A stretch of 64,000 nt of DNA, taken from assembly GCA_020833055.1 (NCBI GenBank), contig JAJHQZ010000001.1, positions 62,001 through 126,000 of the forward strand, in the 5' to 3' direction. The DNA comes from Candidatus Korarchaeum sp. (GTDB taxonomy: Archaea > Korarchaeota > Korarchaeia > Korarchaeales > Korarchaeaceae). Both the position numbers and the translations under genes were made by a program. The notes beneath the pieces were generated by a model. The model saw nothing but the letters and a program-made list of their open reading frames with translations, was not told where the DNA came from and did no database searches. Below, piece by piece: positions 1 through 64,000 of the stretch (position 1 is the stretch's first letter; each line of letters begins with the position of its first letter).

Positions 1-10
1 TAATGCCTCT

Positions 11-1261
11 TCATTCAGACACCCAATTTAACATAACGTAAGCCAATATTATCGTGGGCAGATTCGCTAAGATACTGATCTTCAGGAATCTGAGTATGGA
101 GATCCCTCTATAGCTTTCTCTAAGTTTCCTCAGAGCTATTATGTTAGCTATCGAGCCCCATGGAGTTAGAGCTGAGCCTATACTACTTCCTACGATCGCC
201 GCCCACCACAAGTCCCTGCCAGCGTTCAGGGACCTGAGGACGGGAGAGAGGATCGCCACTGCTTCAGCATCATCTATCAACATCGAGAGGCCGATGGATA
301 CGAAATAAACGTTGAGCTGATTCCTAAAAAGGGACATCTCCTCGAATAGAATTTTAAATCCCCCTATTAAGTTAATAGATTCCGTGGTTAGGAGGAGGGC
401 CCCTAAGTAGATCAGGGAGGGCCAGTCCACCTCAGTGAATACTTTTGATATCTCATCCCCACCTAAGAAGAGGAGGAAGACTGCCGTAATTCCTATCGCT
501 AGGCTATCATCAATGCCCAATCTCCTTGAGAAAGGGATTAGTGTGAGCATGAGAATGAGAGAGGTCAATCCGAAGATAAGATACGGATTCTCCCCGCGGA
601 TCTCGCTCCTCTCAGCTACTTCGCAGTGAAATCTACCGCCTCTCCTCAGTAAAATGAAAAGGACTGAGAGGGAGAGAAGGGTCGATGCCATCGATATCGG
701 TGCAGCAACGGATAAGAAGTCTAGAAAGCTTATATCACCATTCACTCCGACTATTATATTTGAGATATCCCCCATGAACGTCGCCATCGAACCCAAATTC
801 GAGGAGATTATGAGGGAGGTAACTAAGTCCCTAGGGTCGAACTCCGGGATACATTCTGCCAGCTTTACAGCTACTAGCACCATATAGAGGAGGACTAAAA
901 CGTTGCTCAGGATAGCTGAGAGGAGTGCAGTCAGGAGATTCATCATTATGAAGATCCTATTCGGGGATCTCGCCCTCCCTAAGATCCTGTGGGATATCAG
1001 CTCGTAGAACCTCCCCTTGCTCAGGAGCGCCGATAGTACCTCGAGGCCGAAAACTGCTGATACGATCTTTATAATTTCTGTTCTCTCTATAAAAATTTTT
1101 TCTAAATTTAGCGAATATATATTAACTATTATCGCGAGAGATGATATAAATACTAGAGCCTTGTATTCGGGCTTAATTGAGGAGAGAGTGAGCGCTAATG
1201 CGAATATCAGGAGCCCGTAAACCGGGGAGTGAGAGGATACCAGCGGGACTAGAGATTCCAT
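11..1261 (-). CDS. ArsB/NhaD-superfamily ion transporter
   Basis: A 416-residue polytopic membrane protein with about 10-12 hydrophobic segments and short polar loops, arranged as two similar halves. This layout and length fit the ArsB/NhaD/SLC13 ion transporter superfamily, whose members exchange or export anions or Na+. The conserved intramembrane stretches with small residues (around SLGSMATF-like SNLGSMATFMGD and SSIGSALTPWGS near the C terminus) match the paired re-entrant loops typical of this group. The ATG start at 1261 lies about 35 bp below an A/T element near 1290-1300, next to the 3' end of the tRNA gene. The substrate cannot be told from sequence; arsenite, Na+/H+ or a carboxylate are all possible. 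Family is fairly sure, substrate is not. Confidence 0.75.
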   Translation of the reverse strand: MESLVPLVSSHSPVYGLLIFALALTLSSIKPEYKALVFISSLAIIVNIYSLNLEKIFIERTEIIKIVSAVFGLEVLSALLSKGRFYELISHRILGRARSPNRIFIMMNLLTALLSAILSNVLVLLYMVLVAVKLAECIPEFDPRDLVTSLIISSNLGSMATFMGDISNIIVGVNGDISFLDFLSVAAPISMASTLLSLSVLFILLRRGGRFHCEVAERSEIRGENPYLIFGLTSLILMLTLIPFSRRLGIDDSLAIGITAVFLLFLGGDEISKVFTEVDWPSLIYLGALLLTTESINLIGGFKILFEEMSLFRNQLNVYFVSIGLSMLIDDAEAVAILSPVLRSLNAGRDLWWAAIVGSSIGSALTPWGSIANIIALRKLRESYRGISILRFLKISILANLPTIILAYVMLNWVSE

Positions 1262-1302
1262 CTCTGATCATTCATAACTCAGAGCTCAAGTAATAATGTT
1301 TA

Positions 1303-1406
1303 TGCCGGGGCCGGGATTTGAACCCGGGACCTCCGGATATCCCAGCGGCGCCGGGGCCCTACCCACTTATGAGTCCGGCGCTCAAACCAGGCTGAGCTAC
1401 CCCGGC
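1303..1406 (-). tRNA. tRNA-Met(CAU) with a 29-nt intron
   Basis: Reading the minus strand, a full cloverleaf folds: acceptor GCCGGGG/CCCCGGC, D stem GCUC/GAGC, anticodon stem CCGGA/UCCGG, T arm CCGGG-UUCAAAU-CCCGG and discriminator A. The anticodon loop reads CU-CAU-AA once a 29-nt intron (1339-1367) is removed at the canonical 37/38 site. The mature tRNA is 75 nt. First base pair G-C and discriminator A rule out an archaeal initiator, which normally starts A-U. Elongator Met is favoured; a tRNA-Ile2 whose CAU is modified is the alternative. A TATA-like stretch lies at about 1430-1438, 25-30 bp upstream. Confidence 0.93.
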
Positions 1407-1445
1407 TCTTGCCTTCCTTCACTCCCTCGAATTAATAAACATTAT

Positions 1446-1514
1446 GGGGGGCTCAGTGTGAGCTGGGAACTACATCCCTTCGTTTCGTTGATGTTCGTTC
1501 CTATCATCGCCCCC
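1446..1514. other. cloverleaf-like inverted-repeat cluster (candidate small RNA)
   Basis: Within the 218 bp between tRNA-Met and the next gene, GGGGGC (1446-1451) pairs with GCCCCC (1509-1514). This stem encloses three hairpins: GCTCA/TGAGC (1451-1463), GGGA/TCCC (1465-1478) and GATG/CATC (1490-1508). A TATA-like element in minus orientation lies around 1537-1547, about 26 bp before 1514. A minus-strand transcript would therefore start near the closing stem and could be cotranscribed with the tRNA. It lacks a T-loop and anticodon arm, so it is not a tRNA, and box C/D motifs are only partial. Function unknown. Confidence 0.25.
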
Positions 1515-1630
1515 ACTGGATTATTAGCGGTAGGGGAAATAAATTTTTCTCTCCCGTGAGCGACTCTATTCAACATCATTCATTATATATATATATTATG
1601 ATGCGATAATGGGGGACGAGGAGGGTGCAC

Positions 1631-2341
1631 ATGGGGTTCGAGATAGAGGAAGCCCCTGCTGAGGAATATTCATTCAAGGACTACATCCTCCAACCAGCGA
1701 TATTATCCAATAGGATCTTCTCAGCAATTATATCATCTCCCAAACTAAAGTATTGGCTACTAGCTACGATAATAAGCTCTCCTTTCCAAGCATTGGGCAG
1801 CTGGTCAATAATGAGCAAGCTCCTCATAGAGATAAGGGCGTCCGAGGAGCTCCCGGCTGAGACAGTGCAGCTCATGAGGAGCATTATGGATCTAATGCTG
1901 AGGAACCCGCTAATTATTCTCATAGATTCTCTCATCGGCGAGTTACTAGCTGGGATATTCTCAGGAATCGTAATATTCCTAATGGCGAGATTGTTCGTGG
2001 GGAAGGGGAGCTTATCCTCGGGAATAGCTTTAGCCGGGCTTAGGAGCCTCCCATCTATAGTTTACGGAATATTGCTAGCACTACTCGGGCTTTCCCTACC
2101 TACGATGAGATGGGTCATCGAGATAGGGCCTCAGATGAATTTCAATACTAATGTCCCTTGGGAGATATTCCTCCAAGAATCTATCCTAGAGCTCGTGATC
2201 TCTGTCTGGTTCCTCTTAGTACTCCTACTCTCTTACGTCAGAGGATATGGGATGACGCGTACGAGGGCCGCGATAGCCTCACTAGTTACGTGGCTCGTAT
2301 CGAACATCTTCCTGTTGATTGGATTACTATCTTACATCTGA
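1631..2341 (+). CDS. polytopic membrane protein, Yip1-like
   Basis: A 236-residue protein with a short acidic N terminus and about five hydrophobic segments spaced as in the Yip1/DUF1282-type membrane proteins found widely in archaea. A motif near the start (FKDYILQPAILSNRI) resembles the region leading into the first helix of that family. No catalytic motif is visible. A GTG two codons upstream (1625) is an alternative start, but the ATG at 1631 has GAGGAGG about 7 nt before it and a long TATATATATA box around 1583-1599. It stands alone, followed by the structured intergenic region. The family call is tentative and function is unknown. Confidence 0.6.
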   Translation: MGFEIEEAPAEEYSFKDYILQPAILSNRIFSAIISSPKLKYWLLATIISSPFQALGSWSIMSKLLIEIRASEELPAETVQLMRSIMDLMLRNPLIILIDSLIGELLAGIFSGIVIFLMARLFVGKGSLSSGIALAGLRSLPSIVYGILLALLGLSLPTMRWVIEIGPQMNFNTNVPWEIFLQESILELVISVWFLLVLLLSYVRGYGMTRTRAAIASLVTWLVSNIFLLIGLLSYI

Positions 2342-2403
2342 AAGCCTCGCCTCTCAAGACGGGGATGAGTAGAGAAGATTATAAACTTCCTTTTTTAAAT
2401 ATA

Positions 2404-2531
2404 CCCATAACCCCGAGTCCCATTCGGGATAGGGGTAATGGGCTGGAGACCCAGCCGGGACTGAACACTCGAAAGGAGGATGTAGCCCCGAACCCCCGCA
2501 CTAACAAGAACCTTTGCCATTCATAGTGGGG
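2404..2531 (+). ncRNA. candidate structured RNA gene
   Basis: The 211-bp gap between convergent genes holds two TATA boxes in plus orientation (TTATAAA at 2380-2386 and TTTTTTAAATAT at 2391-2402), which have no coding gene to serve. Downstream, CCCATAACCCC (2404-2414) pairs with GGGGTAATGGG (2432-2442) with one A-A mismatch and encloses TCCC/GGGA. GGCTGG/CCAGCC (2441-2456) forms a second hairpin. AGTCCC (2416-2421) can alternatively pair with GGGACT (2457-2462), just before an ACA. CACTA/TAGTG plus a G/C run (2494-2531) forms a 3' hairpin. I compared it by eye with 5S, SRP, RNase P and tRNA consensus motifs and found no match. A short GGAGGT/ACCTCC repeat follows at about 2533-2553. Confidence 0.4.
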
Positions 2532-2552
2532 AGGAGGTCAGATCTAAACCTC

Positions 2553-3422
2553 CTATACTTCCCTCTCAATAGAGTAAGCTGCGATCTCCCTCAAAATCCT
2601 CTTTTGGGGAGAATCCGGAATAATGCTGAGCTTATCTATTGCTTTCATTGAATATTGAAGGGCCAAATCTTCAAGAAATCCTCTAACATCATTCCCCTTT
2701 AGAAGATGTGTTATCTCCCCCCTCTTACCCCAGTCGAGGAGGTCGTCCTTTATCTGGTAAGATAGCCCCAGGTAGAGGCCGAAGAGACCCATCTCCTCAT
2801 AGAGATCATCCCTCCCAGCTATTAGCGCTCCTAGTGATGAAGCCGTCTGAAAGAGGGAAGCTGTTTTGTACTTCAGTACACTGAGGTAATCATTCACACT
2901 TATGGGATCTCCCCTCCTGAGGAGGATTATCTCCATCATCTCCCCTATTGACATAAGTTTAGTAGCTTCGGAGAGGAGTCCCCCTATCCTCTTATCCTCA
3001 TACTCGCTCACTATTTTCAGGACGATCGATAGGATGAAATCAGCTATTAGTATCGCCATCTCCATGCCATGCTTCATATGGAAAGATGGGGCCCCCCTCC
3101 TGGAATCGCTACTATCTATTATGTCATCATGGATTAAGGAAGCCGTATGTATTAACTCCACAGCCGCAGCAGCTGGCTCGGGATTCCCCCCACCACCGCA
3201 AGCCTCATTGACGAGGAAGAGAAGTGCGGGCCTTATCCTCTTCCCCCCCTTCATGAACTCAATTAATGGATCAATGAAAGGATTTTCCAAGTTATCCTTT
3301 AGAGCTTCCATTATTGCTGAGTCCGCTCTCCTAACATAAGGGTTCAGTAAGAGCTTTAGCTCTTCCTCTCCCATTCCCATTATCCCTGGGATAGCATCTC
3401 CCAATGCTTTAATCCTTATCAT
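2553..3422 (-). CDS. geranylgeranyl/polyprenyl diphosphate synthase
   Basis: This trans-type prenyltransferase condenses isopentenyl diphosphate onto an allylic diphosphate to give the C20 or longer chains of archaeal ether lipids. The signature elements are present in order: GGKRIRP at about 59-65, the first aspartate-rich motif HDDIID at about 98-103, and the second, QIKDDLLDWG, in the last third. At 289 residues it is slightly short for the family (about 300-330). It lacks an obvious N-terminal extension. The ATG start sits about 30 bp from a central TTTAAG element at 3450-3455 that it appears to share with the divergent nucleotide-sugar dehydrogenase gene. Product chain length cannot be set from sequence. 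Confidence 0.92.
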   Translation of the reverse strand: MIRIKALGDAIPGIMGMGEEELKLLLNPYVRRADSAIMEALKDNLENPFIDPLIEFMKGGKRIRPALLFLVNEACGGGGNPEPAAAAVELIHTASLIHDDIIDSSDSRRGAPSFHMKHGMEMAILIADFILSIVLKIVSEYEDKRIGGLLSEATKLMSIGEMMEIILLRRGDPISVNDYLSVLKYKTASLFQTASSLGALIAGRDDLYEEMGLFGLYLGLSYQIKDDLLDWGKRGEITHLLKGNDVRGFLEDLALQYSMKAIDKLSIIPDSPQKRILREIAAYSIEREV

Positions 3423-3446
3423 TACAAATTCCGTAATAGGGGCTAA

Positions 3447-3458
3447 TGCCTTTAAGCG
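3447..3458. promoter_or_regulatory. shared A/T element between divergent genes
   Basis: CCTTTAAGCG-type element centred near 3453, about 30 bp from the ATG at 3422 (minus) and the ATG at 3484 (plus). It is the only A/T-rich TATA-like candidate placed for both genes in the 61-bp gap. Confidence 0.45.
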
Positions 3459-3483
3459 TTGGTACGATTAGACCCTGATCGAA

Positions 3484-4875
3484 ATGCCTGTCATGGACTT
3501 AAGCCCTTCGGAACTCAAGAGAAGCTTGAGAACTGGTAGAATAACAGTAGCCGTATACGGTGTAGGGCACGTAGGAGCCTCTATACTGGCGGCTTGGCTC
3601 TTAGCTGGAGCGAGGGGGATAGGAGTTGATAGAGATGAGAGTAAAATCGAAGCCCTGAGCGAGGGGGAATCTCCAGTAGAGGAACCGTGCCTCTCCGAAA
3701 TCTTCAGGAAGGCTAAACTGGAGGGGAGATTGTACGCAACATCCGATGGGAGAGAGGCATCTGCGAAATCTGATGTGAAGATAATAGCCGTCCCCTCAAT
3801 CGTAGTCGATGGGGAGCCCGATCTATCGGCAATAACTTCAGTCGCTGAATCTATAGCTTCGGGCCTCAAGAGAGGGGATTTAGTCATTCTGGAGAGTAGC
3901 GTCCCCCCGGGGACGACGAGGTATCTACTCAAACCGATATTGGAGGAGGGGAGTGGGCTCTCCTTAGGTGAGTTCGGCCTGGCTTACAGCCCTGAGAGGA
4001 TATCGGAAGGCAGGGCTCTGAGGGACATCATAGAATCTTATCCGAAGATAATCGGAGGAGTAGATGAGAGGAGCGGTGAAGTAGCATCTATCCTCTATTC
4101 GGTGATCTCCAAGAGAGGAGTGATAAGGGTATCGAACGAGCTTGTGGCTGAGTTTGAGAAGCTCGCTGAGGGAGTTTACAGAGATGTCAACATAGCTCTA
4201 GCGAACGAACTAGCGATCCTCTGCAGGAAATTGGGTATAGATTATGAGGAGGTCGCTAGGGCTGCGAACAGCCAACCTTACTCCAATCTCCACAGGCCAG
4301 GTACTGGGGTCGGAGGGTTGTGCATCCCCATATACCCTAAGTTCCTGATCTGGAAGGCCAAATCGGTTGGGTTCGAGTTGAGTCTCATCTCAACTGCTAG
4401 GAAGATAAATGAGTTCATGCCGAAGGAAGTCGCTGAACTCGTGAGAGAGGGCGTCTCTAGATTGGGATTGAGGGACCCTAAGATAGCCGTGCTAGGATTA
4501 TCTTTCAGGGGTGATATAGGGGATCCGAGGCTCTCTCCAACTTACGAATTAGTTAAAGAGTTGCTCTCAATGGGGTTCAGGGACTTAGTAGTCCAGGACC
4601 CATTCATACGTGAAGATGAGAGGCTCTCCTCAATGGGGGTGAGGTTAGTCAACGATATTGAAGAGATCTTGGGAGCTAACGTGATCGTGATATCGACAGA
4701 TCACAGTGTCTATAGGATGAGTGTGAGCGAGCTCTTCTCAATGAGTGAGGAGATAAAGCTAATAGTCGATGGTAGGGATTTGATGGAAGTCGATTATATA
4801 CCAGCTGGGAGGGCATATGTTGGCGTAGGGAGGCCGTGGAAGTCAGGTAATCCCCCTCAGGATCTTAGTAAATAA
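3484..4875 (+). CDS. nucleotide-sugar dehydrogenase (UDP-ManNAc/UDP-Glc DH family)
   Basis: Members oxidise the C6 hydroxyl of a nucleotide sugar to the uronate in two NAD-linked steps, feeding surface glycan or N-glycan synthesis. The N-terminal Rossmann motif YGVGHVGAS spans residues 25-33. The central domain carries the SSVPPGTT and YSPERI motifs, and the substrate loop GVGGLCIPIYPKF contains the catalytic Cys at residue 280. The C-terminal UDP-binding domain starts near AVLGLSFRGDIGDPR. Length (463 aa) is normal. The WecC-type loop is usually GGHCIPxDP; here His is Leu and the conserved Asp is Tyr, which may alter activity. Its 3' end overlaps the convergent aldolase gene by 33 bp. Confidence 0.87.
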   Translation: MPVMDLSPSELKRSLRTGRITVAVYGVGHVGASILAAWLLAGARGIGVDRDESKIEALSEGESPVEEPCLSEIFRKAKLEGRLYATSDGREASAKSDVKIIAVPSIVVDGEPDLSAITSVAESIASGLKRGDLVILESSVPPGTTRYLLKPILEEGSGLSLGEFGLAYSPERISEGRALRDIIESYPKIIGGVDERSGEVASILYSVISKRGVIRVSNELVAEFEKLAEGVYRDVNIALANELAILCRKLGIDYEEVARAANSQPYSNLHRPGTGVGGLCIPIYPKFLIWKAKSVGFELSLISTARKINEFMPKEVAELVREGVSRLGLRDPKIAVLGLSFRGDIGDPRLSPTYELVKELLSMGFRDLVVQDPFIREDERLSSMGVRLVNDIEEILGANVIVISTDHSVYRMSVSELFSMSEEIKLIVDGRDLMEVDYIPAGRAYVGVGRPWKSGNPPQDLSK

Positions 4876-5439
4876 GAAGGTCCAGAGCGTCTCTAAAAGG
4901 GATTCCATGGCAGCGAGAGCTTTCCAGTGATCCTCAGCTACAACCAATGCCCCATGCCTCTCTATTAAGGCTGCATTGGAATCCTTCAGTGCTCCACTAA
5001 CTATATCAGCCAATTCTTGAGTCCCGGATGGTCTCCAGGGGACTATAATAAGCTTCCTCAGGAAGATACTAGCTTCCTCCGTCATGGAATCTTTCAGTAT
5101 ATCGCTCAGGGGATCCTTGAAGGAGACGGAGAATGCTGTAGCTAAGGGATGATGGCAGTGCAAGACGGAGTTGACATCTCCCCTCACAGAATATATCTTC
5201 AAGTGCAACCTCCATTCAGAGCTAGGTTTACCGATCCCCCTAAGAACCTCGCCCTTATCATTTATCATGAGTATGTCCTTCCCCTCGAGTCTCCCCTTGA
5301 ATTTCCCAGAGGGAGTTATGAGGAACCCTCTCGAGGTCCTTATGCTCGCATTACCCCCTCCCCCAGTCGTGAGCCCCTTCATATGAGCTATCCTCATGAC
5401 TTCAGCTAACTCATCAGCCAGCAAATCTATGTCCTCCAA
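4843..5439 (-). CDS. class II aldolase (fuculose-1-phosphate aldolase-like)
   Basis: A 198-residue zinc aldolase of the class II aldolase/adducin fold, which cleaves a phosphorylated ketose or aldonate into DHAP and an aldehyde. Visible family residues are the GGGGNAS phosphate loop (26-32), TPSG (42-45), catalytic Glu75 in SSEWRLH, zinc ligands His94 and His96 in HCHHP, and His162 in ERHGAL. The start lies inside the end of the rhomboid gene (26-bp overlap), so the two are probably cotranscribed. The true substrate in archaea is often unclear; fuculose-1-phosphate, ribulose-phosphate-like substrates or methylthioribulose-1-phosphate dehydration are alternatives within the family. Confidence 0.82.
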   Translation of the reverse strand: MEDIDLLADELAEVMRIAHMKGLTTGGGGNASIRTSRGFLITPSGKFKGRLEGKDILMINDKGEVLRGIGKPSSEWRLHLKIYSVRGDVNSVLHCHHPLATAFSVSFKDPLSDILKDSMTEEASIFLRKLIIVPWRPSGTQELADIVSGALKDSNAALIERHGALVVAEDHWKALAAMESLLETLWTFLFTKILRGIT

Positions 5440-6094
5440 GGGGATCCCTCCTCGAGAACCTATAGGGAAGGGCTATCATTATGCCCGTGAGGGAGCCCCT
5501 TATGTGAGCCCAGTAAGCTACACCCACAGCCTCCCCCAGGGCTCCTGAGATCAATTGGAGGATGAACCAGAAAATCAGGAAGTACTTGGCGGGTATCGGC
5601 CTCAATGTAACGAGATATCCTAAGAATATGACTGTGATTATCCTAGCCCTCGGATAGAAGATCAAATAGGTCCCTAAAATTCCGCTTATAGCACCTGAAG
5701 CGCCTACAGTTGGTAGATCTAATGGCATCCCGGGGGATCCTGAGACGATCATATGAGTGAAGTTCGCTGAGATTCCGGAGAAAAGATAGAAAATTAGGTA
5801 ATTTACGTGCCCAAAGGCAGCCTCAACATTATCTCCAAAGATGGAGAGATACAAAATATTTCCGAGTAAATGGATCCAGCCAGCGTGGAGGAAGGTTGAT
5901 GCGATCAATCTATGAGAACTCTGGATGGGCCTCTCTATGGAGGCCGAGGGGATGAAGCTATAGCTGGTTATTAGGGAACGCATCAACTCAGGGCTCGACG
6001 ATCCCAAGATGAAGATCACTATATTGATCGCTATTAGAGAGTAACTGACGAGAGGCCTAGCGTGACTCGGATTCTCATCTCTAATAGGTAACAA
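5414..6094 (-). CDS. rhomboid-family intramembrane serine protease
   Basis: A 226-residue protein with six to seven predicted membrane helices. Rhomboid signatures are complete: HAGWIHLLGN in the L1-TM2 region (70-79), the catalytic serine in GASGAISG (Ser133) and the catalytic histidine in AHIRGSLTG (His197). It would cleave transmembrane substrates within the cell membrane. Translation starts at a TTG preceded by GGGAGG at 6 nt spacing. The gene overlaps the aldolase gene downstream, an association I cannot explain functionally. Call is confident; substrates unknown. Confidence 0.9.
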   Translation of the reverse strand: MLPIRDENPSHARPLVSYSLIAINIVIFILGSSSPELMRSLITSYSFIPSASIERPIQSSHRLIASTFLHAGWIHLLGNILYLSIFGDNVEAAFGHVNYLIFYLFSGISANFTHMIVSGSPGMPLDLPTVGASGAISGILGTYLIFYPRARIITVIFLGYLVTLRPIPAKYFLIFWFILQLISGALGEAVGVAYWAHIRGSLTGIMIALPYRFSRRDPLGGHRFAG

Positions 6095-6195
6095 TATATC
6101 CTCCCGGGCTCAGCTGACCCTCTTAAGGGCCACTTAAGCCCTCTTGCCGAACACTCATCACAGCCCGGGGAGAAATGATTGGGAGGGAAATAAAT

Positions 6196-6744
6196 TTATC
6201 CCTTGAGGGCCTTAGCTATCTCTACACCTCTATCAACAGCTCTCATATTTATCTCAATGAATTGAGGTCTGACAGTTTCCCTTATAGCTTCTTTTAGATT
6301 CTCCGGTGATATTATCCCAGAAATCCCGGAGAATATCCCTAACATCAACATATTGGTGACTAACCTATCCCCTAATCTCTCGGCCTCATCTGTCGCAGGA
6401 ATTTTGTAAATTATCTTCGCTTTTTTCTCTATTGGTTCAAAGTATTTTATATTAGACTCATCAGCAATAATAATAGTCTTCCCAAATTGGTATCTAGGAG
6501 ATAATGTATTCAGGGAATGCTGATTCATCACTATCCAATAATCGGGGTTGAGCACCTTCGGGTAATCTACTTCCTCATCCGATATCACTACTTCAGACCT
6601 CGTCGACCCTAACCTGGCCTCCGGCCCATATGTATAAGTCGACGCTGCATAATAATTCCCTAGGACAGCTGCTTGAGTTAAGACAGCTCCAGCTACGACT
6701 ACACCCTGCCCACCGAAACCGGATATCATTACCTCTATCCTCAT
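6196..6744 (-). CDS. korC: 2-oxoacid:ferredoxin oxidoreductase, gamma subunit
   Basis: The gamma subunit of the CoA-dependent enzyme that decarboxylates a 2-oxoacid to acyl-CoA and reduces ferredoxin. The protein (182 aa) opens with the diagnostic ISGFGGQGVVVAG loop and continues with AASTYTYGPEARLGSTRSEV, typical of KorC/VorC. The ATG at 6744 overlaps the TGA of the ferredoxin subunit in an ATGA junction; GTG codons three residues earlier are less likely starts. It is the last gene of the four-gene operon alpha-beta-delta-gamma read on the minus strand. Confidence 0.9.
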   Translation of the reverse strand: MRIEVMISGFGGQGVVVAGAVLTQAAVLGNYYAASTYTYGPEARLGSTRSEVVISDEEVDYPKVLNPDYWIVMNQHSLNTLSPRYQFGKTIIIADESNIKYFEPIEKKAKIIYKIPATDEAERLGDRLVTNMLMLGIFSGISGIISPENLKEAIRETVRPQFIEINMRAVDRGVEIAKALKG

Positions 6745-7076
6745 AACCACCACACACCCCTCGAGATTATCTCATCCCTCTTCTTTAACCTATCAAACCA
6801 CTTCCTCTCGTATCTCTCCTCAACCTCTAAGATCTTCTCCTCCTCTTCCTCATTAACTATCACTTGTATCGCGAAATCCGGGCAATAGAGTTCACATAAC
6901 CTGCAAGCTCTACATTGCTCAATTTTGGCTGCATACGGCTTCTTTATCCCCCTCCAGTTCCTCTCCTCCTTTATCTCCAGCACCCCCCATGGGCAGGCCC
7001 ATATGCAGAGGTAACATCCCTTACAGAGCTTATCGCTGACGACTATTTGCCTTACCTTAGCGGCTGACATATTCAT
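6741..7076 (-). CDS. korD: 2-oxoacid:ferredoxin oxidoreductase, ferredoxin-like delta subunit
   Basis: A 111-residue polyferredoxin with two 4Fe-4S cluster motifs: CKGCYLCIWACP near the N terminus and CRACRLCELYCP in the middle. It transfers electrons from the TPP/Fe-S core of the oxidoreductase to external ferredoxin. Its start overlaps the stop of the beta subunit (ATGA) behind GGGAGG; an ATG two codons further in (7070) is also possible. A charged C-terminal extension with many Lys, Arg and Glu follows the second cluster motif and may dock to the other subunits. Confidence 0.9.
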   Translation of the reverse strand: MNMSAAKVRQIVVSDKLCKGCYLCIWACPWGVLEIKEERNWRGIKKPYAAKIEQCRACRLCELYCPDFAIQVIVNEEEEEKILEVEERYERKWFDRLKKRDEIISRGVWWL

Positions 7077-7918
7077 CTCCTCCCAACTCTCTCCCTGAGG
7101 AGCTTAAGTCTCTCTGTGTACTCCATCACATCAGTCTTGTGGAGGAACTCCCCGACTATTATCTTGCCCTTAAGCTCCTCCGGACTCTTATTAGCTGCGA
7201 CGCTTACAGGTATCGAATTCTCCTTGAACCACTGCATTATATCCCTGGGATCGGGCTTGTTGAGGACATACCTCCCCATGAAGGTGGGGCACTGAGATAC
7301 TATCTCGATTACAGAGAATCCCTTATGCTTCACCGCCTTCTTTATACTGTTCTTAGCTTGAATTACGTGATATGTCGTCCATCTAGCTAAATAAGTAGCT
7401 CCTGCAGCTTTCATCAACTCAATTAAGTCGAAATTCGGCTCTATATTCCCATAAGGTGTGGTCTGAGTTATAGCCCCCTCCGGCGTCGTCGGAGCCACCT
7501 GACCTCCGGTGAGTGAGTATACCATGTTGGTCACTATGATGGCAGTGAGCCCTATGTTCCTCCTAGCTGCATGAATGAGGTGGTTCCCCCCTATAGCCAT
7601 CGAATCACCATCCCCCATTATCACAATGACATTGAGCTCCGGCTTAGCGAGTTTCAAGCCGATAGCGAAGGGAAGCGCTCTACCGTGTAGTGTATGAGCT
7701 ACATCGCTCCTAAAGTAAAGAGGGGTCCAACCGGAGCATCCTATCCCACTGACAAAGGCTGTCCGCTTCCACTCTTCCTCTCCTAACTCTTCGAAGGCCA
7801 TCAGAATCATCCTCTCAACTATCCCTATCCCGCATCCGGAACAAAAAGCGTGAGGCAATAATTCAGTTCTCATATATTTCTTCGCGAGTATATGCTCGAA
7901 GTTCTCCTCCTGAATCAT
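7073..7918 (-). CDS. korB: 2-oxoacid:ferredoxin oxidoreductase, beta subunit (TPP-binding)
   Basis: A 281-residue thiamine-diphosphate subunit. The motif AFCSGCGIGI supplies an Fe-S or structural cysteine pair, and GDGDSMAIGGNH is the Mg-TPP binding signature, followed by NMVYSLTGGQ and TTPYGN as in KorB/VorB proteins. An open frame extends upstream to 8032 inside the alpha gene. The ATG at 7918 is chosen because CGAGGTGAT stands three bases before it and because known homologues begin near this point. It lies four bases after the alpha stop. Which 2-oxoacid is used (2-oxoglutarate, branched-chain or other) cannot be decided by eye. Confidence 0.92.
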   Translation of the reverse strand: MIQEENFEHILAKKYMRTELLPHAFCSGCGIGIVERMILMAFEELGEEEWKRTAFVSGIGCSGWTPLYFRSDVAHTLHGRALPFAIGLKLAKPELNVIVIMGDGDSMAIGGNHLIHAARRNIGLTAIIVTNMVYSLTGGQVAPTTPEGAITQTTPYGNIEPNFDLIELMKAAGATYLARWTTYHVIQAKNSIKKAVKHKGFSVIEIVSQCPTFMGRYVLNKPDPRDIMQWFKENSIPVSVAANKSPEELKGKIIVGEFLHKTDVMEYTERLKLLRERVGRR

Positions 7919-7922
7919 ACAA

Positions 7923-9065
7923 TCACCTCGCAGCCAGCTTAACAGCTGATAAAATCTCATCAGGATTATGTAAGACGCCTCCAACCTTAGGGGCTGAGAG
8001 TATCTTGCACTGCCCCTTAGAAGCCCTCTCAACCTCCCTGACGATCTTGCCCATATTCATCTCAGGGACAACGATGGACTTCACTCTGTTAGATAGTTCT
8101 TCTATGAGTTTATCGTAGAAAGGCCAGAGAGTTATCAACCTAAGCATCCCGACTTTTATTCCAAGGCTCCTAGCATCTCTCATAGCCCTCAGGGAAGCCC
8201 TCGCTGAAGAGCCATATGTGACTATAGCTATATCAGCGTCCTCGAGATCCCTCTCCTCATACATCGCTATCTTCTCCACGTTCTTCTCTATCTTATAGTA
8301 GATCCTCTTTATCTTCCTCTCGGCGATAGGCTGCCCCATACCGATCCTGTGCCCGAATTCGTCATGCATGACACTCTCGACTAGCAAATTATAGCCCTCC
8401 CCGAATGCTGGCATCGGACTCACCCATTCCCCGGGCTCTGGGAGATAAGGTATGAACTCCGTCGGTGGGACGGAGGGCTTCCTCCTCTCAACGACCTCTA
8501 CATCATCCGGAGGGGGGATCCTTACGGGTTCCCTTATGTGGGCCACTACCTCATCAGAGAGTATGATAACAGGATTTCTGTAGATCTCAGCTAAATTGAA
8601 TGCTTTTATCGTTAGATCAAACATCTCCTGAGAGCTCCATGGAGCAAGAGCGATTATAGCATAATCGCCATGGCTACCCCATCTCGCTTGCATCACATCA
8701 CCTTGAGATGGTAGTGTGACTAAGCCCGTCGAGGGCCCTCCTCTCATTACATCGACTACAACTATAGGGGTCTCCGTTATTACCGCGAAACCCAGACCTT
8801 CCTGCATGAGGGAGAAGCCTGGCCCACTAGTGGCTGTCATGGCCTTCAGGCCTCCCCATGAGGCCCCTATTATCGCTATTATGGATGCGAGCTCATCCTC
8901 CATCTGGATGAATATACCCCCAACTCTAGGCAACCGGGCGGACATTCTCTCAGCGATCTCCGTGGAAGGTGTGATAGGATAACCGGCGAAGAAGCGACAG
9001 CCAGCTGTAATTGCCCCCTCAACTAAAGCGTCGTAACCTGTCATCAATCGCAGTTCCCCTGGCAA
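7923..9065 (-). CDS. korA: 2-oxoacid:ferredoxin oxidoreductase, alpha subunit
   Basis: This 380-residue subunit carries the pyrimidine-binding domain and the C-terminal transketolase-like domain of a KorA-type enzyme. The motifs FFAGYPITPSTEI, QMEDELASI, TATSGPGFSLM and GGPSTGL are the conserved CoA and TPP contacts of this family. The first possible start is TTG at 9065 with GAGGGTG about 7 nt before it; ATG at 9044 is an alternative with a weaker SD. It heads the operon, with a 47-bp gap to CoaD upstream. Together with the second enzyme at 37-40 kb it shows that the cell uses at least two 2-oxoacid oxidation systems, as expected for amino-acid fermenters. Confidence 0.92.
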   Translation of the reverse strand: MPGELRLMTGYDALVEGAITAGCRFFAGYPITPSTEIAERMSARLPRVGGIFIQMEDELASIIAIIGASWGGLKAMTATSGPGFSLMQEGLGFAVITETPIVVVDVMRGGPSTGLVTLPSQGDVMQARWGSHGDYAIIALAPWSSQEMFDLTIKAFNLAEIYRNPVIILSDEVVAHIREPVRIPPPDDVEVVERRKPSVPPTEFIPYLPEPGEWVSPMPAFGEGYNLLVESVMHDEFGHRIGMGQPIAERKIKRIYYKIEKNVEKIAMYEERDLEDADIAIVTYGSSARASLRAMRDARSLGIKVGMLRLITLWPFYDKLIEELSNRVKSIVVPEMNMGKIVREVERASKGQCKILSAPKVGGVLHNPDEILSAVKLAAR

Positions 9066-9112
9066 AAGCTGACACCCTCTCGTCAGGACCTATATAATTG
9101 AAAAATTTAACG

Positions 9113-9598
9113 CTAAACTAGGAGTCTGCCCTCTGTATCTATCTCCCCCCTCCTTATCCTGCTGGAGGATATGGGCTTACCGTCCTCAGCTAGGATGAGT
9201 GGAATGACTATTATCTTGAGCTCACTCAATCCCTTCTGCCTCCTCCTCTCATTAACGGCTAGAGCTCCCTTATAGCTCTCAGTGGATACTACGATGGCAT
9301 CGGCTTCCTCGATGTCGGCAGCGGGTCCCATTGGATCAAAAATTTTTACAATTTCGTAGGGAACACCCTTAGAACTCAGGAACTCCCTGAGGGAAGCCTC
9401 CCTCTCCTCGAATGGGAGGATCTTATCTGCTAGGGGCTTAGATTCTATCAGGGGCCCATCCGCTAATCCAACGACTAAGCTCTCTGCTACCTTACATGCT
9501 AGATCTAATAGCTCTTTGTGCCCTCTATGAAGCCTATCGAAGCTACCTCCGACTATTGCTTTCCTAAAAGGCTTTCTACAACATCCTTCAGTCTCCAA
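9113..9598 (-). CDS. coaD: phosphopantetheine adenylyltransferase, archaeal type
   Basis: Catalyses the penultimate step of coenzyme A synthesis, transferring AMP from ATP to 4'-phosphopantetheine. The nucleotidyltransferase T/HxGH motif appears as GGSFDRLHRGH near residues 17-27, and the KMSKS-equivalent is ISSSRIRRG close to the C terminus. Length 161 matches the archaeal/eukaryotic branch rather than the bacterial one. The TTG start has GGAGGGTGAG just before it and lies 46 bp inside the end of the HAD-fold gene, so translation of the two is probably coupled. CoA supply fits the adjacent CoA-dependent oxidoreductase operon. Confidence 0.92.
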   Translation of the reverse strand: METEGCCRKPFRKAIVGGSFDRLHRGHKELLDLACKVAESLVVGLADGPLIESKPLADKILPFEEREASLREFLSSKGVPYEIVKIFDPMGPAADIEEADAIVVSTESYKGALAVNERRRQKGLSELKIIVIPLILAEDGKPISSSRIRRGEIDTEGRLLV

Positions 9599-10209
9599 GA
9601 CTCACCCTCCCTGATCAAAATGCCTCCCTCGAATACCTCTATCTTACCATCGCCCAACTTCACTAGATGCTTGATACCGAGGACCTTGGCCTCATCGAAA
9701 TTCTCAGGACTCCAGACGATGAATATTATCTCCTCCGGCTTAAATCCTTCGGATAAAACGCTCCTAAGGGAGACATCCTTCCCTATCCAGATCTTATGGG
9801 CGATATGGTGAATGCCCAATCTCAGGACCTTCTCCCATTCCTTAACGGGCTCCCCCCTAGATATAACGCCTATAGTAAGCCCCGCATCCCTCGCTCTCAT
9901 TATAAGCTCCATTATGCCTGGCTGGGGCCTGAGGAAGGCCCTCTTCACATCATGGTACGCGATCACCCCAGCAGCTATCACTCTGAAATCTCTCTTAAGC
10001 CCTAACCTAACCATCATCTCATCGAAATGGAACGGATAATCCTCTCCCTTATCCTTAATGACCTCCATCAGAGTCTCCATGGCTATCTCGTGATCTATCG
10101 GGAGGCCCGCCTCCCTCATCGCTGTCACAGCCCATTCTCTAGCTATCGCCTTCAGGAGCCTGGAATTGTAGAGCACGTTGTCCAATTCCATCAGGAGTAG
10201 CTTCATCAT
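9553..10209 (-). CDS. HAD-fold protein lacking catalytic residues
   Basis: A 218-residue protein with the overall layout of HAD-superfamily hydrolases similar to the pyrimidine-5'-nucleotidase/YjjG-like group: a helical cap after motif I, then motifs II to IV. In motif I the nucleophile position is Glu8 rather than Asp (MELDNVLYN against the usual FDLDNTLY). Motif II keeps Ser (VISRG). Motif IV, usually GDSxxxD, reads VWSPENFDEA. These changes make ordinary phosphatase activity unlikely. The ATG codon at 10209 overlaps the SIS gene stop (ATGA), and the 3' end overlaps coaD, so it lies inside a tightly packed operon. A regulatory or binding role is inferred, not shown. Confidence 0.75.
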   Translation of the reverse strand: MMKLLLMELDNVLYNSRLLKAIAREWAVTAMREAGLPIDHEIAMETLMEVIKDKGEDYPFHFDEMMVRLGLKRDFRVIAAGVIAYHDVKRAFLRPQPGIMELIMRARDAGLTIGVISRGEPVKEWEKVLRLGIHHIAHKIWIGKDVSLRSVLSEGFKPEEIIFIVWSPENFDEAKVLGIKHLVKLGDGKIEVFEGGILIREGESWRLKDVVESLLGKQ

Positions 10210-11216
10210 CTCACCACCTTAGTCAATCTCTCAGGCTTATCCGGATCTAATCCCCTTAAAATAGATACTTCGAGTGAGAGTAATTGCATCGGGACTACTG
10301 CGACTATGGGGGATATCTCATAACTGACCTTCGGCAATTCGATATCCCCTCCCTCATCCAAATTTATAACATCGCCCCCGAGAGATCTCACCCTCTGGGC
10401 TATATCTCCTATCTCAGATCCTAGTATCAGGAATACGGGAGTCCCCTTTGTGAGGAGCTGTATCGGGCCGTGCAAAAACTCTCTCGCTGAGTAACCTACG
10501 TAATGCAGGTTCGCAGTCTCCCTAAGTTTTAGGGCTGATTCCAGAGCTGTAGGATAGTTTGGACCCTTCCCCAAGATGAATCCGAACTCTTTCTCCCTTA
10601 TAGCATCGGCGTAAACTCTATAATCCTTATTTAAGATCTCCTTAATGGCGTCGGGGATCCTCTTAAGCTCTTCCTTGAGATACTCGACATCCTTGCCCCT
10701 GATCTCCGCTAACTCGAGTGAGAGGAGGTAAGAAACTGCGAGTTGCGTAGTATAAGTCTTTGTAGCAGCTATAGCCCTTTCCTCCCCAGCCCTAGTGATT
10801 ATCGATGCATCAGAGATCTTATGGAGAGTGCTATCCTTAGTATTCGTTATCGAGAGGACAGGGGATCCGGGAGAAATCTTCCTAAAGGTTTCTACAGCAT
10901 TTATGACATCTATACTCTCTCCGCTCTGGGAGATAGCTACAAGAACCGAATCGATGAGCTCCTCCGGGATCCATTCAGGGAGCTCTGATGCAGGTATCGC
11001 TATCGCCCTCAAACCAGCTATCCTAGAGAGGGCCCTGCTCAACACTAAAGAGGAATGATAGCTCGATCCACTACCAGTGACGTATACGAATGAATTATCC
11101 AGTAACTCAGCGGCTTCGCTAACTTCATCTGAGCACTCCTTAAGGGTCCTCGCGATAGCTTCAGGTTGCTCGTTTATCTCAGCTCTCATATGAGCTCCGG
11201 GTTCCTTAGGCATCAT
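10206..11216 (-). CDS. SIS-domain sugar-phosphate isomerase (GlmS C-terminal-like)
   Basis: About 336 residues comprising two SIS domains, as in the isomerase half of glucosamine-6-phosphate synthase, but without the N-terminal glutaminase domain. The sequence VTGSGSSYHSS and the SQSGESIDVI motif bind the sugar phosphate, followed by ITNTKDSTLH and, in the second domain, GYSAREFLHGPIQLL. The frame is open to 11414 but that part runs through the divergent peptidase gene; ATG at 11216 (or 11213) is used because it lies about 24 bp from the shared TATA element. Possible roles are glucosamine-6-phosphate deaminase/isomerase or a related aldose-ketose isomerase. Heads the SIS-HAD-coaD operon. Confidence 0.83.
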   Translation of the reverse strand: MMPKEPGAHMRAEINEQPEAIARTLKECSDEVSEAAELLDNSFVYVTGSGSSYHSSLVLSRALSRIAGLRAIAIPASELPEWIPEELIDSVLVAISQSGESIDVINAVETFRKISPGSPVLSITNTKDSTLHKISDASIITRAGEERAIAATKTYTTQLAVSYLLSLELAEIRGKDVEYLKEELKRIPDAIKEILNKDYRVYADAIREKEFGFILGKGPNYPTALESALKLRETANLHYVGYSAREFLHGPIQLLTKGTPVFLILGSEIGDIAQRVRSLGGDVINLDEGGDIELPKVSYEISPIVAVVPMQLLSLEVSILRGLDPDKPERLTKVVR

Positions 11217-11235
11217 CACTCTACCAGATAAAGTT

Positions 11236-11244
11236 AATTTTATA
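11236..11244. promoter_or_regulatory. shared TATA element, SIS isomerase / M42 peptidase
   Basis: AATTTTATA (plus), TATAAAATT (minus), centred near 11240. It lies about 24 bp from the minus ATG at 11216 and about 22 bp from the plus ATG at 11263, so both transcripts would be leaderless or nearly so. Confidence 0.55.
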
Positions 11245-11262
11245 CCTATAGTCACTAGACTT

Positions 11263-12345
11263 ATGGACGAGGAGTTGGTGAGCTTCTTCTCCAGGCTCTC
11301 AGAGAGTTTTGGTCCATCTGGGTTTGAATCCGAGCCAATTAGCTTAATCAAAGAGAGATATTCGATTTTTTCTGATAGTTCAATGAGAGATGGTCTCGGA
11401 TCAATCATATTCAAGAAAACTGGGGAATTTGAAGGGCCGAAAGTAATGGCTGCTGGTCATGTCGATGAAATAGGATTTATAATAGTCTCGATAGAGGATA
11501 ATGGGTTCCTGAAGTTCGAAACGCTGGGTGGATGGGCTTCGACTACGTTACCGGCTCAGAGAGTCATCGTGAGGACGAGGAAAGGGGATCACGTCGGGGT
11601 GATCACTAGCAAGCCCCCTCACCTAATGACCCCTGAGGAGAGGAATAAGCCCATCGAGATAAAGGACCTCTTCATAGACGTGGGTGCTAAGAACAAGGAT
11701 CAAGTGAAGGAGATGGGGATAAGGATAGGGGACCCAGTCGCCCCTCTAGCGCCATTCGAGGTATTGAGGGGAGGGAAGGCTTGGCTCGGGAAGGCCTTCG
11801 ATGATAGAGTTGGCACTTTAGTCGTCATGGAGGTCCTGAAGAATCTGAAGGAGAGGGGGATAAATCATCCCAATACTTACTACGCTGTCGCGACTGTGCA
11901 GGAGGAGGTCGGATTGAGAGGTGCTGAGACAGCAGCTGATGTCGTCAACCCCGATGTCTTCATCGCAGTGGATGTCGATATAGCCGGCGACTCCCCTGGG
12001 ATAACTTCAGCCGAGGCCCCAGCGAAGATGGGGGAGGGTGTCTCGATAATAACTTGGGATAGGAGTATGATACCGAACTTCAAGTTGAGGGAGTTCGTCG
12101 TAGAGGTAGCGGAGGAGGAGAACATCCCCTACCAGCTCTCAGCAGTTAAAGGAGGTACTGATGCGGGAAGAGTTCATTTACACAGTAAGGGTGTCCCATC
12201 AGTCGTACTCGGAATTCCCACGAGACATATACATTCTCATAGCTCTATACTCTCTCCAGATGATGTTGAAGCTGCAATGAAGCTGTTAACAGCTCTAATT
12301 AAGAAGATGGATTTTAATATAGTGAGGGGGTTCCAAGAGCTTTGA
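11263..12345 (+). CDS. M42-family metallo-aminopeptidase
   Basis: A 360-residue co-catalytic zinc (or cobalt) aminopeptidase of the TET/deblocking type, which trims peptides released by the proteasome into amino acids. Metal ligands and catalytic residues are seen in AAGHVDEIGF, GKAFDDRVG, TVQEEVGLRGA (catalytic Glu), AVDVDIAGD and the final His in TRHIHSHSS. The ATG at 11263 lies about 22 bp from the shared TATA element. The downstream dehydratase starts inside its stop codon. M42 peptidases self-assemble into dodecameric tetrahedra in archaea. Call is confident; the exact specificity is not visible. Confidence 0.93.
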   Translation: MDEELVSFFSRLSESFGPSGFESEPISLIKERYSIFSDSSMRDGLGSIIFKKTGEFEGPKVMAAGHVDEIGFIIVSIEDNGFLKFETLGGWASTTLPAQRVIVRTRKGDHVGVITSKPPHLMTPEERNKPIEIKDLFIDVGAKNKDQVKEMGIRIGDPVAPLAPFEVLRGGKAWLGKAFDDRVGTLVVMEVLKNLKERGINHPNTYYAVATVQEEVGLRGAETAADVVNPDVFIAVDVDIAGDSPGITSAEAPAKMGEGVSIITWDRSMIPNFKLREFVVEVAEEENIPYQLSAVKGGTDAGRVHLHSKGVPSVVLGIPTRHIHSHSSILSPDDVEAAMKLLTALIKKMDFNIVRGFQEL

Positions 12346-13766
12346 GCGAGCTCACGTTGAGCGCACCTATCTCCTGGCTAGATGGCATAGACGTGAGGAC
12401 AGGTAGGATAGTGCAGGAAGGCCACCCCCAGAAGGGGGAGAGTATCGCCGGCAGGATCGTAAGGTTAAGGGGATCCACTGGCTCGACAGTAGGAGCATAT
12501 ATCTTCTTCGCTCTGAAGAGGAATAACGCTGCACCATTGAAGATAATTTTAGAGGAACCTGATAGTGTCACAATAGCTGCCGAACTCGCGGGAATACCTG
12601 TTGAGCTTAAAGGAGTTAAGGAAGTGAAACTTGAGGATGAGGAGATCGATGAAAGCTTAAAGAGGTATTTGGAGAGGGAAGCATCTATCTCAGGGGCTCA
12701 GAGGTTCGCGAGGATCAAATCGGTTCATATATCCGGCGTATCTTATGCTACGATAGGGGAAGCCGGGAGGGAATGGTTATCAGAGATAGCTAGCAAGATC
12801 AAGTTCAAGGTAACTGCTACGACGAATCCAGCTGGTATGGATCTAATCAGTTGGAGGGATATGGGAATACCTGAGGGCTTCGCGAGGAAACAAGTAGAGA
12901 TAGTCGATTCGCTTATCGAGATGGGGGCCCTGCCGACCTTCACCTGCATCCCCTACCTCTCCGGAAACCTCCCGGTTTACGGTGAGAGCGTCTGCTGGGG
13001 GGAATCTAGCGCCGTAGCTTTCGTAAATAGCGTTATAGGAGCTAGATCGAACAGAGAAGGGGCTACGAAGACTATAGTGGCAGCGGCCACAGGATACACC
13101 CCTCTATATGGGAAGCATTTAGATGAGAACAGGGTGCCCGACTTAGCAGTTTACCCGGAGCCCCTAGAGAACTTGCTTCACTACTATTTACTCGCGTACT
13201 ACACTGGGCTCCAATACCCCGATTCAGTACCTATCTATAACGTTAAGAGAGCCTCTTTAGCCGAGCTGAAGGCACTGGCAGCCGCTGGTGCGGCTTCAGG
13301 TTCAATAGAAATGTACCATATACCTGGAATCACCCCTAATAAGTTCTCATATGCCTCGAAATCTATTCGAGTCACTAAGAGGGATCTATTGAGCTTACGT
13401 GAGGAGCTTAGCTCCTTCGATGGGGGTACTGATCTCGTGGTACTCGGATGCCCCCACCTATCCCTTCAGGAGATTGAAGAACTCTCAGAACTGATGAATG
13501 GGAGGAAGGCGATCGTCAAATTCTGGATATTCACAGCTAGGGCATTCATGCCCCTAATAGAGAGGCTTAAATGGAAGATCGAAAGATTCGGGGCTAAAAT
13601 ATGGTATGATACTTGCATGGTCGTCTCTCCGCTCGAGGAACTGGGGATCAAGAAAGTGACAACGAATTCAGCGAAAGCAGCGAAATATCTGAGCAGCCTG
13701 AGGGGGCTGGAAGTGGAGTTACTGGATATAAAAGAGATAATAGAGAGATATAGTGCCCCTGAATAG
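12342..13766 (+). CDS. fused aconitase-X / phosphomevalonate dehydratase
   Basis: Aconitase X proteins of archaea dehydrate mevalonate 5-phosphate to trans-anhydromevalonate 5-phosphate in the archaeal mevalonate pathway. Here the small swivelling subunit (DUF126; GSTGSTVGAY and the following AAPLKIILEE, residues about 1-95) is joined to the large catalytic subunit (DUF521, from about residue 100). Cys202 in TCIPYL, Cys370 in GCPHLS and Cys425 in DTCMVVSP are the expected Fe-S cluster ligands, and SSAVAFVNS and GARSNREG are family motifs. In most archaea the two parts are separate genes. TTG at 12342 overlaps the peptidase stop. A different hydroxyacid dehydratase activity of the same family is the alternative. 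Confidence 0.85.
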   Translation: MSELTLSAPISWLDGIDVRTGRIVQEGHPQKGESIAGRIVRLRGSTGSTVGAYIFFALKRNNAAPLKIILEEPDSVTIAAELAGIPVELKGVKEVKLEDEEIDESLKRYLEREASISGAQRFARIKSVHISGVSYATIGEAGREWLSEIASKIKFKVTATTNPAGMDLISWRDMGIPEGFARKQVEIVDSLIEMGALPTFTCIPYLSGNLPVYGESVCWGESSAVAFVNSVIGARSNREGATKTIVAAATGYTPLYGKHLDENRVPDLAVYPEPLENLLHYYLLAYYTGLQYPDSVPIYNVKRASLAELKALAAAGAASGSIEMYHIPGITPNKFSYASKSIRVTKRDLLSLREELSSFDGGTDLVVLGCPHLSLQEIEELSELMNGRKAIVKFWIFTARAFMPLIERLKWKIERFGAKIWYDTCMVVSPLEELGIKKVTTNSAKAAKYLSSLRGLEVELLDIKEIIERYSAPE

Positions 13767-13769
13767 GAT

Positions 13770-14477
13770 TCAAATCCCCAAATATGCTTTCTTTACATGT
13801 TCATTTCCTAGAAGCTCCCTTCCAGTGCCTTCCATGACAGTAGTTCCGTTCTCGATTACATATGCCCTGTGGCTGACACTTAGAGCCATATAAGCATTTT
13901 GCTCAGCTATTAAAATGGATATCCCTCTCTCCTTATTTATCTGTTGTATCGCATCGAATATCCTATCGACCATTATGGGTGAGAGCCCGAGCGATGGTTC
14001 ATCGAGCAATAAGATCCTCGGAGCTCCCATCAGGCCCTTAGCTATAGCTAGCATCTGTTGCTCCCCTCCGCTCAGAGTCCCAGCTAGCTGCTTCCCCCTC
14101 TCCTTCAGGATCGGGAAGAGTGAGTAGACGAACTCAAGGTCGCGTTTCACACTCTCCCTGTCCTTCCTTAAGAAAGCCCCCATTTCGAGGTTCTCAATGA
14201 CGGTCATCTCCGGGAAGAGCCCCCTCCCCTCCGGGACATGTATGAGGCCGAGCGATGCGATTTGGAAGGGTTCCTTACCGACTATGCTCCGACCGTCCAT
14301 TATTACATCGCCACTATTTGGTCTCAGAAGCCCAGAGATCACTCTTAGAGTCGTAGTCTTACCTGCACCATTAGCTCCTATCAGAGATACTATTTCGCCC
14401 TTCTCAACCCTTAGTGAGACCCTCTTAAGAGCTAGTGCCTTCCCATAAGATGCAGATACGTCCTTAACCTCCAACAT
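13770..14477 (-). CDS. livF: Liv/HAAT ABC importer, ATP-binding protein LivF
   Basis: A 235-residue ABC ATPase. Walker A is GANGAGKTT (about 33-41), the signature is LSGGEQQML, Walker B is ILLLDEPSLGLSP and the H-loop equivalent is EQN, which is characteristic of LivF. It drives uptake of branched-chain amino acids, amides or urea with LivG. It is the last gene of the livKHMGF operon on the minus strand and its start lies 14 bp inside livG. It converges on the dehydratase gene with only a 3-bp gap. Confidence 0.92.
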   Translation of the reverse strand: MLEVKDVSASYGKALALKRVSLRVEKGEIVSLIGANGAGKTTTLRVISGLLRPNSGDVIMDGRSIVGKEPFQIASLGLIHVPEGRGLFPEMTVIENLEMGAFLRKDRESVKRDLEFVYSLFPILKERGKQLAGTLSGGEQQMLAIAKGLMGAPRILLLDEPSLGLSPIMVDRIFDAIQQINKERGISILIAEQNAYMALSVSHRAYVIENGTTVMEGTGRELLGNEHVKKAYLGI

Positions 14478-15204
14478 GGAACCTCTCCCCCAAATAAGCC
14501 TTTATTACTTCTTCATTCCTCCCTATTTCCTCAGGGGTTCCTTCGGCGATCTTCCTTCCAAAATTCAGAGCCATTATCCTCTCACATATACCCATTACGA
14601 CCCTCATGTTGTGCTCTATCACCACTACGGTTATGCCGGATTCCCTCAACTTCCTCACAACATCCATCACTTCATCCATCTCGGTGGGAGTGAGCCCTCC
14701 AGCGGGCTCATCTAACATCAGCAACTTCGGCTCCGATGCGAGGGCTCTAGCTATCTCAAGCCTCTTCCTCTCACCTTGGGGCAAGGCTTCAGCAAGGAAA
14801 TCTCTCCTGTGGGATAATCCAACGAATTCTAAGATCTCATTCGCCCTTTCAATTGCCTCACGTTCGGTGATGCCTCCAATTATGCCCTTCTTCACGTACA
14901 TTGGGACGAGCAAATTATCTATCACCTTCATCCCTAAGAAGGGTCTGACGATCTGCCAAGTCCTCAAAAGACCCATTTTAGCTATTTCATTTGGTTTTTT
15001 CCCAGTTATATCACTGCCTTGGAAGATGATCCTGCCCTTATCCGGCTTATAGAAGCCAGTTATCACATTGAATAGCGTAGTCTTACCTGCACCATTAGGG
15101 CCTATTATCCCGAATATCTCCCTCTCCCTGACGCTAAAGGTGACATCATCTACAGCTACAAGTCCGCCGAACCTCTTAGTGATATTATTAGCCTCTAAAA
15201 TCAT
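14464..15204 (-). CDS. livG: Liv/HAAT ABC importer, ATP-binding protein LivG
   Basis: A 246-residue ABC ATPase with Walker A GPNGAGKTT, a signature region degenerate in LivG style (EALPQGERKRLEI), Walker B LLMLDEPAGGLTP and H-loop IEHNM. The insertion after Walker A containing GLLRTWQIVRPF is typical of LivG. Start overlaps the livM stop by 4 bp (ATGA), showing translational coupling. It pairs with LivF to energise the importer. Confidence 0.92.
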   Translation of the reverse strand: MILEANNITKRFGGLVAVDDVTFSVREREIFGIIGPNGAGKTTLFNVITGFYKPDKGRIIFQGSDITGKKPNEIAKMGLLRTWQIVRPFLGMKVIDNLLVPMYVKKGIIGGITEREAIERANEILEFVGLSHRRDFLAEALPQGERKRLEIARALASEPKLLMLDEPAGGLTPTEMDEVMDVVRKLRESGITVVVIEHNMRVVMGICERIMALNFGRKIAEGTPEEIGRNEEVIKAYLGERFHVGG

Positions 15205-16154
15205 CCTCTCACCTTCCTGATTATTGATTGGAGGAGCCCGTAGATCCCTGATGGGAAGAACTTCATCACTACCACTATGAGGCCCCCATATATCAGGTAC
15301 CTGTACTCTAAGTAGGGCCTCAGGACTTCCTGAAGTATTGTGAGAAGAGCTGCTCCCATCAAAGGACCTACTAAAGTCCCGAATCCGCCTATTATCGTCA
15401 TGGAAAGTATGTTTATTGATTCAGAGAGTGCGGACATCGCGGGACTTATGTACCTTATATAATGAGCGTATAGACCACCTGAGAGACCTGCGAAGAACGT
15501 CGCTATGATGAAAGCAAATATCTTGAAGAATGGCACGTTAACTCCGACGGAGAGGGCTGCATCCTCATCTTCCCTTATCGCTACTAATATCTTCCCCACC
15601 CTAGACTTAGTCAGTAAGTGCAGGAAGAATATGCTGAGAAGAGTCAATATAAGAGCGACATAATAGAATGAGGACTTGATTCTGAGGTCTATAGGTCCTC
15701 CGGGGAGCGGAGGAATGTTTGGTATTCCTATAGGTCCTCTTGTCAGCCAATCGAGGTTTATCAGCATCAGCTGAACTATCACGCCGAAGCCCAGTGTTGA
15801 AATAGCGAGATAAGGACCCTTCAGCTTTAATGAAGGAATTCCAAGTATCAATCCGAATATTGAGGCCAATATACCACCAATTATGATTCCTATCCAGGGA
15901 TTTACGTTGAGGTTCATGCTGAGCAATGTTGATGTATAAGCACCTATGGCGTAGAATGCCGCGTGACCCAGCGAGAGCCTTCCCGTGTAACCCACTAGTA
16001 TATCCAAGCTAGCCGCCGTTATTGAGTAAAGCATTATCATTATCGCTATGTGGGTAATGTAATCTCCGGCTAGAGGCAAAGGAAGGAGCAAGATGAATGC
16101 TAAAGCGTAATATTTGAGATCTCCAATTATGAGGTCTCTAGTTATTCCTAACAT
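15201..16154 (-). CDS. livM: Liv/HAAT ABC importer, permease LivM
   Basis: A 317-residue permease with about nine to ten membrane helices. The motifs TGRLSLGHAAFYAIGAY near the N-terminal third and ISPAMSALSESINILSMTIIGG near the C terminus are the hallmark LivM segments, and VGKILVAIREDEDAA is the cytoplasmic EAA-like loop that contacts the ATPases. It shares a base with the end of livH and overlaps livG by 4 bp, so the operon is fully coupled. Confidence 0.92.
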   Translation of the reverse strand: MLGITRDLIIGDLKYYALAFILLLPLPLAGDYITHIAIMIMLYSITAASLDILVGYTGRLSLGHAAFYAIGAYTSTLLSMNLNVNPWIGIIIGGILASIFGLILGIPSLKLKGPYLAISTLGFGVIVQLMLINLDWLTRGPIGIPNIPPLPGGPIDLRIKSSFYYVALILTLLSIFFLHLLTKSRVGKILVAIREDEDAALSVGVNVPFFKIFAFIIATFFAGLSGGLYAHYIRYISPAMSALSESINILSMTIIGGFGTLVGPLMGAALLTILQEVLRPYLEYRYLIYGGLIVVVMKFFPSGIYGLLQSIIRKVRG

Positions 16155-17068
16155 CAGCTTCTCCTCCCTCCTAAGATACCCTGAGGCCTGAACCAGAGGA
16201 CTAAGATCATTATAACGAAGGCTACCACCTGCCTATATTCAGTCCCGAGGAATACGCCTCCTAAGCCCTCCGCGAGCCCTATAAGGAATCCCGCAAGTAT
16301 GCTACCGATTACATTACCCATACCTCCTGTTATGACGACTACGAATGCTTTAGCGACTACATCCAACCCCATCGTTGGGTATACATTGTATATGGGCCCC
16401 AGAATACCTCCAGCTAGCGCTGCTAAGGCGGTGGAGATGAACATCGTTACATCGTATATCCTGTAAGTATCTATTCCCACTAGAGCGGCTGCCGAGGGGT
16501 TCTGGGCAGTAGCCCTTATAGCCTTCCCGGTCTTAGTTACCCTGAGGAACATGTATAATATGATCAATGAAGCTAAAGCTATGATGAAAGTCATTATCCT
16601 CGCTAGAGAGAAGGAAAACCCTCCCGGAAGCTTTATTATATGCGATGTGAGGACACTGGGTATAGCTATGGGGATAGGCCCCCAGATAACCAATGCGAGA
16701 TCTACGAAGAGTATCGAGAGGCCTATAGTCAGCATGATGAATCTGAGATCCTGGAAAAAGAAAGCTGCTGCTCCTTTAGCCTCTCTAAGCTCTTTGTAGA
16801 GTGATAGGAAGACCAACTTATTGAGAATTATCCCTAAGAACCCAACGGCTATTGCTGCTAGAGGTGCAAGTATGTATGGATCGCTACCCAAAGCGCTGAC
16901 CAGCGTGTAGGTGAGGAAGGCCCCCAGCATGTAGAACTCGCCATGGGCGAAGTTGCTAAGCTTCATCACCCCGAATATCATCGTCAGCCCAACGCCTACT
17001 GCAGCGTAAATACCTCCCATCATCAGGCCCAGAAGCGTCTGCTCTACTAGGAGCGATGTGGAGAGCAA
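16154..17068 (-). CDS. livH: Liv/HAAT ABC importer, permease LivH
   Basis: A 304-residue permease with about eight membrane helices and the LivH motifs LGLMMGGIYAAVGVGL and LSNFAHGEFYMLGA; the EAA-like loop is TGKAIRATAQNPSAA. Translation starts at TTG with GGAGGTG five bases before it. It is the first membrane gene of the operon, about 40 bp after the binding-protein gene, whose transcript presumably continues through it. An A/T-rich stretch (17085-17103) in the gap could act as a weak processing or termination signal that lowers permease expression relative to the binding protein. Confidence 0.92.
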   Translation of the reverse strand: MLSTSLLVEQTLLGLMMGGIYAAVGVGLTMIFGVMKLSNFAHGEFYMLGAFLTYTLVSALGSDPYILAPLAAIAVGFLGIILNKLVFLSLYKELREAKGAAAFFFQDLRFIMLTIGLSILFVDLALVIWGPIPIAIPSVLTSHIIKLPGGFSFSLARIMTFIIALASLIILYMFLRVTKTGKAIRATAQNPSAAALVGIDTYRIYDVTMFISTALAALAGGILGPIYNVYPTMGLDVVAKAFVVVITGGMGNVIGSILAGFLIGLAEGLGGVFLGTEYRQVVAFVIMILVLWFRPQGILGGRRS

Positions 17069-17109
17069 GTTAACACCTCCTCTATAATAAAAAAGTAAAA
17101 ATTTGAGTG

Positions 17110-18315
17110 TCAGCCACCGTAAAGCTTCTCGGGAGGTATGTACTCTCCCTCCTTATCAGAATCGGGGTAGAGGATGACCCTCTTGAGCTTTCCATCGACC
17201 TTCTGCACCTGCACTAAGAGGACCTTAGTCTGAGCCTGGCCCTTCTCATCATAGTATATCGTCCCCTGAGCCCCCTCGAACTTTATAGTCTTGATCGCCT
17301 CAGCTACCTTATCGACATCCCAGGTTCCAGCTTTCTCAACTCCATATTTCAACGTCATGAAAGCATCCCAGACTCCTGCGGCATACATAGCAGGCGTCCT
17401 GTTCCACTTCTGAACGAACTTCTGGACGAATTCTTGAGCAACGGGTCTCTTAGATGTCGGTTCAAAGTAACTAACATGGACAAGGCCTAAAGCATCATCT
17501 CCGGCTAATTTAAGGAATTCCTCGCTGGTAACACCACCCAACATGCTGAACTGTTTGTAGAGGCCTATCTCATGGGCCTGCTTCAATATATTAGCGGCAT
17601 CCCTTATGTTAGCGACGACGAATATGACATCCGGATTGGCAGCTTTTATCTTCGAGAGTTGAGGCGTGAAGTCGGTGGTTCCAGCATCAAAGTATTCCTC
17701 AGCAACTATAGTCACACCCTTCGCCTTTACTCTTTCTCCCCAGATCTTGAGACCCTCCCTTCCGTAATCATCGTTTATTCCCAACATAGCCGCAGTCTTC
17801 GGTTTCAAGTGCTCAACTACCCAATCAGCATGTTGGGTCGTCTGCATCCACTGATTTGCGCAGCTCCTGAAAGTGTATTTGTAGCCCTGTTCAGTTATCT
17901 TAGTTGCTACGGATACGGGAACTAAGAGGAGCTTCTTATTCTCCATTATCGTTGGCTGAACCGCTAAGGTAACGGTAGAGCAATACTCCCCCACTATCGC
18001 ATACACGTTATCCTGGGTTATCATCTTCTGGACAGCCGCTGTCGCTAGATCAGCCTTGCAAGCAGTATCCTCTATGACGAGCTCCACCTTCTTTCCCAAA
18101 ATTCCACCTTTTGAGTTTATCTCCTCTACAGCTAGGAGGGCTGCCTGCTTCATATCGAGTCCGTGCTCTGCTAAGCTTCCTGTTAATGGAGCAATGAGTC
18201 CGATCTTAACGGTCCCAGCTTCCTTCGGTTGCATTGTTAAGAAAAACACAGCCGCCGCTACCACGATAACTACTATAGCCGCGAGACCTATTAGGACACC
18301 TCTACTCATCGCCAT
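17110..18315 (-). CDS. livK: Liv/HAAT substrate-binding protein, membrane-anchored
   Basis: A 401-residue periplasmic-binding-fold protein (type I, leucine/amide-binding family). The N terminus is a basic segment followed by one hydrophobic helix (about residues 5-27) with no lipobox Cys, so it is probably held by an uncleaved or signal-peptide-like anchor. The mature part begins KIGLIAPLTGSLAEHG and contains LVIEDTACKAD and AIVGEYCS as in family members. The frame is open to 18363, but ATG at 18315 has AGGGGGTGT seven bases before it. A TATA box (minus TTTATAAG) lies at 18363-18371. Ligand could be a branched-chain amino acid, amide, urea or aromatic; sequence does not decide. Confidence 0.9.
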   Translation of the reverse strand: MAMSRGVLIGLAAIVVIVVAAAVFFLTMQPKEAGTVKIGLIAPLTGSLAEHGLDMKQAALLAVEEINSKGGILGKKVELVIEDTACKADLATAAVQKMITQDNVYAIVGEYCSTVTLAVQPTIMENKKLLLVPVSVATKITEQGYKYTFRSCANQWMQTTQHADWVVEHLKPKTAAMLGINDDYGREGLKIWGERVKAKGVTIVAEEYFDAGTTDFTPQLSKIKAANPDVIFVVANIRDAANILKQAHEIGLYKQFSMLGGVTSEEFLKLAGDDALGLVHVSYFEPTSKRPVAQEFVQKFVQKWNRTPAMYAAGVWDAFMTLKYGVEKAGTWDVDKVAEAIKTIKFEGAQGTIYYDEKGQAQTKVLLVQVQKVDGKLKRVILYPDSDKEGEYIPPEKLYGG

Positions 18316-18500
18316 AAAAAAACACCCCCTGACTCGCAGGGTATCTATTTTGCTGAGCTTCACTTATAAACTTTGGGTAAATTTCCTGAAACAAACTTGC
18401 GGATTTTTCTAACTAATTCTTTTCTATTTAGTCGGTGAAGATACCCATATCTTAAACAAAGGTTTTTAATAATTCCCAGAAGCTCTTGAGGGGTGATATC

Positions 18501-19439
18501 ATGGCCCTGTTCAATCTGAAGGGTAGAGATTATATAACAACGAGGGATTACACGAGGGAGGAGCTAGAATATCTGATTCAGATGTCCATCGATCTGAAGA
18601 AGATGTGGTACTCCGGTATAAGGGTCAGACCTCTGGAGGGCAAATCAGTAGCTCTTCTCTTCAAGAAACCATCAACGAGAACTAGAAATTCATTTCAGGT
18701 AGCTGTCTTTAGATTGGGTGGATTTTCCGTCTATATGAGGCCCGATGAACTTCAACTCCAGAGGGGAGAGCCAGTCAAGGATACCGCTAGAGTCTTGGAT
18801 AGGTATTATGATGCCCTCGTCATAAGGACCTTCGGTCAGGAGGAGATAGTAGAATACGCTAACTACATGAAGAATCCGGTGATAAACGCTCTCTCAGATG
18901 AGGAACATCCATGCCAAGCATTAGCTGACCTCATGACAATAAAGGAGAAGTTTGGGAGGTGGGATGGCCTCAAGATAGTGTATACTGGGGATGTATGGAA
19001 TGTAGCACATTCCCTCATCGCCACAGCGCCGCTATTCGGCATGGACTTAATACTAGCAGTCCCCCGCGGGTACAATCCGATCGAGGAGATATGGAAGTTC
19101 GGTGAGAGGGAGGCTGCTCGTAGGGGAACTAAGCTAGAGATAGTCCACGACCTTAAGGAGGCAGTCAGAGGGGCCGATATAGTGTATGCAAATACGTGGT
19201 GGAGTATGGGGAAGCCCGAGGAGACCAAGGATAAGAGGAAGGAGGATTTCGCCCCCTTTACTGTTACGCCTGAGATAATGAGCCTCGCTAAGGAGAACGC
19301 TATATTCATGCACTGCCTCCCGGCGTACAGGGGAAATGAGATGACTGATGATGTGATAGAGGGTAAGTGGTCCGTAGTCTTCGATCAAGCTGAGAACAGG
19401 CTCTGGACCGAGGCAGCCATATTAGCTGCCCTGGTCTAA
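18501..19439 (+). CDS. argF: ornithine carbamoyltransferase
   Basis: Transfers the carbamoyl group between carbamoyl phosphate and ornithine to give citrulline, in arginine synthesis or, in reverse, in arginine/citrulline breakdown. The 312-residue protein has the carbamoyl-phosphate motif KKPSTRTRNSF, the HPCQALADL motif and the ornithine loop FMHCLPAYRG near the C terminus. ATG at 18501 is preceded by GAGGGGTGAT at three bases, better than the TTG at 18486. A TATA-like TTTTTAATAATT lies at about 18462-18473. Carbamate kinase follows 33 bp later, which suggests ATP formation from citrulline-derived carbamoyl phosphate, or an unusual carbamoyl phosphate supply. Confidence 0.95.
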   Translation: MALFNLKGRDYITTRDYTREELEYLIQMSIDLKKMWYSGIRVRPLEGKSVALLFKKPSTRTRNSFQVAVFRLGGFSVYMRPDELQLQRGEPVKDTARVLDRYYDALVIRTFGQEEIVEYANYMKNPVINALSDEEHPCQALADLMTIKEKFGRWDGLKIVYTGDVWNVAHSLIATAPLFGMDLILAVPRGYNPIEEIWKFGEREAARRGTKLEIVHDLKEAVRGADIVYANTWWSMGKPEETKDKRKEDFAPFTVTPEIMSLAKENAIFMHCLPAYRGNEMTDDVIEGKWSVVFDQAENRLWTEAAILAALV

Positions 19440-19472
19440 ATTTTTATAATTTTTTAATCATGAGGTGATCCC

Positions 19473-20405
19473 ATGAGCTTACTCACTATAGCCTTGGGAG
19501 GCAATGCCCTCCTCCAATACGGGCAGAAGGGGACTTTCGAGGAGCAGCTAGCTAACGCTAGGGTGACAGCCAAGCAGATAGTTGAGCTAGTGAAGAGAGG
19601 ACATAAGGTAGTTATAACTCATGGTAATGGTCCTCAAGTCGGCGCTATACTGCTTCAACAAGAAGCTGGATCCTCCCAAGTCCCCGCGATGCCTCTGCAC
19701 GCTTGCGGTGCTATGAGCCAAGGGCTGATAGGATACATGATCCAGCAATCTCTGATAAACGAGCTTAGGAAAGCGGGAATCGATATACCGGTAGCGACTG
19801 TTATCACTCAGGTCCTCGTGGATAGGAATGATAGCGCTTTCAGAAATCCCACGAAGTTCATAGGCCCTTGGTACAGTGAGGAGGAGGCCAGGGAGAAGGA
19901 TAAACTGGGCTGGGTCATGAAGTACGATGTTGGGAAGGGATGGAGGAGAGTAGTTCCATCGCCGGACCCGATAAAGCAAGTTGAGATAGAGGCGATAAGG
20001 AGGATGGTGGACTCCGGTATAATTGTGATAGCCTCGGGAGGTGGAGGAATACCTGTAGTAGATGAGGAGGAGCTAGAGGGAGTGGATGCTGTCATAGATA
20101 AGGATCTAGCAGGGGAGAGGCTCGCTTCCTCCTTAGGGGCCGATGTATTCATGATATTGACTGATGTCGAGAAGATAGCTATAAACTTCAAGAGGGAAAA
20201 TCAGAAGTTCCTAGACGTCCTCACAATAGAGGAGGCGAAGAAGTACTATGAGGAAGGGCACTTCCCACCCGGTAACATGGGACCTAAGGTACTGGCAGCG
20301 ATCAGGTTCGTTGAGCGGACGGGTAAAACTGCCATAATAACGAGCTTAGATAAAGCGGTAGATGCTCTAGATGGTAAAACTGGGACTAGAATAATCAAAG
20401 AATAA
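19473..20405 (+). CDS. arcC: carbamate kinase
   Basis: A 310-residue amino-acid-kinase-fold enzyme that interconverts carbamate plus ATP with carbamoyl phosphate plus ADP. Typical motifs are ALGGNALLQ at the start, [20 protein letters not shown], the [10 protein letters not shown] loop, [12 protein letters not shown] and [15 protein letters not shown] is preceded by GAGGTGAT at three bases spacing. Between argF and arcC there is a T-rich run (19440-19456) that may attenuate. In hyperthermophilic archaea this enzyme can serve catabolic ATP synthesis or act as a carbamoyl phosphate source; no arginine deiminase gene is seen in this window. Confidence 0.95.
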
Positions 20406-20420
20406 TTTTTAGATTTTTAA
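20402..20420. terminator. T-rich bidirectional terminator between arcC and trpB2
   Basis: Two TTTTT runs on the plus strand and an AAAA run follow directly on the arcC stop, where two convergent genes end within four bases of each other. Archaeal RNA polymerase terminates at such T-runs without needing a hairpin. Confidence 0.4.
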
Positions 20421-21692
20421 AACATCTTCATAGCCTTTCAAATCTAACAATCCATGCCCGGAGAAGTTGAAGGCAATTACTTTCCTCTCACTATCTCTTT
20501 TAGCCTTCAGAGCTTCATCTATTACCGCTTTTATCGCATGATTCGTCTCGGGCGCTGGGATTATCCCCTCGGTCCTTGCGAAGATCCTGCCTGCTTCGAA
20601 AACATCCTCCTGTGAGTACTTAACCGACCTTATTATACCCTTGTCCTTCAGTAAGCTCACTGTAGGCGCGGCACCGTGGTACCTCAAACCACCAGCGTGA
20701 ATAGGAGGCGGTACGAAATCATGGCCTAACGTATACATCTTGAGTAGTGGCGTTATACCAGCTGTATCACCGAAATCATACCTATATTCTCCATCAGTCA
20801 GTGAGGGGACTGCTGATGGTTCTACAGCCACTACATCGTAACTTTCCTTTCCCCTCAGGACTTCCTCTAGGAACGGGAAGGTGAAGCCCGCGAAGTTGCT
20901 CCCCCCACCGACGCAGCCTATCAAGATATCCGGCTTCTCCCCCAATACCTCGAACTGCTTCTTCGCTTCCAATCCTATTATCGTCTGATGGAGGATCACA
21001 TGATTGAGGACACTCCCTAGGGAATATTTAGCCTTATCGTCCTTCATAGCCGCCTCTATAGCTTCACTTATCGCTATCCCCAATGATCCAGGGTGCTCAG
21101 GATCTCTCTCCAAGTACTTCCTCCCGACCTCTGTCCTATCGCTCGGTGAAGGCACTACTTCGGCACCGTAGAGCTTCATGACGAGCTTCCTGTAAGGTTT
21201 CTGAAGGTAAGATATCCTGACCATGAAGACGAGGGCTCTTATCCCCATCATCATCGTAGCATAAGATAGGGCGCTGCCCCACTGCCCAGCTCCGGTCTCT
21301 GTAGTCAGGTATTCGAGTCCCTCCTTTGCAGCATAGAAGGCTTGAGCTAATGCAGTGTTCAGCTTATGGCTCCCCGTCGGTGATACATCTTCCCTCTTAT
21401 AGTATATCTTGGCAGGAGTCCCCAAATATTCCTCGAGCCTCTTAGCTCTGTAGAGAGGGGTGGGCCTCCCTATCCTGAGGTAGAATTCCTTCAGCTCCTC
21501 AGGTATAGTTATATACCTCTCCTTGGAGAACTCCTGATTTACGCACTCCTCGGGGAAGAGTGGATAGAAATCATTGGGTCCAAGGGGCTCCTTCGTAACT
21601 GGATGTATGGGGGGAGGTAAGTCGGGAAGGTCTGAGACTATATTGTACCAATACTTAGGTAAATCCTCTTCTCTAAGATTCACCCTCAGCAC
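20409..21692 (-). CDS. trpB2: tryptophan synthase beta chain, type 2 (TrpB2)
   Basis: A 427-residue PLP enzyme making tryptophan from serine and indole. Compared with TrpB1 it has the long N-terminal extension ([20 protein letters not shown]) and internal insertions of TrpB2. The PLP lysine is Lys110 in SPTGSHKLN, and the phosphate-binding glycine loop is [12 protein letters not shown]. No trpA or other trp gene is adjacent, so it may work alone on free indole, as proposed for TrpB2. GTG start is preceded by GGAGGTGAT at five bases. The 120-nt leader with a Trp-containing mini-ORF is described separately. Confidence 0.93.
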
Positions 21693-21843
21693 TCGAGATC
21701 ACCTCCGGGATTAGAAGAGTCAGTAGGATCAGTTATGATGAGAACTGAGATCATGGGAGCAGGGTAGAACTCAGAGCCAAACTAAATCCCCCATACTCGC
21801 ACCTCCAGTAGTGAGGGAGGACTCAAATACAACTTTAAAAACT
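21693..21843 (-). promoter_or_regulatory. trpB2 promoter and long leader with Trp-containing mini-ORF
   Basis: On the minus strand GAAAG-TTTTTAAA (TATA at 21834-21841) predicts transcription from about 21812, giving an unusually long leader of about 120 nt. Seven sense codons at 21771-21794 read MGDLVWL followed by TGA, with GGAGGTG five bases before the ATG. Downstream the leader can form a hairpin at 21727-21752 (CAGTT/AACTG plus GAT/ATC). The trpB2 SD follows. The arrangement resembles a translational or attenuation leader, although only one Trp codon is present. Confidence 0.4.
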
Positions 21844-21947
21844 TTCTCAGTGATGATCCCCGCACGGATTTCCCTAAATCAAGCTCCCTATCATGAGAGA
21901 TCGAAGCCCCCGAGAGATTTTTAATGAGTTCTTAGCCACTCATCTCA

Positions 21948-22601
21948 ATGTACTCACTGCTCAAGGACCTCGCTGAGAGTCAACTCCACCTGATGATCTT
22001 GGGAGATTGGAAGAGAGTTGACCCGAAACTCTTAGAATACTTAGAGGACGAACTGGGGACAGAGCCGGAGAGGGATCCAATAGGGGTTGCCTTTTGCCTC
22101 TTAAAGATAGGAGTCTCTCCAGAGAAGGCCACCTCCCTACTGAGTTGGAAGGATTTCGAGGCTTTCTGTATGAGGGGACTTCAAATACATGGAATGGAGG
22201 CTATTAGGGGATTGAGGTTCAAGAACGATAGAAAGTATGAGATAGATGTCCTCGGCGTGAGTGAGGAATTTATCCTGCTCATAGACTGTAAGATGTGGTC
22301 CGTGAGGGGGAGACCTGGGAAGATAGAATCCGTAGCTAGAGGTCATTTGAGGAAAGCAGAGGCTTTCGATGAGGCTATGAGATCTGGGTCAATAGATTGT
22401 TTAATTAAGGAGCATGGAGAATCTCAAATAATCCCGGTTATAGTCTCCTGGCTTGATACAGGAGTCGTTAGATCTAGGGAGGGTGTAGCTATCGTGAGCT
22501 TGAGGAACTTCCCGAGTTTCCTGAACTCATTGGATGAGTTGGAAGAATTCGTGAGGATAGATGTAGATTATAGGGTTAAGATCCGGAGAGAAACTCTCTA
22601 A
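21948..22601 (+). CDS. PD-(D/E)XK-like nuclease-domain protein
   Basis: A 217-residue protein with no exact family recognised. The middle contains the arrangement YEIDVLGVSEEFILLIDCKMW: an acidic residue, a short beta-hairpin and then DCK, which fits the D-(E/D)xK core of restriction-endonuclease-like folds (Mrr, RecB-like, archaeal resolvase-like). A Glu/Gln-rich helix precedes it, and a beta strand (IIPVIVSWLD) follows, as expected. The N-terminal 90 residues are helical and may bind DNA or a partner. ATG lies about 26 bp after a TTTTTAAT TATA-like box at 21918-21925, so the mRNA is probably leaderless. The 3' end overlaps hisS by 26 bp. No methyltransferase is nearby, so a repair role is as likely as restriction. 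Confidence 0.55.
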   Translation: MYSLLKDLAESQLHLMILGDWKRVDPKLLEYLEDELGTEPERDPIGVAFCLLKIGVSPEKATSLLSWKDFEAFCMRGLQIHGMEAIRGLRFKNDRKYEIDVLGVSEEFILLIDCKMWSVRGRPGKIESVARGHLRKAEAFDEAMRSGSIDCLIKEHGESQIIPVIVSWLDTGVVRSREGVAIVSLRNFPSFLNSLDELEEFVRIDVDYRVKIRRETL

Positions 22602-23862
22602 CGGAGTCTATCAGTTCTGATATCTTGACTGTCTTCCTGAGATCTCTAGAGTATAGTGTAACTGCCTCATTTTCCTCCTCGGAGGGTCCAACGAAAGCGA
22701 TTACCTTGGCCCCTATCTTATTAGCGTACTCCCTCTGAGCTGCTTGACTCCTCCTCATCAGATCCAGTGATGTATTGAAGCCCCCTTCCCTGAGGATCCT
22801 CGAGATACGCCAAGCGTACCTCCAGTTCTCCCTCCTAACGCTCACGATGAATACATCCGTGTAACTCCTCTCACTCAAATCGAAGATACCTAACTCCAGA
22901 CCGGCATCTATTAACCTCTCCACGCCCAAGCTCACACCAGTCGCTGGAACGTCCCTCCCAGAGTAAAGACCTATCAGTTTATCGTACCTCCCTCCCCCAG
23001 CTAACGAGCCTATCCTGGGTTCGCTGACGCTAGTCTCGAAGACTGGACCAGTATAGTAATCGAGACCCCTCACTAATGAGAGATCTAAGATGAGCCTATC
23101 GTCAGAAACTATGGAGAATATCTCCTCTAGGTGATCGAGAGCTGTTTTGACTTTATCGTTGTCTATCCTCCTGAATGCCTGAGATACCTCATCGAAACTA
23201 CCCCTCATCGAGATCAGTCCCACAATTCTATCTATTAGGGATTCATGAGCTCCCAATCTAGCGAGCTCTCCCCTCACTCCATCTACCCCTATCTTATCGA
23301 GCTTGTCTATAGCTCTGTATATAGGGAGAGGGTTGTTTATCCCTAACTCCTCCTCAAACACACCAGTCAAGAGCCTCCTATCGTTAAGCCTGATCCTGAA
23401 GTTCTCAAATTTGAATGATCTCATCACATCTATGTTGACTGATATAACCTCAGCATCAGCTTCCGGATATGGGCTACCGACTATATCAGCATCGCATTGC
23501 AGGAATTCCCTATATCTCCCCTTTTGAGGCTCCTCATGCCTCCAGACGTTCCCAATGTGATACCTCTTGAACGGGAGAGGCGTCTCAGGGTGCATAGCCA
23601 TATACCTAGCTAAAGGGAATGTTAACTCATATCTCAGCGTGTACCATTCCTTGCTGAAGAAATCGGGGAAGATGAACATGAGCTTGCTCTCGGCCTCCTC
23701 CCCGAGCTTCCCCTTAACTGTCTCCCAGTACTCTAGGGAGGGTGTCTCTATCGGGTCGAAGCCATACCTCCTGAATATCTCCTCTATTTTACTCAAGACC
23801 TTCTTCCTGAGTATCATCATCGGCGGAGGGAAGTCCCTGAAGCCCCTCGGTATTGATACCAT
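22576..23862 (-). CDS. hisS: histidyl-tRNA synthetase
   Basis: Class II synthetase, 428 residues. Motif 2 region RYHIGNVWRHEEPQKGRYREF, here containing the ATP-binding Arg, the HisA motif LVRGLDYYTGPVFE and HisB GGGRYDKLIG are all present, followed by an anticodon-binding domain ending in SELIDSVREF. The frame is open upstream to 23916, but ATG at 23862 (start MVSIPRGFRDF) is preferred because family members begin with the PRGFRDF segment, GGGATC precedes it, and a TATA box sits about 38 bp upstream. It is the class whose G-1 recognition relates to Thg1, which is also encoded in this window. Confidence 0.95.
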   Translation of the reverse strand: MVSIPRGFRDFPPPMMILRKKVLSKIEEIFRRYGFDPIETPSLEYWETVKGKLGEEAESKLMFIFPDFFSKEWYTLRYELTFPLARYMAMHPETPLPFKRYHIGNVWRHEEPQKGRYREFLQCDADIVGSPYPEADAEVISVNIDVMRSFKFENFRIRLNDRRLLTGVFEEELGINNPLPIYRAIDKLDKIGVDGVRGELARLGAHESLIDRIVGLISMRGSFDEVSQAFRRIDNDKVKTALDHLEEIFSIVSDDRLILDLSLVRGLDYYTGPVFETSVSEPRIGSLAGGGRYDKLIGLYSGRDVPATGVSLGVERLIDAGLELGIFDLSERSYTDVFIVSVRRENWRYAWRISRILREGGFNTSLDLMRRSQAAQREYANKIGAKVIAFVGPSEEENEAVTLYSRDLRKTVKISELIDSVREFLSGS

Positions 23863-23896
23863 GAGCGATCCCTTCGACTCGGGAGTTACTATCGAG

Positions 23897-23905
23897 ATTA
23901 TAAAG
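23897..23905. promoter_or_regulatory. shared TATA element, hisS / 131-aa gene
   Basis: ATTATAAAG centred near 23901, 26 bp from the plus ATG at 23927 and 39 bp from the minus ATG at 23862. It is readable as a TATA box on both strands. Confidence 0.5.
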
Positions 23906-23926
23906 TAGCTGCGCACTAATGCTCCG

Positions 23927-24322
23927 ATGAGCGCAGTCGTGTTAGCGCTCTCTGAAGCTATAAGGACACTCTCTCTAGCTGAAGATTACCTATCATGTGA
24001 AAAAATTTCCTCATTAATAGATTTAATTGCTGAAAGTTATGCGATAGAGCTAGATCTCTCAGATAGTGAGCCTTTCCTCGAGAGCTTCGAGATATTGAAG
24101 AACGCTCTATCAGCGAGGCCTATGAGTGATGAAGATGAGAGAGTAGTTAAGATATTCGCTTATAACTTAAGCATGATCGAGAGCAGATACGGATTGGATA
24201 GGGGAGCCCTGGAGGAGAAGTTCATCGATGAAATAGAAAAACTTATGGGATATGAATTTGCAAATCTCGTAAATATCTTCTTAAAAATGATAAAAACTTA
24301 TGACATGAGAAATCAATTATAA
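23927..24322 (+). CDS. hypothetical helical protein
   Basis: A 131-residue acidic protein without recognised domain. It is predicted almost wholly alpha-helical, with heptad-like leucine spacing (LAEDYLSCEKISSLIDLIAE and EILKNAL), no signal peptide and no membrane segment. The ATG is 26 bp from the shared TATA, so it is probably leaderless and coexpressed with hisS from the divergent side. Codon use (AGA/AGG arginine) is like its neighbours, so I take it as a real gene. Followed by an 86-bp A/T-rich gap with the ABC transporter promoter. Confidence 0.6.
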   Translation: MSAVVLALSEAIRTLSLAEDYLSCEKISSLIDLIAESYAIELDLSDSEPFLESFEILKNALSARPMSDEDERVVKIFAYNLSMIESRYGLDRGALEEKFIDEIEKLMGYEFANLVNIFLKMIKTYDMRNQL

Positions 24323-24408
24323 AATTTTTAAATAATGTATGGAGAGGTCTCTTTAATAAGTAACTTAGCAAAGTTTATTAATAAATGCTCCCTCGATGCT
24401 CGGTGCAT

Positions 24409-25110
24409 ATGGCTAGAGAGCATGCCTACGAACTTAGAAACGTTAGAAAGGTTTATGGGACAAAGGGAAATTATGTAGAGGCTCTTAGAGGGATAAACCT
24501 CGATGTAAGAAAGGGTGAGTTTTTAGCGATAATGGGTCCCTCAGGTAGCGGGAAAACGACCCTCCTCAGTATAATGGGCCTCCTGACGAGACCCACTTCT
24601 GGAAGCGTGAGGATAATGGGTAGAGATCTCGCAACGCTCAACGATAAACAGATGACCTTAATGAGGAGGAGGACTATAGGTTTCGTTTTCCAAACGTTCA
24701 ATTTAGTGCCCTGGCTCACAGCAGCTGAGAATATTGAGCTAGCTCTAGCTATAGGTGGGTACAATGGGAACAGGAAGAGGAGGGTCATGGAACTCCTAGA
24801 TAGCGTCGGGCTGAGGGGCAGGGAGAATCATAAGCCCTCTGAACTCTCGGGAGGTGAGCAACAGAGGGTCGCGATAGCTAGGGCTCTCGCAAATAACCCT
24901 CCTATAATATTGGCGGATGAGCCCACAGGAAACTTGGACTCTGCATCAGGCTTGCAGGTTATGGAGATATTGAGAGGGTTGGTGAGGGAGGGAAGGACAG
25001 TCGTCATGGTCACTCACAATCAAACGATGGCCGAGATGTGCGATAGGATAGCTAGGATAAGGGATGGTATCATAGTGAGTGAGGAGGTGATATCCCATGT
25101 CGAAACCTGA
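24409..25110 (+). CDS. MacB/LolD-type ABC transporter ATP-binding protein
   Basis: A 233-residue ATPase of the MacB/LolD/FtsE branch. Walker [13 protein letters not shown]-loop [13 protein letters not shown], signature [16 protein letters not shown], Walker [15 protein letters not shown] and H-loop VTHN are complete. A further ATG lies at 24385, but ATG at 24409 is about 30 bp from the TTTATTAATAAA promoter element and starts the conserved part. The gene overlaps the next by 14 bp. With the exported protein and FtsX-like permease it forms a three-gene export or mechanotransmission system. Confidence 0.92.
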
Positions 25111-26725
25111 GGTATTCTTCCTCCTGTTCCTTCTCATGCTCCCCTCGTTTTATGGGGAAGCCAAGCTCTGGGGGTTAACTCTAGTCGATTATAGGTGGGG
25201 GACGAGGGATCAACCAGCCATAGTCTATGCCGGTGACGGCTTAGTTTACATAACGGTCACTTTGAGGACATATGTAGCTAAAGACTACACTTTGAGCCCC
25301 TTCGAAGCTACTCTAGAGATCCCGGAAAACCTCAGGAGCCCTAATGGTGAGAGAGTAGTGAGAATATCACCATCTCTCCAGACCTCGAAGACTAAGTTCA
25401 CTGATGGTGAATCATTTCAATTGATGTTCCCATTAGAGGTTCCATCAACAGCTCCACCGGGCATTTACGAGTTCAACCTCAACGTGAGCTATAGGATCTT
25501 CGATTCCGAGAACTATCAAGTCGATAGCAGCTATGACATCTTCACCTTCAACCTTGAGGTGAGATCTGCGTCCCCAGTCTATGTTTACCTGAAAGGTAGC
25601 GCTATAGAGGGAGATACTTCAGTTTTAACGCTCAAGGTCGTGAATGGAGGTACTGAAGATGTTCAGATATCTTCAATAGTTCTCAGCTCTTCCTTCATAA
25701 GGTTGTTGAATCCCAACGTGGGGAATCAAGTGATCCTGCCCCCGAATACCTCTACGGTCTTCCAAGTCGGGACATTCGTGGAGAGGGGGACTGGAAGGAA
25801 GTACGATAGGATAGCTGTCACAGTACAGTATAAGAGCGGAGGGAGGTACTATTCAATATCGGAAGTATTCACAGTCCCTATATTTAAGACAGAAGCTACT
25901 GAGAATAAACCGAGTCTCATAGCTTTCTCTAACGAGAGCTCCGTTTACGGTGGAGTTCCTAAGAACATAATGATAACTATCGAGAATTCGGGGGATGAGA
26001 CAGCTAGGAAGACGAGGGTCCAGATATCCTCACAGACTGTATCGATAATTGGAGCCAATCTCTTCGATCTCGGGGATATAATGCCCGGTGAGGAGAGGAA
26101 CGTAACTCTCAGGGTACTCCCACTCGAGGACTACCCCTCATATCAGATAATACTGCAGTTCACTTACAGGGAATTCGAGAATGGCTTGGATGTAGAGAAG
26201 CAGAATAGCGTTCAGATAGGGCTGGAGAGAATTCAGGAAGCTAAAGTAGTGTTTTCAAGCGCTAGCGCTACCTATAGTTCGGGGAGGCTGAGGGTCTTCG
26301 GTAACATAGCGAATGTCGGTGAGAGGGATGCGAAGTACGTCAACGTAACGATATGCTCCGGAGCTTGCGCAGGCGCTTCAACGTATATAGGGGATCTGAA
26401 GAGCGGAGAGAGCACGGGCTTCACTCTCTCATGCGAGACGGAGAGAGTATCGAGAACTTTGAGTATCTCTGTCGGTTATCTAGCTTCTCCTGGGAACTGG
26501 AAGGAAACGAGGATGGAGCTGACTGTCTCCGGAAGCGTAGGGAATCTGACGGGCAATTTGACCGACAGAGCTTTCAGAAACGTGAGCGTAGCAAGGGTAA
26601 GCCCGGCTACTAACATAACTTACTGGGCAGTTTGGCTCGCAGCCGGTCTAGTGATCGGATTGGTCATCGGGAGATTCTTATTCAGGAGGAGCGAGGAGGT
26701 GCTTAATAAAATTGAGGCTCCTTGA
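25097..26725 (+). CDS. exported CARDB/NEW3-like beta-sandwich protein, ABC partner
   Basis: A 542-residue protein with an N-terminal signal peptide (about residues 5-21) and one C-terminal membrane helix (about 510-530) followed by a basic tail, so most of it is outside the cell. The exterior part shows repeated beta-sandwich units with the pattern N-G-G/S-x-E-x-A and GDI-PGE-x-x-V typical of CARDB or NEW3 domains (for example GDIMPGEERNVTL and GDLKSGESTGF). SD GGAGGTGAT lies five bases before the ATG, inside the ATPase gene. It sits between the ATPase and the permease where MacA-type periplasmic partners are found in bacteria. Specific substrate unknown. Confidence 0.75.
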   Translation: MSKPEVFFLLFLLMLPSFYGEAKLWGLTLVDYRWGTRDQPAIVYAGDGLVYITVTLRTYVAKDYTLSPFEATLEIPENLRSPNGERVVRISPSLQTSKTKFTDGESFQLMFPLEVPSTAPPGIYEFNLNVSYRIFDSENYQVDSSYDIFTFNLEVRSASPVYVYLKGSAIEGDTSVLTLKVVNGGTEDVQISSIVLSSSFIRLLNPNVGNQVILPPNTSTVFQVGTFVERGTGRKYDRIAVTVQYKSGGRYYSISEVFTVPIFKTEATENKPSLIAFSNESSVYGGVPKNIMITIENSGDETARKTRVQISSQTVSIIGANLFDLGDIMPGEERNVTLRVLPLEDYPSYQIILQFTYREFENGLDVEKQNSVQIGLERIQEAKVVFSSASATYSSGRLRVFGNIANVGERDAKYVNVTICSGACAGASTYIGDLKSGESTGFTLSCETERVSRTLSISVGYLASPGNWKETRMELTVSGSVGNLTGNLTDRAFRNVSVARVSPATNITYWAVWLAAGLVIGLVIGRFLFRRSEEVLNKIEAP

Positions 26726-27956
26726 CATAATTAAGTTCTCATTTAAGGCAATGAGGAGCAGGAAGAGGAGGACCTACCTCACTCTCCTCGGCATCTTCCT
26801 CGGAGTATTGACTCTAACAGCAGTGGTATCTTACGCCGCTGGTTATGGAGTAGCTATACAGAAGATAATAAAAGGAGGGAGCCTGAGGGTCATCTATCTA
26901 ATTCCCAGGGAGACCTCATTCACTGAGTCCGACTTAGCTAAGATAAGCACGATGGATGGAGTGGAAACTGTGATCCCAATGATAAGGATTTTCGGCGAGT
27001 TCAATGTCATGGGGCAGAATATCAGAGCTAGTATCATTGGATTCGATGTCAACTATGTGGAGGAGCTCTTCCCAGATCTAAAGCTCCAATACGGAGATTG
27101 GCCATCTAATCAAGCTGAGCAAGCTGTGATAATAGGGAATAACATATTGAGCCAGATTCCTGTTGAAGATGCTAGGGATTTAATCGGATTAGGCATTAGG
27201 ATCTCCATCGGTGGGCCCATCAATAAGGGAAGCATAAGAGGGACTATTTATGGCGTGCTAGCGCCATACGGCACTTCAATAATGACAGATGTCGATAATT
27301 CAATACTGATCCCCTTAGATTATGCTATGAGCATGTACCAGAGGTTCTACAACAGGAGGGACTACCCTACTCTAGTCGTGATCGTGGATGATGTTAATAG
27401 AATAGATCAGGTTGTTAGCGAGCTGAGGGATGAATATGGGGACTCAGCTTATCCTATAGCTATGAGGGATCTTCAAAGAGCTCTAGATACGATGATAAAT
27501 ACCTCAATAATAGCCTTGAGCTCGATAGCTGTGATGACGATAGTGGTAGCATCAGTCGGGATCATGAACGCTATGTACACCACAGTTACAGAGAGGACCA
27601 GGATAATCGGAGTAATGAGAGCGATGGGGGCACTTCAAAGGGAAATAATGCTTTCATTCTTGTTTGAAGGGGTAATAATGAGCGCAATAGCGATTATACT
27701 CGGGATCATCGGTGGCTATACTGGAGCCATCTTGCTCTCTCAATTGGTGTCATTAGCGATAAGCGGAGGTGCTGCATCTAGAATTGGTGTGAGAACGCCG
27801 CATGGTAGTATAAGTCTCTCTGTAACTCCCACCCTACCTCCAGAGTACGCACTCACAATAGCTGGAGTCACTTTCCTGATAACGCTCATAGGAGCTATAC
27901 CGCCCGCGCGTCAGGCAGCTAAGTTAGAGCCCGCTGAAGCCCTTAGGTTCGAGTGA
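26712..27956 (+). CDS. MacB/FtsX-like ABC permease
   Basis: A 414-residue permease with one N-terminal membrane helix (about 22-44), a large extracellular MacB-PCD domain (about 45-255), then three C-terminal helices separated by the conserved cytoplasmic motif TERTRIIGVMRAMGALQREIM. This is the standard MacB/FtsX topology. The C terminus ends PPARQAAKLEPAEALR, also a family hallmark. TTG start lies inside the end of the exported-protein gene. The three genes together are a complete transporter with an archaeal-specific exported subunit. Confidence 0.92.
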   Translation: MRLLDIIKFSFKAMRSRKRRTYLTLLGIFLGVLTLTAVVSYAAGYGVAIQKIIKGGSLRVIYLIPRETSFTESDLAKISTMDGVETVIPMIRIFGEFNVMGQNIRASIIGFDVNYVEELFPDLKLQYGDWPSNQAEQAVIIGNNILSQIPVEDARDLIGLGIRISIGGPINKGSIRGTIYGVLAPYGTSIMTDVDNSILIPLDYAMSMYQRFYNRRDYPTLVVIVDDVNRIDQVVSELRDEYGDSAYPIAMRDLQRALDTMINTSIIALSSIAVMTIVVASVGIMNAMYTTVTERTRIIGVMRAMGALQREIMLSFLFEGVIMSAIAIILGIIGGYTGAILLSQLVSLAISGGAASRIGVRTPHGSISLSVTPTLPPEYALTIAGVTFLITLIGAIPPARQAAKLEPAEALRFE

Positions 27957-28307
27957 TTCCTCTCTCTTATTTTTCATGATAGAATCTGCCCAATGAACGA
28001 CTCTTTCTGCTATCTCTAAGCCTGCCTCTAGAGATCGGGGATCCAAGGGATCCGAGCTAAGGGAAAGCATGTACTTAATCTCGAAATCCTCCAGTTCCCT
28101 TTCTCCTATGGGTGGCCTGAGCTCAATGGGTATTAAGTGGTAGAGGGACAAGGTACTCTCATAGGGGGCATCTATCTCAAGTCTAGATAGGACTAGCTTG
28201 AACGAGAGTTGTAACACCCTCCTCAAAGTAGCAAAGGACTCTTTATAACTTCCCCTATCCTTAAGATCGGATGCCTCCTTAAGAAGCGTCTTTACATCCT
28301 CCATCAT
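27924..28307 (-). CDS. HEPN-like small helical protein
   Basis: A 127-residue, fully helical protein; the pattern of long amphipathic helices with an AERVVHWADSIM C-terminal helix resembles HEPN or DUF-type helical bundles found next to nucleotidyltransferases, but no partner is present and the RxxxxH catalytic motif is not seen. The frame is open to 28349; ATG at 28307 (or 28304) is preferred because a TTTTTAAAT TATA-like box lies at about 28335-28343. Its 3' end overlaps the permease gene by 33 bp. Function unknown. Confidence 0.5.
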   Translation of the reverse strand: MMEDVKTLLKEASDLKDRGSYKESFATLRRVLQLSFKLVLSRLEIDAPYESTLSLYHLIPIELRPPIGERELEDFEIKYMLSLSSDPLDPRSLEAGLEIAERVVHWADSIMKNKREESLEPKGFSGL

Positions 28308-28452
28308 GAGCCCTCTCTCCTGAGACAAGTGCATTAGATTTAAAAACATACGTAAAAGAGTACTTCCGAAGCCTATTTGATTTAATCTGGACCAGAGGGC
28401 TAAATCGTACTGTGAGAGTTATTTATATGACGATCTTAAATAATTTTGAAGA

Positions 28453-28526
28453 CGGGCCCGGCGGGATTTGAACCCGCGACCCCCCGGTTAAAAGCCGGGT
28501 GCTCTACCATTCTGAGCTACGGGCCC
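28453..28526 (-). tRNA. tRNA-Lys(UUU)
   Basis: The minus strand folds as a complete cloverleaf without intron: acceptor GGGCCCG/CGGGCCC, D stem GCUC/GAGC, anticodon stem CCCGG/CCGGG with loop CUUUUAA, T stem GCGGG/CCCGC with loop UUCAAAU, discriminator G. Anticodon UUU. Length 74 nt, no encoded CCA. A T/A-rich element at about 28551-28567 lies upstream. Confidence 0.96.
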
Positions 28527-28638
28527 ACAGCTATAACTTCTCGCGCGATTCCAGAATAAAAAACTTTAGAGGAGAGGAGCCCTCATAATTGCTTAATTTT
28601 TTACATTAAAAATCCTAAATTAATAGAAAATTCATATT

Positions 28639-30312
28639 TTATATCAAAAATATTAAAATTTGAGGGGCTAATGAGAGAACTAATAATCCCTTTGCCACCG
28701 GACCGAGTCTCATGAGGGAAACTAAGGAGAACATGTTTTCCTCACCTATTAACGGTAGTTTCAGGGACCCTCTGTAGTATTTCACCCTAACTTTTCTCAT
28801 TTCAACAATCGAATCTCTCACGACCTCTTTCAACTGATCCGCTATTTCCATCAAGCAATCGATTTTCCCCTCACACTCGCTACCTAATGGATTGTAAGCC
28901 ACTCTCGTCGTTAAAGTCTCATGAGTATCCGTCGTTGATACTATTAGCTTCGTTCCCTCAACTGAGTTGAAATCTAGAAAGCTCCTGAGCTCCGGCACTA
29001 TGTTATTGCAATCTACCGAGAGGTAAGTTACAGTCTCCCCACCTAAGGAGATGCTGAGAGCCCTAATTCCTCCCCTACCTAAGGATCTCCATCTAGGATT
29101 CGACTTAGAGAAACCTACAGAGACCTCACTATAGCAATCGGATGAAATAGCTTTCCTCCCAGCTTTAATAAGGAGATCGATGAGCTCTTCTCCTAATTCT
29201 GTTCCAGGGAGAACCCTGATGTACCAATCATCCAGTAGGGAATCGTGCCTATCGACGATAGAGACATCCATGCCCAAGGCCCTCGAGACTATATCCTCGA
29301 ACTCCCGCGGAATATCCTCGAGACTCCTCAGTAAATGGCCTGAAACAGTGAACAAGATGGAATCACAGATCCTCTGGGCAGTGACCTCGAAGTGCTCAGA
29401 TTTCTCATAGAAGAGCTTCCCAATACAGCATTCTGATGCCCTCTCAAAATCAAGGGAGATGCGATCCAGTAGTCTCTCGACGATGCTTCGAGAGGGCAAG
29501 TTCCTCTCATGGGAACATGACCTCCTCAGGAACAAAGTCTCCGACATTTTATCAAATCTTTCGATCAATTTGAACGGTAGATCGTAGCTACCAAATCTGA
29601 ATGGACCTGGGTGGACATCTATCGTGATTATAGATAGATCCCCTAATCTGATGATATCGAAACTTACCTTACCCTCCTTACTCCTCCTCTCTAATGCCTC
29701 CTCTATCATTCTGCCTCTGCCAGTTAGCACTATCTCGGCTAGAGCCCTCACGGCATCGAAGCCCCTCAAGCCTACACTCTGCTCAGTTATAGCACCCAAT
29801 ATCTCTTTGAAGAGATAAACTGAAATAAAAGATGTTACTATAGAGAAAAATATTCTCTTAGAAGGCTCGATTAAGAGGAATAATGCAGCTAGTAAGAATG
29901 GAAGGGATTTTGATCTCATGGTGACGCCCAGTGACCACGTTATGAGAGATGCTAGGAACACTATAGTATAGCTCATTGAGAGAGTTGCCATCCCAATAGA
30001 GCTCAATGATGAATCAATTACTAGAGGAAATGAGATGAACACTGATATCCATAGAGATCTCCTAGAATCCAGATAATCCGCATCACCGTTCGTCATGATG
30101 AATGAGACGAGAGGAACAATAGTAGATAAAATCAAATATTTATGTGATAACGATGGTCCTTTAAATAGGTATGCGAGAAATGTGGACAGCAGAATAATCG
30201 CTATGGTAAATATTATGGCCTCTTTTCTCCCGGGGAGCGAGAAAAGATCTTTACTTCTCTTTTTAGCTACATCTATAGCTGAATTATCACGCACTTCTGT
30301 AACACCACTCAC
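28639..30312 (-). CDS. DUF2070 archaeal membrane protein
   Basis: A 557-residue protein with five to six N-terminal membrane helices (about residues 30-180), a long cytoplasmic domain and one helix at the extreme C terminus. The soluble part carries TIDVHPGPFRFGSYDLPFKL, STTDTHETLTT and a conserved DCNN segment. The paired His/Asp residues resemble a metal site. This combination is what I know of DUF2070, found only in archaea and of unknown biochemical role. GTG start at 30312; an A/T element near 30325-30338 lies between it and the Lrp gene. 112 bp of A/T-rich sequence without features separates it from tRNA-Lys. Confidence 0.8.
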   Translation of the reverse strand: MSGVTEVRDNSAIDVAKKRSKDLFSLPGRKEAIIFTIAIILLSTFLAYLFKGPSLSHKYLILSTIVPLVSFIMTNGDADYLDSRRSLWISVFISFPLVIDSSLSSIGMATLSMSYTIVFLASLITWSLGVTMRSKSLPFLLAALFLLIEPSKRIFFSIVTSFISVYLFKEILGAITEQSVGLRGFDAVRALAEIVLTGRGRMIEEALERRSKEGKVSFDIIRLGDLSIITIDVHPGPFRFGSYDLPFKLIERFDKMSETLFLRRSCSHERNLPSRSIVERLLDRISLDFERASECCIGKLFYEKSEHFEVTAQRICDSILFTVSGHLLRSLEDIPREFEDIVSRALGMDVSIVDRHDSLLDDWYIRVLPGTELGEELIDLLIKAGRKAISSDCYSEVSVGFSKSNPRWRSLGRGGIRALSISLGGETVTYLSVDCNNIVPELRSFLDFNSVEGTKLIVSTTDTHETLTTRVAYNPLGSECEGKIDCLMEIADQLKEVVRDSIVEMRKVRVKYYRGSLKLPLIGEENMFSLVSLMRLGPVAKGLLVLSLAPQILIFLI

Positions 30313-30397
30313 ATATTGACAAAAAACTTTTTATTCGAATATGGATCAGTGTGGATGGAGTCATGTGCTCCATGAGAATGCTGGGAGGTGTTAGTTT

Positions 30398-30895
30398 ATG
30401 CCGAGAGTGAAAGGTGTGACTGCCAAAGAGATAGAGATATTGAGGAAATTGGTTGAAAATGGGAGGGTGACTTTCACGCAGATATCTAGAGATCTCGGTA
30501 TGAGCCCAGCGGGTGTCATGAAGAAGGTGAGGAAGCTCGAAGACCTCGGTATCATAAAGGGTTACACAGCTCTCGTCGATCACGCGAAACTAGGTAAGGG
30601 TAGTAAATATATAATCTTACTCGAGGTTGAGCCGGGGAAGCATAACGAGGTAGCTAAGAAGATAGCATCAATGCTCGAGGATAATATTTTAGAGGTCCAC
30701 GAGATAACAGGACAATATGATATAATCGTCAAAGTGATCGCGGGAAGTCAGCAGGAGCTCAACGATGTCTTGAGGAAGATACAGATGATACCCGGCGTCA
30801 GGGATACGAACACATCGCTTATCTTGGATACTACGAAGGAGAGGCCATCCATAGTACCCTCCGAGATACCAGGGATAACTAAGAAGGGTTCATAA
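30398..30895 (+). CDS. Lrp/AsnC-family transcription regulator
   Basis: A 165-residue regulator with an N-terminal winged helix-turn-helix (about 8-55; VTFTQISRDLGMSPAGVMKKVRKLEDLGII) and a C-terminal RAM/AsnC ligand-binding domain (about 65-140) containing EITGQYDIIVKV and TNTSLILDTTKE. Lrp-type proteins form octamers and sense amino acids, fitting the importer and oxidoreductases found nearby, though targets are unknown. The ATG is preceded by GGGAGGTG at seven bases. The last 20 residues (PSIVPSEIPGITKKGS) extend beyond the usual fold. The 3' end overlaps the MBL gene by 6 bp. Confidence 0.9.
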   Translation: MPRVKGVTAKEIEILRKLVENGRVTFTQISRDLGMSPAGVMKKVRKLEDLGIIKGYTALVDHAKLGKGSKYIILLEVEPGKHNEVAKKIASMLEDNILEVHEITGQYDIIVKVIAGSQQELNDVLRKIQMIPGVRDTNTSLILDTTKERPSIVPSEIPGITKKGS

Positions 30896-31804
30896 CTCCA
30901 CCCAAGCATCGCTCAGTGCAGAAGCCTCAATACCCATTTTTTTGAGGATCTTGGCGAATTCCTCAGCGTAACCATATACTGTGTATACTTTACTCGGATT
31001 TGAGAACTCCACAATATTCAATAAATCGTAAAAATCTGCGTGAGCGCTTAAGGGGAAATCGCACTCCCTCTTAGAGAGGATAGCCCATCCTGTCACTCTC
31101 GCAGCATTATCATAAACTCTATGAGTTATATGGGCATCTTTATGCGTACCTACTTCGTATTTTAAATTAAAAACTTTATAAGCCTCGCTCACATCAGCAA
31201 TCCTCTTGGACACGGACACCTCCAAATTAGTATACTTGTTCAATGTAGCTATAACTTCCTGGGATTTCCCAATCAGGTAAGCGCTCAAAATAGGTGATTT
31301 ACCATCCATTACCTCTTTTATGACCCATTTTGATAATTTAGCTCTCGTGACTTCGGGATCTGGGAATCTGAATATAGGGAGACCGTAAGTGGCCTCTGTT
31401 ATCAATATGTCTGCCTTAGGTATCCTCGCAGGGGATTCGACTGTGAGACCGCCGTGAGGATTCACATCTCCCGTGTAAAATAGAGAGACGTTCCCGCAAT
31501 TTATTAAGAAACCAGCGGATCCGTATATATGGCCCGCAGGGAACGTATATATTTCAAGATTCCCTAAGCTGAAGCTCTCATTGAAATGCAATATCTTATA
31601 ATGCCCTCCGTAGAGTCTCCTCAATATCGAGGCAGTCCCTTCACTCACGTAGATATCTGTCTTAACGTATCTCATGTTCTTAGGGACATGATCTGAATGA
31701 GCATGTGATATCAGAACGGGAACTCCCTCGATGGCTCTCCTTGGATCTATCAGTACCCTCTCTCCGCACTCTACTTCGATACCATTCCCGTACCTGAACT
31801 TCAT
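30890..31804 (-). CDS. MBL-fold exonuclease-like protein
   Basis: A 304-residue metallo-beta-lactamase protein of the RNA/DNA-processing branch (Ysh1/CPSF-like and DNA-ligase-associated exonucleases). The metal motif is ISHAHSDHVPKN (about 33-44). Others are YTGDVNPHGG, the TYG after the switch strand, and the late motif LSAHADF with the final ligand His. It is shorter than full beta-CASP enzymes and the CASP insert is reduced. The ATG at 31804 is preceded by GGTGGG. Likely activity is 3'-5' exonuclease or phosphodiesterase on nucleic acid; the substrate is inferred from family only. Confidence 0.8.
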   Translation of the reverse strand: MKFRYGNGIEVECGERVLIDPRRAIEGVPVLISHAHSDHVPKNMRYVKTDIYVSEGTASILRRLYGGHYKILHFNESFSLGNLEIYTFPAGHIYGSAGFLINCGNVSLFYTGDVNPHGGLTVESPARIPKADILITEATYGLPIFRFPDPEVTRAKLSKWVIKEVMDGKSPILSAYLIGKSQEVIATLNKYTNLEVSVSKRIADVSEAYKVFNLKYEVGTHKDAHITHRVYDNAARVTGWAILSKRECDFPLSAHADFYDLLNIVEFSNPSKVYTVYGYAEEFAKILKKMGIEASALSDAWVEL

Positions 31805-31827
31805 CCCACCAAGTCCGCGATTGGAAG

Positions 31828-31841
31828 ATTTATTTTTATTG
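31828..31841. promoter_or_regulatory. shared A/T element, MBL protein / secG
   Basis: TTTATTTTTATT (plus) and its complement lie about 30 bp from both the minus ATG at 31804 and the plus ATG at 31864. It is the only TATA-like sequence in the 59-bp gap. Confidence 0.45.
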
Positions 31842-31863
31842 AGGATATAGCTTGGGGGGTAAC

Positions 31864-32028
31864 ATGCCCAAGGTGAGGAAGAGGGAGAAGGGGTTCATGC
31901 CGATGTCCGTTGCTGGAATACTCTCATTCAGTACGGATGAGGCGGGAGGATTCAAAGTACCGAAATGGTTCCCCATTCTCCTCTCAATAGCCACAGGAAT
32001 TGCTGTAATAGCCCTCAATCTTATTTAA
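31864..32028 (+). CDS. secG: preprotein translocase subunit SecG (Sec61-beta)
   Basis: A 54-residue protein. It begins with a short basic cytosolic segment (PKVRKREKG), then the signature MPMSVAGILSFSTDE, and ends in one membrane helix (about residues 35-53) at the C terminus. This is the pattern of archaeal Sec61-beta, the tail-anchored third subunit of the SecYE translocon. The ATG lies about 30 bp from the shared A/T element. Fifteen bases separate it from the MazG-like gene, so it may head that operon. It is small but the motif match is strong. Confidence 0.9.
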   Translation: MPKVRKREKGFMPMSVAGILSFSTDEAGGFKVPKWFPILLSIATGIAVIALNLI

Positions 32029-32042
32029 GAAGGTAATGAGGG

Positions 32043-32333
32043 ATGAGGATAAAAGAAGCTCAGGAACTCATCAGGGAGATCTATGGGGAGAGGGACTCGA
32101 GAAGAGGGATCTTTGGTACTGCTCTTCACCTAGGAGAGGAAGTTGGAGAACTTTTCAGAGCTATAAGGCAAAATCGCTCAGATAATACTGAGGATGAGCT
32201 AGCAGATGTGTTAGCCTGGCTCTTAAGTGTTTCAGAACTCCTCTCAATCGATCTGGAGAGTGTATTCATTAAGAGATATGGGAGAGGTTGTCCAAAGTGC
32301 GGTAGGATCCCTTGCGTATGCCCGGAGGTGTGA
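32043..32333 (+). CDS. MazG-like nucleotide pyrophosphohydrolase with zinc knuckle
   Basis: A 96-residue all-alpha NTP pyrophosphohydrolase of the MazG superfamily. The metal-binding acidic residues are seen as GEEVGELFRA (first helix pair) and EDELADVLAW (second). Unlike most single-domain MazG proteins it ends with CPKCGRIPCVC, likely a small zinc site, in the last 15 residues. It probably removes non-canonical or excess NTPs. The stop is two bases before the phosphoribosyltransferase ATG, suggesting cotranscription and a link to nucleotide metabolism. Confidence 0.85.
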   Translation: MRIKEAQELIREIYGERDSRRGIFGTALHLGEEVGELFRAIRQNRSDNTEDELADVLAWLLSVSELLSIDLESVFIKRYGRGCPKCGRIPCVCPEV

Positions 32334-32335
32334 GT

Positions 32336-32908
32336 ATGGACTTCATAAATGTGAGCCCCGAAGACGCACTCTTCCATGCGAGGAGGATAGCTGAGAAGGT
32401 AATAGAATCCAAATATGAGCCTGATTTGATAGTAGCCATATTGAGGGGAGGTATCGTACTAGCTAGGTTGTTAAGCGACCTCCTCAATATCAGGGAGATA
32501 AAAGTGATGAGAGTCATTCACTACGATGCTTTGGAATCTAAGAAAGTGGCTGAGATAATTGAACCGATAAATTGCAGACTGGATGGTATGAAGGTACTGC
32601 TTGTCGATGATGTAGCCGATACAGGGGAGAGCCTCATCGTAGCTAGGGATCATGTGCTCGAGAGAGGAGCTTCCGAGGTCAGGATAGCTACTATGCATTA
32701 TAAACCCTGGAGCAAGCTAAAGCCAGATTATTACTCTGAGGAGACGGAAGCTTGGGTTGTCTATTTCTGGGAATACGCAGAAACAGTTAAATATTTTATG
32801 AGAAAATTCCGAGATAAAGGAGAAGATTTCATATTCGAGCTCATCAAGAAGGCCAAGATACCAGAGGATATAGTGAAGTGGGTGATAGAGAGTGAAAGGA
32901 GTATATGA
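32336..32908 (+). CDS. purine phosphoribosyltransferase (hypoxanthine/xanthine type)
   Basis: A 190-residue type I phosphoribosyltransferase. The PRPP-binding motif is VLLVDDVADTGES (about 93-105), the N-terminal loop is AILRGGIVLARLL, and the C-terminal half carries the aromatic WVVYFWEY strand that stacks on the base. It would salvage purine bases using PRPP; archaeal members of this branch prefer hypoxanthine or xanthine/guanine. ATG at 32336 with GGAGGTG upstream is chosen over the earlier ATG-like start at 32312. It overlaps glyS by 17 bp. Confidence 0.85.
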   Translation: MDFINVSPEDALFHARRIAEKVIESKYEPDLIVAILRGGIVLARLLSDLLNIREIKVMRVIHYDALESKKVAEIIEPINCRLDGMKVLLVDDVADTGESLIVARDHVLERGASEVRIATMHYKPWSKLKPDYYSEETEAWVVYFWEYAETVKYFMRKFRDKGEDFIFELIKKAKIPEDIVKWVIESERSI

Positions 32909-34418
32909 TAAGGTCATAGAACTATCCAGCAGGCGAGGTTTCTTCTGGCCGTCCTCGAAGGAGGTCTATTCAGATGCTCCAGCCGGTTTCTACACATACG
33001 GTCCTCTCGGCGTCAGGATGAAGGAGAAGATAATAGAGCTCTGGAGGAGGGAGATAGTAATTAAGGAGGGTGTCAATGAGATCGAGACACCAAATGTACT
33101 TCCAATAAGGGTTTTTGAGGCATCTGGTCACTTGGAGCACTTCTTCGATAAGCTCATAGAGTGTAAGAGGTGCCATTCGAAATTCAGGATTGATAAACTG
33201 TTAGAGGAGACTTTAGGAATAGGAGAGAACCTTGAGGGGCTCTCTGATGATCAACTCTTGAAAATGGTCCTCGAAAATAGCTTAAGATGTCCTAACTGTG
33301 GGGCATTCGATTGGGGTGAGTTGAGGAACTTCAATCTGATGTTCAAACTCGCTGTAGGGGCCGAGGCCTCGGAACCCAATGCAGCTCTGAGGCCTGAGAC
33401 GACGCAGGGCAGCGTTGTCGAATTCAGGAAGACCTTCACAGTAATGAGGGGGAAGCTTCCCTTCGCTCTAGGTCAAGTTGGAAGGGTTTTCAGGAACGAG
33501 ATCTCCCCTAGGAGAGCGCTTATCAGGATGAGAGAGTTCCAACAGCTTGAAGTACAGATATTCTTCGATCCTGAGAATCCAGATGAGTTATACAGAGAGA
33601 AACTCGAGCCCTTCTTAGATTATAAACTGAGGTTCTTGAGGAGGGAGGATAGGGAATCTGGGAGGATAGTGGAGATACCAGCGAGGGAAGCCCTAATGAG
33701 TGGTTATACGATCAATAGCCTCATAACTTATTGGTTAGTCATATATCAGAAGTTCTTCAATGAGACTCTGGGCTTCCCTCTAGAGAGGTTGAGATATAGG
33801 GAATTAGTGGAAGGCGAGAAAGCCCATTACTCACTCGTCCATTGGGATCTTGAGGTTTATACTGAGGATCTAGGATGGATCGAGCTAGTGAACAATGCTT
33901 ATAGGACTGATTATGACCTCTCTGGACATATGCGGGTCTCTGGGGTTGACTTGAGGATAATGATCCCTGGAAGCGATAAGAAGCTCTTACCTCACATGTA
34001 TGAGCCATCTATAGGCGTGGATAGAGTCATCCTCCACGAGCTTATGCTCGCTTACAGAGAGGATGGAGATAGAGTATGGCTTCAACTCCCCAGGAACATA
34101 GCTCCCATAGAAGTGGGAGTATTTCCACTCCTCAAGAGGGATGAGCTACCGAGGAGGGCGAGGGAGATCTACCAAGAACTCATAAATGAGGGGATAATAG
34201 CCTTTTATGACGACTCTGGAACTATCGGAAGGAGGTATAGAAGGATGGATGAGATAGGGACTCCTTTATGCGTTACTATCGATTACCAGACACTGGAGGA
34301 TGATACAGTTACCCTGAGGGATAGGGATACGATGATGCAAGTTAGAGTGAGGAGGGAGGAACTTCCAATGAAGATAAGAAAATTCCTCAATAGTAACTTA
34401 AGCATATACGAAATATAA
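32892..34418 (+). CDS. glyS: glycyl-tRNA synthetase, archaeal/eukaryotic type
   Basis: A 508-residue class II synthetase of the alpha2 type. It contains the N-terminal FFWPSSKEVY segment, the zinc-binding insertion with CKRCHSKF and CPNCGAFDWG, the glycine-pocket motif ALRPETTQGSV, motif 2 VFRNEISPR, and motif 3 EPSIGVDRV, followed by the anticodon-binding domain with IGRRYRRMDEIGTP. GTG start lies inside the phosphoribosyltransferase gene. It converges on the ThiF-like gene with no gap. Confidence 0.96.
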   Translation: MKGVYDKVIELSSRRGFFWPSSKEVYSDAPAGFYTYGPLGVRMKEKIIELWRREIVIKEGVNEIETPNVLPIRVFEASGHLEHFFDKLIECKRCHSKFRIDKLLEETLGIGENLEGLSDDQLLKMVLENSLRCPNCGAFDWGELRNFNLMFKLAVGAEASEPNAALRPETTQGSVVEFRKTFTVMRGKLPFALGQVGRVFRNEISPRRALIRMREFQQLEVQIFFDPENPDELYREKLEPFLDYKLRFLRREDRESGRIVEIPAREALMSGYTINSLITYWLVIYQKFFNETLGFPLERLRYRELVEGEKAHYSLVHWDLEVYTEDLGWIELVNNAYRTDYDLSGHMRVSGVDLRIMIPGSDKKLLPHMYEPSIGVDRVILHELMLAYREDGDRVWLQLPRNIAPIEVGVFPLLKRDELPRRAREIYQELINEGIIAFYDDSGTIGRRYRRMDEIGTPLCVTIDYQTLEDDTVTLRDRDTMMQVRVRREELPMKIRKFLNSNLSIYEI

Positions 34419-35120
34419 TTACCTAGAACAAGCAGGGCAATTTTTACTTTTATTTACGTTTACATAGGTGAATTCCATATTCTTAAGGTCACCTATCAAT
34501 AGCTTCCCCGCGAGGGAAGGTCCTAATCCCGTAATATACTTTATCGCTTCTGCAGCGGCTATCGACGCGACTAAAGCGGGCGTCATCCCGATTACTGGAA
34601 CTGGACCCGATTCCTCGACATTGGGGAATATGCACTTTAGGCATGCAGTCTTCCCAGGGATTATGAAAGAGATCGCAAAATAGAAGCCGTTAATAGCAGA
34701 ATAAACGAATGGTATATTGTTTCTAATGCAAAAATCGTTTATTATATACCTAGTTCTGAAGTTATCTGAGGCATCCATGACGAGATCTACTCCACTCAGG
34801 AGCTCGGGGGCATTCTCCTCAGTCAACCTCTCAGTTATCCCCTCTACATATATCTCAGAGTTCCTCCTCCTCAGTTCCCTCTCAGCGACTAGGGCCTTCG
34901 GGAGCCCTAGGTCATCCTCCCCATAAAGTACCTGTCTGTGTAGGTTATTGAAGCTCACTGAATCCCCATCTATTACCCTTAAATTGACGCCAGCGGAGGC
35001 TAAGTAGAGGGATAGGGGAGATCCTATACCTCCAGCCCCAACTACAGCAACGAGGGAGTTCTTCAGTTTGGCTTGCCCTTCCTCACCTATCAGAGGAAGC
35101 TGTCTCACGTATCGTAACAT
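34419..35120 (-). CDS. ThiF/MoeB/HesA E1-like adenylyltransferase
   Basis: A 233-residue E1-like enzyme that adenylates the C terminus of a ubiquitin-like sulfur carrier. Nucleotide binding motif VVGAGGIGSPLSLYLA (about 28-43), arginine-rich segment FNNLHRQVLY, MDASDNFRTRY and two zinc CxxC pairs (CLKC and CPAC) are all present. The catalytic Cys position after the crossover loop is not obvious; this occurs in some MoeB/ThiF members. Start overlaps the CutA gene by 38 bp. It could activate MoaD or TtuB-type partners; the beta-grasp protein at 50.6 kb is a candidate but lacks a terminal GG. Confidence 0.88.
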   Translation of the reverse strand: MLRYVRQLPLIGEEGQAKLKNSLVAVVGAGGIGSPLSLYLASAGVNLRVIDGDSVSFNNLHRQVLYGEDDLGLPKALVAERELRRRNSEIYVEGITERLTEENAPELLSGVDLVMDASDNFRTRYIINDFCIRNNIPFVYSAINGFYFAISFIIPGKTACLKCIFPNVEESGPVPVIGMTPALVASIAAAEAIKYITGLGPSLAGKLLIGDLKNMEFTYVNVNKSKNCPACSR

Positions 35121-35415
35121 CCTCCACCCACCTCAGGTAATCTTCATTAGCGATCTCTATAGGTATCACGAGAATCTCCGGCACTTCGTATGGATGCTCT
35201 GCCCTCAAGAAATTGAGGAGTTCCTTAACAAGTTCCTGATGAGTCTTTATCAGGAGAATTATCTCCTCAGCTCTATCGATTTCTCCTTTCCACCAATACT
35301 TACTAGTCAAGGGGAACATAGACACACAACTAGCGAGTCTCCTCCTCAGTATCTTATCCGAGAGTTCCTCTGCTTGCTTCAAACTCTCGACAGTGGTCAT
35401 CACTACCCTCAGCAT
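35083..35415 (-). CDS. cutA: CutA1-family divalent ion tolerance protein
   Basis: A 110-residue ferredoxin-like fold protein that forms very stable trimers. Family motifs are CVSMFPLTSKYWWKGEI (the strand containing the invariant SxYxWxG) and HPYEVPEILVIPI. It was first linked to copper tolerance in bacteria but its biochemical role in archaea is uncertain. It lies between the E1-like gene, which it overlaps, and the phosphoesterase gene, so all three are probably one operon. Confidence 0.92.
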   Translation of the reverse strand: MLRVVMTTVESLKQAEELSDKILRRRLASCVSMFPLTSKYWWKGEIDRAEEIILLIKTHQELVKELLNFLRAEHPYEVPEILVIPIEIANEDYLRWVEDVTIRETASSDR

Positions 35416-35423
35416 ACGATCAC

Positions 35424-36131
35424 CTACTCGAAGTACCTCTCCAAAATAATTTCCCCCTTCGGGACTATATCCACAATCCTCTTCCAGAGGGGGAATGCTA
35501 CATTATATACAGAGGTCCCGCCAACAATTGCAAATTTTGTTCCATTATGCGAATGTCCGTGAACAGCTATATCGACTAGTCCCTCGTTCATATAAGCCTC
35601 ATAACCTCTATGACCCAAGTACCTCCATGCTCTCGGGTTCTCGCCCCTCAGAGTCCTCATAGTAGTAGCGTAGTGAGTCAGCAGAACTGAGATATGCACT
35701 TTACCCCTCAGTCCCTTGAGCATCTCACCGATTATCCTAACTCTGTCCTCGTATATCTCCTCTATCTTCGGTATTTTCCTCCTCTGCCAAGTCGTCGGGA
35801 GCTCGAGACTCCCCCTCGATCCCACTATACCAATACTAATCCCCTCGATCTCTAAAATAACACTCTCATCGTCCAGAAATAGGACTTCTGGATTATCCCT
35901 CCTCAACACTCCCTTAAGGTCGTCGAATTCGTCGTTCCCGAAGACTGCTACGATCTTAGCTCCTGTGCTTGATAACGTATCGACGACCTCACCGTAGTAC
36001 TCTACTCTCCCTCTATCAATTATATCTCCAGCTAGTAAGATGAGATCGGCCTCCTCGAATTCTCTCGCAACGTCCTTCAGTTCTCTGAGGAATATCGGGG
36101 CATGTACATCGGAGAGTCCAAGTATCCTCAT
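35424..36131 (-). CDS. calcineurin-like metallophosphoesterase
   Basis: A 235-residue metallophosphoesterase. Metal ligands appear in the standard order: LSDVHAP (Asp, His), LLAGDIIDRG, VFGNDEFDDL (variant of GNHE in which His is Asp), LTHYAT and HGHSHNGTKF. The GNH to GND change at the catalytic His is worth noting and is seen in some archaeal members. Leads the phosphoesterase-cutA-ThiF operon from a start about 30 bp from the shared A/T element at 36159-36170. Substrate unknown. Confidence 0.85.
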   Translation of the reverse strand: MRILGLSDVHAPIFLRELKDVAREFEEADLILLAGDIIDRGRVEYYGEVVDTLSSTGAKIVAVFGNDEFDDLKGVLRRDNPEVLFLDDESVILEIEGISIGIVGSRGSLELPTTWQRRKIPKIEEIYEDRVRIIGEMLKGLRGKVHISVLLTHYATTMRTLRGENPRAWRYLGHRGYEAYMNEGLVDIAVHGHSHNGTKFAIVGGTSVYNVAFPLWKRIVDIVPKGEIILERYFE

Positions 36132-36158
36132 TTCCCATCCCTCAAGCTATACCACTCC

Positions 36159-36170
36159 CGGTTTTTACTT
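36159..36170. promoter_or_regulatory. shared A/T element, phosphoesterase / DUF504
   Basis: GTTTTTACTTTAA centred near 36164, about 33 bp from the minus ATG (36131) and 25 bp from the plus GTG (36189). The plus transcript would be leaderless. Confidence 0.45.
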
Positions 36171-36188
36171 TAACTACCATGACATCAT

Positions 36189-36437
36189 GTGAGGAAGGGG
36201 AGGGTCCGTGTGATATTGGAATCGATGATCTGGGACATTAAGAACAAGAGGGAAGATTATAGGATAATTTTCAGGGATAGAGGGATGCCCAATGATATTA
36301 GTGAAGTTAGAGGGGATGAGATAGAGGTAAGATCAGATAGGATAGTCTTAAGGGATGGGAGAGAAATACCGCACCATAGGATAATAGCTATCTGGAGGAG
36401 AGATGAACTCCTTTACATCAGCCCTCATGAAAGGTAA
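36189..36437 (+). CDS. DUF504 (UPF0248) protein
   Basis: An 82-residue archaeal protein of the DUF504/UPF0248 family: an N-terminal RKGRVRVILESMIWDIKNKREDY segment read in part as RVRVILESMIWD, a central RGDEIEV strand and the closing IPHHRIIAIWRRDELLY. Related proteins occur fused to RNA-processing domains in some archaea, which suggests RNA binding, but no activity is established. The GTG start is leaderless by promoter geometry. A 132-bp gap with no other feature follows before the DsbB-like gene. Confidence 0.8.
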   Translation: MRKGRVRVILESMIWDIKNKREDYRIIFRDRGMPNDISEVRGDEIEVRSDRIVLRDGREIPHHRIIAIWRRDELLYISPHER

Positions 36438-36569
36438 ATATATAACTCCTGAGTCTATTAAGGGAGCGTATCCCTAGCGAAACTTAAAATAAAACTACTT
36501 ATGTTTCTTAGTGCGATAGAACGATTCCAATGGCCAAATATTTTTAAGTGAAAGTATCAGATTCCTGAT

Positions 36570-36965
36570 ATGAGACTGAGTTATAAAGACTTGATGACCT
36601 TAGGTATTTTAATAGCATTATCAGGAGAGATTATAAGCTTTTACACAGAATACGTGCTCTTAGTGAAGCCTTGTCTCTCATGCTACATCCTGAGGTACGG
36701 TTACCTTACCCTAATACTAGTGCAAACAATATCTATATTTAAGAGAAAGATAGGAATTATTGCTACAATAATTGCGATACTTATAGTAATTATTTCATTA
36801 TATGGCTTGCTAGGTTACATGAATTACGTCGCTAATCCATGTATCGAAACTTGCCCCTTCGGGGAGGATAGAGAGGTGAGCTTCAGGCTCTTCTCCCTCT
36901 CGCTAATCGGAGGAATTGCGGAGCTTGTACTGATGCTCTTAGCTATGAGAAGCATGAGGGAATAG
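36570..36965 (+). CDS. DsbB-like membrane disulfide oxidoreductase
   Basis: A 131-residue protein with four membrane helices. The first CxxC-type pair sits in KPCLSCYILRYGYL at the end of the first loop, where DsbB has its quinone-reactive CxxC and a following Arg. A second pair is in NPCIETCPFG in the last loop before helix four, as in DsbB. It probably transfers electrons from a thiol partner to quinone. No exported DsbA-like protein is in the window; the cytoplasmic PDO is encoded 4 kb away. A TATTTTTAAG box at about 36538-36547 fits a leaderless ATG. Confidence 0.8.
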   Translation: MRLSYKDLMTLGILIALSGEIISFYTEYVLLVKPCLSCYILRYGYLTLILVQTISIFKRKIGIIATIIAILIVIISLYGLLGYMNYVANPCIETCPFGEDREVSFRLFSLSLIGGIAELVLMLLAMRSMRE

Positions 36966-36969
36966 CGGA

Positions 36970-36983
36970 TATCAGTACTGATA
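36970..36983. promoter_or_regulatory. perfect 14-bp palindrome, possible operator
   Basis: TATCAGTACTGATA is an exact palindrome in the 79-bp gap after the DsbB-like gene and about 30 bp upstream of a TATATATA promoter box (37016-37023) that serves the zinc-ribbon gene. The position suits an operator for a dimeric regulator. Occurrence by chance cannot be excluded. Confidence 0.3.
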
Positions 36984-37044
36984 GGAGGTCTATGGAGTAG
37001 GAAGGGGAGCGAAATGTATATATAGGGTCATCAAGCCCTGCGCA

Positions 37045-37296
37045 TTGGTGAAGACCTTGCCGGAGATCGTCTGCCCAGCTTGTGGTTACGAATTTTACCT
37101 AGATGAGGATGATTACGAGGGAGAGCTGCAGTGCCCAAATTGCGGTACATTGCTCGACGTAAGGATAGAGAGGGGTGAATTGAAAGACGTCATCCCACTC
37201 GAGGAGGGCCTAGAGGAGGAAGAATGGTTAGAGGATGAGGACTTCTGGGAGGAGGGTGAGGAGGAGACTTTCTGGGAAGAGGAAGAGGAGTTCTAA
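37045..37296 (+). CDS. LysW-like zinc-ribbon protein with acidic tail
   Basis: An 83-residue protein. Residues 10-33 form a zinc ribbon with Cys pairs at 10/13 and 30/33 (CPACG, CPNCG), in the arrangement of LysW, the amino-group carrier of lysine/arginine biosynthesis. A beta strand (TLLDVRIERGEL) follows. LysW normally ends shortly after in EDWGE, where the terminal Glu carries the substrate. Here the tail is extended by about 30 residues made almost only of Glu, Asp, Trp and Phe, ending EEEEEF. No lys genes are adjacent. Start TTG (37045) or GTG (37048) is about 26 bp after TATATATA. Confidence 0.65.
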   Translation: MVKTLPEIVCPACGYEFYLDEDDYEGELQCPNCGTLLDVRIERGELKDVIPLEEGLEEEEWLEDEDFWEEGEEETFWEEEEEF

Positions 37297-37343
37297 AAAC
37301 CTAACAGGAATCTTCCGTTATTTTTCTGAGATAAAAAGAGGTG

Positions 37344-38324
37344 TTAGAAGCCCGCCCTCTTTAGGAGAAGTTCCCACTCTCTATCAACCCATTCCTGAAA
37401 TTTCTCGATCATCCATTTATTCTCAGGTCTGAACATGTGCCTGAATCTCGCTTGAAGCTTTAAGTACTCTTCTACAGGTTTCTTCCTATCGGGGTTCTTC
37501 GCTATAGCTAATGTGGGACCTGTAAGCTTGTATTGGCCATTCTCAACCTCGTATAGAGGGAATACACATGTCTCCACAGCTAACTTCATGATCTTAATAG
37601 TCTCAGATGTCTCACAACCCCATCCCAAGGGGCATGTCGAGAAGGCATGTATGAAAGCCGGTCCCTCTGCCTCGAATCCCTTCCTAAGCTTTACTATCGC
37701 ATCATTCCAGTATGCTGAGGATATAGTCGCAGCATAAGGTATCCTGTGAGCGACCATTATATCCATTATCGGTTTCTTGAACTGCACTTTACCCTTTATG
37801 ACACTACCAACTGGTGTAGTAGTCGTCCTAGCTCCGAATGGAGTACCTCCTGACCTCTGGATACCAGTGTTCATATAAGCTTCATTATCGTATAGGACGT
37901 AGAGGATCTTATCGCCCCTCTCAAAGGCCCCTGAAATTGCTTGGAGCCCTATATCGTAAGTCCCCCCGTCCCCCCCTAGGACAACTACATCGTAATCTAA
38001 CTCGACATCAGGATCATTCTCGAATCTCTTTGATCTGTAGAGCTTCTTCCTAGCTGCTTCAACACCAGAGCCCACGGCAGCTGCGTTTTCAAACGCATTA
38101 TGAGCCCAAGGGACGTTCCAAGAAGTGTACGGGAATATAGTGGTCGCGACCTCCACACAACCAGTCGCTGTGATCCAAACTATGGGCTTCCTCGCAGCCA
38201 TAGCTATCTGCCTTATTATGATCCCTGCCCCGCATCCAGCACAGAGCCTGTGTCCGGATTCTATAGGCCTTGTCTGGAGCTCCTTTCTGGCTAGCTCCTT
38301 TATATCCGGTCTCCAGACTGACAT
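37344..38324 (-). CDS. porB: pyruvate/2-oxoacid:ferredoxin oxidoreductase, beta subunit
   Basis: A 326-residue TPP-binding subunit: HRLCAGCGAGI near residue 30 and CPLGWGC provide cluster cysteines, and GGDGGTYDIGLQAI with YDNEAYMNTGIQRSG forms the Mg-TPP site, as in PorB/VorB. The start overlaps the porA stop (TGATG). It is the last gene of the gamma-delta-alpha-beta operon, the typical order of archaeal pyruvate and ketoisovalerate oxidoreductases and different from the 6-9 kb set. Pyruvate is the most likely substrate. Confidence 0.92.
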   Translation of the reverse strand: MSVWRPDIKELARKELQTRPIESGHRLCAGCGAGIIIRQIAMAARKPIVWITATGCVEVATTIFPYTSWNVPWAHNAFENAAAVGSGVEAARKKLYRSKRFENDPDVELDYDVVVLGGDGGTYDIGLQAISGAFERGDKILYVLYDNEAYMNTGIQRSGGTPFGARTTTTPVGSVIKGKVQFKKPIMDIMVAHRIPYAATISSAYWNDAIVKLRKGFEAEGPAFIHAFSTCPLGWGCETSETIKIMKLAVETCVFPLYEVENGQYKLTGPTLAIAKNPDRKKPVEEYLKLQARFRHMFRPENKWMIEKFQEWVDREWELLLKRAGF

Positions 38325-39556
38325 CACTCCCTCACCCCCACATACTTCACTACGGGCGACTCCGGTTCCTCCCTAGCGGAGAGAAGTTCATCAAAGATTT
38401 TGACTATGAGCTTGCGCGGGAGATCCCTCCCTCCCAATCCGTATATGTAATTATGTACTATAGGCCTGGAGCTCAAACCATATAGAGCGGATCTCACTTC
38501 CGTGAAGAGGGGACCTCCCTCTCCCCCGAAGCTTATACACCTATCTAGGATGCCGACTGCATGGAACTTCGAGAGCTCTTTCCTGATTACATCAGCTGGG
38601 AATGGCCTGAATACCCTGAACCTAATCGCACCAACTCTCTTTCCTTCGGCCCTGAGCTCATCCACCACTTTCCTCACTACGCTCATCGTTGAGGAGAGCC
38701 CGAAGATCACTACATCGGCATCCTCCGTCCTATATGGGATCATGAAGACGGGCTCATAGGACCTCCCACTGATCTCCCCATACTCCTTATGGACTCTCTC
38801 TATTACCGGGAAAGTCTCCTTCATAGCCTCATTCTGCTGGACCTTGTGCTCGAAGTAATAGTCATAGAGGTCGAGTGGGCCGAATGTTATCGGGTACTTG
38901 GGGTTGAGCATCAACGGTATCTCCTTCTCGCCATGAATCCTAGGTAGCTTTATCCTAGGGATCTTCCTAACACCGACGAAATCCGAAACAACTTCATCGG
39001 GAAGCACTATGACATTCTGGAGTGTATGAGAGATTGTAAATCCATCTAGGGTTACCATCACAGGGAATAGCGCTTGCTCGGCAATTTTGAAGGCCATTAT
39101 CGTGTTATCGTATGCTTCTTGAGCATCTTCACTGTATATCTGTATCCAACCGGAGTCCCTAGCTCCCATAGTATCGCTGTGGTCATTATGTATATTTATT
39201 GGTGCACTCAAAGCTCTATTTACGACAGCCATCACGACAGGAGCTCTAGTTGCTGCCGTAATATACAAAACTTCCCACATCAGTGCTAAGCCTTGCGCTG
39301 AAGTCGCTGTGAATGCTCTAGCACCAGCTAAAGCCGCTCCCCACGCAGCACTTAATGCACTATGCTCGCTCTCTACGTGTATGAACTCAGCATCCATCTC
39401 ACCGTTATTGACGAATTCCGATATCCTCTCAACTATTATTGTCTGCGGGGTTATTGGATAAGCTGAGACTACATCGACGTTACTTTGCTTCACAGCCCAA
39501 GCGACTGCTTCATTACCATTGAGTGCCATCACAGTCCCCTTAACTTGCTTCAACAT
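38324..39556 (-). CDS. porA: pyruvate/2-oxoacid:ferredoxin oxidoreductase, alpha subunit
   Basis: A 410-residue PorA-type subunit with LNGNEAVAWAVKQ and SAYPITPQTIIVE at the N terminus, FIHVESEHSALSAAWGA, TSAQGLALMWEVLY, and NDHSDTMGARDSGW, which matches the pyruvate-type PorA rather than the KorA type. The GTG encoded at 39565 falls in the SD sequence, so ATG at 39556 with GGAGGTG at six bases is the start. It lies 13 bases after porD. Confidence 0.93.
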   Translation of the reverse strand: MLKQVKGTVMALNGNEAVAWAVKQSNVDVVSAYPITPQTIIVERISEFVNNGEMDAEFIHVESEHSALSAAWGAALAGARAFTATSAQGLALMWEVLYITAATRAPVVMAVVNRALSAPINIHNDHSDTMGARDSGWIQIYSEDAQEAYDNTIMAFKIAEQALFPVMVTLDGFTISHTLQNVIVLPDEVVSDFVGVRKIPRIKLPRIHGEKEIPLMLNPKYPITFGPLDLYDYYFEHKVQQNEAMKETFPVIERVHKEYGEISGRSYEPVFMIPYRTEDADVVIFGLSSTMSVVRKVVDELRAEGKRVGAIRFRVFRPFPADVIRKELSKFHAVGILDRCISFGGEGGPLFTEVRSALYGLSSRPIVHNYIYGLGGRDLPRKLIVKIFDELLSAREEPESPVVKYVGVRE

Positions 39557-39569
39557 AATGAACACCTCC

Positions 39570-39845
39570 TCAAACTCTCACCATCTGGATAGCTTTGGTA
39601 GGGCACTCAACCTCGCAAATACCGCATCCCTTACAATGATCGAGATCCGGCACTGGAACGCTCTCCCCATCCCACCTGTAGACACTATCTGGACAGTACA
39701 TCCAGCAAAGGCCGCATTTGATACATTTACTCTCATCGATTTTCGGTTGAAATACAGCCCACTCACCGGTCGGATACTCCTTCGCGCTTATGAAGGCAAC
39801 ACCACCTATTGGAAGATCCTTCCAACCAACTAAACTGGAGCTCAA
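39570..39845 (-). CDS. porD: pyruvate/2-oxoacid:ferredoxin oxidoreductase, delta (ferredoxin) subunit
   Basis: A 91-residue 2x[4Fe-4S] protein with CIKCGLCWMYCP and CKGCGICEVECP motifs in the second half and the PorD-type N terminus (PIGG and WAVFQPKID). TTG start with GGAGGTGAT six bases upstream, overlapping the porG stop by 4 bp. It passes electrons from porB clusters to ferredoxin. Confidence 0.93.
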   Translation of the reverse strand: MSSSLVGWKDLPIGGVAFISAKEYPTGEWAVFQPKIDESKCIKCGLCWMYCPDSVYRWDGESVPVPDLDHCKGCGICEVECPTKAIQMVRV

Positions 39846-40429
39846 GCCCTGATCACCTCCTTCACATGATCAACAGAGGCCTCCTTCATCGCTCTCCTCA
39901 TAGCGTTTATGTTCTTCTGAGCTACATCACCTGACCATCTCCACCTTATACCCTCCTCGAGGTACTCTATCGCTAGTAAATTAGTGGCTGCCAGGAGTAA
40001 TCCAAGCATCGTAGTATTGGGAGAAGCTCTACCGATCTCTTCCAATGCTATAGTTGTTGCATCCACGCTCCAAACTTCGAATTCGCCTGGGATACTTAAC
40101 TGCGATCTGACAGACGATGGATCACTATCGGAATTGACTAGTAGCTTACCGCCAGGCTTCAATCCCTCTATGAGTGAGGGGACATACCTCGGCTTCAGTA
40201 AACTAGGATCTATAACGATAACGATATCTGGCTCGTATACAGGCCCTCTCTCGACTATGGGTTCATCATCTATCCTGTTGAATGCTGTAACAGGACCACC
40301 TAACCTCTCAGGTCCGAATTGAGGGAAGGATTGTGCGTATTTTCCAGCTTTTATCGCGGCATAAGCGAGGACCGCAGAACCGCTCCAAACACCCTGACCC
40401 CCTCTTCCATGCCATCTTATCTCTATCAG
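39842..40429 (-). CDS. porG: pyruvate/2-oxoacid:ferredoxin oxidoreductase, gamma subunit (probable CTG start)
   Basis: Translated from 40429 the frame gives 195 residues opening IEIRWHGRGGQGVWSGSAV, with SFPQFGPERLGGPV, the standard PorG N-terminal motifs. A conventional start exists only at 40162, which would remove the entire GGQG region and is therefore rejected. Upstream of the motif the frame has an in-frame TAG six codons before and no ATG, GTG or TTG. CTG at 40427-40429 has GGTGAT six bases before it and gives the expected first residue (M-IEIRWHG). A one-base sequencing or assembly error in the neighbouring CCC run, restoring an ATG at 40437, is the alternative. Confidence 0.85.
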   Translation of the reverse strand: MIEIRWHGRGGQGVWSGSAVLAYAAIKAGKYAQSFPQFGPERLGGPVTAFNRIDDEPIVERGPVYEPDIVIVIDPSLLKPRYVPSLIEGLKPGGKLLVNSDSDPSSVRSQLSIPGEFEVWSVDATTIALEEIGRASPNTTMLGLLLAATNLLAIEYLEEGIRWRWSGDVAQKNINAMRRAMKEASVDHVKEVIRA

Positions 40430-40930
40430 AGGGACATCACCCTAATCTGAGGGAGTAGTATAAGGTAAAAAGATATCTGATCTCTCTCCCTAGAATATTT
40501 TTACAATCCTCACTTTATATGAAAATTTTATACATACATTCGTTCCCCACTGATAAATCTAGAATCGTACTTATGCAATACAAAAAATAAACTGATCTTT
40601 TTTATACACCTTAAAGTACGTAGAAAAATATAAATCAGCCAAACTAGATATCTAATATCTCTTGGTGCCGAAACGCCTACTTTAAGTAACAAAATGTACA
40701 TTTAAGAGATTGACTAGATGCAACGTTCCGACGGATAAGCTCACCTTATAGAAACAGATCCGGGCTAATGCTCTCCGCCCAGGAGTACTATTAGTAAGTA
40801 GTGCGGATCTCGAGAAGAGATCTGGATCCAATAATAAGACACCTGGATTAAGATCAGACATTTTAAAGGTCATCAGTCAATCGATCGCGAATTTTTAAAT
40901 AGATTCAAACCACCTTGAGTCGGTGGAGGT
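40430..40930. other. 487-bp intergenic region with A/T-rich half and inverted repeats
   Basis: From about 40444 to 40680 the sequence is strikingly A/T-rich with several TATA-like runs and no coding frame. The second half contains AGATCCG (40756-40762) paired with CGGATCT (40804-40810), an internal ACTA/TAGT hairpin, and an overlapping alternative hairpin GATCTC/GAGATC (40806-40822). A 63-codon minus frame (40682-40873) begins with ATG about 26 bp from the TTTTTAAATA element at 40893-40903, but it uses CGG codons rare in the neighbours and shows no recognised domain; I leave it unassigned. The same element faces the PDO gene on the plus side. Confidence 0.35.
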
Positions 40931-41653
40931 ATGCCATCGAGAGGAGGGAAGATAATAGATGAACAAACGGCAGCTCAACTAAGGGCTAGGTTTGAATCTG
41001 AGATGGTCAGACCAATCGAAATTTTCCTATTAAAGGGACTCGGGAATGAAGAGTACTCAGAGTGGACGGAGAGTTTGCTCTTAGAACTGGAGGACCTTTC
41101 GGAGATGATAGACGTAAGGGTAATAGATGTCAAGGTAGATCCGGAAGCTCTAGAAGAATTCAACGTCACTAGGACTCCGACGATACTACTAGATCCGAGG
41201 AGGGGTTACAAGATAAGGTATATGGGCGCCCCACTGGGATATGAGGCTTGGGCTTTCGTTGAAACGATAATCTTACTTAGTAGGGATGAGAGCGGATTGA
41301 GCGAGAGGACAAAGGAAATTCTGAGCTCCGTTCATCAGTTTACTAATCTGAACGATATAGATATACATATATTGACATTCGTCACACCGACGTGCCCATA
41401 CTGCCCCTATCAGGTCCTCTTAGCGAATAAATTCGCTATAGAATTGAAGGGGATTATAGAGGCTGATTGCATAGAGGCTTACGAGAATCCCGATCTAGCT
41501 GATAGTTACCAAGTCTCAGCAGTCCCTCATAACGTCATACTACTGAGGGAAGATAATAATGAGGTGATCCTAGACACCTCAGTGGGCTCCCAACCCGAGG
41601 AGAAATATGCGATGGATCTGCTCAGGTCACTGAGGTCGAAATATGGAGAGTGA
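40931..41653 (+). CDS. protein disulfide oxidoreductase (two-thioredoxin-fold PDO)
   Basis: A 240-residue cytoplasmic protein made of two tandem thioredoxin folds, as in the PDO proteins of thermophiles that form intracellular disulfides. The second domain has the full active site TPTCPYCPYQ (Cys155/Cys158). In the first domain the place of the CxxC (HCQYC in Pyrococcus) reads NEEYS, so that site is lost. cis-Pro elements TRTPTI and SAVPHNV are kept in both. ATG directly follows GGTGGAGGT, and a TTTTTAAATA box lies at about 40895-40903. The surE gene overlaps its end by 11 bp. Confidence 0.88.
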   Translation: MPSRGGKIIDEQTAAQLRARFESEMVRPIEIFLLKGLGNEEYSEWTESLLLELEDLSEMIDVRVIDVKVDPEALEEFNVTRTPTILLDPRRGYKIRYMGAPLGYEAWAFVETIILLSRDESGLSERTKEILSSVHQFTNLNDIDIHILTFVTPTCPYCPYQVLLANKFAIELKGIIEADCIEAYENPDLADSYQVSAVPHNVILLREDNNEVILDTSVGSQPEEKYAMDLLRSLRSKYGE

Positions 41654-42509
41654 GATACTCTTAACGAACGATGACGGAGTCCATTCAGCACCATTCAGAG
41701 CCCTTTGGATCGCTTTATTAGAGGCGAAAATAGGGAGAGTAACTGTAGTCGTCCCCGAGCATGAGATGAGTGCAGCTGGCAAGGGGATAACGCTCCATAA
41801 ACCCTTGAGGATAAGGAAACTGCCCGTTAAGGTCGGAGGATTCGGTTATAGAGAGGCCTTCACAGTCAGCGGGACTCCTGGAGACGCTGTGACAGTCGCT
41901 CTAAAGTTCATAATGAATTCAATGCCCGATATAGTAGTATCGGGGATAAATATAGGGGATAACATAACATTAGATAATTTATTCACGAGTGGTACGATAG
42001 CTGCAGCTCTGCAGGCTTCCATAATGGGCATAAAGTCCTCAGCATTCAGCGTCGAGATCCCGGGAGGACAGCTCAGTAGGCCTGTGGATAGGTTCCTCAC
42101 GCATGCTAGGATAGCAGTGAGGATAACTGAATGGATCCTCAGGAGAGGGATGCCAGAGGGAGTGGACCTTCTTAACGTCAATTTCCCCTATAGGATCTCT
42201 CAGGATACTCCTATAAGGATAACGAGATTAGCTAGGGCGAAGTACGAGAACTATGTGCTTGAGAGGATAGACACGAGGGGGAACCCTTATTATTGGCTCG
42301 GTGGAAACCCTGTCCCAGTGAGTGAGAAAGACAGAGGGACAGACCTTTACGCTCTGACAGTAGAGAGAGCTATTTCAATAACACCTATAACGTTAGAGAT
42401 GGATTTGGAACTTTTAGATTGTGATGAAGTCAACAGAAAGAGGAAGAGGGCACTCGAGGAACTCGAGTCACTCGTTGAGTACTTGAAGGAGTCCTTGAGT
42501 GGGACTTAA
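41643..42509 (+). CDS. surE: 5'/3'-nucleotidase SurE
   Basis: A 288-residue SurE phosphatase acting on nucleoside monophosphates and polyphosphate. The metal motif LLTNDDGVHS starts at residue 6, followed by VVPEHEMSAAGKGIT, the SGTPGDAV loop and SGINIGDN with the LFTSGTIAAA segment. These are the complete active-site residues. It is slightly longer than bacterial SurE owing to the C-terminal helix rich in Lys and Glu. Overlap with the PDO gene suggests cotranscription; it converges with the PPC-domain gene (4-bp overlap). Confidence 0.95.
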   Translation: MESEILLTNDDGVHSAPFRALWIALLEAKIGRVTVVVPEHEMSAAGKGITLHKPLRIRKLPVKVGGFGYREAFTVSGTPGDAVTVALKFIMNSMPDIVVSGINIGDNITLDNLFTSGTIAAALQASIMGIKSSAFSVEIPGGQLSRPVDRFLTHARIAVRITEWILRRGMPEGVDLLNVNFPYRISQDTPIRITRLARAKYENYVLERIDTRGNPYYWLGGNPVPVSEKDRGTDLYALTVERAISITPITLEMDLELLDCDEVNRKRKRALEELESLVEYLKESLSGT

Positions 42510-42919
42510 ACGTTGAGGAGGACGAGCCCTCCGCTCACGATATCCCTCACGAGCTCCCCCTCGAGCTCGAAGATAGCGATTTCAACAGTCCCGCCCACAT
42601 AACCCTCGACCAAGTGGCCCGCTAAAGCCCTCCTCTCATCCCCCAATACTACGTGTATATGAGCGAACGGCTTACCTTCCTTCAAGCTCACGTTTCCTAC
42701 TAATGAGGCCAGTTCCATAGGTTCCTCTAAATTCATGTACCTATAGCTCTGAGTTTTTATATCGAAGAAAGCTATCTTACTTCTCGAGAGGAGTCCTAAT
42801 CCAAGTATAATTGCTGCTTTAATATCATTCTCCTCGCATACCCTCGAAATCTCCCTCAAGACTTCCTTCCCCTGATCCACTCTGAGCAAGTGAACTCTCT
42901 TGAGTCCGAAGGATCTCAA
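42506..42919 (-). CDS. PPC/DUF296-domain DNA-binding-like protein
   Basis: A 137-residue protein of the PPC (plant and prokaryote conserved, DUF296) fold. The signature includes AAIILGLGLLSRSKIAFFD, a central SLVGNVSLKEGKPFAHIHVVLGD read as GKPFAHIHV, and GHLVEGYVGGTVEIAI. The three His/Gly residues around AHIHV and the metal-site His suggest zinc binding. In plants the domain is attached to AT-hooks; archaeal single-domain forms have no known role. The TTG start directly follows the stop of the SPFH gene, whose last Gly codons supply its SD (GGAGGTGG). Confidence 0.85.
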   Translation of the reverse strand: MRSFGLKRVHLLRVDQGKEVLREISRVCEENDIKAAIILGLGLLSRSKIAFFDIKTQSYRYMNLEEPMELASLVGNVSLKEGKPFAHIHVVLGDERRALAGHLVEGYVGGTVEIAIFELEGELVRDIVSGGLVLLNV

Positions 42920-43906
42920 TCAACCACCTCCTCTTATAGGATATATGAGGGGGATATTGCCCCCACCCGCGATTATTATAGTGGCATTGGATTTGGAGAT
43001 ATCCTTTAACCCCTCCATATACACGAGGAGGGAGGCTATCTCATCCGGCTTAGCTCCCTTCCTAACGAGTATATCGACGATCTTAGAGGTAGCATTTATC
43101 AATATGAGCCTAGATTTTGCTTCTCCTTCAGCTTCTAAGATCTTAGCAGTAGCGCTAGCGTTCGCTAGTATGAGCGTCCTGTTCCTCTCGAAGTATGCAG
43201 CTATCATCCTCTGCTGAGATGTCAACTTATCCTGTATCGCTTTCAGGAACTCATCAGGTAGCCTTATGTTCCTGATGTAGACTTCATCCAATATTATGCC
43301 TCCTCCGGTCGTGGGATCCTTGCTCAAAGAGGACTGTAGGGCCTCAAAGATCTCAACACCTATCTTCCCTCTAGCCAAAGGGACCTCTGCTGCCTCATAA
43401 TTCGATACGACATCTCTGCAGACTTGCCTTATCGCTGGGACTATGAGCTTGTCCTTATAATCTATAGCGGGATAATTCCTCACGAGTACTGGTAAGGAGC
43501 TAGGGGAGATATGCCACCTCACTGTTATATCGATCCAAGCTTGTAAGCCATCTTTAGTGAGGGTTTCTACAGCCGGATAATCCCCTATGGGGCTACCGTA
43601 ACCGTATCTCGTCGCATTAATATCGGTCCACATATGGAGGACATCTGTGGCTATGTAAACCTCCTTGACGAATTGCCAGGGCATCTTGAATGCTACTCTA
43701 GGCCCTACGACAGGATCCGAGATCTTCCCAGTTAGTGGATCCACTGTGACAGCTGCGTAGCCTAGATCCACGACATATACGCTGAGGTAAGATAAGAGCA
43801 AAATTATTAAAATTATGAAGGCAGCTATAAAAACTTTATGACCAAGCCTCCCCCTTATGGGCAGCTCAGGAGCGTACACGGGGATCTCATCATCCTTCCT
43901 CGGCAT
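42920..43906 (-). CDS. SPFH/prohibitin-family membrane protein
   Basis: A 328-residue band-7 protein: one N-terminal membrane helix (about 25-46), the SPFH domain (about 50-240) with GPRVAFKMPWQ and LTKDGLQAWIDITVRW, and a C-terminal coiled coil with the YFERNRTLILANASATAKILEAEGEAKSRLI heptads (cited by position, about 240-275). Such proteins build ring or cage assemblies on the membrane and often regulate membrane proteases. SD GGTGAT three bases before ATG. It lies between the PPC-domain and PAC2 genes in one operon, pointing to a protein-quality-control role. Confidence 0.88.
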   Translation of the reverse strand: MPRKDDEIPVYAPELPIRGRLGHKVFIAAFIILIILLLSYLSVYVVDLGYAAVTVDPLTGKISDPVVGPRVAFKMPWQFVKEVYIATDVLHMWTDINATRYGYGSPIGDYPAVETLTKDGLQAWIDITVRWHISPSSLPVLVRNYPAIDYKDKLIVPAIRQVCRDVVSNYEAAEVPLARGKIGVEIFEALQSSLSKDPTTGGGIILDEVYIRNIRLPDEFLKAIQDKLTSQQRMIAAYFERNRTLILANASATAKILEAEGEAKSRLILINATSKIVDILVRKGAKPDEIASLLVYMEGLKDISKSNATIIIAGGGNIPLIYPIRGGG

Positions 43907-43916
43907 AGCATCACCT

Positions 43917-44672
43917 TCAGCCGTGATATGGGAGCCCTTTCTCTTCCTCCTTATAAACCTCGCTCTCTGGGAGCTTCACTTCCTCTTTCATCACTTCAGC
44001 AGCTATTTCAGCCTCTCTCTCCAGCTTTTCTAAGTCTATCTTGAATTTGAAAAGTTTTGAAAGGGCTTCTAATACCATCTTAGATGCCCTCGGGTCTGGG
44101 AACGCCCCATTTGTCGTCCCCAGGAGGCAAGCGCTCGTTAAACCCTTGAGGTCCGCTAATCCCACTAAAAGACCGGCAGCGCCGGTCACATATCCTCCAG
44201 TCAGCGGCTTGACACCGACTTCGATGAGCTTCTTCATGAACTCCTCATCGTTCGTGCAAGCGAATACGCCTTTAACCTCGGGGGAGCCGGGGACGTAGCC
44301 CCCCATCGTTATAACTATTTTAACGCCTAATTGGATTGCGTAATCCAAGACGAGATCTCCTATCTCGTACTGCCCGAATATAGTTGGTTGAACTTCCGAA
44401 GTTAGGACTATGAGATCCAAACTATCTCCTCTAGCTAAATAGAGATCGTAACTCGGGGGTAGGATGTCTTCCTCCTCTATCCTAACGCCTGAGGACCCAT
44501 CAGGCAGGGGTAAGTAATCGCTATATATGACAGCTATTTTCTCAGACTCTAAGGTCTCTATCAGATAATTAGCTGCTATTTTACCGACTAGGCCGAGTCC
44601 AGGAACCCCCTGCACCAGAACGGGATTCCTAGGTCTCACATCCTTCAACTTAATCAACTCAATGTACCCCAA
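43917..44672 (-). CDS. PAC2-family protein (proteasome assembly chaperone homologue)
   Basis: About 251 residues of the PAC2 fold: VLVQGVPGLGLVGKIAANYL (about 17-36), LTSEVQPT, VITMGGYVPGSPEVKGV and the C-terminal DPRASKMVLEALSKLF segment followed by an acidic helix. Eukaryotic PAC2 helps build the 20S proteasome; archaeal homologues are related but not proved to have the same role. The frame is open to 44702, but TTG at 44672 follows GGAGGAGGGTG at five bases. Paralogous to the gene at 47.4 kb. It heads the PAC2-SPFH-PPC operon. Confidence 0.85.
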   Translation of the reverse strand: MGYIELIKLKDVRPRNPVLVQGVPGLGLVGKIAANYLIETLESEKIAVIYSDYLPLPDGSSGVRIEEEDILPPSYDLYLARGDSLDLIVLTSEVQPTIFGQYEIGDLVLDYAIQLGVKIVITMGGYVPGSPEVKGVFACTNDEEFMKKLIEVGVKPLTGGYVTGAAGLLVGLADLKGLTSACLLGTTNGAFPDPRASKMVLEALSKLFKFKIDLEKLEREAEIAAEVMKEEVKLPESEVYKEEEKGLPYHG

Positions 44673-44701
44673 GCGAACACCCTCCTCCCATGAGAGATTC
44701 A

Positions 44702-44710
44702 CTTAAAAAT
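44702..44710. promoter_or_regulatory. shared A/T element, PAC2 / FAD oxidoreductase
   Basis: ACTTAAAAA centred near 44706, about 27 bp from the plus ATG at 44733 and 34 bp from the minus TTG at 44672. It reads as TATA-like on both strands. Confidence 0.4.
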
Positions 44711-44732
44711 GAAAAATAGTACCAGTACCGAT

Positions 44733-46061
44733 ATGGAGTACGTAGTCATAGGCCATGGTACTGCGGGCCAGACTGCAGCAGCAGTTTTGAAGAAAGTAGA
44801 TCCAGAATCGAATGTCACGGTGATTGAGAAGGGGATTCATGTAGCGATACATCCTTGCTCACTCCCCATGGTGCTCAGTGGGAAGCTCTCACTTCAGGAT
44901 ATCGAGGAGAGGGTCCCCAGAGGTAAGGTGAACTTATTGCTGAGAAGTGAGGCTAAAAGGATAGATAGAGAGAGGAGATATGTATATTTCATCAGGGATG
45001 GAACGCAGGAATCTATCTACTATGATAAACTCATCTTAGCGACTGGCCTGAGCCCGATAATACCTAAGGTCGAGGGTATGGGCTTAGAGGGAGTGGGCAC
45101 TGTCTGGGATCTGGAGACTGTGAGCGAATTGCTCAAGCATCTAGGGAACAAAGTAGTAGTGGTAGGAGGGAGTGCTACAGGCATAGAAGTGGCTTCTGAG
45201 CTAGCTAGCACTGGAAGGGATGTCACGCTGATAGAGGCCATGGAACAGCTAATGCCGGGGAAGGTGGATCCCCCTATATCGTCTATGGTGATGAAATCTC
45301 TGAATGATCTAGGTGTCAGGGTGATGCTTAAGGCACCGATGGAGAGATTAGAGGGATCTGGAGGAAAATTAACGCATGTAGTGACACCTAAGGGCAGGAT
45401 AGAAGCTGATACAGCGATAATCGTGATAGGAGCTAGACCTAACGTGGAGGTAGCTCTGAGCTCTGGGTTGGTGATAGGGGAGACTGGAGGAGTGAAAGTA
45501 GATGAATACATGTTCACATCGGATCCTAATATTCTAGCAGCAGGAGATGTCGCCGAGGTTAAGGATTTCGTCTCAGGCAAGCCCACGTTAACCGGCTTGG
45601 CTTCAACAGCATTAGTTCAGGGCAGGATCGCAGCTGAGAATGCTGCGGGTGGGAGAATTAGATACTTAGGGGCCCTATCTCCATTCATAGTATCAGTAGG
45701 AGAATATTTCTTCGGGGGCGTCGGTTTATCAGCGACGAGAGCTGATTCTCTCAAGATGGAGTACAGAGCATTCAGGTTCTCTGGTCCCGACTTACCGAAG
45801 TACATGCCCGGGAGGGACGATACCGTAATTTGGCTGGTCACGGATAGAGATGGTAGGATCCTAGGAGGCCAAGTTTTCGGGAGGAGGGGGGTCAGAGAGA
45901 GGATACTCTTCTTAACCGCAGCCATATACGCTAGATTTAAAGTGGAAGATATCAGGATAATGGAATTCGCATATCAACCGGAGGTCTGCGATGTCCTAGA
46001 ACCTATCGCTACAGCTGCTGAAGGTATGTTCAGGAAATATCTTCTCAGATCCGAAGGCTAA
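44733..46061 (+). CDS. FAD-dependent disulfide/NADH oxidoreductase (CoA-disulfide reductase-like)
   Basis: A 442-residue flavoprotein of the CoADR/NADH oxidase branch. FAD-binding motif VVIGHGTAGQTAAA at the N terminus, single redox Cys in AIHPCSLPMVLSG (family: one active-site Cys), NAD-binding GGSATGIEVASELA, the second FAD motif ILAAGDVAEV, and a C-terminal dimerisation domain. It probably reduces CoA disulfide or a polysulfide-like substrate, or oxidises NADH. An ATG eight codons earlier (44709) is open, but ATG at 44733 fits the promoter. It converges with DUF354 by 4 bp. Confidence 0.87.
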   Translation: MEYVVIGHGTAGQTAAAVLKKVDPESNVTVIEKGIHVAIHPCSLPMVLSGKLSLQDIEERVPRGKVNLLLRSEAKRIDRERRYVYFIRDGTQESIYYDKLILATGLSPIIPKVEGMGLEGVGTVWDLETVSELLKHLGNKVVVVGGSATGIEVASELASTGRDVTLIEAMEQLMPGKVDPPISSMVMKSLNDLGVRVMLKAPMERLEGSGGKLTHVVTPKGRIEADTAIIVIGARPNVEVALSSGLVIGETGGVKVDEYMFTSDPNILAAGDVAEVKDFVSGKPTLTGLASTALVQGRIAAENAAGGRIRYLGALSPFIVSVGEYFFGGVGLSATRADSLKMEYRAFRFSGPDLPKYMPGRDDTVIWLVTDRDGRILGGQVFGRRGVRERILFLTAAIYARFKVEDIRIMEFAYQPEVCDVLEPIATAAEGMFRKYLLRSEG

Positions 46062-47074
46062 TTGATATCTAAAATTTCCTCGATCACCACTCTAGGGTCT
46101 TCCAGATCCTCCACTAGAGAGCTAGTATCCACGATATAGGAATCGGGATCCTTGAGGATCATCCTGATTATCCTGACAGCTTCCTCTAGTGAGTCGGCCC
46201 TCCATATAGGGAACCCCATATCCCTGAGGAAGTCATTGACATACAGCTTTACTTTCAGAGGGAATGTGCAAAGGGAGGGCGTCCCCAATAGAGCCGCCTC
46301 CCTCGCCATAGTACCGCCCCCGGTCACTACTAAGGCGACCCTCCCGAAGAGATCGAGAGTATCTACTGTTTCGCTTAAAATAGTAACTTTTTTACCATAT
46401 TTCTCCTTAATCATTGTGAATTGACTCTCATACCTCGGCTTTATGATTACATCAGCCCCCATCTCTATGATAGCATCCACGAGTTTCATCGTGAACCCCT
46501 CCCTCCCGAGCATGTAAGATGCCCCACTCTCCTCAGGTCTAATGAAGACCTTAAACTCTCTTTTCAAGTTTCTTAAACTATTTAATCGATCTTTAACCCA
46601 TGCTATCTCATCAACTCCCTTATATGGGACTAGAGATTCCTTAGAAGCTCCTAGCCTTATCATATCATCCTCCGGGATCGCGGCTGGGTATACAACCCTC
46701 CAAGAGAGAGGAAGAGTGAGTCTCCCGACATGATAAGAATGAGGAGAATCGTTCATCGTTATCGATCTGATAGAGAGTCCATAAGCTACTCTTACGGCTT
46801 CAGGAGAGGAGAAAGATATTAGAAAATTGGGTCTGTAATCGTAGATGAAATCTGAGAGTAGTTTCACTCTCTCAGCATAAGATATGAGCTTTTCCCTCAA
46901 GCCACCGATAGAATAATCTCCTATCTGAACGGAATTTACATCGAGTCCCCTCAATATTTCGATAGATTCCTTATATCCCTTCACTGTTATCACGTACTCC
47001 CCTCTCACTCTCTTAGCGATCGATGACATGAGTCTAGCTTGCTTCGGCGTTATTACATCAAACCAGATCCTCAT
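46058..47074 (-). CDS. DUF354 glycosyltransferase-like protein
   Basis: A 338-residue protein with the DUF354 pattern: WFDVITPKQARLM at the N terminus, ISFSSPEAVRVAYGLS, TMNDSPHSYHVGR and a GT-B-like C-terminal domain with VVTGGGTMAREAALLGTPSLC. The last motif is the UDP-sugar-binding region of GT-B enzymes such as MurG and WecB. Archaeal members are predicted nucleotide-sugar enzymes, but no activity is shown. Start overlaps the PadR gene stop (ATGA). Possibly part of a surface-glycan pathway with the nucleotide-sugar dehydrogenase elsewhere in the window. Confidence 0.8.
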   Translation of the reverse strand: MRIWFDVITPKQARLMSSIAKRVRGEYVITVKGYKESIEILRGLDVNSVQIGDYSIGGLREKLISYAERVKLLSDFIYDYRPNFLISFSSPEAVRVAYGLSIRSITMNDSPHSYHVGRLTLPLSWRVVYPAAIPEDDMIRLGASKESLVPYKGVDEIAWVKDRLNSLRNLKREFKVFIRPEESGASYMLGREGFTMKLVDAIIEMGADVIIKPRYESQFTMIKEKYGKKVTILSETVDTLDLFGRVALVVTGGGTMAREAALLGTPSLCTFPLKVKLYVNDFLRDMGFPIWRADSLEEAVRIIRMILKDPDSYIVDTSSLVEDLEDPRVVIEEILDIN

Positions 47075-47442
47075 TTATGCTCTCCCTTCAGGGATTCTAA
47101 TGTCTTCTCTAGGAATTGGAGTCCCTTCTCGAGTAATTTGATCCCAGATTCTGTTATCTCGTAGTAATTCCTCATCTTACCGGTATCCTCCCCCCTCCTG
47201 ACTGAAATCCTCACGTAGCCCTTGGCTCTCAAAGATCTCATGACCATGTAGGCGGTCACTCTAGCTGGCTTCCAACCGAACCTCTCCTCTATGAGCTTCC
47301 CGATCTCATAAGGGTAAGCTGGTCTCTCCTTGAGTATTGAGAGTATGTAAAGCCAAAGGTTCTCCTTAGTAAGTTTCTCCTCTAACCTCTGTAAAGGAGC
47401 CGGTGCCTTAACCGACGTACTCCGCTGAGCCAACTTCCTCAC
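47071..47442 (-). CDS. PadR-family transcription regulator
   Basis: A 123-residue winged-helix protein. The helix-turn-helix is ILSILKERPAYPYEIGKLIEE, with the wing in VRRGEDTGKMRNYYEITESG, followed by a C-terminal helix for dimerisation. The first ~30 residues, preceding LTKENLWLYILSIL, are variable and overlap the 3' end of the PAC2 gene by 35 bp. GTG at 47442 and TTG at 47433 are both possible starts, the latter with a better SD. It is translated with DUF354 and PAC2 and may regulate this operon. Confidence 0.85.
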   Translation of the reverse strand: MRKLAQRSTSVKAPAPLQRLEEKLTKENLWLYILSILKERPAYPYEIGKLIEERFGWKPARVTAYMVMRSLRAKGYVRISVRRGEDTGKMRNYYEITESGIKLLEKGLQFLEKTLESLKGEHK

Positions 47443-48175
47443 CCTGGAACACTTGTTCCTCCCTCAATCTCCTCTCGATCTCCTTGAGTATCTCGCTCTT
47501 TATCTTATCTATCTCCTCTATCTGTCTATCTAGTGACTCGAAGTCCAAACCCAATGAGAAAACTGCATCTAAGGATAATAAGACACTTTTAGCAGCTCTA
47601 GGATCTGGAGAGTAGTCCGGGGATACACCACTCAGCACCAGGCTCTTGATCCCCCTTATCTTAGCCATCCCGAGAACGGAACCAGCTAGACCGACTACTA
47701 CCTTTATTAGATCTTCTTTTACAGCGTTAGCCCTCAAAAATAGATCTAAAAGTTCATTATCCGTTCCGAAGGCTATCACTTTACCAGCAGCACTCCCCTC
47801 AACGAAGCCCGTTATCACTATTATCCTCTTGACGCCCAAGTTCGAGAGGATCCTCATGATCTCATTCGCTATCTCCATAGCGCCCCAAGCTAGAGGTTGT
47901 ACGTCGCTAGTCACCAGCAGGAGGGGTGGATCTCTCAATTGGAATATCGACACCGAGGGCAGGAGGAACTTACCGTCCTCAGTTACGGAGATACCTACCA
48001 TGTTGTTAGGGAATACTAGATGCTCTGAGTATATTCTCACTATAGGTATTGCGTTCTTCTCCCTCACTAAATATGTTATCACTTGTTCTCCGACATTAGC
48101 CACTCCTGGGAATCCGATTATCGCTATCTCAGCACCTAGAGGTTTCGATAATTCCACGATTTTCATCCATCCCAT
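47408..48175 (-). CDS. PAC2-family protein, second paralogue
   Basis: A 255-residue PAC2 protein: IAIIGFPGVANVGEQVITYL near the start, SVSIFQLRDPPLLLVTSDVQP, VITGFVEGSAAGKVIAF, and YSPDPRAAKSVLLSLDAVF, which aligns by eye with the DPRASKMVLEAL segment of the paralogue at 43.9 kb. The tail is a charged coiled coil ending SAEYVG. The ATG at 48175 lies about 34 bp from the shared A/T element. It leads the PAC2-PadR-DUF354 operon. Two PAC2 genes within 4 kb suggests hetero-oligomer formation, as PAC1-PAC2 in eukaryotes, but that is inference. Confidence 0.85.
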   Translation of the reverse strand: MGWMKIVELSKPLGAEIAIIGFPGVANVGEQVITYLVREKNAIPIVRIYSEHLVFPNNMVGISVTEDGKFLLPSVSIFQLRDPPLLLVTSDVQPLAWGAMEIANEIMRILSNLGVKRIIVITGFVEGSAAGKVIAFGTDNELLDLFLRANAVKEDLIKVVVGLAGSVLGMAKIRGIKSLVLSGVSPDYSPDPRAAKSVLLSLDAVFSLGLDFESLDRQIEEIDKIKSEILKEIERRLREEQVFQGEEVGSAEYVG

Positions 48176-48204
48176 TAGTCAGACCCATTCATAAGCGCGT
48201 GTTG

Positions 48205-48213
48205 ATTATTAAA
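48205..48213. promoter_or_regulatory. shared A/T element, PAC2 / apgM
   Basis: ATTATTAAAT centred near 48209, about 34 bp from the minus ATG (48175) and 28 bp from the plus ATG (48237). Confidence 0.45.
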
Positions 48214-48236
48214 TCGAATCGCTGTCGATGCGACTT

Positions 48237-49532
48237 ATGAGGAGGGTTATCCTGCTCATAATAGACGGCTTGGGTGATAGACCATCGCAGTCCCTGAAGT
48301 GGCTGACCCCTCTTCAAGCGGCTGAGATACCCAATATGGATCTGATGGCAGCGAAGGGGATCTTAGGCATGCAATATCCGATAGCTCCCGGGGTCCCCCC
48401 GGGCAGTGACTCCGGTCACCTCTCCATATTCGGGTACGACTTAGATAAGGAGTACCCAGGTAGGGGAGTGTTCGAAGCTTTGAGCGAGGGGGTAATCAGC
48501 GATGGTGTGATATTTAGGGCTAATTTCTCTACAGTGAGGGAGGAGAACGGGAAGCTCTTAGTCTTAGATAGGAGAGCTGGGAGGATCGAGGGGGAAGATG
48601 CTTCGTTATTATCATCTGAGTTAAAGGAACTCTATTTACTGAATGGTGAAGTTAAGGCCAAATTTATACATACATTAGAGCATAGAGGGTTCTTAATTTT
48701 AGAGGGAGAGGGGTTGTCGAGTTCTGTCACTGACGTAGATCCCCATGAAGAGGGTTACTACGTCTTAGAGCCCGAGCCTATCGAAGACAAAGCAGTTAGG
48801 ACTGCTGAAGCAATCAGGGAATTTCTCCTCCTCTCTTATAGGATACTGAGGGATCATGAAGTGAATAGGAGGAGGATAGCTGAAGGTAAGCTACCAGCCA
48901 ATTTCATACTCTTGAGAGGAGCTTCCTCCCCTCCGAAACTTGAGCCCTTCTCCTCGAGGTGGGGATTCAAGCCAGCAGCTGTAGCAGCGGGGCCCATGTA
49001 CAAGGGGATCGCTAGAGCCCTGGGGTTCGAGGTATTCCACCCGCCCGGTGCGACGGGCCTCCCGGATTCTGATTTCTCCTCTAAAATAAGGAAAGCTCTA
49101 GATCTTTTGGACGAATTTGATTTCATTTACGTCCATATGAAGGGGACTGATGTCGCTTCACACAATAAGGATCCTGAGCAGAAGGTCAGAGTCTTGGAGA
49201 GGATAGACCTAGCTCTAGAGCCCCTAACAGACCCACCCGAGGATCTGCTAGTCGTCATAACGGGGGATCATGCAACTCCATGCTCCCTCGGTAAGCACTC
49301 TGGAGATCCCGTCCCAGTTCTCTTCTACGGAAAGGGGCTCCCTAAAGATGACTCATCGAACCTCCACGAATTGGAAGCTCAAGTAGGTGGCTTGGGATGG
49401 TTCACTGGGTCTGATATGATGAGGTTGATATTGAATTACTCCGACAGGGCCCTCGAGTACGGATTGAGGCCCCTCCCCAAGCCCAGGTATTACATACCTA
49501 AGGTCGAAATGCTGAATCCCTTAAAGCTTTAA
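48237..49532 (+). CDS. apgM: 2,3-bisphosphoglycerate-independent phosphoglycerate mutase, archaeal type
   Basis: A 431-residue member of the alkaline-phosphatase superfamily that interconverts 3- and 2-phosphoglycerate in glycolysis and gluconeogenesis. Metal site LLIIDGLGDRP at the start, nucleophile Ser in GVPPGSDSGHLSIFGYD, then YVHMKGTDVASHNKD and VITGDHATPCSLGKHSGDP with the paired-metal ligands. This is ApgM, not the bacterial GpmI (about 510 aa). An ATG at 48228 is three codons earlier, but the promoter spacing favours 48237. It overlaps the convergent tRNA thiolase gene by 35 bp. Confidence 0.95.
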   Translation: MRRVILLIIDGLGDRPSQSLKWLTPLQAAEIPNMDLMAAKGILGMQYPIAPGVPPGSDSGHLSIFGYDLDKEYPGRGVFEALSEGVISDGVIFRANFSTVREENGKLLVLDRRAGRIEGEDASLLSSELKELYLLNGEVKAKFIHTLEHRGFLILEGEGLSSSVTDVDPHEEGYYVLEPEPIEDKAVRTAEAIREFLLLSYRILRDHEVNRRRIAEGKLPANFILLRGASSPPKLEPFSSRWGFKPAAVAAGPMYKGIARALGFEVFHPPGATGLPDSDFSSKIRKALDLLDEFDFIYVHMKGTDVASHNKDPEQKVRVLERIDLALEPLTDPPEDLLVVITGDHATPCSLGKHSGDPVPVLFYGKGLPKDDSSNLHELEAQVGGLGWFTGSDMMRLILNYSDRALEYGLRPLPKPRYYIPKVEMLNPLKL

Positions 49533-50484
49533 GCCCATCTAACCTAATATTTTTATCCTCAATCCCCATAAGACGGAAAGCTTCTCCCCTAAGTTGACAT
49601 GCCTTACATACCTCTGAAGTAGTGGGCTCCCCGCACACTGAACACTTCCTCAAGCCGATATCGATCTTCATCTTCGATGAGATGTTCTCGAGGAATAAGA
49701 AAGCTCTGAGCTTTGCTCCAGGATTAGAATCCTCTATGAGATCTATTTCCCTCCTTATACTTATTCTCATTCCTTGAGCTAGAGGGCACTTCCCTAAGTG
49801 AGCTGGGATCCCGAGAGCTACAACAAGACTAGCTATCTCCCTCTCATAGACGTACTTCAATGGTCTAACCCTGGGGACGAGTCCCTCCCCATACTTCCTC
49901 TCATGCCTTATCGTCTTCACTAGAGCGTTAGCATCCCCCCTCACGAGGTTCATAATAGAGGTCTGGACTAAGTCATCCAGATTGTGGCCAGTAACTAAAA
50001 CCGTAGCCCCTATCTCTCTCGCTACTGCATTCAATAATTGCCTCCTTAAAACACCGCAGTAAGTACAAGCATTCCTCTTCCACCCCTTCGGTATAGCTAG
50101 CCTCAGATCCTCTAGGGAGAACCCGAGGATATCCCTCATTTGGATAGTAAGATGTCTGACTTGCAGCTTCTCAGCTAACTTCCTCGCTAGTTCTATGGAA
50201 GATCTCCTATAGAGAGTCCCCTCATCTAATGTCACTGATATCACCTTCAAATCTAACTCTCTCATCTCATCAGAGAACTCTTTGGTCAAGAGGAGCGCTA
50301 ATGAGCTGTCCTTCCCTCCCGAATGAGCTACCATTAATTTGTCCCCTGGGAGGAGTTCCTTCTTCATCACGGACCAGGCTCTCCTCTTGATAGAACTCAT
50401 CAGACAATTAGCGCATAGAGAGACTCCAGTAATATGATTAGTGTAGATAGCTTCCTCAGATCCGCAAACATCACATAACCTCAT
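49498..50484 (-). CDS. tRNA 2-thiolation enzyme (TtuA/NcsA-type, CTU1 family)
   Basis: A 328-residue N-type ATP pyrophosphatase that adenylates and thiolates uridine in tRNA. N-terminal zinc finger MRLCDVCG...CANCL, PP-loop MVAHSGGKDSSLAL, catalytic Cys region RNACTYCGVLRRQ and GKCPLAQG (Fe-S or sulfur-transfer cysteines), and a C-terminal zinc finger KCSVCGEPTTSEVCKAC. Whether the target is U54 (TtuA) or wobble U34 (NcsA/Ncs6) cannot be decided. A CTATAAG box near 50560 supports its own promoter. The beta-grasp gene lies 115 bp upstream on the same strand. Confidence 0.92.
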   Translation of the reverse strand: MRLCDVCGSEEAIYTNHITGVSLCANCLMSSIKRRAWSVMKKELLPGDKLMVAHSGGKDSSLALLLTKEFSDEMRELDLKVISVTLDEGTLYRRSSIELARKLAEKLQVRHLTIQMRDILGFSLEDLRLAIPKGWKRNACTYCGVLRRQLLNAVAREIGATVLVTGHNLDDLVQTSIMNLVRGDANALVKTIRHERKYGEGLVPRVRPLKYVYEREIASLVVALGIPAHLGKCPLAQGMRISIRREIDLIEDSNPGAKLRAFLFLENISSKMKIDIGLRKCSVCGEPTTSEVCKACQLRGEAFRLMGIEDKNIRLDGLKALRDSAFRP

Positions 50485-50599
50485 GATCTCACGCTTCTAT
50501 CTCCCTTTAGGACTCCCCATATCAGAGGCATCGGGAGTATTAACAGCTCTGAAGCCCCCATACTTATAGGGCATTCCTCTGGGGATCTCAAGAATCCGA

Positions 50600-50821
50600 T
50601 CACCTTGATCTATCGGTAGGGCTCTCGTGGAGGGTTATCCTGAGCCATGTCACTAAGTCACCGTCCTCAAGGTAGCTGTCATCTGAACGAGGCCTACCGT
50701 TAACTAAGAGGAGGATCTCCCATTTATTAAGCCCTAGGATCCTATAGAGATCCGATAACTGGACATTTGCCGGTAGCACTCTCTCCTCTCCCGCTACGGA
50801 AACTTTTATAGTCTCCCTCAA
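50600..50821 (-). CDS. MoaD/ThiS/TtuB-like beta-grasp protein without terminal GG
   Basis: A 73-residue protein of the beta-grasp ubiquitin-like type: two N-terminal strands (IKVSVAGEERVL), a helix with LSDLYRILGLN and strands VNGRPRSDD and LEDGDLVTWL, all typical of ThiS/MoaD sulfur carriers. The expected C-terminal diglycine is missing; after the last strand it reads ITLHESPTDRSR. The frame clearly ends there (TGA), and no GG occurs in the two other frames. Its position upstream of a tRNA thiolase gene suggests a link, yet sulfur carriage needs a terminal GG. Regulatory or vestigial function is inferred. Confidence 0.65.
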   Translation of the reverse strand: MRETIKVSVAGEERVLPANVQLSDLYRILGLNKWEILLLVNGRPRSDDSYLEDGDLVTWLRITLHESPTDRSR

Positions 50822-50838
50822 GATCTCCCCTGATCCTT

Positions 50839-51528
50839 ATGTATTTATCTAAAAAGGCGATTATCGATGGAGTCAGCTTCGAGGGGGAAGCCGTGGTCCT
50901 AGGTGAGACGATAATAGGCAAGGGGTCCGTGATAGGGTTCTACTCAGTGATAGGATATCCAACACTTCCGAAAGTGAGGGGTAGGGAAGTGAGCATAGAG
51001 GAGTACGATCGCTTGAGCGAAGGAGCTAAGTTGGGGGAGGGGTGCTTCATAAGGAGTCATTCAGTCATATATGAGAGGGTGACTCTGGGCAATAACGTTC
51101 AAACCGGGCATTCTGTCCTGATAAGGGAGGACTCGAGTGTGGGAGATCGTACTTTGATAGGGACTCATTCCATTGTGGATGGAAGGGTTAAGATAGGGAG
51201 GGATGTGAGTATCCAGAGCGGGGTCTATATACCTCCGATGAGTGAGATAGGCGATAGGGTCTTCCTAGCGCCATTCGTGGTAATCACTAACGATAAATAT
51301 CCGCCGAGTAGGAGGCTGTCGGGAGTCAAGATAGAGGATGATGCGATAATAGGCGCTAATTCCGTACTAGTCTCAGGTGTGAGGATAGGGGAAGGTGCTG
51401 TAGTAGCCTCAGGAGCTGTTGTAACTAGAGATGTCGAGCCCCGAAAGGTCGTTATGGGAGTCCCAGCGAGAGTCGTCGGAACTAGAGAGGAGTATGATAG
51501 GAAAAGGAGGGAATATGAAGGGATCTAG
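50839..51528 (+). CDS. left-handed beta-helix acyltransferase (hexapeptide repeat)
   Basis: A 229-residue hexapeptide-repeat protein with about ten [LIV]-G-x4 turns, for example TIIGKGSVIGF, VGDRTLIGTHSI, VKIGRDVSIQSG and IGANSVLVSGVRIGEGAVVASGAVV, forming a left-handed parallel beta-helix. It belongs to the WbbJ/LpxD-like sugar O- or N-acetyltransferase group, and catalytic His residues occur in IRSHSVIYE and THSIVDG. Its natural substrate is probably a nucleotide sugar. A TTTTATAG box about 30 bp upstream within the beta-grasp gene fits the ATG. It converges on radA with a 4-bp overlap. Confidence 0.85.
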   Translation: MYLSKKAIIDGVSFEGEAVVLGETIIGKGSVIGFYSVIGYPTLPKVRGREVSIEEYDRLSEGAKLGEGCFIRSHSVIYERVTLGNNVQTGHSVLIREDSSVGDRTLIGTHSIVDGRVKIGRDVSIQSGVYIPPMSEIGDRVFLAPFVVITNDKYPPSRRLSGVKIEDDAIIGANSVLVSGVRIGEGAVVASGAVVTRDVEPRKVVMGVPARVVGTREEYDRKRREYEGI

Positions 51529-52556
51529 ACGTCTTCAATACCACCTTGAGTTATAACTATCTCAACAGTGCCTTCTGGGAGGTATGGGCTCTTAACGAGT
51601 TTCACGACCCTCCTATCCTTCTTCCCTCTCTTTATGTAAAGTCTCGCTGTCACCCCGTGCCCCAGGACATGACCTCCTGCGGGCTTATTAGGGTCGCCGA
51701 AGAAAGCTGTAGGATCTGCGACGACTTGATTCGTGACTATTACAGCCATATTATACCCTAATGCGAGTCTGAGAAGCTTGTGTAAGTATTTATTGAGCTT
51801 CTGCTGTCTCTCGGCTAAGGTCTCCCTGCCCACGTACTCCCCCCTGAAGTGACTTATGAGGGAATCCACTATTATGAGGCCGATATCCCTCTCCTTTATG
51901 TATGATTCAGCTCTTTCAGTCACTATCATCTGATGATCGCTCGTGAAAGCCCTAGCATAGAGTATGTTCTTTAAAGCATACTCGGGATCGAGCTTGAACC
52001 TTTCTGCTATCTGTATTATCCTCTCTGGCCTAAAAGTACCCTCAGTATCTATGTACATAGCCCCTCTACCGAGTCCACCTTTATCCTCAGCTAATTGAAC
52101 AGTTACAGCCATCTGGTGGCAGAATTGAGTCTTCCCAGATCCGTAAGGACCGTATATCTCAGTTATAGATTGTGTTTCGACACCCCCTCCTAATAATTCA
52201 TCTAGAGCTTTCGACCCTGTCGTTATCCTTTGAACGGCCTTCCTCTGCTGATAAAAGTCATAAGCCGACATGACATCTATATTGAGCTTACTCCTCGCGG
52301 CCTGTATTATCTTTTGAGCGACAGTCTCACTTATCCCAGCATATACCGCGAGCTCGGAGGGTGTTGACATCGCTATAGACTCTAAGCTAGTGAAACCAGC
52401 CTCCACCAACCTCCTAGCAGTAGCGGGACCAACCCCCTCGAGCTCGGTCAGATCATATTCCCCGGAGACATCGGATTCCTCCTCATAATAATCCTCACTC
52501 TCCTCCTCAAATTCATCCTCAGGAGGTTCCTCTACTCTGACCTTTCTCCTCGGGAT
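51525..52556 (-). CDS. radA: RadA recombinase; non-standard start (ATC or frameshift)
   Basis: RadA forms the strand-exchange filament of archaeal homologous recombination. As 343 residues the protein has an acidic N-terminal stretch, the helix-hairpin-helix domain GVGPATARRLVEAGF (about 41-55), Walker A GPYGSGKT (136-143), the ATPase core and the L2-like DNA loop. A start at TTG 52409 would delete part of the HhH domain, so translation must begin earlier. Upstream no ATG, GTG or TTG exists in frame before a TGA. The codon ATC at 52554-52556, five bases after GGTGAT, gives the typical PRRKVRV start. A +1 shift at the CCC run after an out-of-frame ATG (52563) would serve as well. TATA at 52593-52600. 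Confidence 0.9.
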   Translation of the reverse strand: MPRRKVRVEEPPEDEFEEESEDYYEEESDVSGEYDLTELEGVGPATARRLVEAGFTSLESIAMSTPSELAVYAGISETVAQKIIQAARSKLNIDVMSAYDFYQQRKAVQRITTGSKALDELLGGGVETQSITEIYGPYGSGKTQFCHQMAVTVQLAEDKGGLGRGAMYIDTEGTFRPERIIQIAERFKLDPEYALKNILYARAFTSDHQMIVTERAESYIKERDIGLIIVDSLISHFRGEYVGRETLAERQQKLNKYLHKLLRLALGYNMAVIVTNQVVADPTAFFGDPNKPAGGHVLGHGVTARLYIKRGKKDRRVVKLVKSPYLPEGTVEIVITQGGIEDV

Positions 52557-52643
52557 GTACCATCACCTTCCAGAGGAAGTTGAACTAGCGGGTATATAAT
52601 CTTTAATGAGATGAAGTGAGCTTGTAGCTCAATCTCCATGAGC

Positions 52644-53015
52644 TTAAGATTCTTCTGTTATAAAATTCCCAGTTTCAGATACCTCAGGGAACTCCTTTAT
52701 ATACTCTTTGCTCCTCCAGAGGTAAGATCCTATAGCTAAGGAGGGCAGCGTTATCAGAAGACCCTCGGGCGGTAGGTTTACCATTATCAAGATTCCTGTG
52801 AGTGCCAAGATCAGATAAAAGATCGATAAAACTCTGACAGCGAACTTCCTGTCCAAGAGAACTCCTGAGGCTAGTGCAATGAGAACGAACCCGATGAGTA
52901 CGCCTATATAAGATAATTGGGTTTTCACACTAAAAACTATCGAGAAATATATTAAAAGGATAGAAATTACTATGGTTACTGATACAGAAATTAAAATTCC
53001 TAACTTTAACTTCAA
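52644..53015 (-). CDS. small four-helix membrane protein
   Basis: A 123-residue hydrophobic protein with four predicted membrane helices (about 7-27, 34-52, 62-80, 84-100) and a hydrophilic, acidic C-terminal tail ending ITEES. No domain recognised. The start overlaps the stop of the PRPP synthetase gene by 4 bp, so it is the second gene of a two-gene operon. Possibly a conserved lineage-specific protein; function not predictable. Confidence 0.65.
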   Translation of the reverse strand: MKLKLGILISVSVTIVISILLIYFSIVFSVKTQLSYIGVLIGFVLIALASGVLLDRKFAVRVLSIFYLILALTGILIMVNLPPEGLLITLPSLAIGSYLWRSKEYIKEFPEVSETGNFITEES

Positions 53016-53917
53016 GGAAGATCACCCTCTTTTAATGCCGAAGCTATCGTAGGCACGACGCTCGCTCTCGATCCAGACCATTCTAGCGTATCCGTCGCCA
53101 TTATGATATCCGCTCCTGCTCCTATTATCCTTTCCAAGGAGCCGGGGACGATCACGGGGTGGACGAAAGCGGCTATAAGAAATCTAGCGCCCATCATCTT
53201 AGCCGCTCTGATGGCATTCGCCATAGTCCCTCCGGTAGAGACAATATCATCGACCAAGATAACGTCCCTCCCCTCGAGCTTGAGCTCCTTAACGAGAGTC
53301 CTTATTTCCCCTGAGCTGAGATCCCTTTCCTTCCCGAAAGAATCGAACTCCTCCGTCCCATAGTACTCAGCGAGCTCCCTAGCCCAATTTATGCTCTCAG
53401 TATCCGGTCCCAAGATGAAAGGATCCCTCAAGGGTATCCTCTTGAGCTCCTTAGCTAGGGATTCGAACCCGCTTAAGTTGTAGAAATCGGCCCTTCTGAA
53501 GATCGCCTTCGCATCGCTCACTCTGTGGAGGTGGGCTGTGACTGTGATGACCTTATCGACACCCGAGTCCTCTAGGAGCTCAGCCACGTATTTGGAAGAG
53601 AAAGGCTCTCCCTCCCTGAATATAGCATCTTGCCTCGAGTAGGGGAAATAGGGCATTAGTAAGTATATCGATCTCGCCCCCATATGCTCCTTGAGGTTCC
53701 TCACTGTGAAAAGGATCTCCATTAGATAACTGTTCGGTTGACAACTCCCTGCCCTCATCCTCATGGATAATAAGATGTCCTCACCATACACATTACCCAA
53801 GACTCTGGGACACACTTCTCCGTCCGGGAATACCCTCCTATCGACCGGTACGAGCTTCGTTCCGAGCCTCCTTGAGAGTTCGGTATTGAATCCATCCTCC
53901 GGACCCACTACCAGCAT
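53012..53917 (-). CDS. prs: ribose-phosphate pyrophosphokinase
   Basis: Makes PRPP from ribose 5-phosphate and ATP for nucleotides, histidine and tryptophan. The 301-residue protein has the FPDGEVCPR N-terminal loop, the flexible YFPYSRQDAIF catalytic loop (Arg, Lys-equivalent), KVITVTAHLHR and the PRPP-binding motif VILVDDIVSTGGTM. Archaeal class members are about 280-300 residues, as here. ATG at 53917 is about 29 bp from the shared A/T element. It supplies PRPP for the phosphoribosyltransferase at 32.3 kb. Confidence 0.95.
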   Translation of the reverse strand: MLVVGPEDGFNTELSRRLGTKLVPVDRRVFPDGEVCPRVLGNVYGEDILLSMRMRAGSCQPNSYLMEILFTVRNLKEHMGARSIYLLMPYFPYSRQDAIFREGEPFSSKYVAELLEDSGVDKVITVTAHLHRVSDAKAIFRRADFYNLSGFESLAKELKRIPLRDPFILGPDTESINWARELAEYYGTEEFDSFGKERDLSSGEIRTLVKELKLEGRDVILVDDIVSTGGTMANAIRAAKMMGARFLIAAFVHPVIVPGSLERIIGAGADIIMATDTLEWSGSRASVVPTIASALKEGDLP

Positions 53918-53940
53918 ATAGGCTACTCAATGCTTAGAGG

Positions 53941-53951
53941 TTAAAAATTAA
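53941..53951. promoter_or_regulatory. shared A/T element, prs / tmk
   Basis: TTAAAAATTAA centred at 53946 is almost symmetric. It is 29 bp from the minus ATG (53917) and 24 bp from the plus ATG (53970), the clearest case of a central shared promoter in the window. Confidence 0.55.
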
Positions 53952-53969
53952 GCGGTGAGGTATTGCGTG

Positions 53970-54545
53970 ATGTTAGTGGCATTCGAAGGGATAGATGGGG
54001 CTGGAAAGACGACGCAGAGCAGGAGGTTATTCGCTAAACTAACAGAACTCGGTATGAGAGTTATCTACACTAAGGAACCCACTGAGGGGGAGATAGGGAA
54101 GATACTGAAGAGAGCGCTCAAAGGAGAAATAGAACTCGATCAGAGGACGATAGCTCTTCTCTTCGCGGCGGATAGGATCGAGCATATGAGGAGCTTAAAT
54201 GTAGATTGGATAGTAATACTGGATAGGTATTTGCTATCATCTCTAGCTTATCAGGGAGCCTTCCTCCCCATTCAATGGATAAATGAGCTCAATAGATGGG
54301 TGAGATTACCGGATATAGTCTTCTATCTCGATATAAGTCCCGATATTGCTATTAATAGAATTAAGAATAAGGAAATGTATCATTCATTAAATTTACTAAG
54401 TATAGTAAGAGAGAATTACCTTAAGCTCATTCAGGCAGAACCTTGGAAGTCTATAACGTACTTAATAGACGCTGGGAGGAAGGAGGAGGAGATCTCGGAG
54501 GAAATCCTTAATATATTGCTCAGGAGATTGGGGGAGAGAGGATGA
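53970..54545 (+). CDS. tmk: dTMP kinase
   Basis: A 191-residue thymidylate kinase. P-loop FEGIDGAGKTTQSRR at the start, the DRYLLSSLAYQGA lid/base region, and the DR(Y/H) substrate motif in ILDRYLLS are all present. Phosphorylates dTMP to dTDP for DNA synthesis. A GTG at 53955 is five codons earlier, but ATG at 53970 lies 24 bp from the shared promoter and begins the conserved region. The PfkB gene overlaps its end by 4 bp. Confidence 0.94.
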   Translation: MLVAFEGIDGAGKTTQSRRLFAKLTELGMRVIYTKEPTEGEIGKILKRALKGEIELDQRTIALLFAADRIEHMRSLNVDWIVILDRYLLSSLAYQGAFLPIQWINELNRWVRLPDIVFYLDISPDIAINRIKNKEMYHSLNLLSIVRENYLKLIQAEPWKSITYLIDAGRKEEEISEEILNILLRRLGERG

Positions 54546-55447
54546 AGTTTGTAGCAATAGGCAACGCCAATGTAGATATAAAGATATTCTTAGAGACAAT
54601 ACCCGGGCAGGATGAGTCAATAGATGCTCTCGCTATCACCATGAACGCTGGGGGGGCGGCCTCTAACTTCGCTATAGCAGCAGCTAAGATCGGCATAGAA
54701 TCTTATATAATCGCATCGCTCGGGAACGATGAATTAGGTAGATTTTACTTAGAGGCATTGAGGAAGGGGAACGTGAATACATCGTACATAAAGGTAGTCG
54801 AAGGTGTTAGGACGGGCCTCGCTCTCATACTGAACGTATTAGGTGAGGATAGGAGGATGATACAAAGCTCAGGGGCAAATGAAGAGCTCACACCTTCAGA
54901 TATCTTGGAGAGGAGGGAACTCATATCTTCAGCTGATGAAGTCCACATGGCGACTGTGAGGCCGGATATAGCGGAATCCGTCCTAGAGATGAGGGAGGCT
55001 TCTTGGGATCCGGGGATGAGGATGATCGCGAAGTACAAGCGTAAGATATGGTCTCTCATCGGCAGGGCTGGGAAAGTCTTTCTGAATGAGAAAGAGGCCC
55101 AAGAACTCTCAGGGGAGAGAGATCCTATAGATTGCGCTGTCAAAATAGCGAAAGAAGGACCTAAGGAGATAGTGATAAAGATGGGATCTAAGGGCTCCTT
55201 AGCGTACGTGAATGGCGAAATACATCGCGTCGATGCGATCCCAGTCAAGGTAGTCGATACGACTGGAGCTGGTGATATATTCGCAGCTGTGTATCTCAAG
55301 GCCAGGAGGAAGGGGTTCTCTATAGATGATTGCTTGAAGCTAGCGAACGCTGCTTCAACGATAAAGGTCTCGAGACCGAGTGGTGTAGATAGCATGCCGA
55401 CTTGGGATGAGATACAGACGATGAAACTAATATTCTATGGGAAATGA
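54542..55447 (+). CDS. PfkB-family sugar kinase
   Basis: A 301-residue ribokinase-fold kinase. N-terminal GNANVDIKIF strand, the GGAASNFAIAAAKIG motif (PfkB signature 1), and near the end DTTGAGDIFAAVYLK (signature 2 with catalytic Asp in GAGD). The substrate may be ribose, a ketohexose phosphate or a nucleoside; archaeal nucleoside kinases and KDG kinases share the fold. The tight link to tmk makes a nucleoside or sugar-phosphate substrate plausible but unproved. The membrane-protein gene follows with an 11-bp intervening distance. Confidence 0.88.
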   Translation: MKFVAIGNANVDIKIFLETIPGQDESIDALAITMNAGGAASNFAIAAAKIGIESYIIASLGNDELGRFYLEALRKGNVNTSYIKVVEGVRTGLALILNVLGEDRRMIQSSGANEELTPSDILERRELISSADEVHMATVRPDIAESVLEMREASWDPGMRMIAKYKRKIWSLIGRAGKVFLNEKEAQELSGERDPIDCAVKIAKEGPKEIVIKMGSKGSLAYVNGEIHRVDAIPVKVVDTTGAGDIFAAVYLKARRKGFSIDDCLKLANAASTIKVSRPSGVDSMPTWDEIQTMKLIFYGK

Positions 55448-55457
55448 AGGTGGTAGA

Positions 55458-56465
55458 ATGGAGAATCAGAGGGAAATTCCGAGAATTGGGATAAAAAATG
55501 TGATACTAATCTTAGTGGGATTAGCTCTTACAGTACCTCTCCTCATCACTTTCGACTTCAAATCAGCTGCAGAGAGGATAGCTGAGATCGGCATAGTGCC
55601 TATAATATTGGCTTTCGCTTCAATACATATAGGAGTCCTCTTCTATATCTTAGGATGGTATTTCCTCCTAGGGAGGCGAGTACCATTCAGGGAGGCCTTC
55701 CTAATAGGATGGGTGAGTCTCTTCGTGAGCTTACTGATTCCAACAGCTTCTACAAGTGGAGAAATAGCTAGGATATACTTAGTGAGTAAGAGAGATAGTA
55801 TAAGTCCAGCTGAAGCACTCTCCTCAATAATAGTCCATAGGATAGTCATGATAGTTCCTTTCATAGTTAGCATAACACTTGGCTTCTCCTATTTAATGAG
55901 TTTCGCTTTCAAGGGCGACGCAACTGTAATATTACTGCCCATAATAATCCTGGCACTAGTTTTCTACATAATATACGAGATCAGCCTGAGGGAGGATTAC
56001 ATAGAGAGAGCGATCTCAATAGTGGAGAGGGTCCTTAAAAGGAACTTGGAGAATAGCAGGAAGATGGCAAAGGAATATGTCTCCTCCTTCAAGTATTTGA
56101 TATCGAATAAGTCCATCCTCTCAATCACAATGGCTTGTGCTTTCCTCAACTGGTTCTTCGATATGCTCCCCATCTTCATCTATTTTCACGCATTAGGCCA
56201 TAATCTGAATCCCCTCTTGGGGGTACTCATCTACTCAGTATCCATAATACTCATCCTGATCCCTATAGGGATCCCCGGGAATGTGGGCATTAGGGAATGG
56301 GTGATGACAGCACTATTAACGACAATAGGACTTAGCAGCGGGGAGGCGCTCGCGATAACACTAACATCATCTACGATAACTGTATTCCTGAATGAGCTTT
56401 TCTTCGGGCTCTTAGCTTACGTGATCCTACTCTCTTCCCCTAGCCCAAGTAAAAGTTTTAATTAA
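55458..56465 (+). CDS. UPF0104/LPG-synthase-like polytopic membrane protein
   Basis: A 335-residue integral membrane protein with about eight helices, of the lysylphosphatidylglycerol synthase TM region / UPF0104 family (AglD-type flippase-like or lysyltransferase-like proteins). The motif SLLIPTASTSGEIARIYLVSK is characteristic; IPGNVGIREWVMTALL closes the last core helix. In archaea such proteins are associated with glycolipid transfer and S-layer glycosylation. ATG at 55458 with AAGGTGGT upstream is preferred to 55437. No glycosyltransferase is fused. Confidence 0.8.
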   Translation: MENQREIPRIGIKNVILILVGLALTVPLLITFDFKSAAERIAEIGIVPIILAFASIHIGVLFYILGWYFLLGRRVPFREAFLIGWVSLFVSLLIPTASTSGEIARIYLVSKRDSISPAEALSSIIVHRIVMIVPFIVSITLGFSYLMSFAFKGDATVILLPIIILALVFYIIYEISLREDYIERAISIVERVLKRNLENSRKMAKEYVSSFKYLISNKSILSITMACAFLNWFFDMLPIFIYFHALGHNLNPLLGVLIYSVSIILILIPIGIPGNVGIREWVMTALLTTIGLSSGEALAITLTSSTITVFLNELFFGLLAYVILLSSPSPSKSFN

Positions 56466-56492
56466 ATACGTGCGACAATATAGAGGGATCCC

Positions 56493-57662
56493 GTGCCTAG
56501 GTTCGCATCAAGGATGAGTAGTCTGGGTGTTGAGGGAGCTTTTATAGTCCTAGCGAAAGCTAGGGAGCTGGAGAGAGAGGGAAAGCATATAGTACATCTT
56601 GAGATAGGGGAGCCGGGATACAATCCGCCTAAACATGTGATAGAGGCTACTAAGAAGGCAGTAGAAGAGGGTATGACGAAATATACTCCATCCGCAGGGA
56701 TTTATGAGTTAAGGGAAGCTATAGCTGAGAGAGTTTCTGAGACTAGAGGTATAGATGTTAAGCCTGAGAATGTCGTAGTTACTACTGGTGCTAAGCTCGC
56801 GATATTCGGCGCTCTAATGTCATTTATAGATCCAGGGGATGAAGTGATAATCCCGATGCCAGCTTACCCAACTTATGAAAGTGTCACTAAGTTTGTAGGA
56901 GGCATCGTGAAACCTGTAGTCCTGAAAGAGGAGAGAGGTTTCTCCCCAAGCATAGATGACATAATGAAGGAGGTTTCGAACAGGACGAAAGCTATAGTGA
57001 TAAATACGCCCTCTAACCCAACTGGGGCCGTCTACAGCAGGAGAGATTTGGAGGAGATAGTCAAGCTAGCGAGGGAGAGGGATATCTTAGTGATATCTGA
57101 TGAGATCTACGAGGATATAATATTTGACGGCAGGAAGCATGAGAGCATACTATCGATACCAGGAGCTGAGGAAGTCTCTATAATGATAAGCGGGTTCAGT
57201 AAGACATGGGCTATGACAGGATACAGATTAGGATATGCTGTCGGAAAGAAGGAGTTCGTAGATAAAATAGCTCAAGTGCAGCTCAATACATCGTCCTGCC
57301 CCGCTCATTTCGCTCAAGTCGCAGCTATACATGCTATAAGGGGACCTCAGGATGAAGTACATGAGATGGTTAGGGATTACGAGAGGAAGAGGGATGCTAT
57401 ATACGATGAGATATCTAGGATAAAGGGATTCAGCATGCTTAAACCAGCGGGAACATTTTATGCGTTCCCGAACATAAGAGGAACAGGGCTATCATCGAAT
57501 GAGCTCGCAGATAGACTTTTACGTGAAGCTGGAGTGGCTCTTCTCTCTGGAACGGCTTTCGGAGATGCTGGTGAGGGATACTTGAGGATCTCTTTCGCGG
57601 GTCCCATGGAGGATATAAAAGAGGGAATGAGGAGAATAAGGGAATTTATTTCATCACTATAG
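56493..57662 (+). CDS. class I/II PLP aminotransferase (aspartate-type)
   Basis: A 389-residue fold-type I aminotransferase. Elements: LEIGEPGYNPP near residue 30, TPSAGIYELREAIA, VINTPSNPTGAVY (Asn pairing with the PLP phosphate), ISDEIYEDI, and the PLP lysine in SGFSKTWAMTGYRLGY. The C-terminal Arg is in YLRISFAGP. Aspartate or aromatic amino-acid aminotransferase are equally possible. Start GTG is leaderless by its TTTTAATTAAAT box (about 56453-56466). Overlaps the YfcE gene end by 6 bp. Confidence 0.93.
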   Translation: MPRFASRMSSLGVEGAFIVLAKARELEREGKHIVHLEIGEPGYNPPKHVIEATKKAVEEGMTKYTPSAGIYELREAIAERVSETRGIDVKPENVVVTTGAKLAIFGALMSFIDPGDEVIIPMPAYPTYESVTKFVGGIVKPVVLKEERGFSPSIDDIMKEVSNRTKAIVINTPSNPTGAVYSRRDLEEIVKLARERDILVISDEIYEDIIFDGRKHESILSIPGAEEVSIMISGFSKTWAMTGYRLGYAVGKKEFVDKIAQVQLNTSSCPAHFAQVAAIHAIRGPQDEVHEMVRDYERKRDAIYDEISRIKGFSMLKPAGTFYAFPNIRGTGLSSNELADRLLREAGVALLSGTAFGDAGEGYLRISFAGPMEDIKEGMRRIREFISSL

Positions 57663-58160
57663 ATCTAATATTTCAACTTTTTTCTCTTCTGTATCTACGA
57701 CAGCGATAGTTCTCCTCCCAGATAACTTGCCGCAGGTCTCCCCTGGATTCACTACGAGTGCTTCATTAACTCGCTCGACGTGGACCTCGTGCGTATGCCC
57801 GTAGAGGATGAAATCGAACCTCCCGCTCCTGGCTAGCGATATCGCGACAAATTTCGTCAGATCTTTTTCCCCAAATCCGTGAAAAATCAGAAATCTCTTC
57901 CCATTTATCTCGAGTTCAACGGGACTGGGATGATAGATACCTCCCTCATTACTCATGAGTGCTACGAGCACCTCTGAATCATTATTGCCCCTGAGGATCC
58001 TGAACGGTATTCCCGAGTTTAGAATTGGAATTAATGCAAATGGCGAGATAAGATCACCTAAATGAATTATTTCATCGACACCTATCCTCTGAAATATCTC
58101 TAAGGCCCTTTCAATAGATTCTACATCATCATGAGAGTCCGACATCACTCCTATGAGCAT
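57657..58160 (-). CDS. YfcE-family metallophosphodiesterase
   Basis: A 167-residue small metallophosphoesterase. The five metal motifs are GVMSDSHDD, LGDLISP, RGNNDSE (variant of GNCD/GNHD), FHGFGE and YGHTHEVHVE. This is the classic MJ0936/YfcE order. ATG at 58160 has GGGTGAT three bases upstream, better than the codon at 58172. Physiological substrate unknown. Shares strand and likely transcript with Thg1 upstream, separated by 39 bp. Confidence 0.9.
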   Translation of the reverse strand: MLIGVMSDSHDDVESIERALEIFQRIGVDEIIHLGDLISPFALIPILNSGIPFRILRGNNDSEVLVALMSNEGGIYHPSPVELEINGKRFLIFHGFGEKDLTKFVAISLARSGRFDFILYGHTHEVHVERVNEALVVNPGETCGKLSGRRTIAVVDTEEKKVEILDL

Positions 58161-58199
58161 AACATCACCCACTGCTCTCCCATCTAGAATACTAAAAAT

Positions 58200-58949
58200 T
58201 CACTCGAGGACCTTGAGTGCCTCCATTAAGTAATCCCTTCCCTCAGGTGTCGAAAATAAGGGGATATCCCAATCGACTTCAGGAACCCTTCTAACGACTT
58301 TTCCTGACTCATGAGATCTTTCCTCATACTTCTTTCTGACGATAACACCTCTCCTCTGCCATGGAGGTATTTTGGTGATATTTATCCCTAGTTTAGTGAA
58401 GATAATTTCATGTAGACTATCCGCTTTCTTATTCCTCAGCTCCTTGACAGCATCCTCTCTACTCAACCCTGATCTCTCTAAGGCGAATAACGCATAGGAA
58501 TTGAGGGCGTTCCTCCATGCTTCAGATTGTCTCCAGCTGAGATAACTTATGATTTCATCTAAATCCCTTAAAATGATTATTCTCGCATCAAAGCACACTG
58601 GATAATTCAATACCATTGAAACAATGGCCGAGGAATGGGAAGGTATAACACTTATGAGTTTCTCGACTCTCCCGCTCCACGGAATTGGTGGATGTAGGAG
58701 GAACGAGATCTCATCGGAGAAAGTGAAGGATAGTGCTAAAGGAAATCCCATCTTCATCAGAGATAGGGGGGCTTGAATAAGCGCTTCTATCAGCCTCCGA
58801 TCGAAGGGTCTCTCTAGTCCTAGTCCCTCCGCTACCTTGTGGAACCTCCAGCCATCTATCCTCACCATCACAGGGGCATCGGGGGGGATCCTCAACCCTG
58901 AGAAGATCTCCCTCTCCTTCCAATTAGTACTCTTAGTGGATGCATCCAT
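58200..58949 (-). CDS. Thg1-like 3'-5' tRNA polymerase
   Basis: About 249 residues. Thg1-family enzymes add nucleotides in the 3'-5' direction, either G-1 on tRNA-His or to repair truncated 5' ends. The metal-binding and active-site motifs are VRIDGWRFHKVAEG (first Asp/Gly) and SFTFSDEISFLL (second Asp-Glu pair), followed by SWRQSEAWRNALNSYA as in family members. The frame is open to 59003, but ATG at 58949 has GGAGGT six bases before it. Whether it is a true Thg1 or a repair-type TLP cannot be told. The archaeal branch commonly repairs with Watson-Crick pairing. Confidence 0.9.
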   Translation of the reverse strand: MDASTKSTNWKEREIFSGLRIPPDAPVMVRIDGWRFHKVAEGLGLERPFDRRLIEALIQAPLSLMKMGFPLALSFTFSDEISFLLHPPIPWSGRVEKLISVIPSHSSAIVSMVLNYPVCFDARIIILRDLDEIISYLSWRQSEAWRNALNSYALFALERSGLSREDAVKELRNKKADSLHEIIFTKLGINITKIPPWQRRGVIVRKKYEERSHESGKVVRRVPEVDWDIPLFSTPEGRDYLMEALKVLE

Positions 58950-59039
58950 CAGAGGACCTCCAGCAGATTCACTGATATCCAATGGATTACGCTTTCCTCT
59001 CATAGAAGCGAATCCAATGATATCGCCTGAAGATTAACA

Positions 59040-59369
59040 TCATCCGCTCAGCCTCGATATATTCTCTGCGACCTCAAGCACGGCTGATTCCACATCATCT
59101 TTAGTGGTCTCCACTGTTATTATTCCCCTAGCTTCCACTAATTCCTTCAGCTTTGAGTCGAATTTCTTAGCGATTAGGACTTCACAGTCCCTCAATATCT
59201 CGAGGACTGAGGCAATACTCTTACTCTCCCTCCTCGTGTTGACCCTCATCTCTATTTTCGTAGGACTTTTTCCTAAAATATCATATATTGCAAAGAATTT
59301 TGCACTATGGAAGAACTTATCATATAAGCTCTTACCATCATCTGTAGCAACAGCCACTCTAATCGGCAA
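59040..59369 (-). CDS. NifX/NafY-like dinitrogenase cofactor-fold protein
   Basis: A 109-residue protein of the ribonuclease-H-like NifB/NifX/VnfX cofactor domain family. Motifs: IRVAVATDDGKSLYDKFFHSAKFFAIYDI read as VAVATDDGKSL, and AKKFDSKLKELVEARGI typical of the IssA/MTH1175 set. Archaeal homologues occur without nitrogenase, in iron-sulfur storage or assembly, so nitrogen fixation is not implied. TTG start at 59369. It lies in a run of minus-strand genes but with a 60-bp gap on each side. Confidence 0.82.
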   Translation of the reverse strand: MPIRVAVATDDGKSLYDKFFHSAKFFAIYDILGKSPTKIEMRVNTRRESKSIASVLEILRDCEVLIAKKFDSKLKELVEARGIITVETTKDDVESAVLEVAENISRLSG

Positions 59370-59430
59370 ACCATCTCATCCTCCCAGAGCATCCTATACC
59401 ATGACTATCGCTCAAGAAGATATAATGTTT

Positions 59431-60477
59431 TCAGACCCTCCCCAATATACTATTTAACCTATCCTTGAAATTCGTGAGCACAGGAACCATCCTTCCGGAG
59501 TCTATTATCATCGATAAGAAACCCATCCCCCCGAAAGCTGACCATTCTGACTCCCCTCTGAGCAATTCAATAGCCTCAGAGTATAAGTCGATACCATCCG
59601 GAGCTAACATGTAAACGAGGCCAAGCGGAGGGTCGTAGAAGAATGTTATTGCCACATCTACGAACTTCCTGGCCTCTATTGAGAGTACAAATCTCTGATG
59701 AGGCTCACTGACTTCCCATATACCAACTGAACCATCTAGGAGGAAGGGCTCGCTTAAGGAGTCCTTAATCTTAGCTTCGACTTCAGGTACCTTCGACCTC
59801 AATATACTCGCAGTTACAGAGCTCCCCCTTATGAACCACCAAGGGTCCTCTGCTGATTCCTGGAGGGAGGAGATAGCCATCATTATCCAATCCTCTCCCT
59901 CAAAGGACGCTGCAGATAACATCCTTTGGATGAGATCAATACTTGCTTCTTCGATTAGATCCGGCCAATAAAGCTGAGATCTCTCTTTCACGTACTCGCA
60001 TATCTTAGAGGTACACTTATTCTTGAAACCGGATACTGCTATCCATGAGAGGTACTCATTATCCTTTCCGATCTGTGAGGAGATCATATAAAGCAAGAGG
60101 CTCGTGCAAATACCCCCGTAGTTGAGTCCCACTCTGAGGATATCCCCCGGTAGATCTGAGGACCCGTGATCTATGACAATCAACCCCTTAAAGAGCTCTC
60201 TTGCAACCGAGATAGGCCCTGGACCATGTGGTGGGAGCTCTAAAAATATCAAGTGATCGAACTTCCCTATTAAGTGCTCGATCGCATCTAGGAATGTCTC
60301 TGGAAGGGAGACGATGAATTCAGAATCGACACCAAGCTGAGAGCATATTTCAGAGAGTATCACTGAGGAGGATATCCCATCAGGCGTTGGCGGTAGGATT
60401 ATCGCGACTTTCTCGCTATTCTTAAGGGACTCCTCTAGAGAGATCGCAGCTCTCCTAGCCCAGCCCTCTACTTCCAA
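59431..60477 (-). CDS. catalytically degenerate DHH-family (RecJ/Cdc45-like) protein
   Basis: A 348-residue protein that follows the RecJ/DHH layout. A strand-loop IILPPTPDGISSSVI sits where active enzymes have DxDG (TPDG, residues 31-34), the next acidic motif is FLELPPHG (79-), and the DHH motif reads VIDHGSSDLP (DHG, 103-105). The following GLNYGGICTSLLLYMI matches the RecJ NP-x-G-x-x-SA region. Lost metal ligands in three motifs suggest no nuclease activity, as in the inactive archaeal RecJ homologues related to Cdc45. The start overlaps the exported-protein gene by 10 bp. GINS/MCM genes are not in the window. Confidence 0.7.
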   Translation of the reverse strand: MEVEGWARRAAISLEESLKNSEKVAIILPPTPDGISSSVILSEICSQLGVDSEFIVSLPETFLDAIEHLIGKFDHLIFLELPPHGPGPISVARELFKGLIVIDHGSSDLPGDILRVGLNYGGICTSLLLYMISSQIGKDNEYLSWIAVSGFKNKCTSKICEYVKERSQLYWPDLIEEASIDLIQRMLSAASFEGEDWIMMAISSLQESAEDPWWFIRGSSVTASILRSKVPEVEAKIKDSLSEPFLLDGSVGIWEVSEPHQRFVLSIEARKFVDVAITFFYDPPLGLVYMLAPDGIDLYSEAIELLRGESEWSAFGGMGFLSMIIDSGRMVPVLTNFKDRLNSILGRV

Positions 60478-62879
60478 ATTGCACGCCTCTTCCTCAGTCT
60501 CCTATATATGAGTAATAGGGATGAGAAGCCTGCTCCTATTATGAAATACATCAAGAAGTTAATTAGACCGCTCATGTAACCATAAGCTCTCTCTTCTAAA
60601 CTTGAAAGGATACTCTCAGCTTCCCTCAATGATTTCTCCGCATCAGAGTACATCTTCTTGTTTATCAAATCCTCACTATCTCTCAATAGAATGCTAACCT
60701 TATCGAGGAGCTCACGATCTGACGGTCCCATGCTACTCGATGCCTCAGTTAAAGTCTTATATCTCCTGTTGAGTTCAGCTAGCCTAGCTCTCAGGGATCT
60801 CTCCTCCTCATCTACCGGTCCCCCGATGACGTTCACATGTACAGCATTAACTAAGAGGGTCCTAGTCCTATTGAATACTGCGAAACTGGGTAGAGTGAAA
60901 TTGCCTGTGGAGTTGAAGCTCAATACGATCCTCACTCGAGCTGGGGCTGTTACAATCACTTCATTTCCCCTCACAATCCCCTGTGATTCGATTATGAATG
61001 CACCTCTGGGAAAATCTATCGTAACTTCACCACTCGCACTCTCGATCCTCAATTTCAATTCGATACTCTCACCCACCTTCACGTTCGTCTCATTGACCTC
61101 TGCGTAGACTATCCCTTCAACATTACCGATGGGTACCTTAACCTCCTTGATCGCAGTCTTGTAGGTAGAATAACCTTTAGGTAAGTAATATGCCGATATC
61201 AATACTTGGGATGGTCCCACGCTCTTAGCTTTGAAGGAGAACTCCAATCTTACGGTCTCCCTCTCGCTTATGTTCAGCAGGGACTTAGAGGTATCCGATA
61301 TAGGATCCATCCCAGCCGAACTGACGTTCACTATCAGTTTCTCCAACGGAATCGCGGAGCTTAAGCTGAGGGATAGTTTGACATAATCCCCAATATTCGG
61401 GATCTCGGGAGATACGAATGCTAAGATGGATAAAGGATTCTCGGAGATCGAAACTATCTTGATGCTCTGCAAGGAGAGGGAGTAACTCCTATTCATCGAA
61501 TCACTCAAGTTCAGCTGGATGGTCCCGAGGTACTCCCCGATCGGTATATCTAAGGGGAGGCTTATCGTAGCAGATGATTTAGGAGGTATCTGATAATAGA
61601 CTGGAAAATTGAGTGAAATTTCTTCAGATTTAATCCCTAATATATCCATTTTTACGTTAGAAATCTGTGAAAGTGAGTCTCCAAAGTTATAAACCTTTAT
61701 GAGGATGGATCCCCTCCCACCTAAGAGGTAGACTTCGGTCGAATTCAAGAGCTGCGCCATATACGTTGATAGGACCCTCACCTCCTTCCTTAACCCGAAG
61801 ATACCATCGTTCGTCATTACAGTGACGAGTAATTCTTTCATAACCTCTCTTTCTGTTATAGGAGCTCTCATCTCAATCTTCATCGGGATGCTGATATTAT
61901 TTAGAACGATCGAGGAATCTCCGAAAACTATCGAGATCACACTAGCTCCATGAGGGGGGCTTACCAGTATCTTAAATGAGCTCCCGCTCATTACTTCATT
62001 AGGCGAATCGATAGCGAGTTGTAAAGTGAAGTTCGAGTCAAAGTAAAATTTATTTCCATTAAATTCACAAATATTACAATGTTTTGGATCTATTATCGTG
62101 AAATTTACCGGACCTGAACATTCAACTTCGACTAAGGACGTGTTATCGCGTCCATACGCGAAGAGACCTTCCTCCAGCCCAATAGCATCGACCTTCCTCA
62201 GTCTGATGGGAAGACTAAAAGCTCTGAGTAAAATGAAATCATTTGAGAGAGATAACTCGACTCTTGAATACTTAGTACTGATGTTCTCTAAGACAACAAA
62301 ATTCGTATGGAGTTTAGCCATCCCTCCGAAAGCGATATAAGTCCCGTTGTTGAAGAGGATTAAGTAGGATGGCTCCATATAAGCGCTCCACTCTCTGTGA
62401 AATAACCACCCCTCAAACTCCGGAATCCATGATCCCTCTATTATCTCATTATTTATGGATATTCTCGCGTCCCTTCCTTTCTTCGCCTCAATTAATTCGA
62501 ATTTCCCGAAGCTAGTCTTATCGCTCAGGTAATTGACCTCGACTATCTCCCCACTCTCGACTCTTATTAAGAACGGGGGGAGGAGGGATACCCCGTAGTC
62601 CTTGACTCTAATGACTGTGGAGTTCTCCTCTAAAACGAAACTCAAGTGAGTTCCATTGTATGTTACTCCATTGAAACTACTATTTCGAACGAGAAGTTGC
62701 GAGGTCCCGTTTGGGCTGATGAAACTCAGGAGCCTCACTGAACAGAGCTTGTTGACCGACTCAGGACCGCTCCCTATAAGGACTACAGCATCTCCCCCGT
62801 ACCTCACACCATCGGCTGAGATCGGGAGTTGGCTACATAGCAGCAAGATCAATAGTGCGGGCAACAGTCTCCTCATCAT
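60468..62879 (-). CDS. large exported membrane-anchored beta-sandwich protein
   Basis: An 803-residue protein with an N-terminal signal peptide (about 4-22), a long extracellular part with many Asn-X-Ser/Thr sequons, beta-sandwich-like repeats, a C-terminal coiled coil (about 700-770; RARLAELNRRYKTL and DAEKSLREAESILSSLEER) and one membrane helix (about 776-795) followed by a basic tail. Segments with the pattern IPIGEYLGTIQL and VGPSQVLISAYY resemble NEW3/CARDB-type domains. The sequon density suggests N-glycosylation, normal for archaeal surface proteins. Role unknown; S-layer-associated or transport partner functions are possible. It resembles the smaller exported protein at 25.1 kb in general design but not in detail. 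Confidence 0.7.
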   Translation of the reverse strand: MMRRLLPALLILLLCSQLPISADGVRYGGDAVVLIGSGPESVNKLCSVRLLSFISPNGTSQLLVRNSSFNGVTYNGTHLSFVLEENSTVIRVKDYGVSLLPPFLIRVESGEIVEVNYLSDKTSFGKFELIEAKKGRDARISINNEIIEGSWIPEFEGWLFHREWSAYMEPSYLILFNNGTYIAFGGMAKLHTNFVVLENISTKYSRVELSLSNDFILLRAFSLPIRLRKVDAIGLEEGLFAYGRDNTSLVEVECSGPVNFTIIDPKHCNICEFNGNKFYFDSNFTLQLAIDSPNEVMSGSSFKILVSPPHGASVISIVFGDSSIVLNNISIPMKIEMRAPITEREVMKELLVTVMTNDGIFGLRKEVRVLSTYMAQLLNSTEVYLLGGRGSILIKVYNFGDSLSQISNVKMDILGIKSEEISLNFPVYYQIPPKSSATISLPLDIPIGEYLGTIQLNLSDSMNRSYSLSLQSIKIVSISENPLSILAFVSPEIPNIGDYVKLSLSLSSAIPLEKLIVNVSSAGMDPISDTSKSLLNISERETVRLEFSFKAKSVGPSQVLISAYYLPKGYSTYKTAIKEVKVPIGNVEGIVYAEVNETNVKVGESIELKLRIESASGEVTIDFPRGAFIIESQGIVRGNEVIVTAPARVRIVLSFNSTGNFTLPSFAVFNRTRTLLVNAVHVNVIGGPVDEEERSLRARLAELNRRYKTLTEASSSMGPSDRELLDKVSILLRDSEDLINKKMYSDAEKSLREAESILSSLEERAYGYMSGLINFLMYFIIGAGFSSLLLIYRRLRKRRAIWK

Positions 62880-62943
62880 GCTACTCGCATCCCAACTTTA
62901 TCAATACCATTCTACGATGATTGTCGTTATTAGAGTCCTCATA

Positions 62944-64000
62944 TTAAGGCAGAATCCTATCGGGATCCCTTGGAAATAGCGAGGCCTCCTTGACGCTGTT
63001 TAACTCTAACATCTTCATTAGGAGCCTCTCTATACCTATCGCAAATCCTCCGTGAGGAGGAGCCCCGTAAGCGAAGAACTTCGTGAACCACTCAAGGCTT
63101 TTTGGATCCAGACCTTTCTCCCTTATCTGAGATATTAAGACATCATATCTATGCTCTCTTTGGCCCCCAGAACTCAACTCTAGTCCTTTATAGAGGAGAT
63201 CCACACTCCTAGCCCAAGTATCGTCCTCCTTCATCACGTAGAACGGCTTCGCCTTGAAGGGGAAGCGGTTGACGAAGAAGAAGTCAGAATTGTAGTTTTC
63301 TTTCACATATTGCCAGAGAATTCTTTCACTTTCAGTATCATAATCCTCTCCATATTCAATTATTTTTCCATATTCTTCGAGGATATCATAAATCTTCGGG
63401 AACCTCAGTTCGGGAAACGGTACCTTAGGGACATCGAGATTCACATTGAGGAGCTCTAATTCCTTAGATCTCTCCTCAATAACTCTCTTAATTCCCTCCC
63501 TTATGAGCTGCTCCTCTACCCTCATAGTATCCTGCTCATTCTCTATGAAGGCCAATTCTACAGCTAAAGATCTGAACTCACTTAAATGCCTCGGGGTTCT
63601 GCTTAATTCAGCTCTCCAGTTTGTTCCAAGGTCATAAATCCTCTCAAAACCTCCCAAGATCGTTAATTGCCTGTGAAGCTGGGGGTCCTGTCTTAGATAA
63701 GCCTCCTTATCGAAGTAGAGGACCTTAAATACCTCAGCTCCGCTCTCACTAGCCGCCCCTATGAGCGCTGGAGTGAAGACCCTTATGAAACCATTCCTTC
63801 TTAGCCAGTCCTCCATACCATCGAGCAAAGAAGACTCTATCTTGAATATCGCCTGAATTTCAGGTCTCCTCAAGTCCAATGGCCTATTATCAAATCTAGT
63901 TGGGACTTGAGCCGGTACTTTCCAGTTAGGATCCAGCGGTAGCTGGGGATTAGCTATCGAATGCACGATTATCCTCTCCGGTATTACCTCCCTATCCGCC
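62944..64000 (-). CDS. aspS: aspartyl-tRNA synthetase (5' end outside window)
   Basis: The 3' portion of a class II synthetase; at least 352 codons are inside and the frame stays open to position 64000, so the N-terminal OB-fold anticodon domain is cut off. The motifs visible are LDLRRPEIQAIFKIE, FIRVFTPALIGAASESGAEVF (read as ALIGAASESGAEVF), the flipping loop with RQDPQLHRQ, motif 2 FRSLAVELAFIE and motif 3 GGFAIGIERLLMK. The archaeal/eukaryotic type is indicated by ESGAEVFKV and PFPELRF. The ambiguity Asp versus Asp/Asn specificity depends on residues in the missing part and elsewhere. Confidence 0.95.
   Translation of the reverse strand, partial: ADREVIPERIIVHSIANPQLPLDPNWKVPAQVPTRFDNRPLDLRRPEIQAIFKIESSLLDGMEDWLRRNGFIRVFTPALIGAASESGAEVFKVLYFDKEAYLRQDPQLHRQLTILGGFERIYDLGTNWRAELSRTPRHLSEFRSLAVELAFIENEQDTMRVEEQLIREGIKRVIEERSKELELLNVNLDVPKVPFPELRFPKIYDILEEYGKIIEYGEDYDTESERILWQYVKENYNSDFFFVNRFPFKAKPFYVMKEDDTWARSVDLLYKGLELSSGGQREHRYDVLISQIREKGLDPKSLEWFTKFFAYGAPPHGGFAIGIERLLMKMLELNSVKEASLFPRDPDRILP

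Follow-up and report, generated by a model that had tools for sequence, protein, structure and literature searches.

The radA gene of a Candidatus Korarchaeum sp. lies on the minus strand of the window, the 64,000-nucleotide stretch of DNA analyzed here, which comes from an archaeal assembly of 1.39 Mb in 25 contigs. The window genome was compared with 15 other genomes of the genus, and the radA start region could be read in all 16 (hereafter, congeners). Translated from an ATC codon, the window RadA matches the NCBIfam models NF003301 (464 bits; cut-off, 259) and TIGR02236 (442 bits; cut-off, 361) with end-to-end coverage of the profiles, and its closest solved chain is 1pzn. The product is an ordinary full-length archaeal RadA, and the start codon is the only unusual feature of the gene. 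The same genome also encodes a second, distant RadA-like ATPase with 36% identity (G000:C1:279427-280251).

Table 1. Features of the radA start region and of a porG-type gene in the window
Feature	Position	Strand	Remarks
radA coding sequence	51525..52556	-	ATC to TAG, 343 aa; stop codon 51527-51525
ATC start codon of radA	52554..52556	-	ATC, ATA or ATT here in 16/16 congeners
Spacer GGTAC, 5 nt	52557..52561	-	Unconserved among congeners
Shine-Dalgarno sequence AGGTGAT	52562..52568	-	7-base match, 5 nt upstream of ATC
Out-of-frame ATG overlapping the Shine-Dalgarno sequence	52561..52563	-	In 5/16 congeners; not the start; spacing -2
In-frame TGA closing the radA frame upstream	52563..52565	-	Overlaps the Shine-Dalgarno sequence; TGA, TAG or TAA in congeners
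TATA-box-like TTATATA	52593..52599	-	From sequence; similar place in most congeners, by eye
First in-frame TTG, radA codon 50	52407..52409	-	Within the helix-hairpin-helix; implausible start
porG-type gene	39842..40429	-	CTG start 40429-40427; TIGR02175, 189 bits
Shine-Dalgarno sequence GGTGAT of porG	40436..40441	-	6 nt upstream of CTG

After the upstream in-frame TGA, the minus strand reads TGG TAC ATC CCG AGG AGA AAG, and no ATG, GTG or TTG occurs in the radA frame from this TGA (52565-52563) up to the TTG at 52409. An earlier, sequence-only reading of this DNA had reported this absence, together with 49 residues of RadA upstream of the first TTG and a GGTGAT followed after five bases by an in-frame ATC. 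All three statements were borne out on the minus strand: the distance from ATC 52556 to TTG 52409 is 49 codons, and the Shine-Dalgarno (SD) sequence, spacer and ATC directly follow one another. When the protein is translated from the ATC, the NCBIfam RadA models align from residue 33-35 onward. The first ~33 residues thus form an acidic tail specific to the lineage, whereas the TTG sits within the helix-hairpin-helix (HhH). If the TTATATA upstream acts as a TATA box, transcription would start ~10 to 16 nt before the ATC.

To judge the fit of the SD sequence, the canonical reference was a set of 98 genes that share an NTG start (ATG, GTG or TTG), with spacing scaled to GGAGGTGAT. Of these genes, 48 had an SD match of 5 bases or more, with a spacing of 3 to 6 in 39 of the 48 and of exactly 5 in ten. 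On this scale, the spacing in the window radA is 5 for the ATC, -2 for the out-of-frame ATG and -4 for the TTG, and that of the ATC falls within the canonical range. A match of 7 bases or more is found for the radA SD sequence of 13 of 16 congeners, versus 15 of the 98 canonical genes; 15 of 16 congeners reach 6 bases or more.

Conservation of the radA start within Korarchaeum

The radA start site reads ATC in seven congeners, ATA in seven and ATT in two (collectively, AUH). Diversity is zero at the first and second bases of this codon and 0.64 at the third; the five bases preceding it vary freely (0.49 to 0.74), and the nine SD bases range from 0.12 to 0.34. Since AUH occurs in all 16 congeners with this pattern of diversity and next to a free spacer, the observation is not due to chance. 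The codon after the start is CCN in every congener and is followed by Lys or Arg codons. The upstream stop is TGA in most congeners and TAG or TAA in the others, and in two of them an in-frame stop directly precedes an ATT start. The sequence-only reading had proposed looking for the same non-ATG context in related genomes, and this context is indeed kept throughout the genus. The absence of a usual NTG, together with an AUH in register with the SD sequence in 16/16 congeners, points to a conserved AUH start, and the comparison supports both the radA frame and the retention of AUH across the genus.

Outside the genus, in relatives of the same family or order, ATG opens the same radA region in all seven readable genomes, four of which have a protein starting with MPR or MPK; one further start was ambiguous (G025) and two were unreadable in fragmentary sequence (G017 and G023). 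Sequence comparison also turned up named relatives, among them Candidatus Methanodesulfokora. By our own reading of the congener tree, the third base may be explained by about two changes, and the missing G at this position is thus not on its own strong proof of selection against ATG. One fragmentary congener, G007, was counted for codon 1 and left out of the tree; it carries near-identical truncated radA copies on two short contigs (G007:C51 and G007:C158), probably an assembly duplicate or a strain mix.

Other genes of Korarchaeum were screened for missing NTG starts. A first mechanical screen of 183 open reading frames (ORFs) gave 35 flags, nearly all caused by tblastn overrun into leaders. 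A stricter four-genome screen covered 165 genes in ~224 kb of the window genome against the same region of three congeners; it flagged ten genes, of which radA alone had no NTG start across species. In the nine others, an NTG lies 6 to 15 columns further in (38 in one gene). This screen may miss genes with a chance NTG upstream, and it did miss porG, which came from the 183-ORF screen. porG, predicted to encode the gamma subunit of a 2-oxoacid:acceptor oxidoreductase, joins radA as the second window gene whose start is not ATG, GTG or TTG. Of 14 congeners, 11 start porG with CTG and three with TTG, two of the latter reading TTG ATG. With a near-cognate codon that alternates with TTG, porG is a milder case than radA.

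Recurrence of AUH starts in Asgard archaea

A search for radA in 119 genomes of the Asgard phylum revealed an ATT start in all eight Odin/Baldr-like genomes (two Odin-like and three Baldr-like genomes plus three others); G038 is presumably Odinarchaeum. In the three Baldr-like genomes, one radA copy starts with ATT and a second with NTG (L216, L220 and L225 versus L181-L183), and the second copy is an internal control. In a large Asgard family, designated f34, the radA start is AUH (ATT, ATA or ATC) in 20 of 34 genomes and ATG, GTG or TTG in the other 14. These counts derive from 41 genomes searched, with six left out (radA absent, fragmentary or not fetched) and one, G184 (L300), readable as either ATT or ATG and counted in neither class; an off-target locus (L266, wrong end) was dropped. 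The place of the start is fixed in f34, with GGAGGTC or a near copy followed by six bases and the start codon; the one exception is L197 (G139), which was counted as NTG though its ATG has a different spacing. Three AUH loci (L187, L188 and L196) have no NTG whatsoever before the RadA core. The exchange of AUH for ATG, GTG or TTG at one and the same spot between sister species is the best non-experimental evidence that the AUH is the start codon. SD sequences are equally strong in AUH and NTG radA genes of f34, so compensation by the SD sequence is not seen in this family.

Two control genes were read in the same family. Elongation factor 1A (EF1A) has an NTG start in 30 of 30 loci (28 TTG and 2 ATG; L303-L332), one of which, L306, appeared startless at first look and was settled as TTG, and FEN1 has an NTG start in 30 of 30 (24 ATG, 4 GTG and 2 TTG). 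The difference between radA (AUH in 20/34) and the controls (0/59, computed before L306 was settled) gave a P value of 1.3e-11 in Fisher's exact test, which ignores relatedness. Among these control genes in f34 and the 165 genes screened in Korarchaeum, the AUH start is specific to radA.

In a wider survey, an in-frame NTG was present before the RadA core in all of 59 other Asgard loci, 20 other-family loci, 60 more loci and 66 named archaeal loci. Three Baldr-like AUH loci are among the 66, and one f34 AUH locus is among the 59; the presence of an in-frame NTG is thus no proof of its use, and AUH starts may hide elsewhere. In a FastTree phylogeny of 131 RadA cores, for which no root was inferred, the minimum number of switches between AUH and NTG is five, compared with a mean of 35.5 after shuffling. 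Korarchaeum (support, 99) stands apart from the Asgard group (95 on the branch holding that group). With this topology and number of changes, two gains of AUH with several losses are the simplest history, and the tree indicates that the AUH start of radA arose independently in Korarchaeum and in the Asgard clade. Of the options raised in the sequence-only reading, initiation of radA at a nonstandard ATC is strongly supported by the 16 congeners and by the independent Asgard case. Its conservation, its recurrence and its likeness to the bacterial genes infC, pcnB and sigR had been missed in the sequence-only reading.

Competing explanations of the missing start codon

An out-of-frame ATG does overlap the SD sequence at 52563, and removal of one C from a CCC run would join it to radA, as had been pointed out before; this stands as a description of the text, but neither the ATG nor the run is conserved. 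It gave rise to two alternatives. One is an assembly error, with a base lost or gained in the CCC run or an ATG miscalled in a single metagenome assembly, for which the 25 contigs of the window genome and the single base required might speak. This explanation is refuted by the congeners and has virtually no chance of being correct: AUH and the frame recur in 16/16 separately assembled genomes, including one that consists of a single 1,590,757-base contig, and some congeners read ATA CC or ATT CC with no CCC at that place. The other is a programmed +1 frameshift from the same ATG, whose frame spans 14 codons, or readthrough of the TGA. Independent genomes keep the radA frame, however, only 5 of 16 congeners have the ATG, its spacing to the SD sequence is unsuitable (-2), and no slippery text is conserved among the congeners. 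For readthrough, the stop varies among TGA, TAG and TAA and even directly precedes the ATT in two congeners. Frameshifting and readthrough are accordingly rejected as very improbable. Initiation further downstream, giving a shorter RadA, draws some support from a GTG that some congeners have in frame at codon 6 or codon 8, but no NTG is conserved, and in 6 of 15 congeners the stretch before the core contains none. The TTG at 52409 lies within the HhH and lacks a proper SD spacing, and codons 2 to 45 vary most at their third positions, as expected of coding sequence; a downstream start is thus likewise rejected as very improbable.

Two further alternatives accept the AUH as the start. The codon could be read as isoleucine at initiation, so that RadA would begin with Ile, in keeping with a third base that varies exactly as in synonymous Ile codons. 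Against this, f34 sister species have ATG, GTG or TTG at the same place, which implies ordinary Met initiation, and no unusual tRNA, such as an odd initiator, was seen among those read, an incomplete set made up of 30 of 45 RF00005 matches plus the tRNAs in the stretches and in the window. We consider initiation with Ile highly unlikely. A more serious contender is that translation does begin at the AUH but the choice of codon is neutral, the strong SD sequence making any AUH good enough and leaving the codon to drift. The radA SD sequence is indeed stronger than that of most genes, and f34 species do switch between AUH and NTG. However, neither the 165 Korarchaeum genes nor the 60 control loci of f34 yielded another AUH start, AUH is kept through the whole genus, and the same gene was hit twice independently. 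Neutral drift is therefore a minority possibility, though a real one.

Proposed mechanism and known counterparts

Comparison of the sequences makes it almost certain that the AUH site is the radA start codon, and we regard it as probable that initiation at this weak codon limits RadA synthesis. In the proposed mechanism, the strong SD sequence five bases upstream would place the small ribosomal subunit at the ATC, where the initiator Met-tRNA (anticodon CAU) would pair with AUC at two of three bases. Initiation with such pairing would be inefficient, and the strong SD sequence would make it possible despite the third-base mismatch. The N terminus of RadA would still be Met, presumably removed before the following Pro. 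Selection may keep the weak codon as a ceiling on RadA synthesis, comparable to the effect of AUU on bacterial pcnB; selection for a low or adjustable RadA output is somewhat favored. The 14 f34 species that kept or regained NTG imply that a weak radA start is not indispensable.

The archaeal fidelity factor aIF1 is reported to disfavor non-AUG starts in Saccharolobus (PMC6237735), which makes it a natural candidate regulator of radA. aIF1 might accordingly set the yield of RadA, a suggestion that we offer tentatively. In Korarchaeum, aIF1 itself starts with ATG in all 12 loci read (14 of 16 matches were attempted, and two short loci were dropped), and a self-regulatory loop of the infC type is not visible in these loci; the product of the gene studied here is RadA, not an initiation fidelity factor.

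The closest counterparts are bacterial. According to PMC5472188, infC, which encodes the translation factor IF3, starts with ATT in Escherichia coli and with ATC in Streptomyces; like radA, it is essential and keeps an AUH start, the exact codon differing between species. Whereas radA encodes a recombinase, the infC product is a fidelity factor and represses initiation at the infC start codon. The poly(A) polymerase gene pcnB of E. coli has an AUU start and reduced expression (PMC1780047); its weak start limits the output of a gene outside translation, as the AUH would in radA. The sigR gene of Streptomyces, a stress-response gene, starts with GTC in 32 of 34 species and GTT in two and is repressed by IF3; it resembles radA in its conserved non-NTG start and extended SD sequence (PMC5472188) but differs in that the codon is GTH and the mechanism was demonstrated by experiment. 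Bacteria already provide a few genes with conserved AUH starts. For archaea, no description of such a start came up in a literature search that left most subscription papers outside its range, and a search by term found no mention of AUU starts in the archaeal reviews PMC7531240 and PMC8211752; as far as found, the archaeal instance is new.

An AUH start has thus appeared twice independently on a central recombinase gene, Asgard archaea included. More speculatively, archaea may have put their recombinase under start-codon control at least twice, with RadA output tracking the stringency of initiation. By analogy with the IF3-controlled starts of bacteria, this stringency might reflect the level or activity of aIF1 or the growth state, and such control might act as a translational substitute for the missing SOS-type control of RecA. 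If these ideas are correct, homologous recombination would be regulated through the choice of a start codon, archaeal initiation would tolerate third-base mismatches on an essential mRNA, and annotation with gene callers limited to ATG, GTG and TTG would leave the RadA of these lineages truncated or misplaced. Among the tRNA genes, a tRNA-Met(CAU) of 104 bases (positions 1303-1406, minus strand) probably bears an intron.
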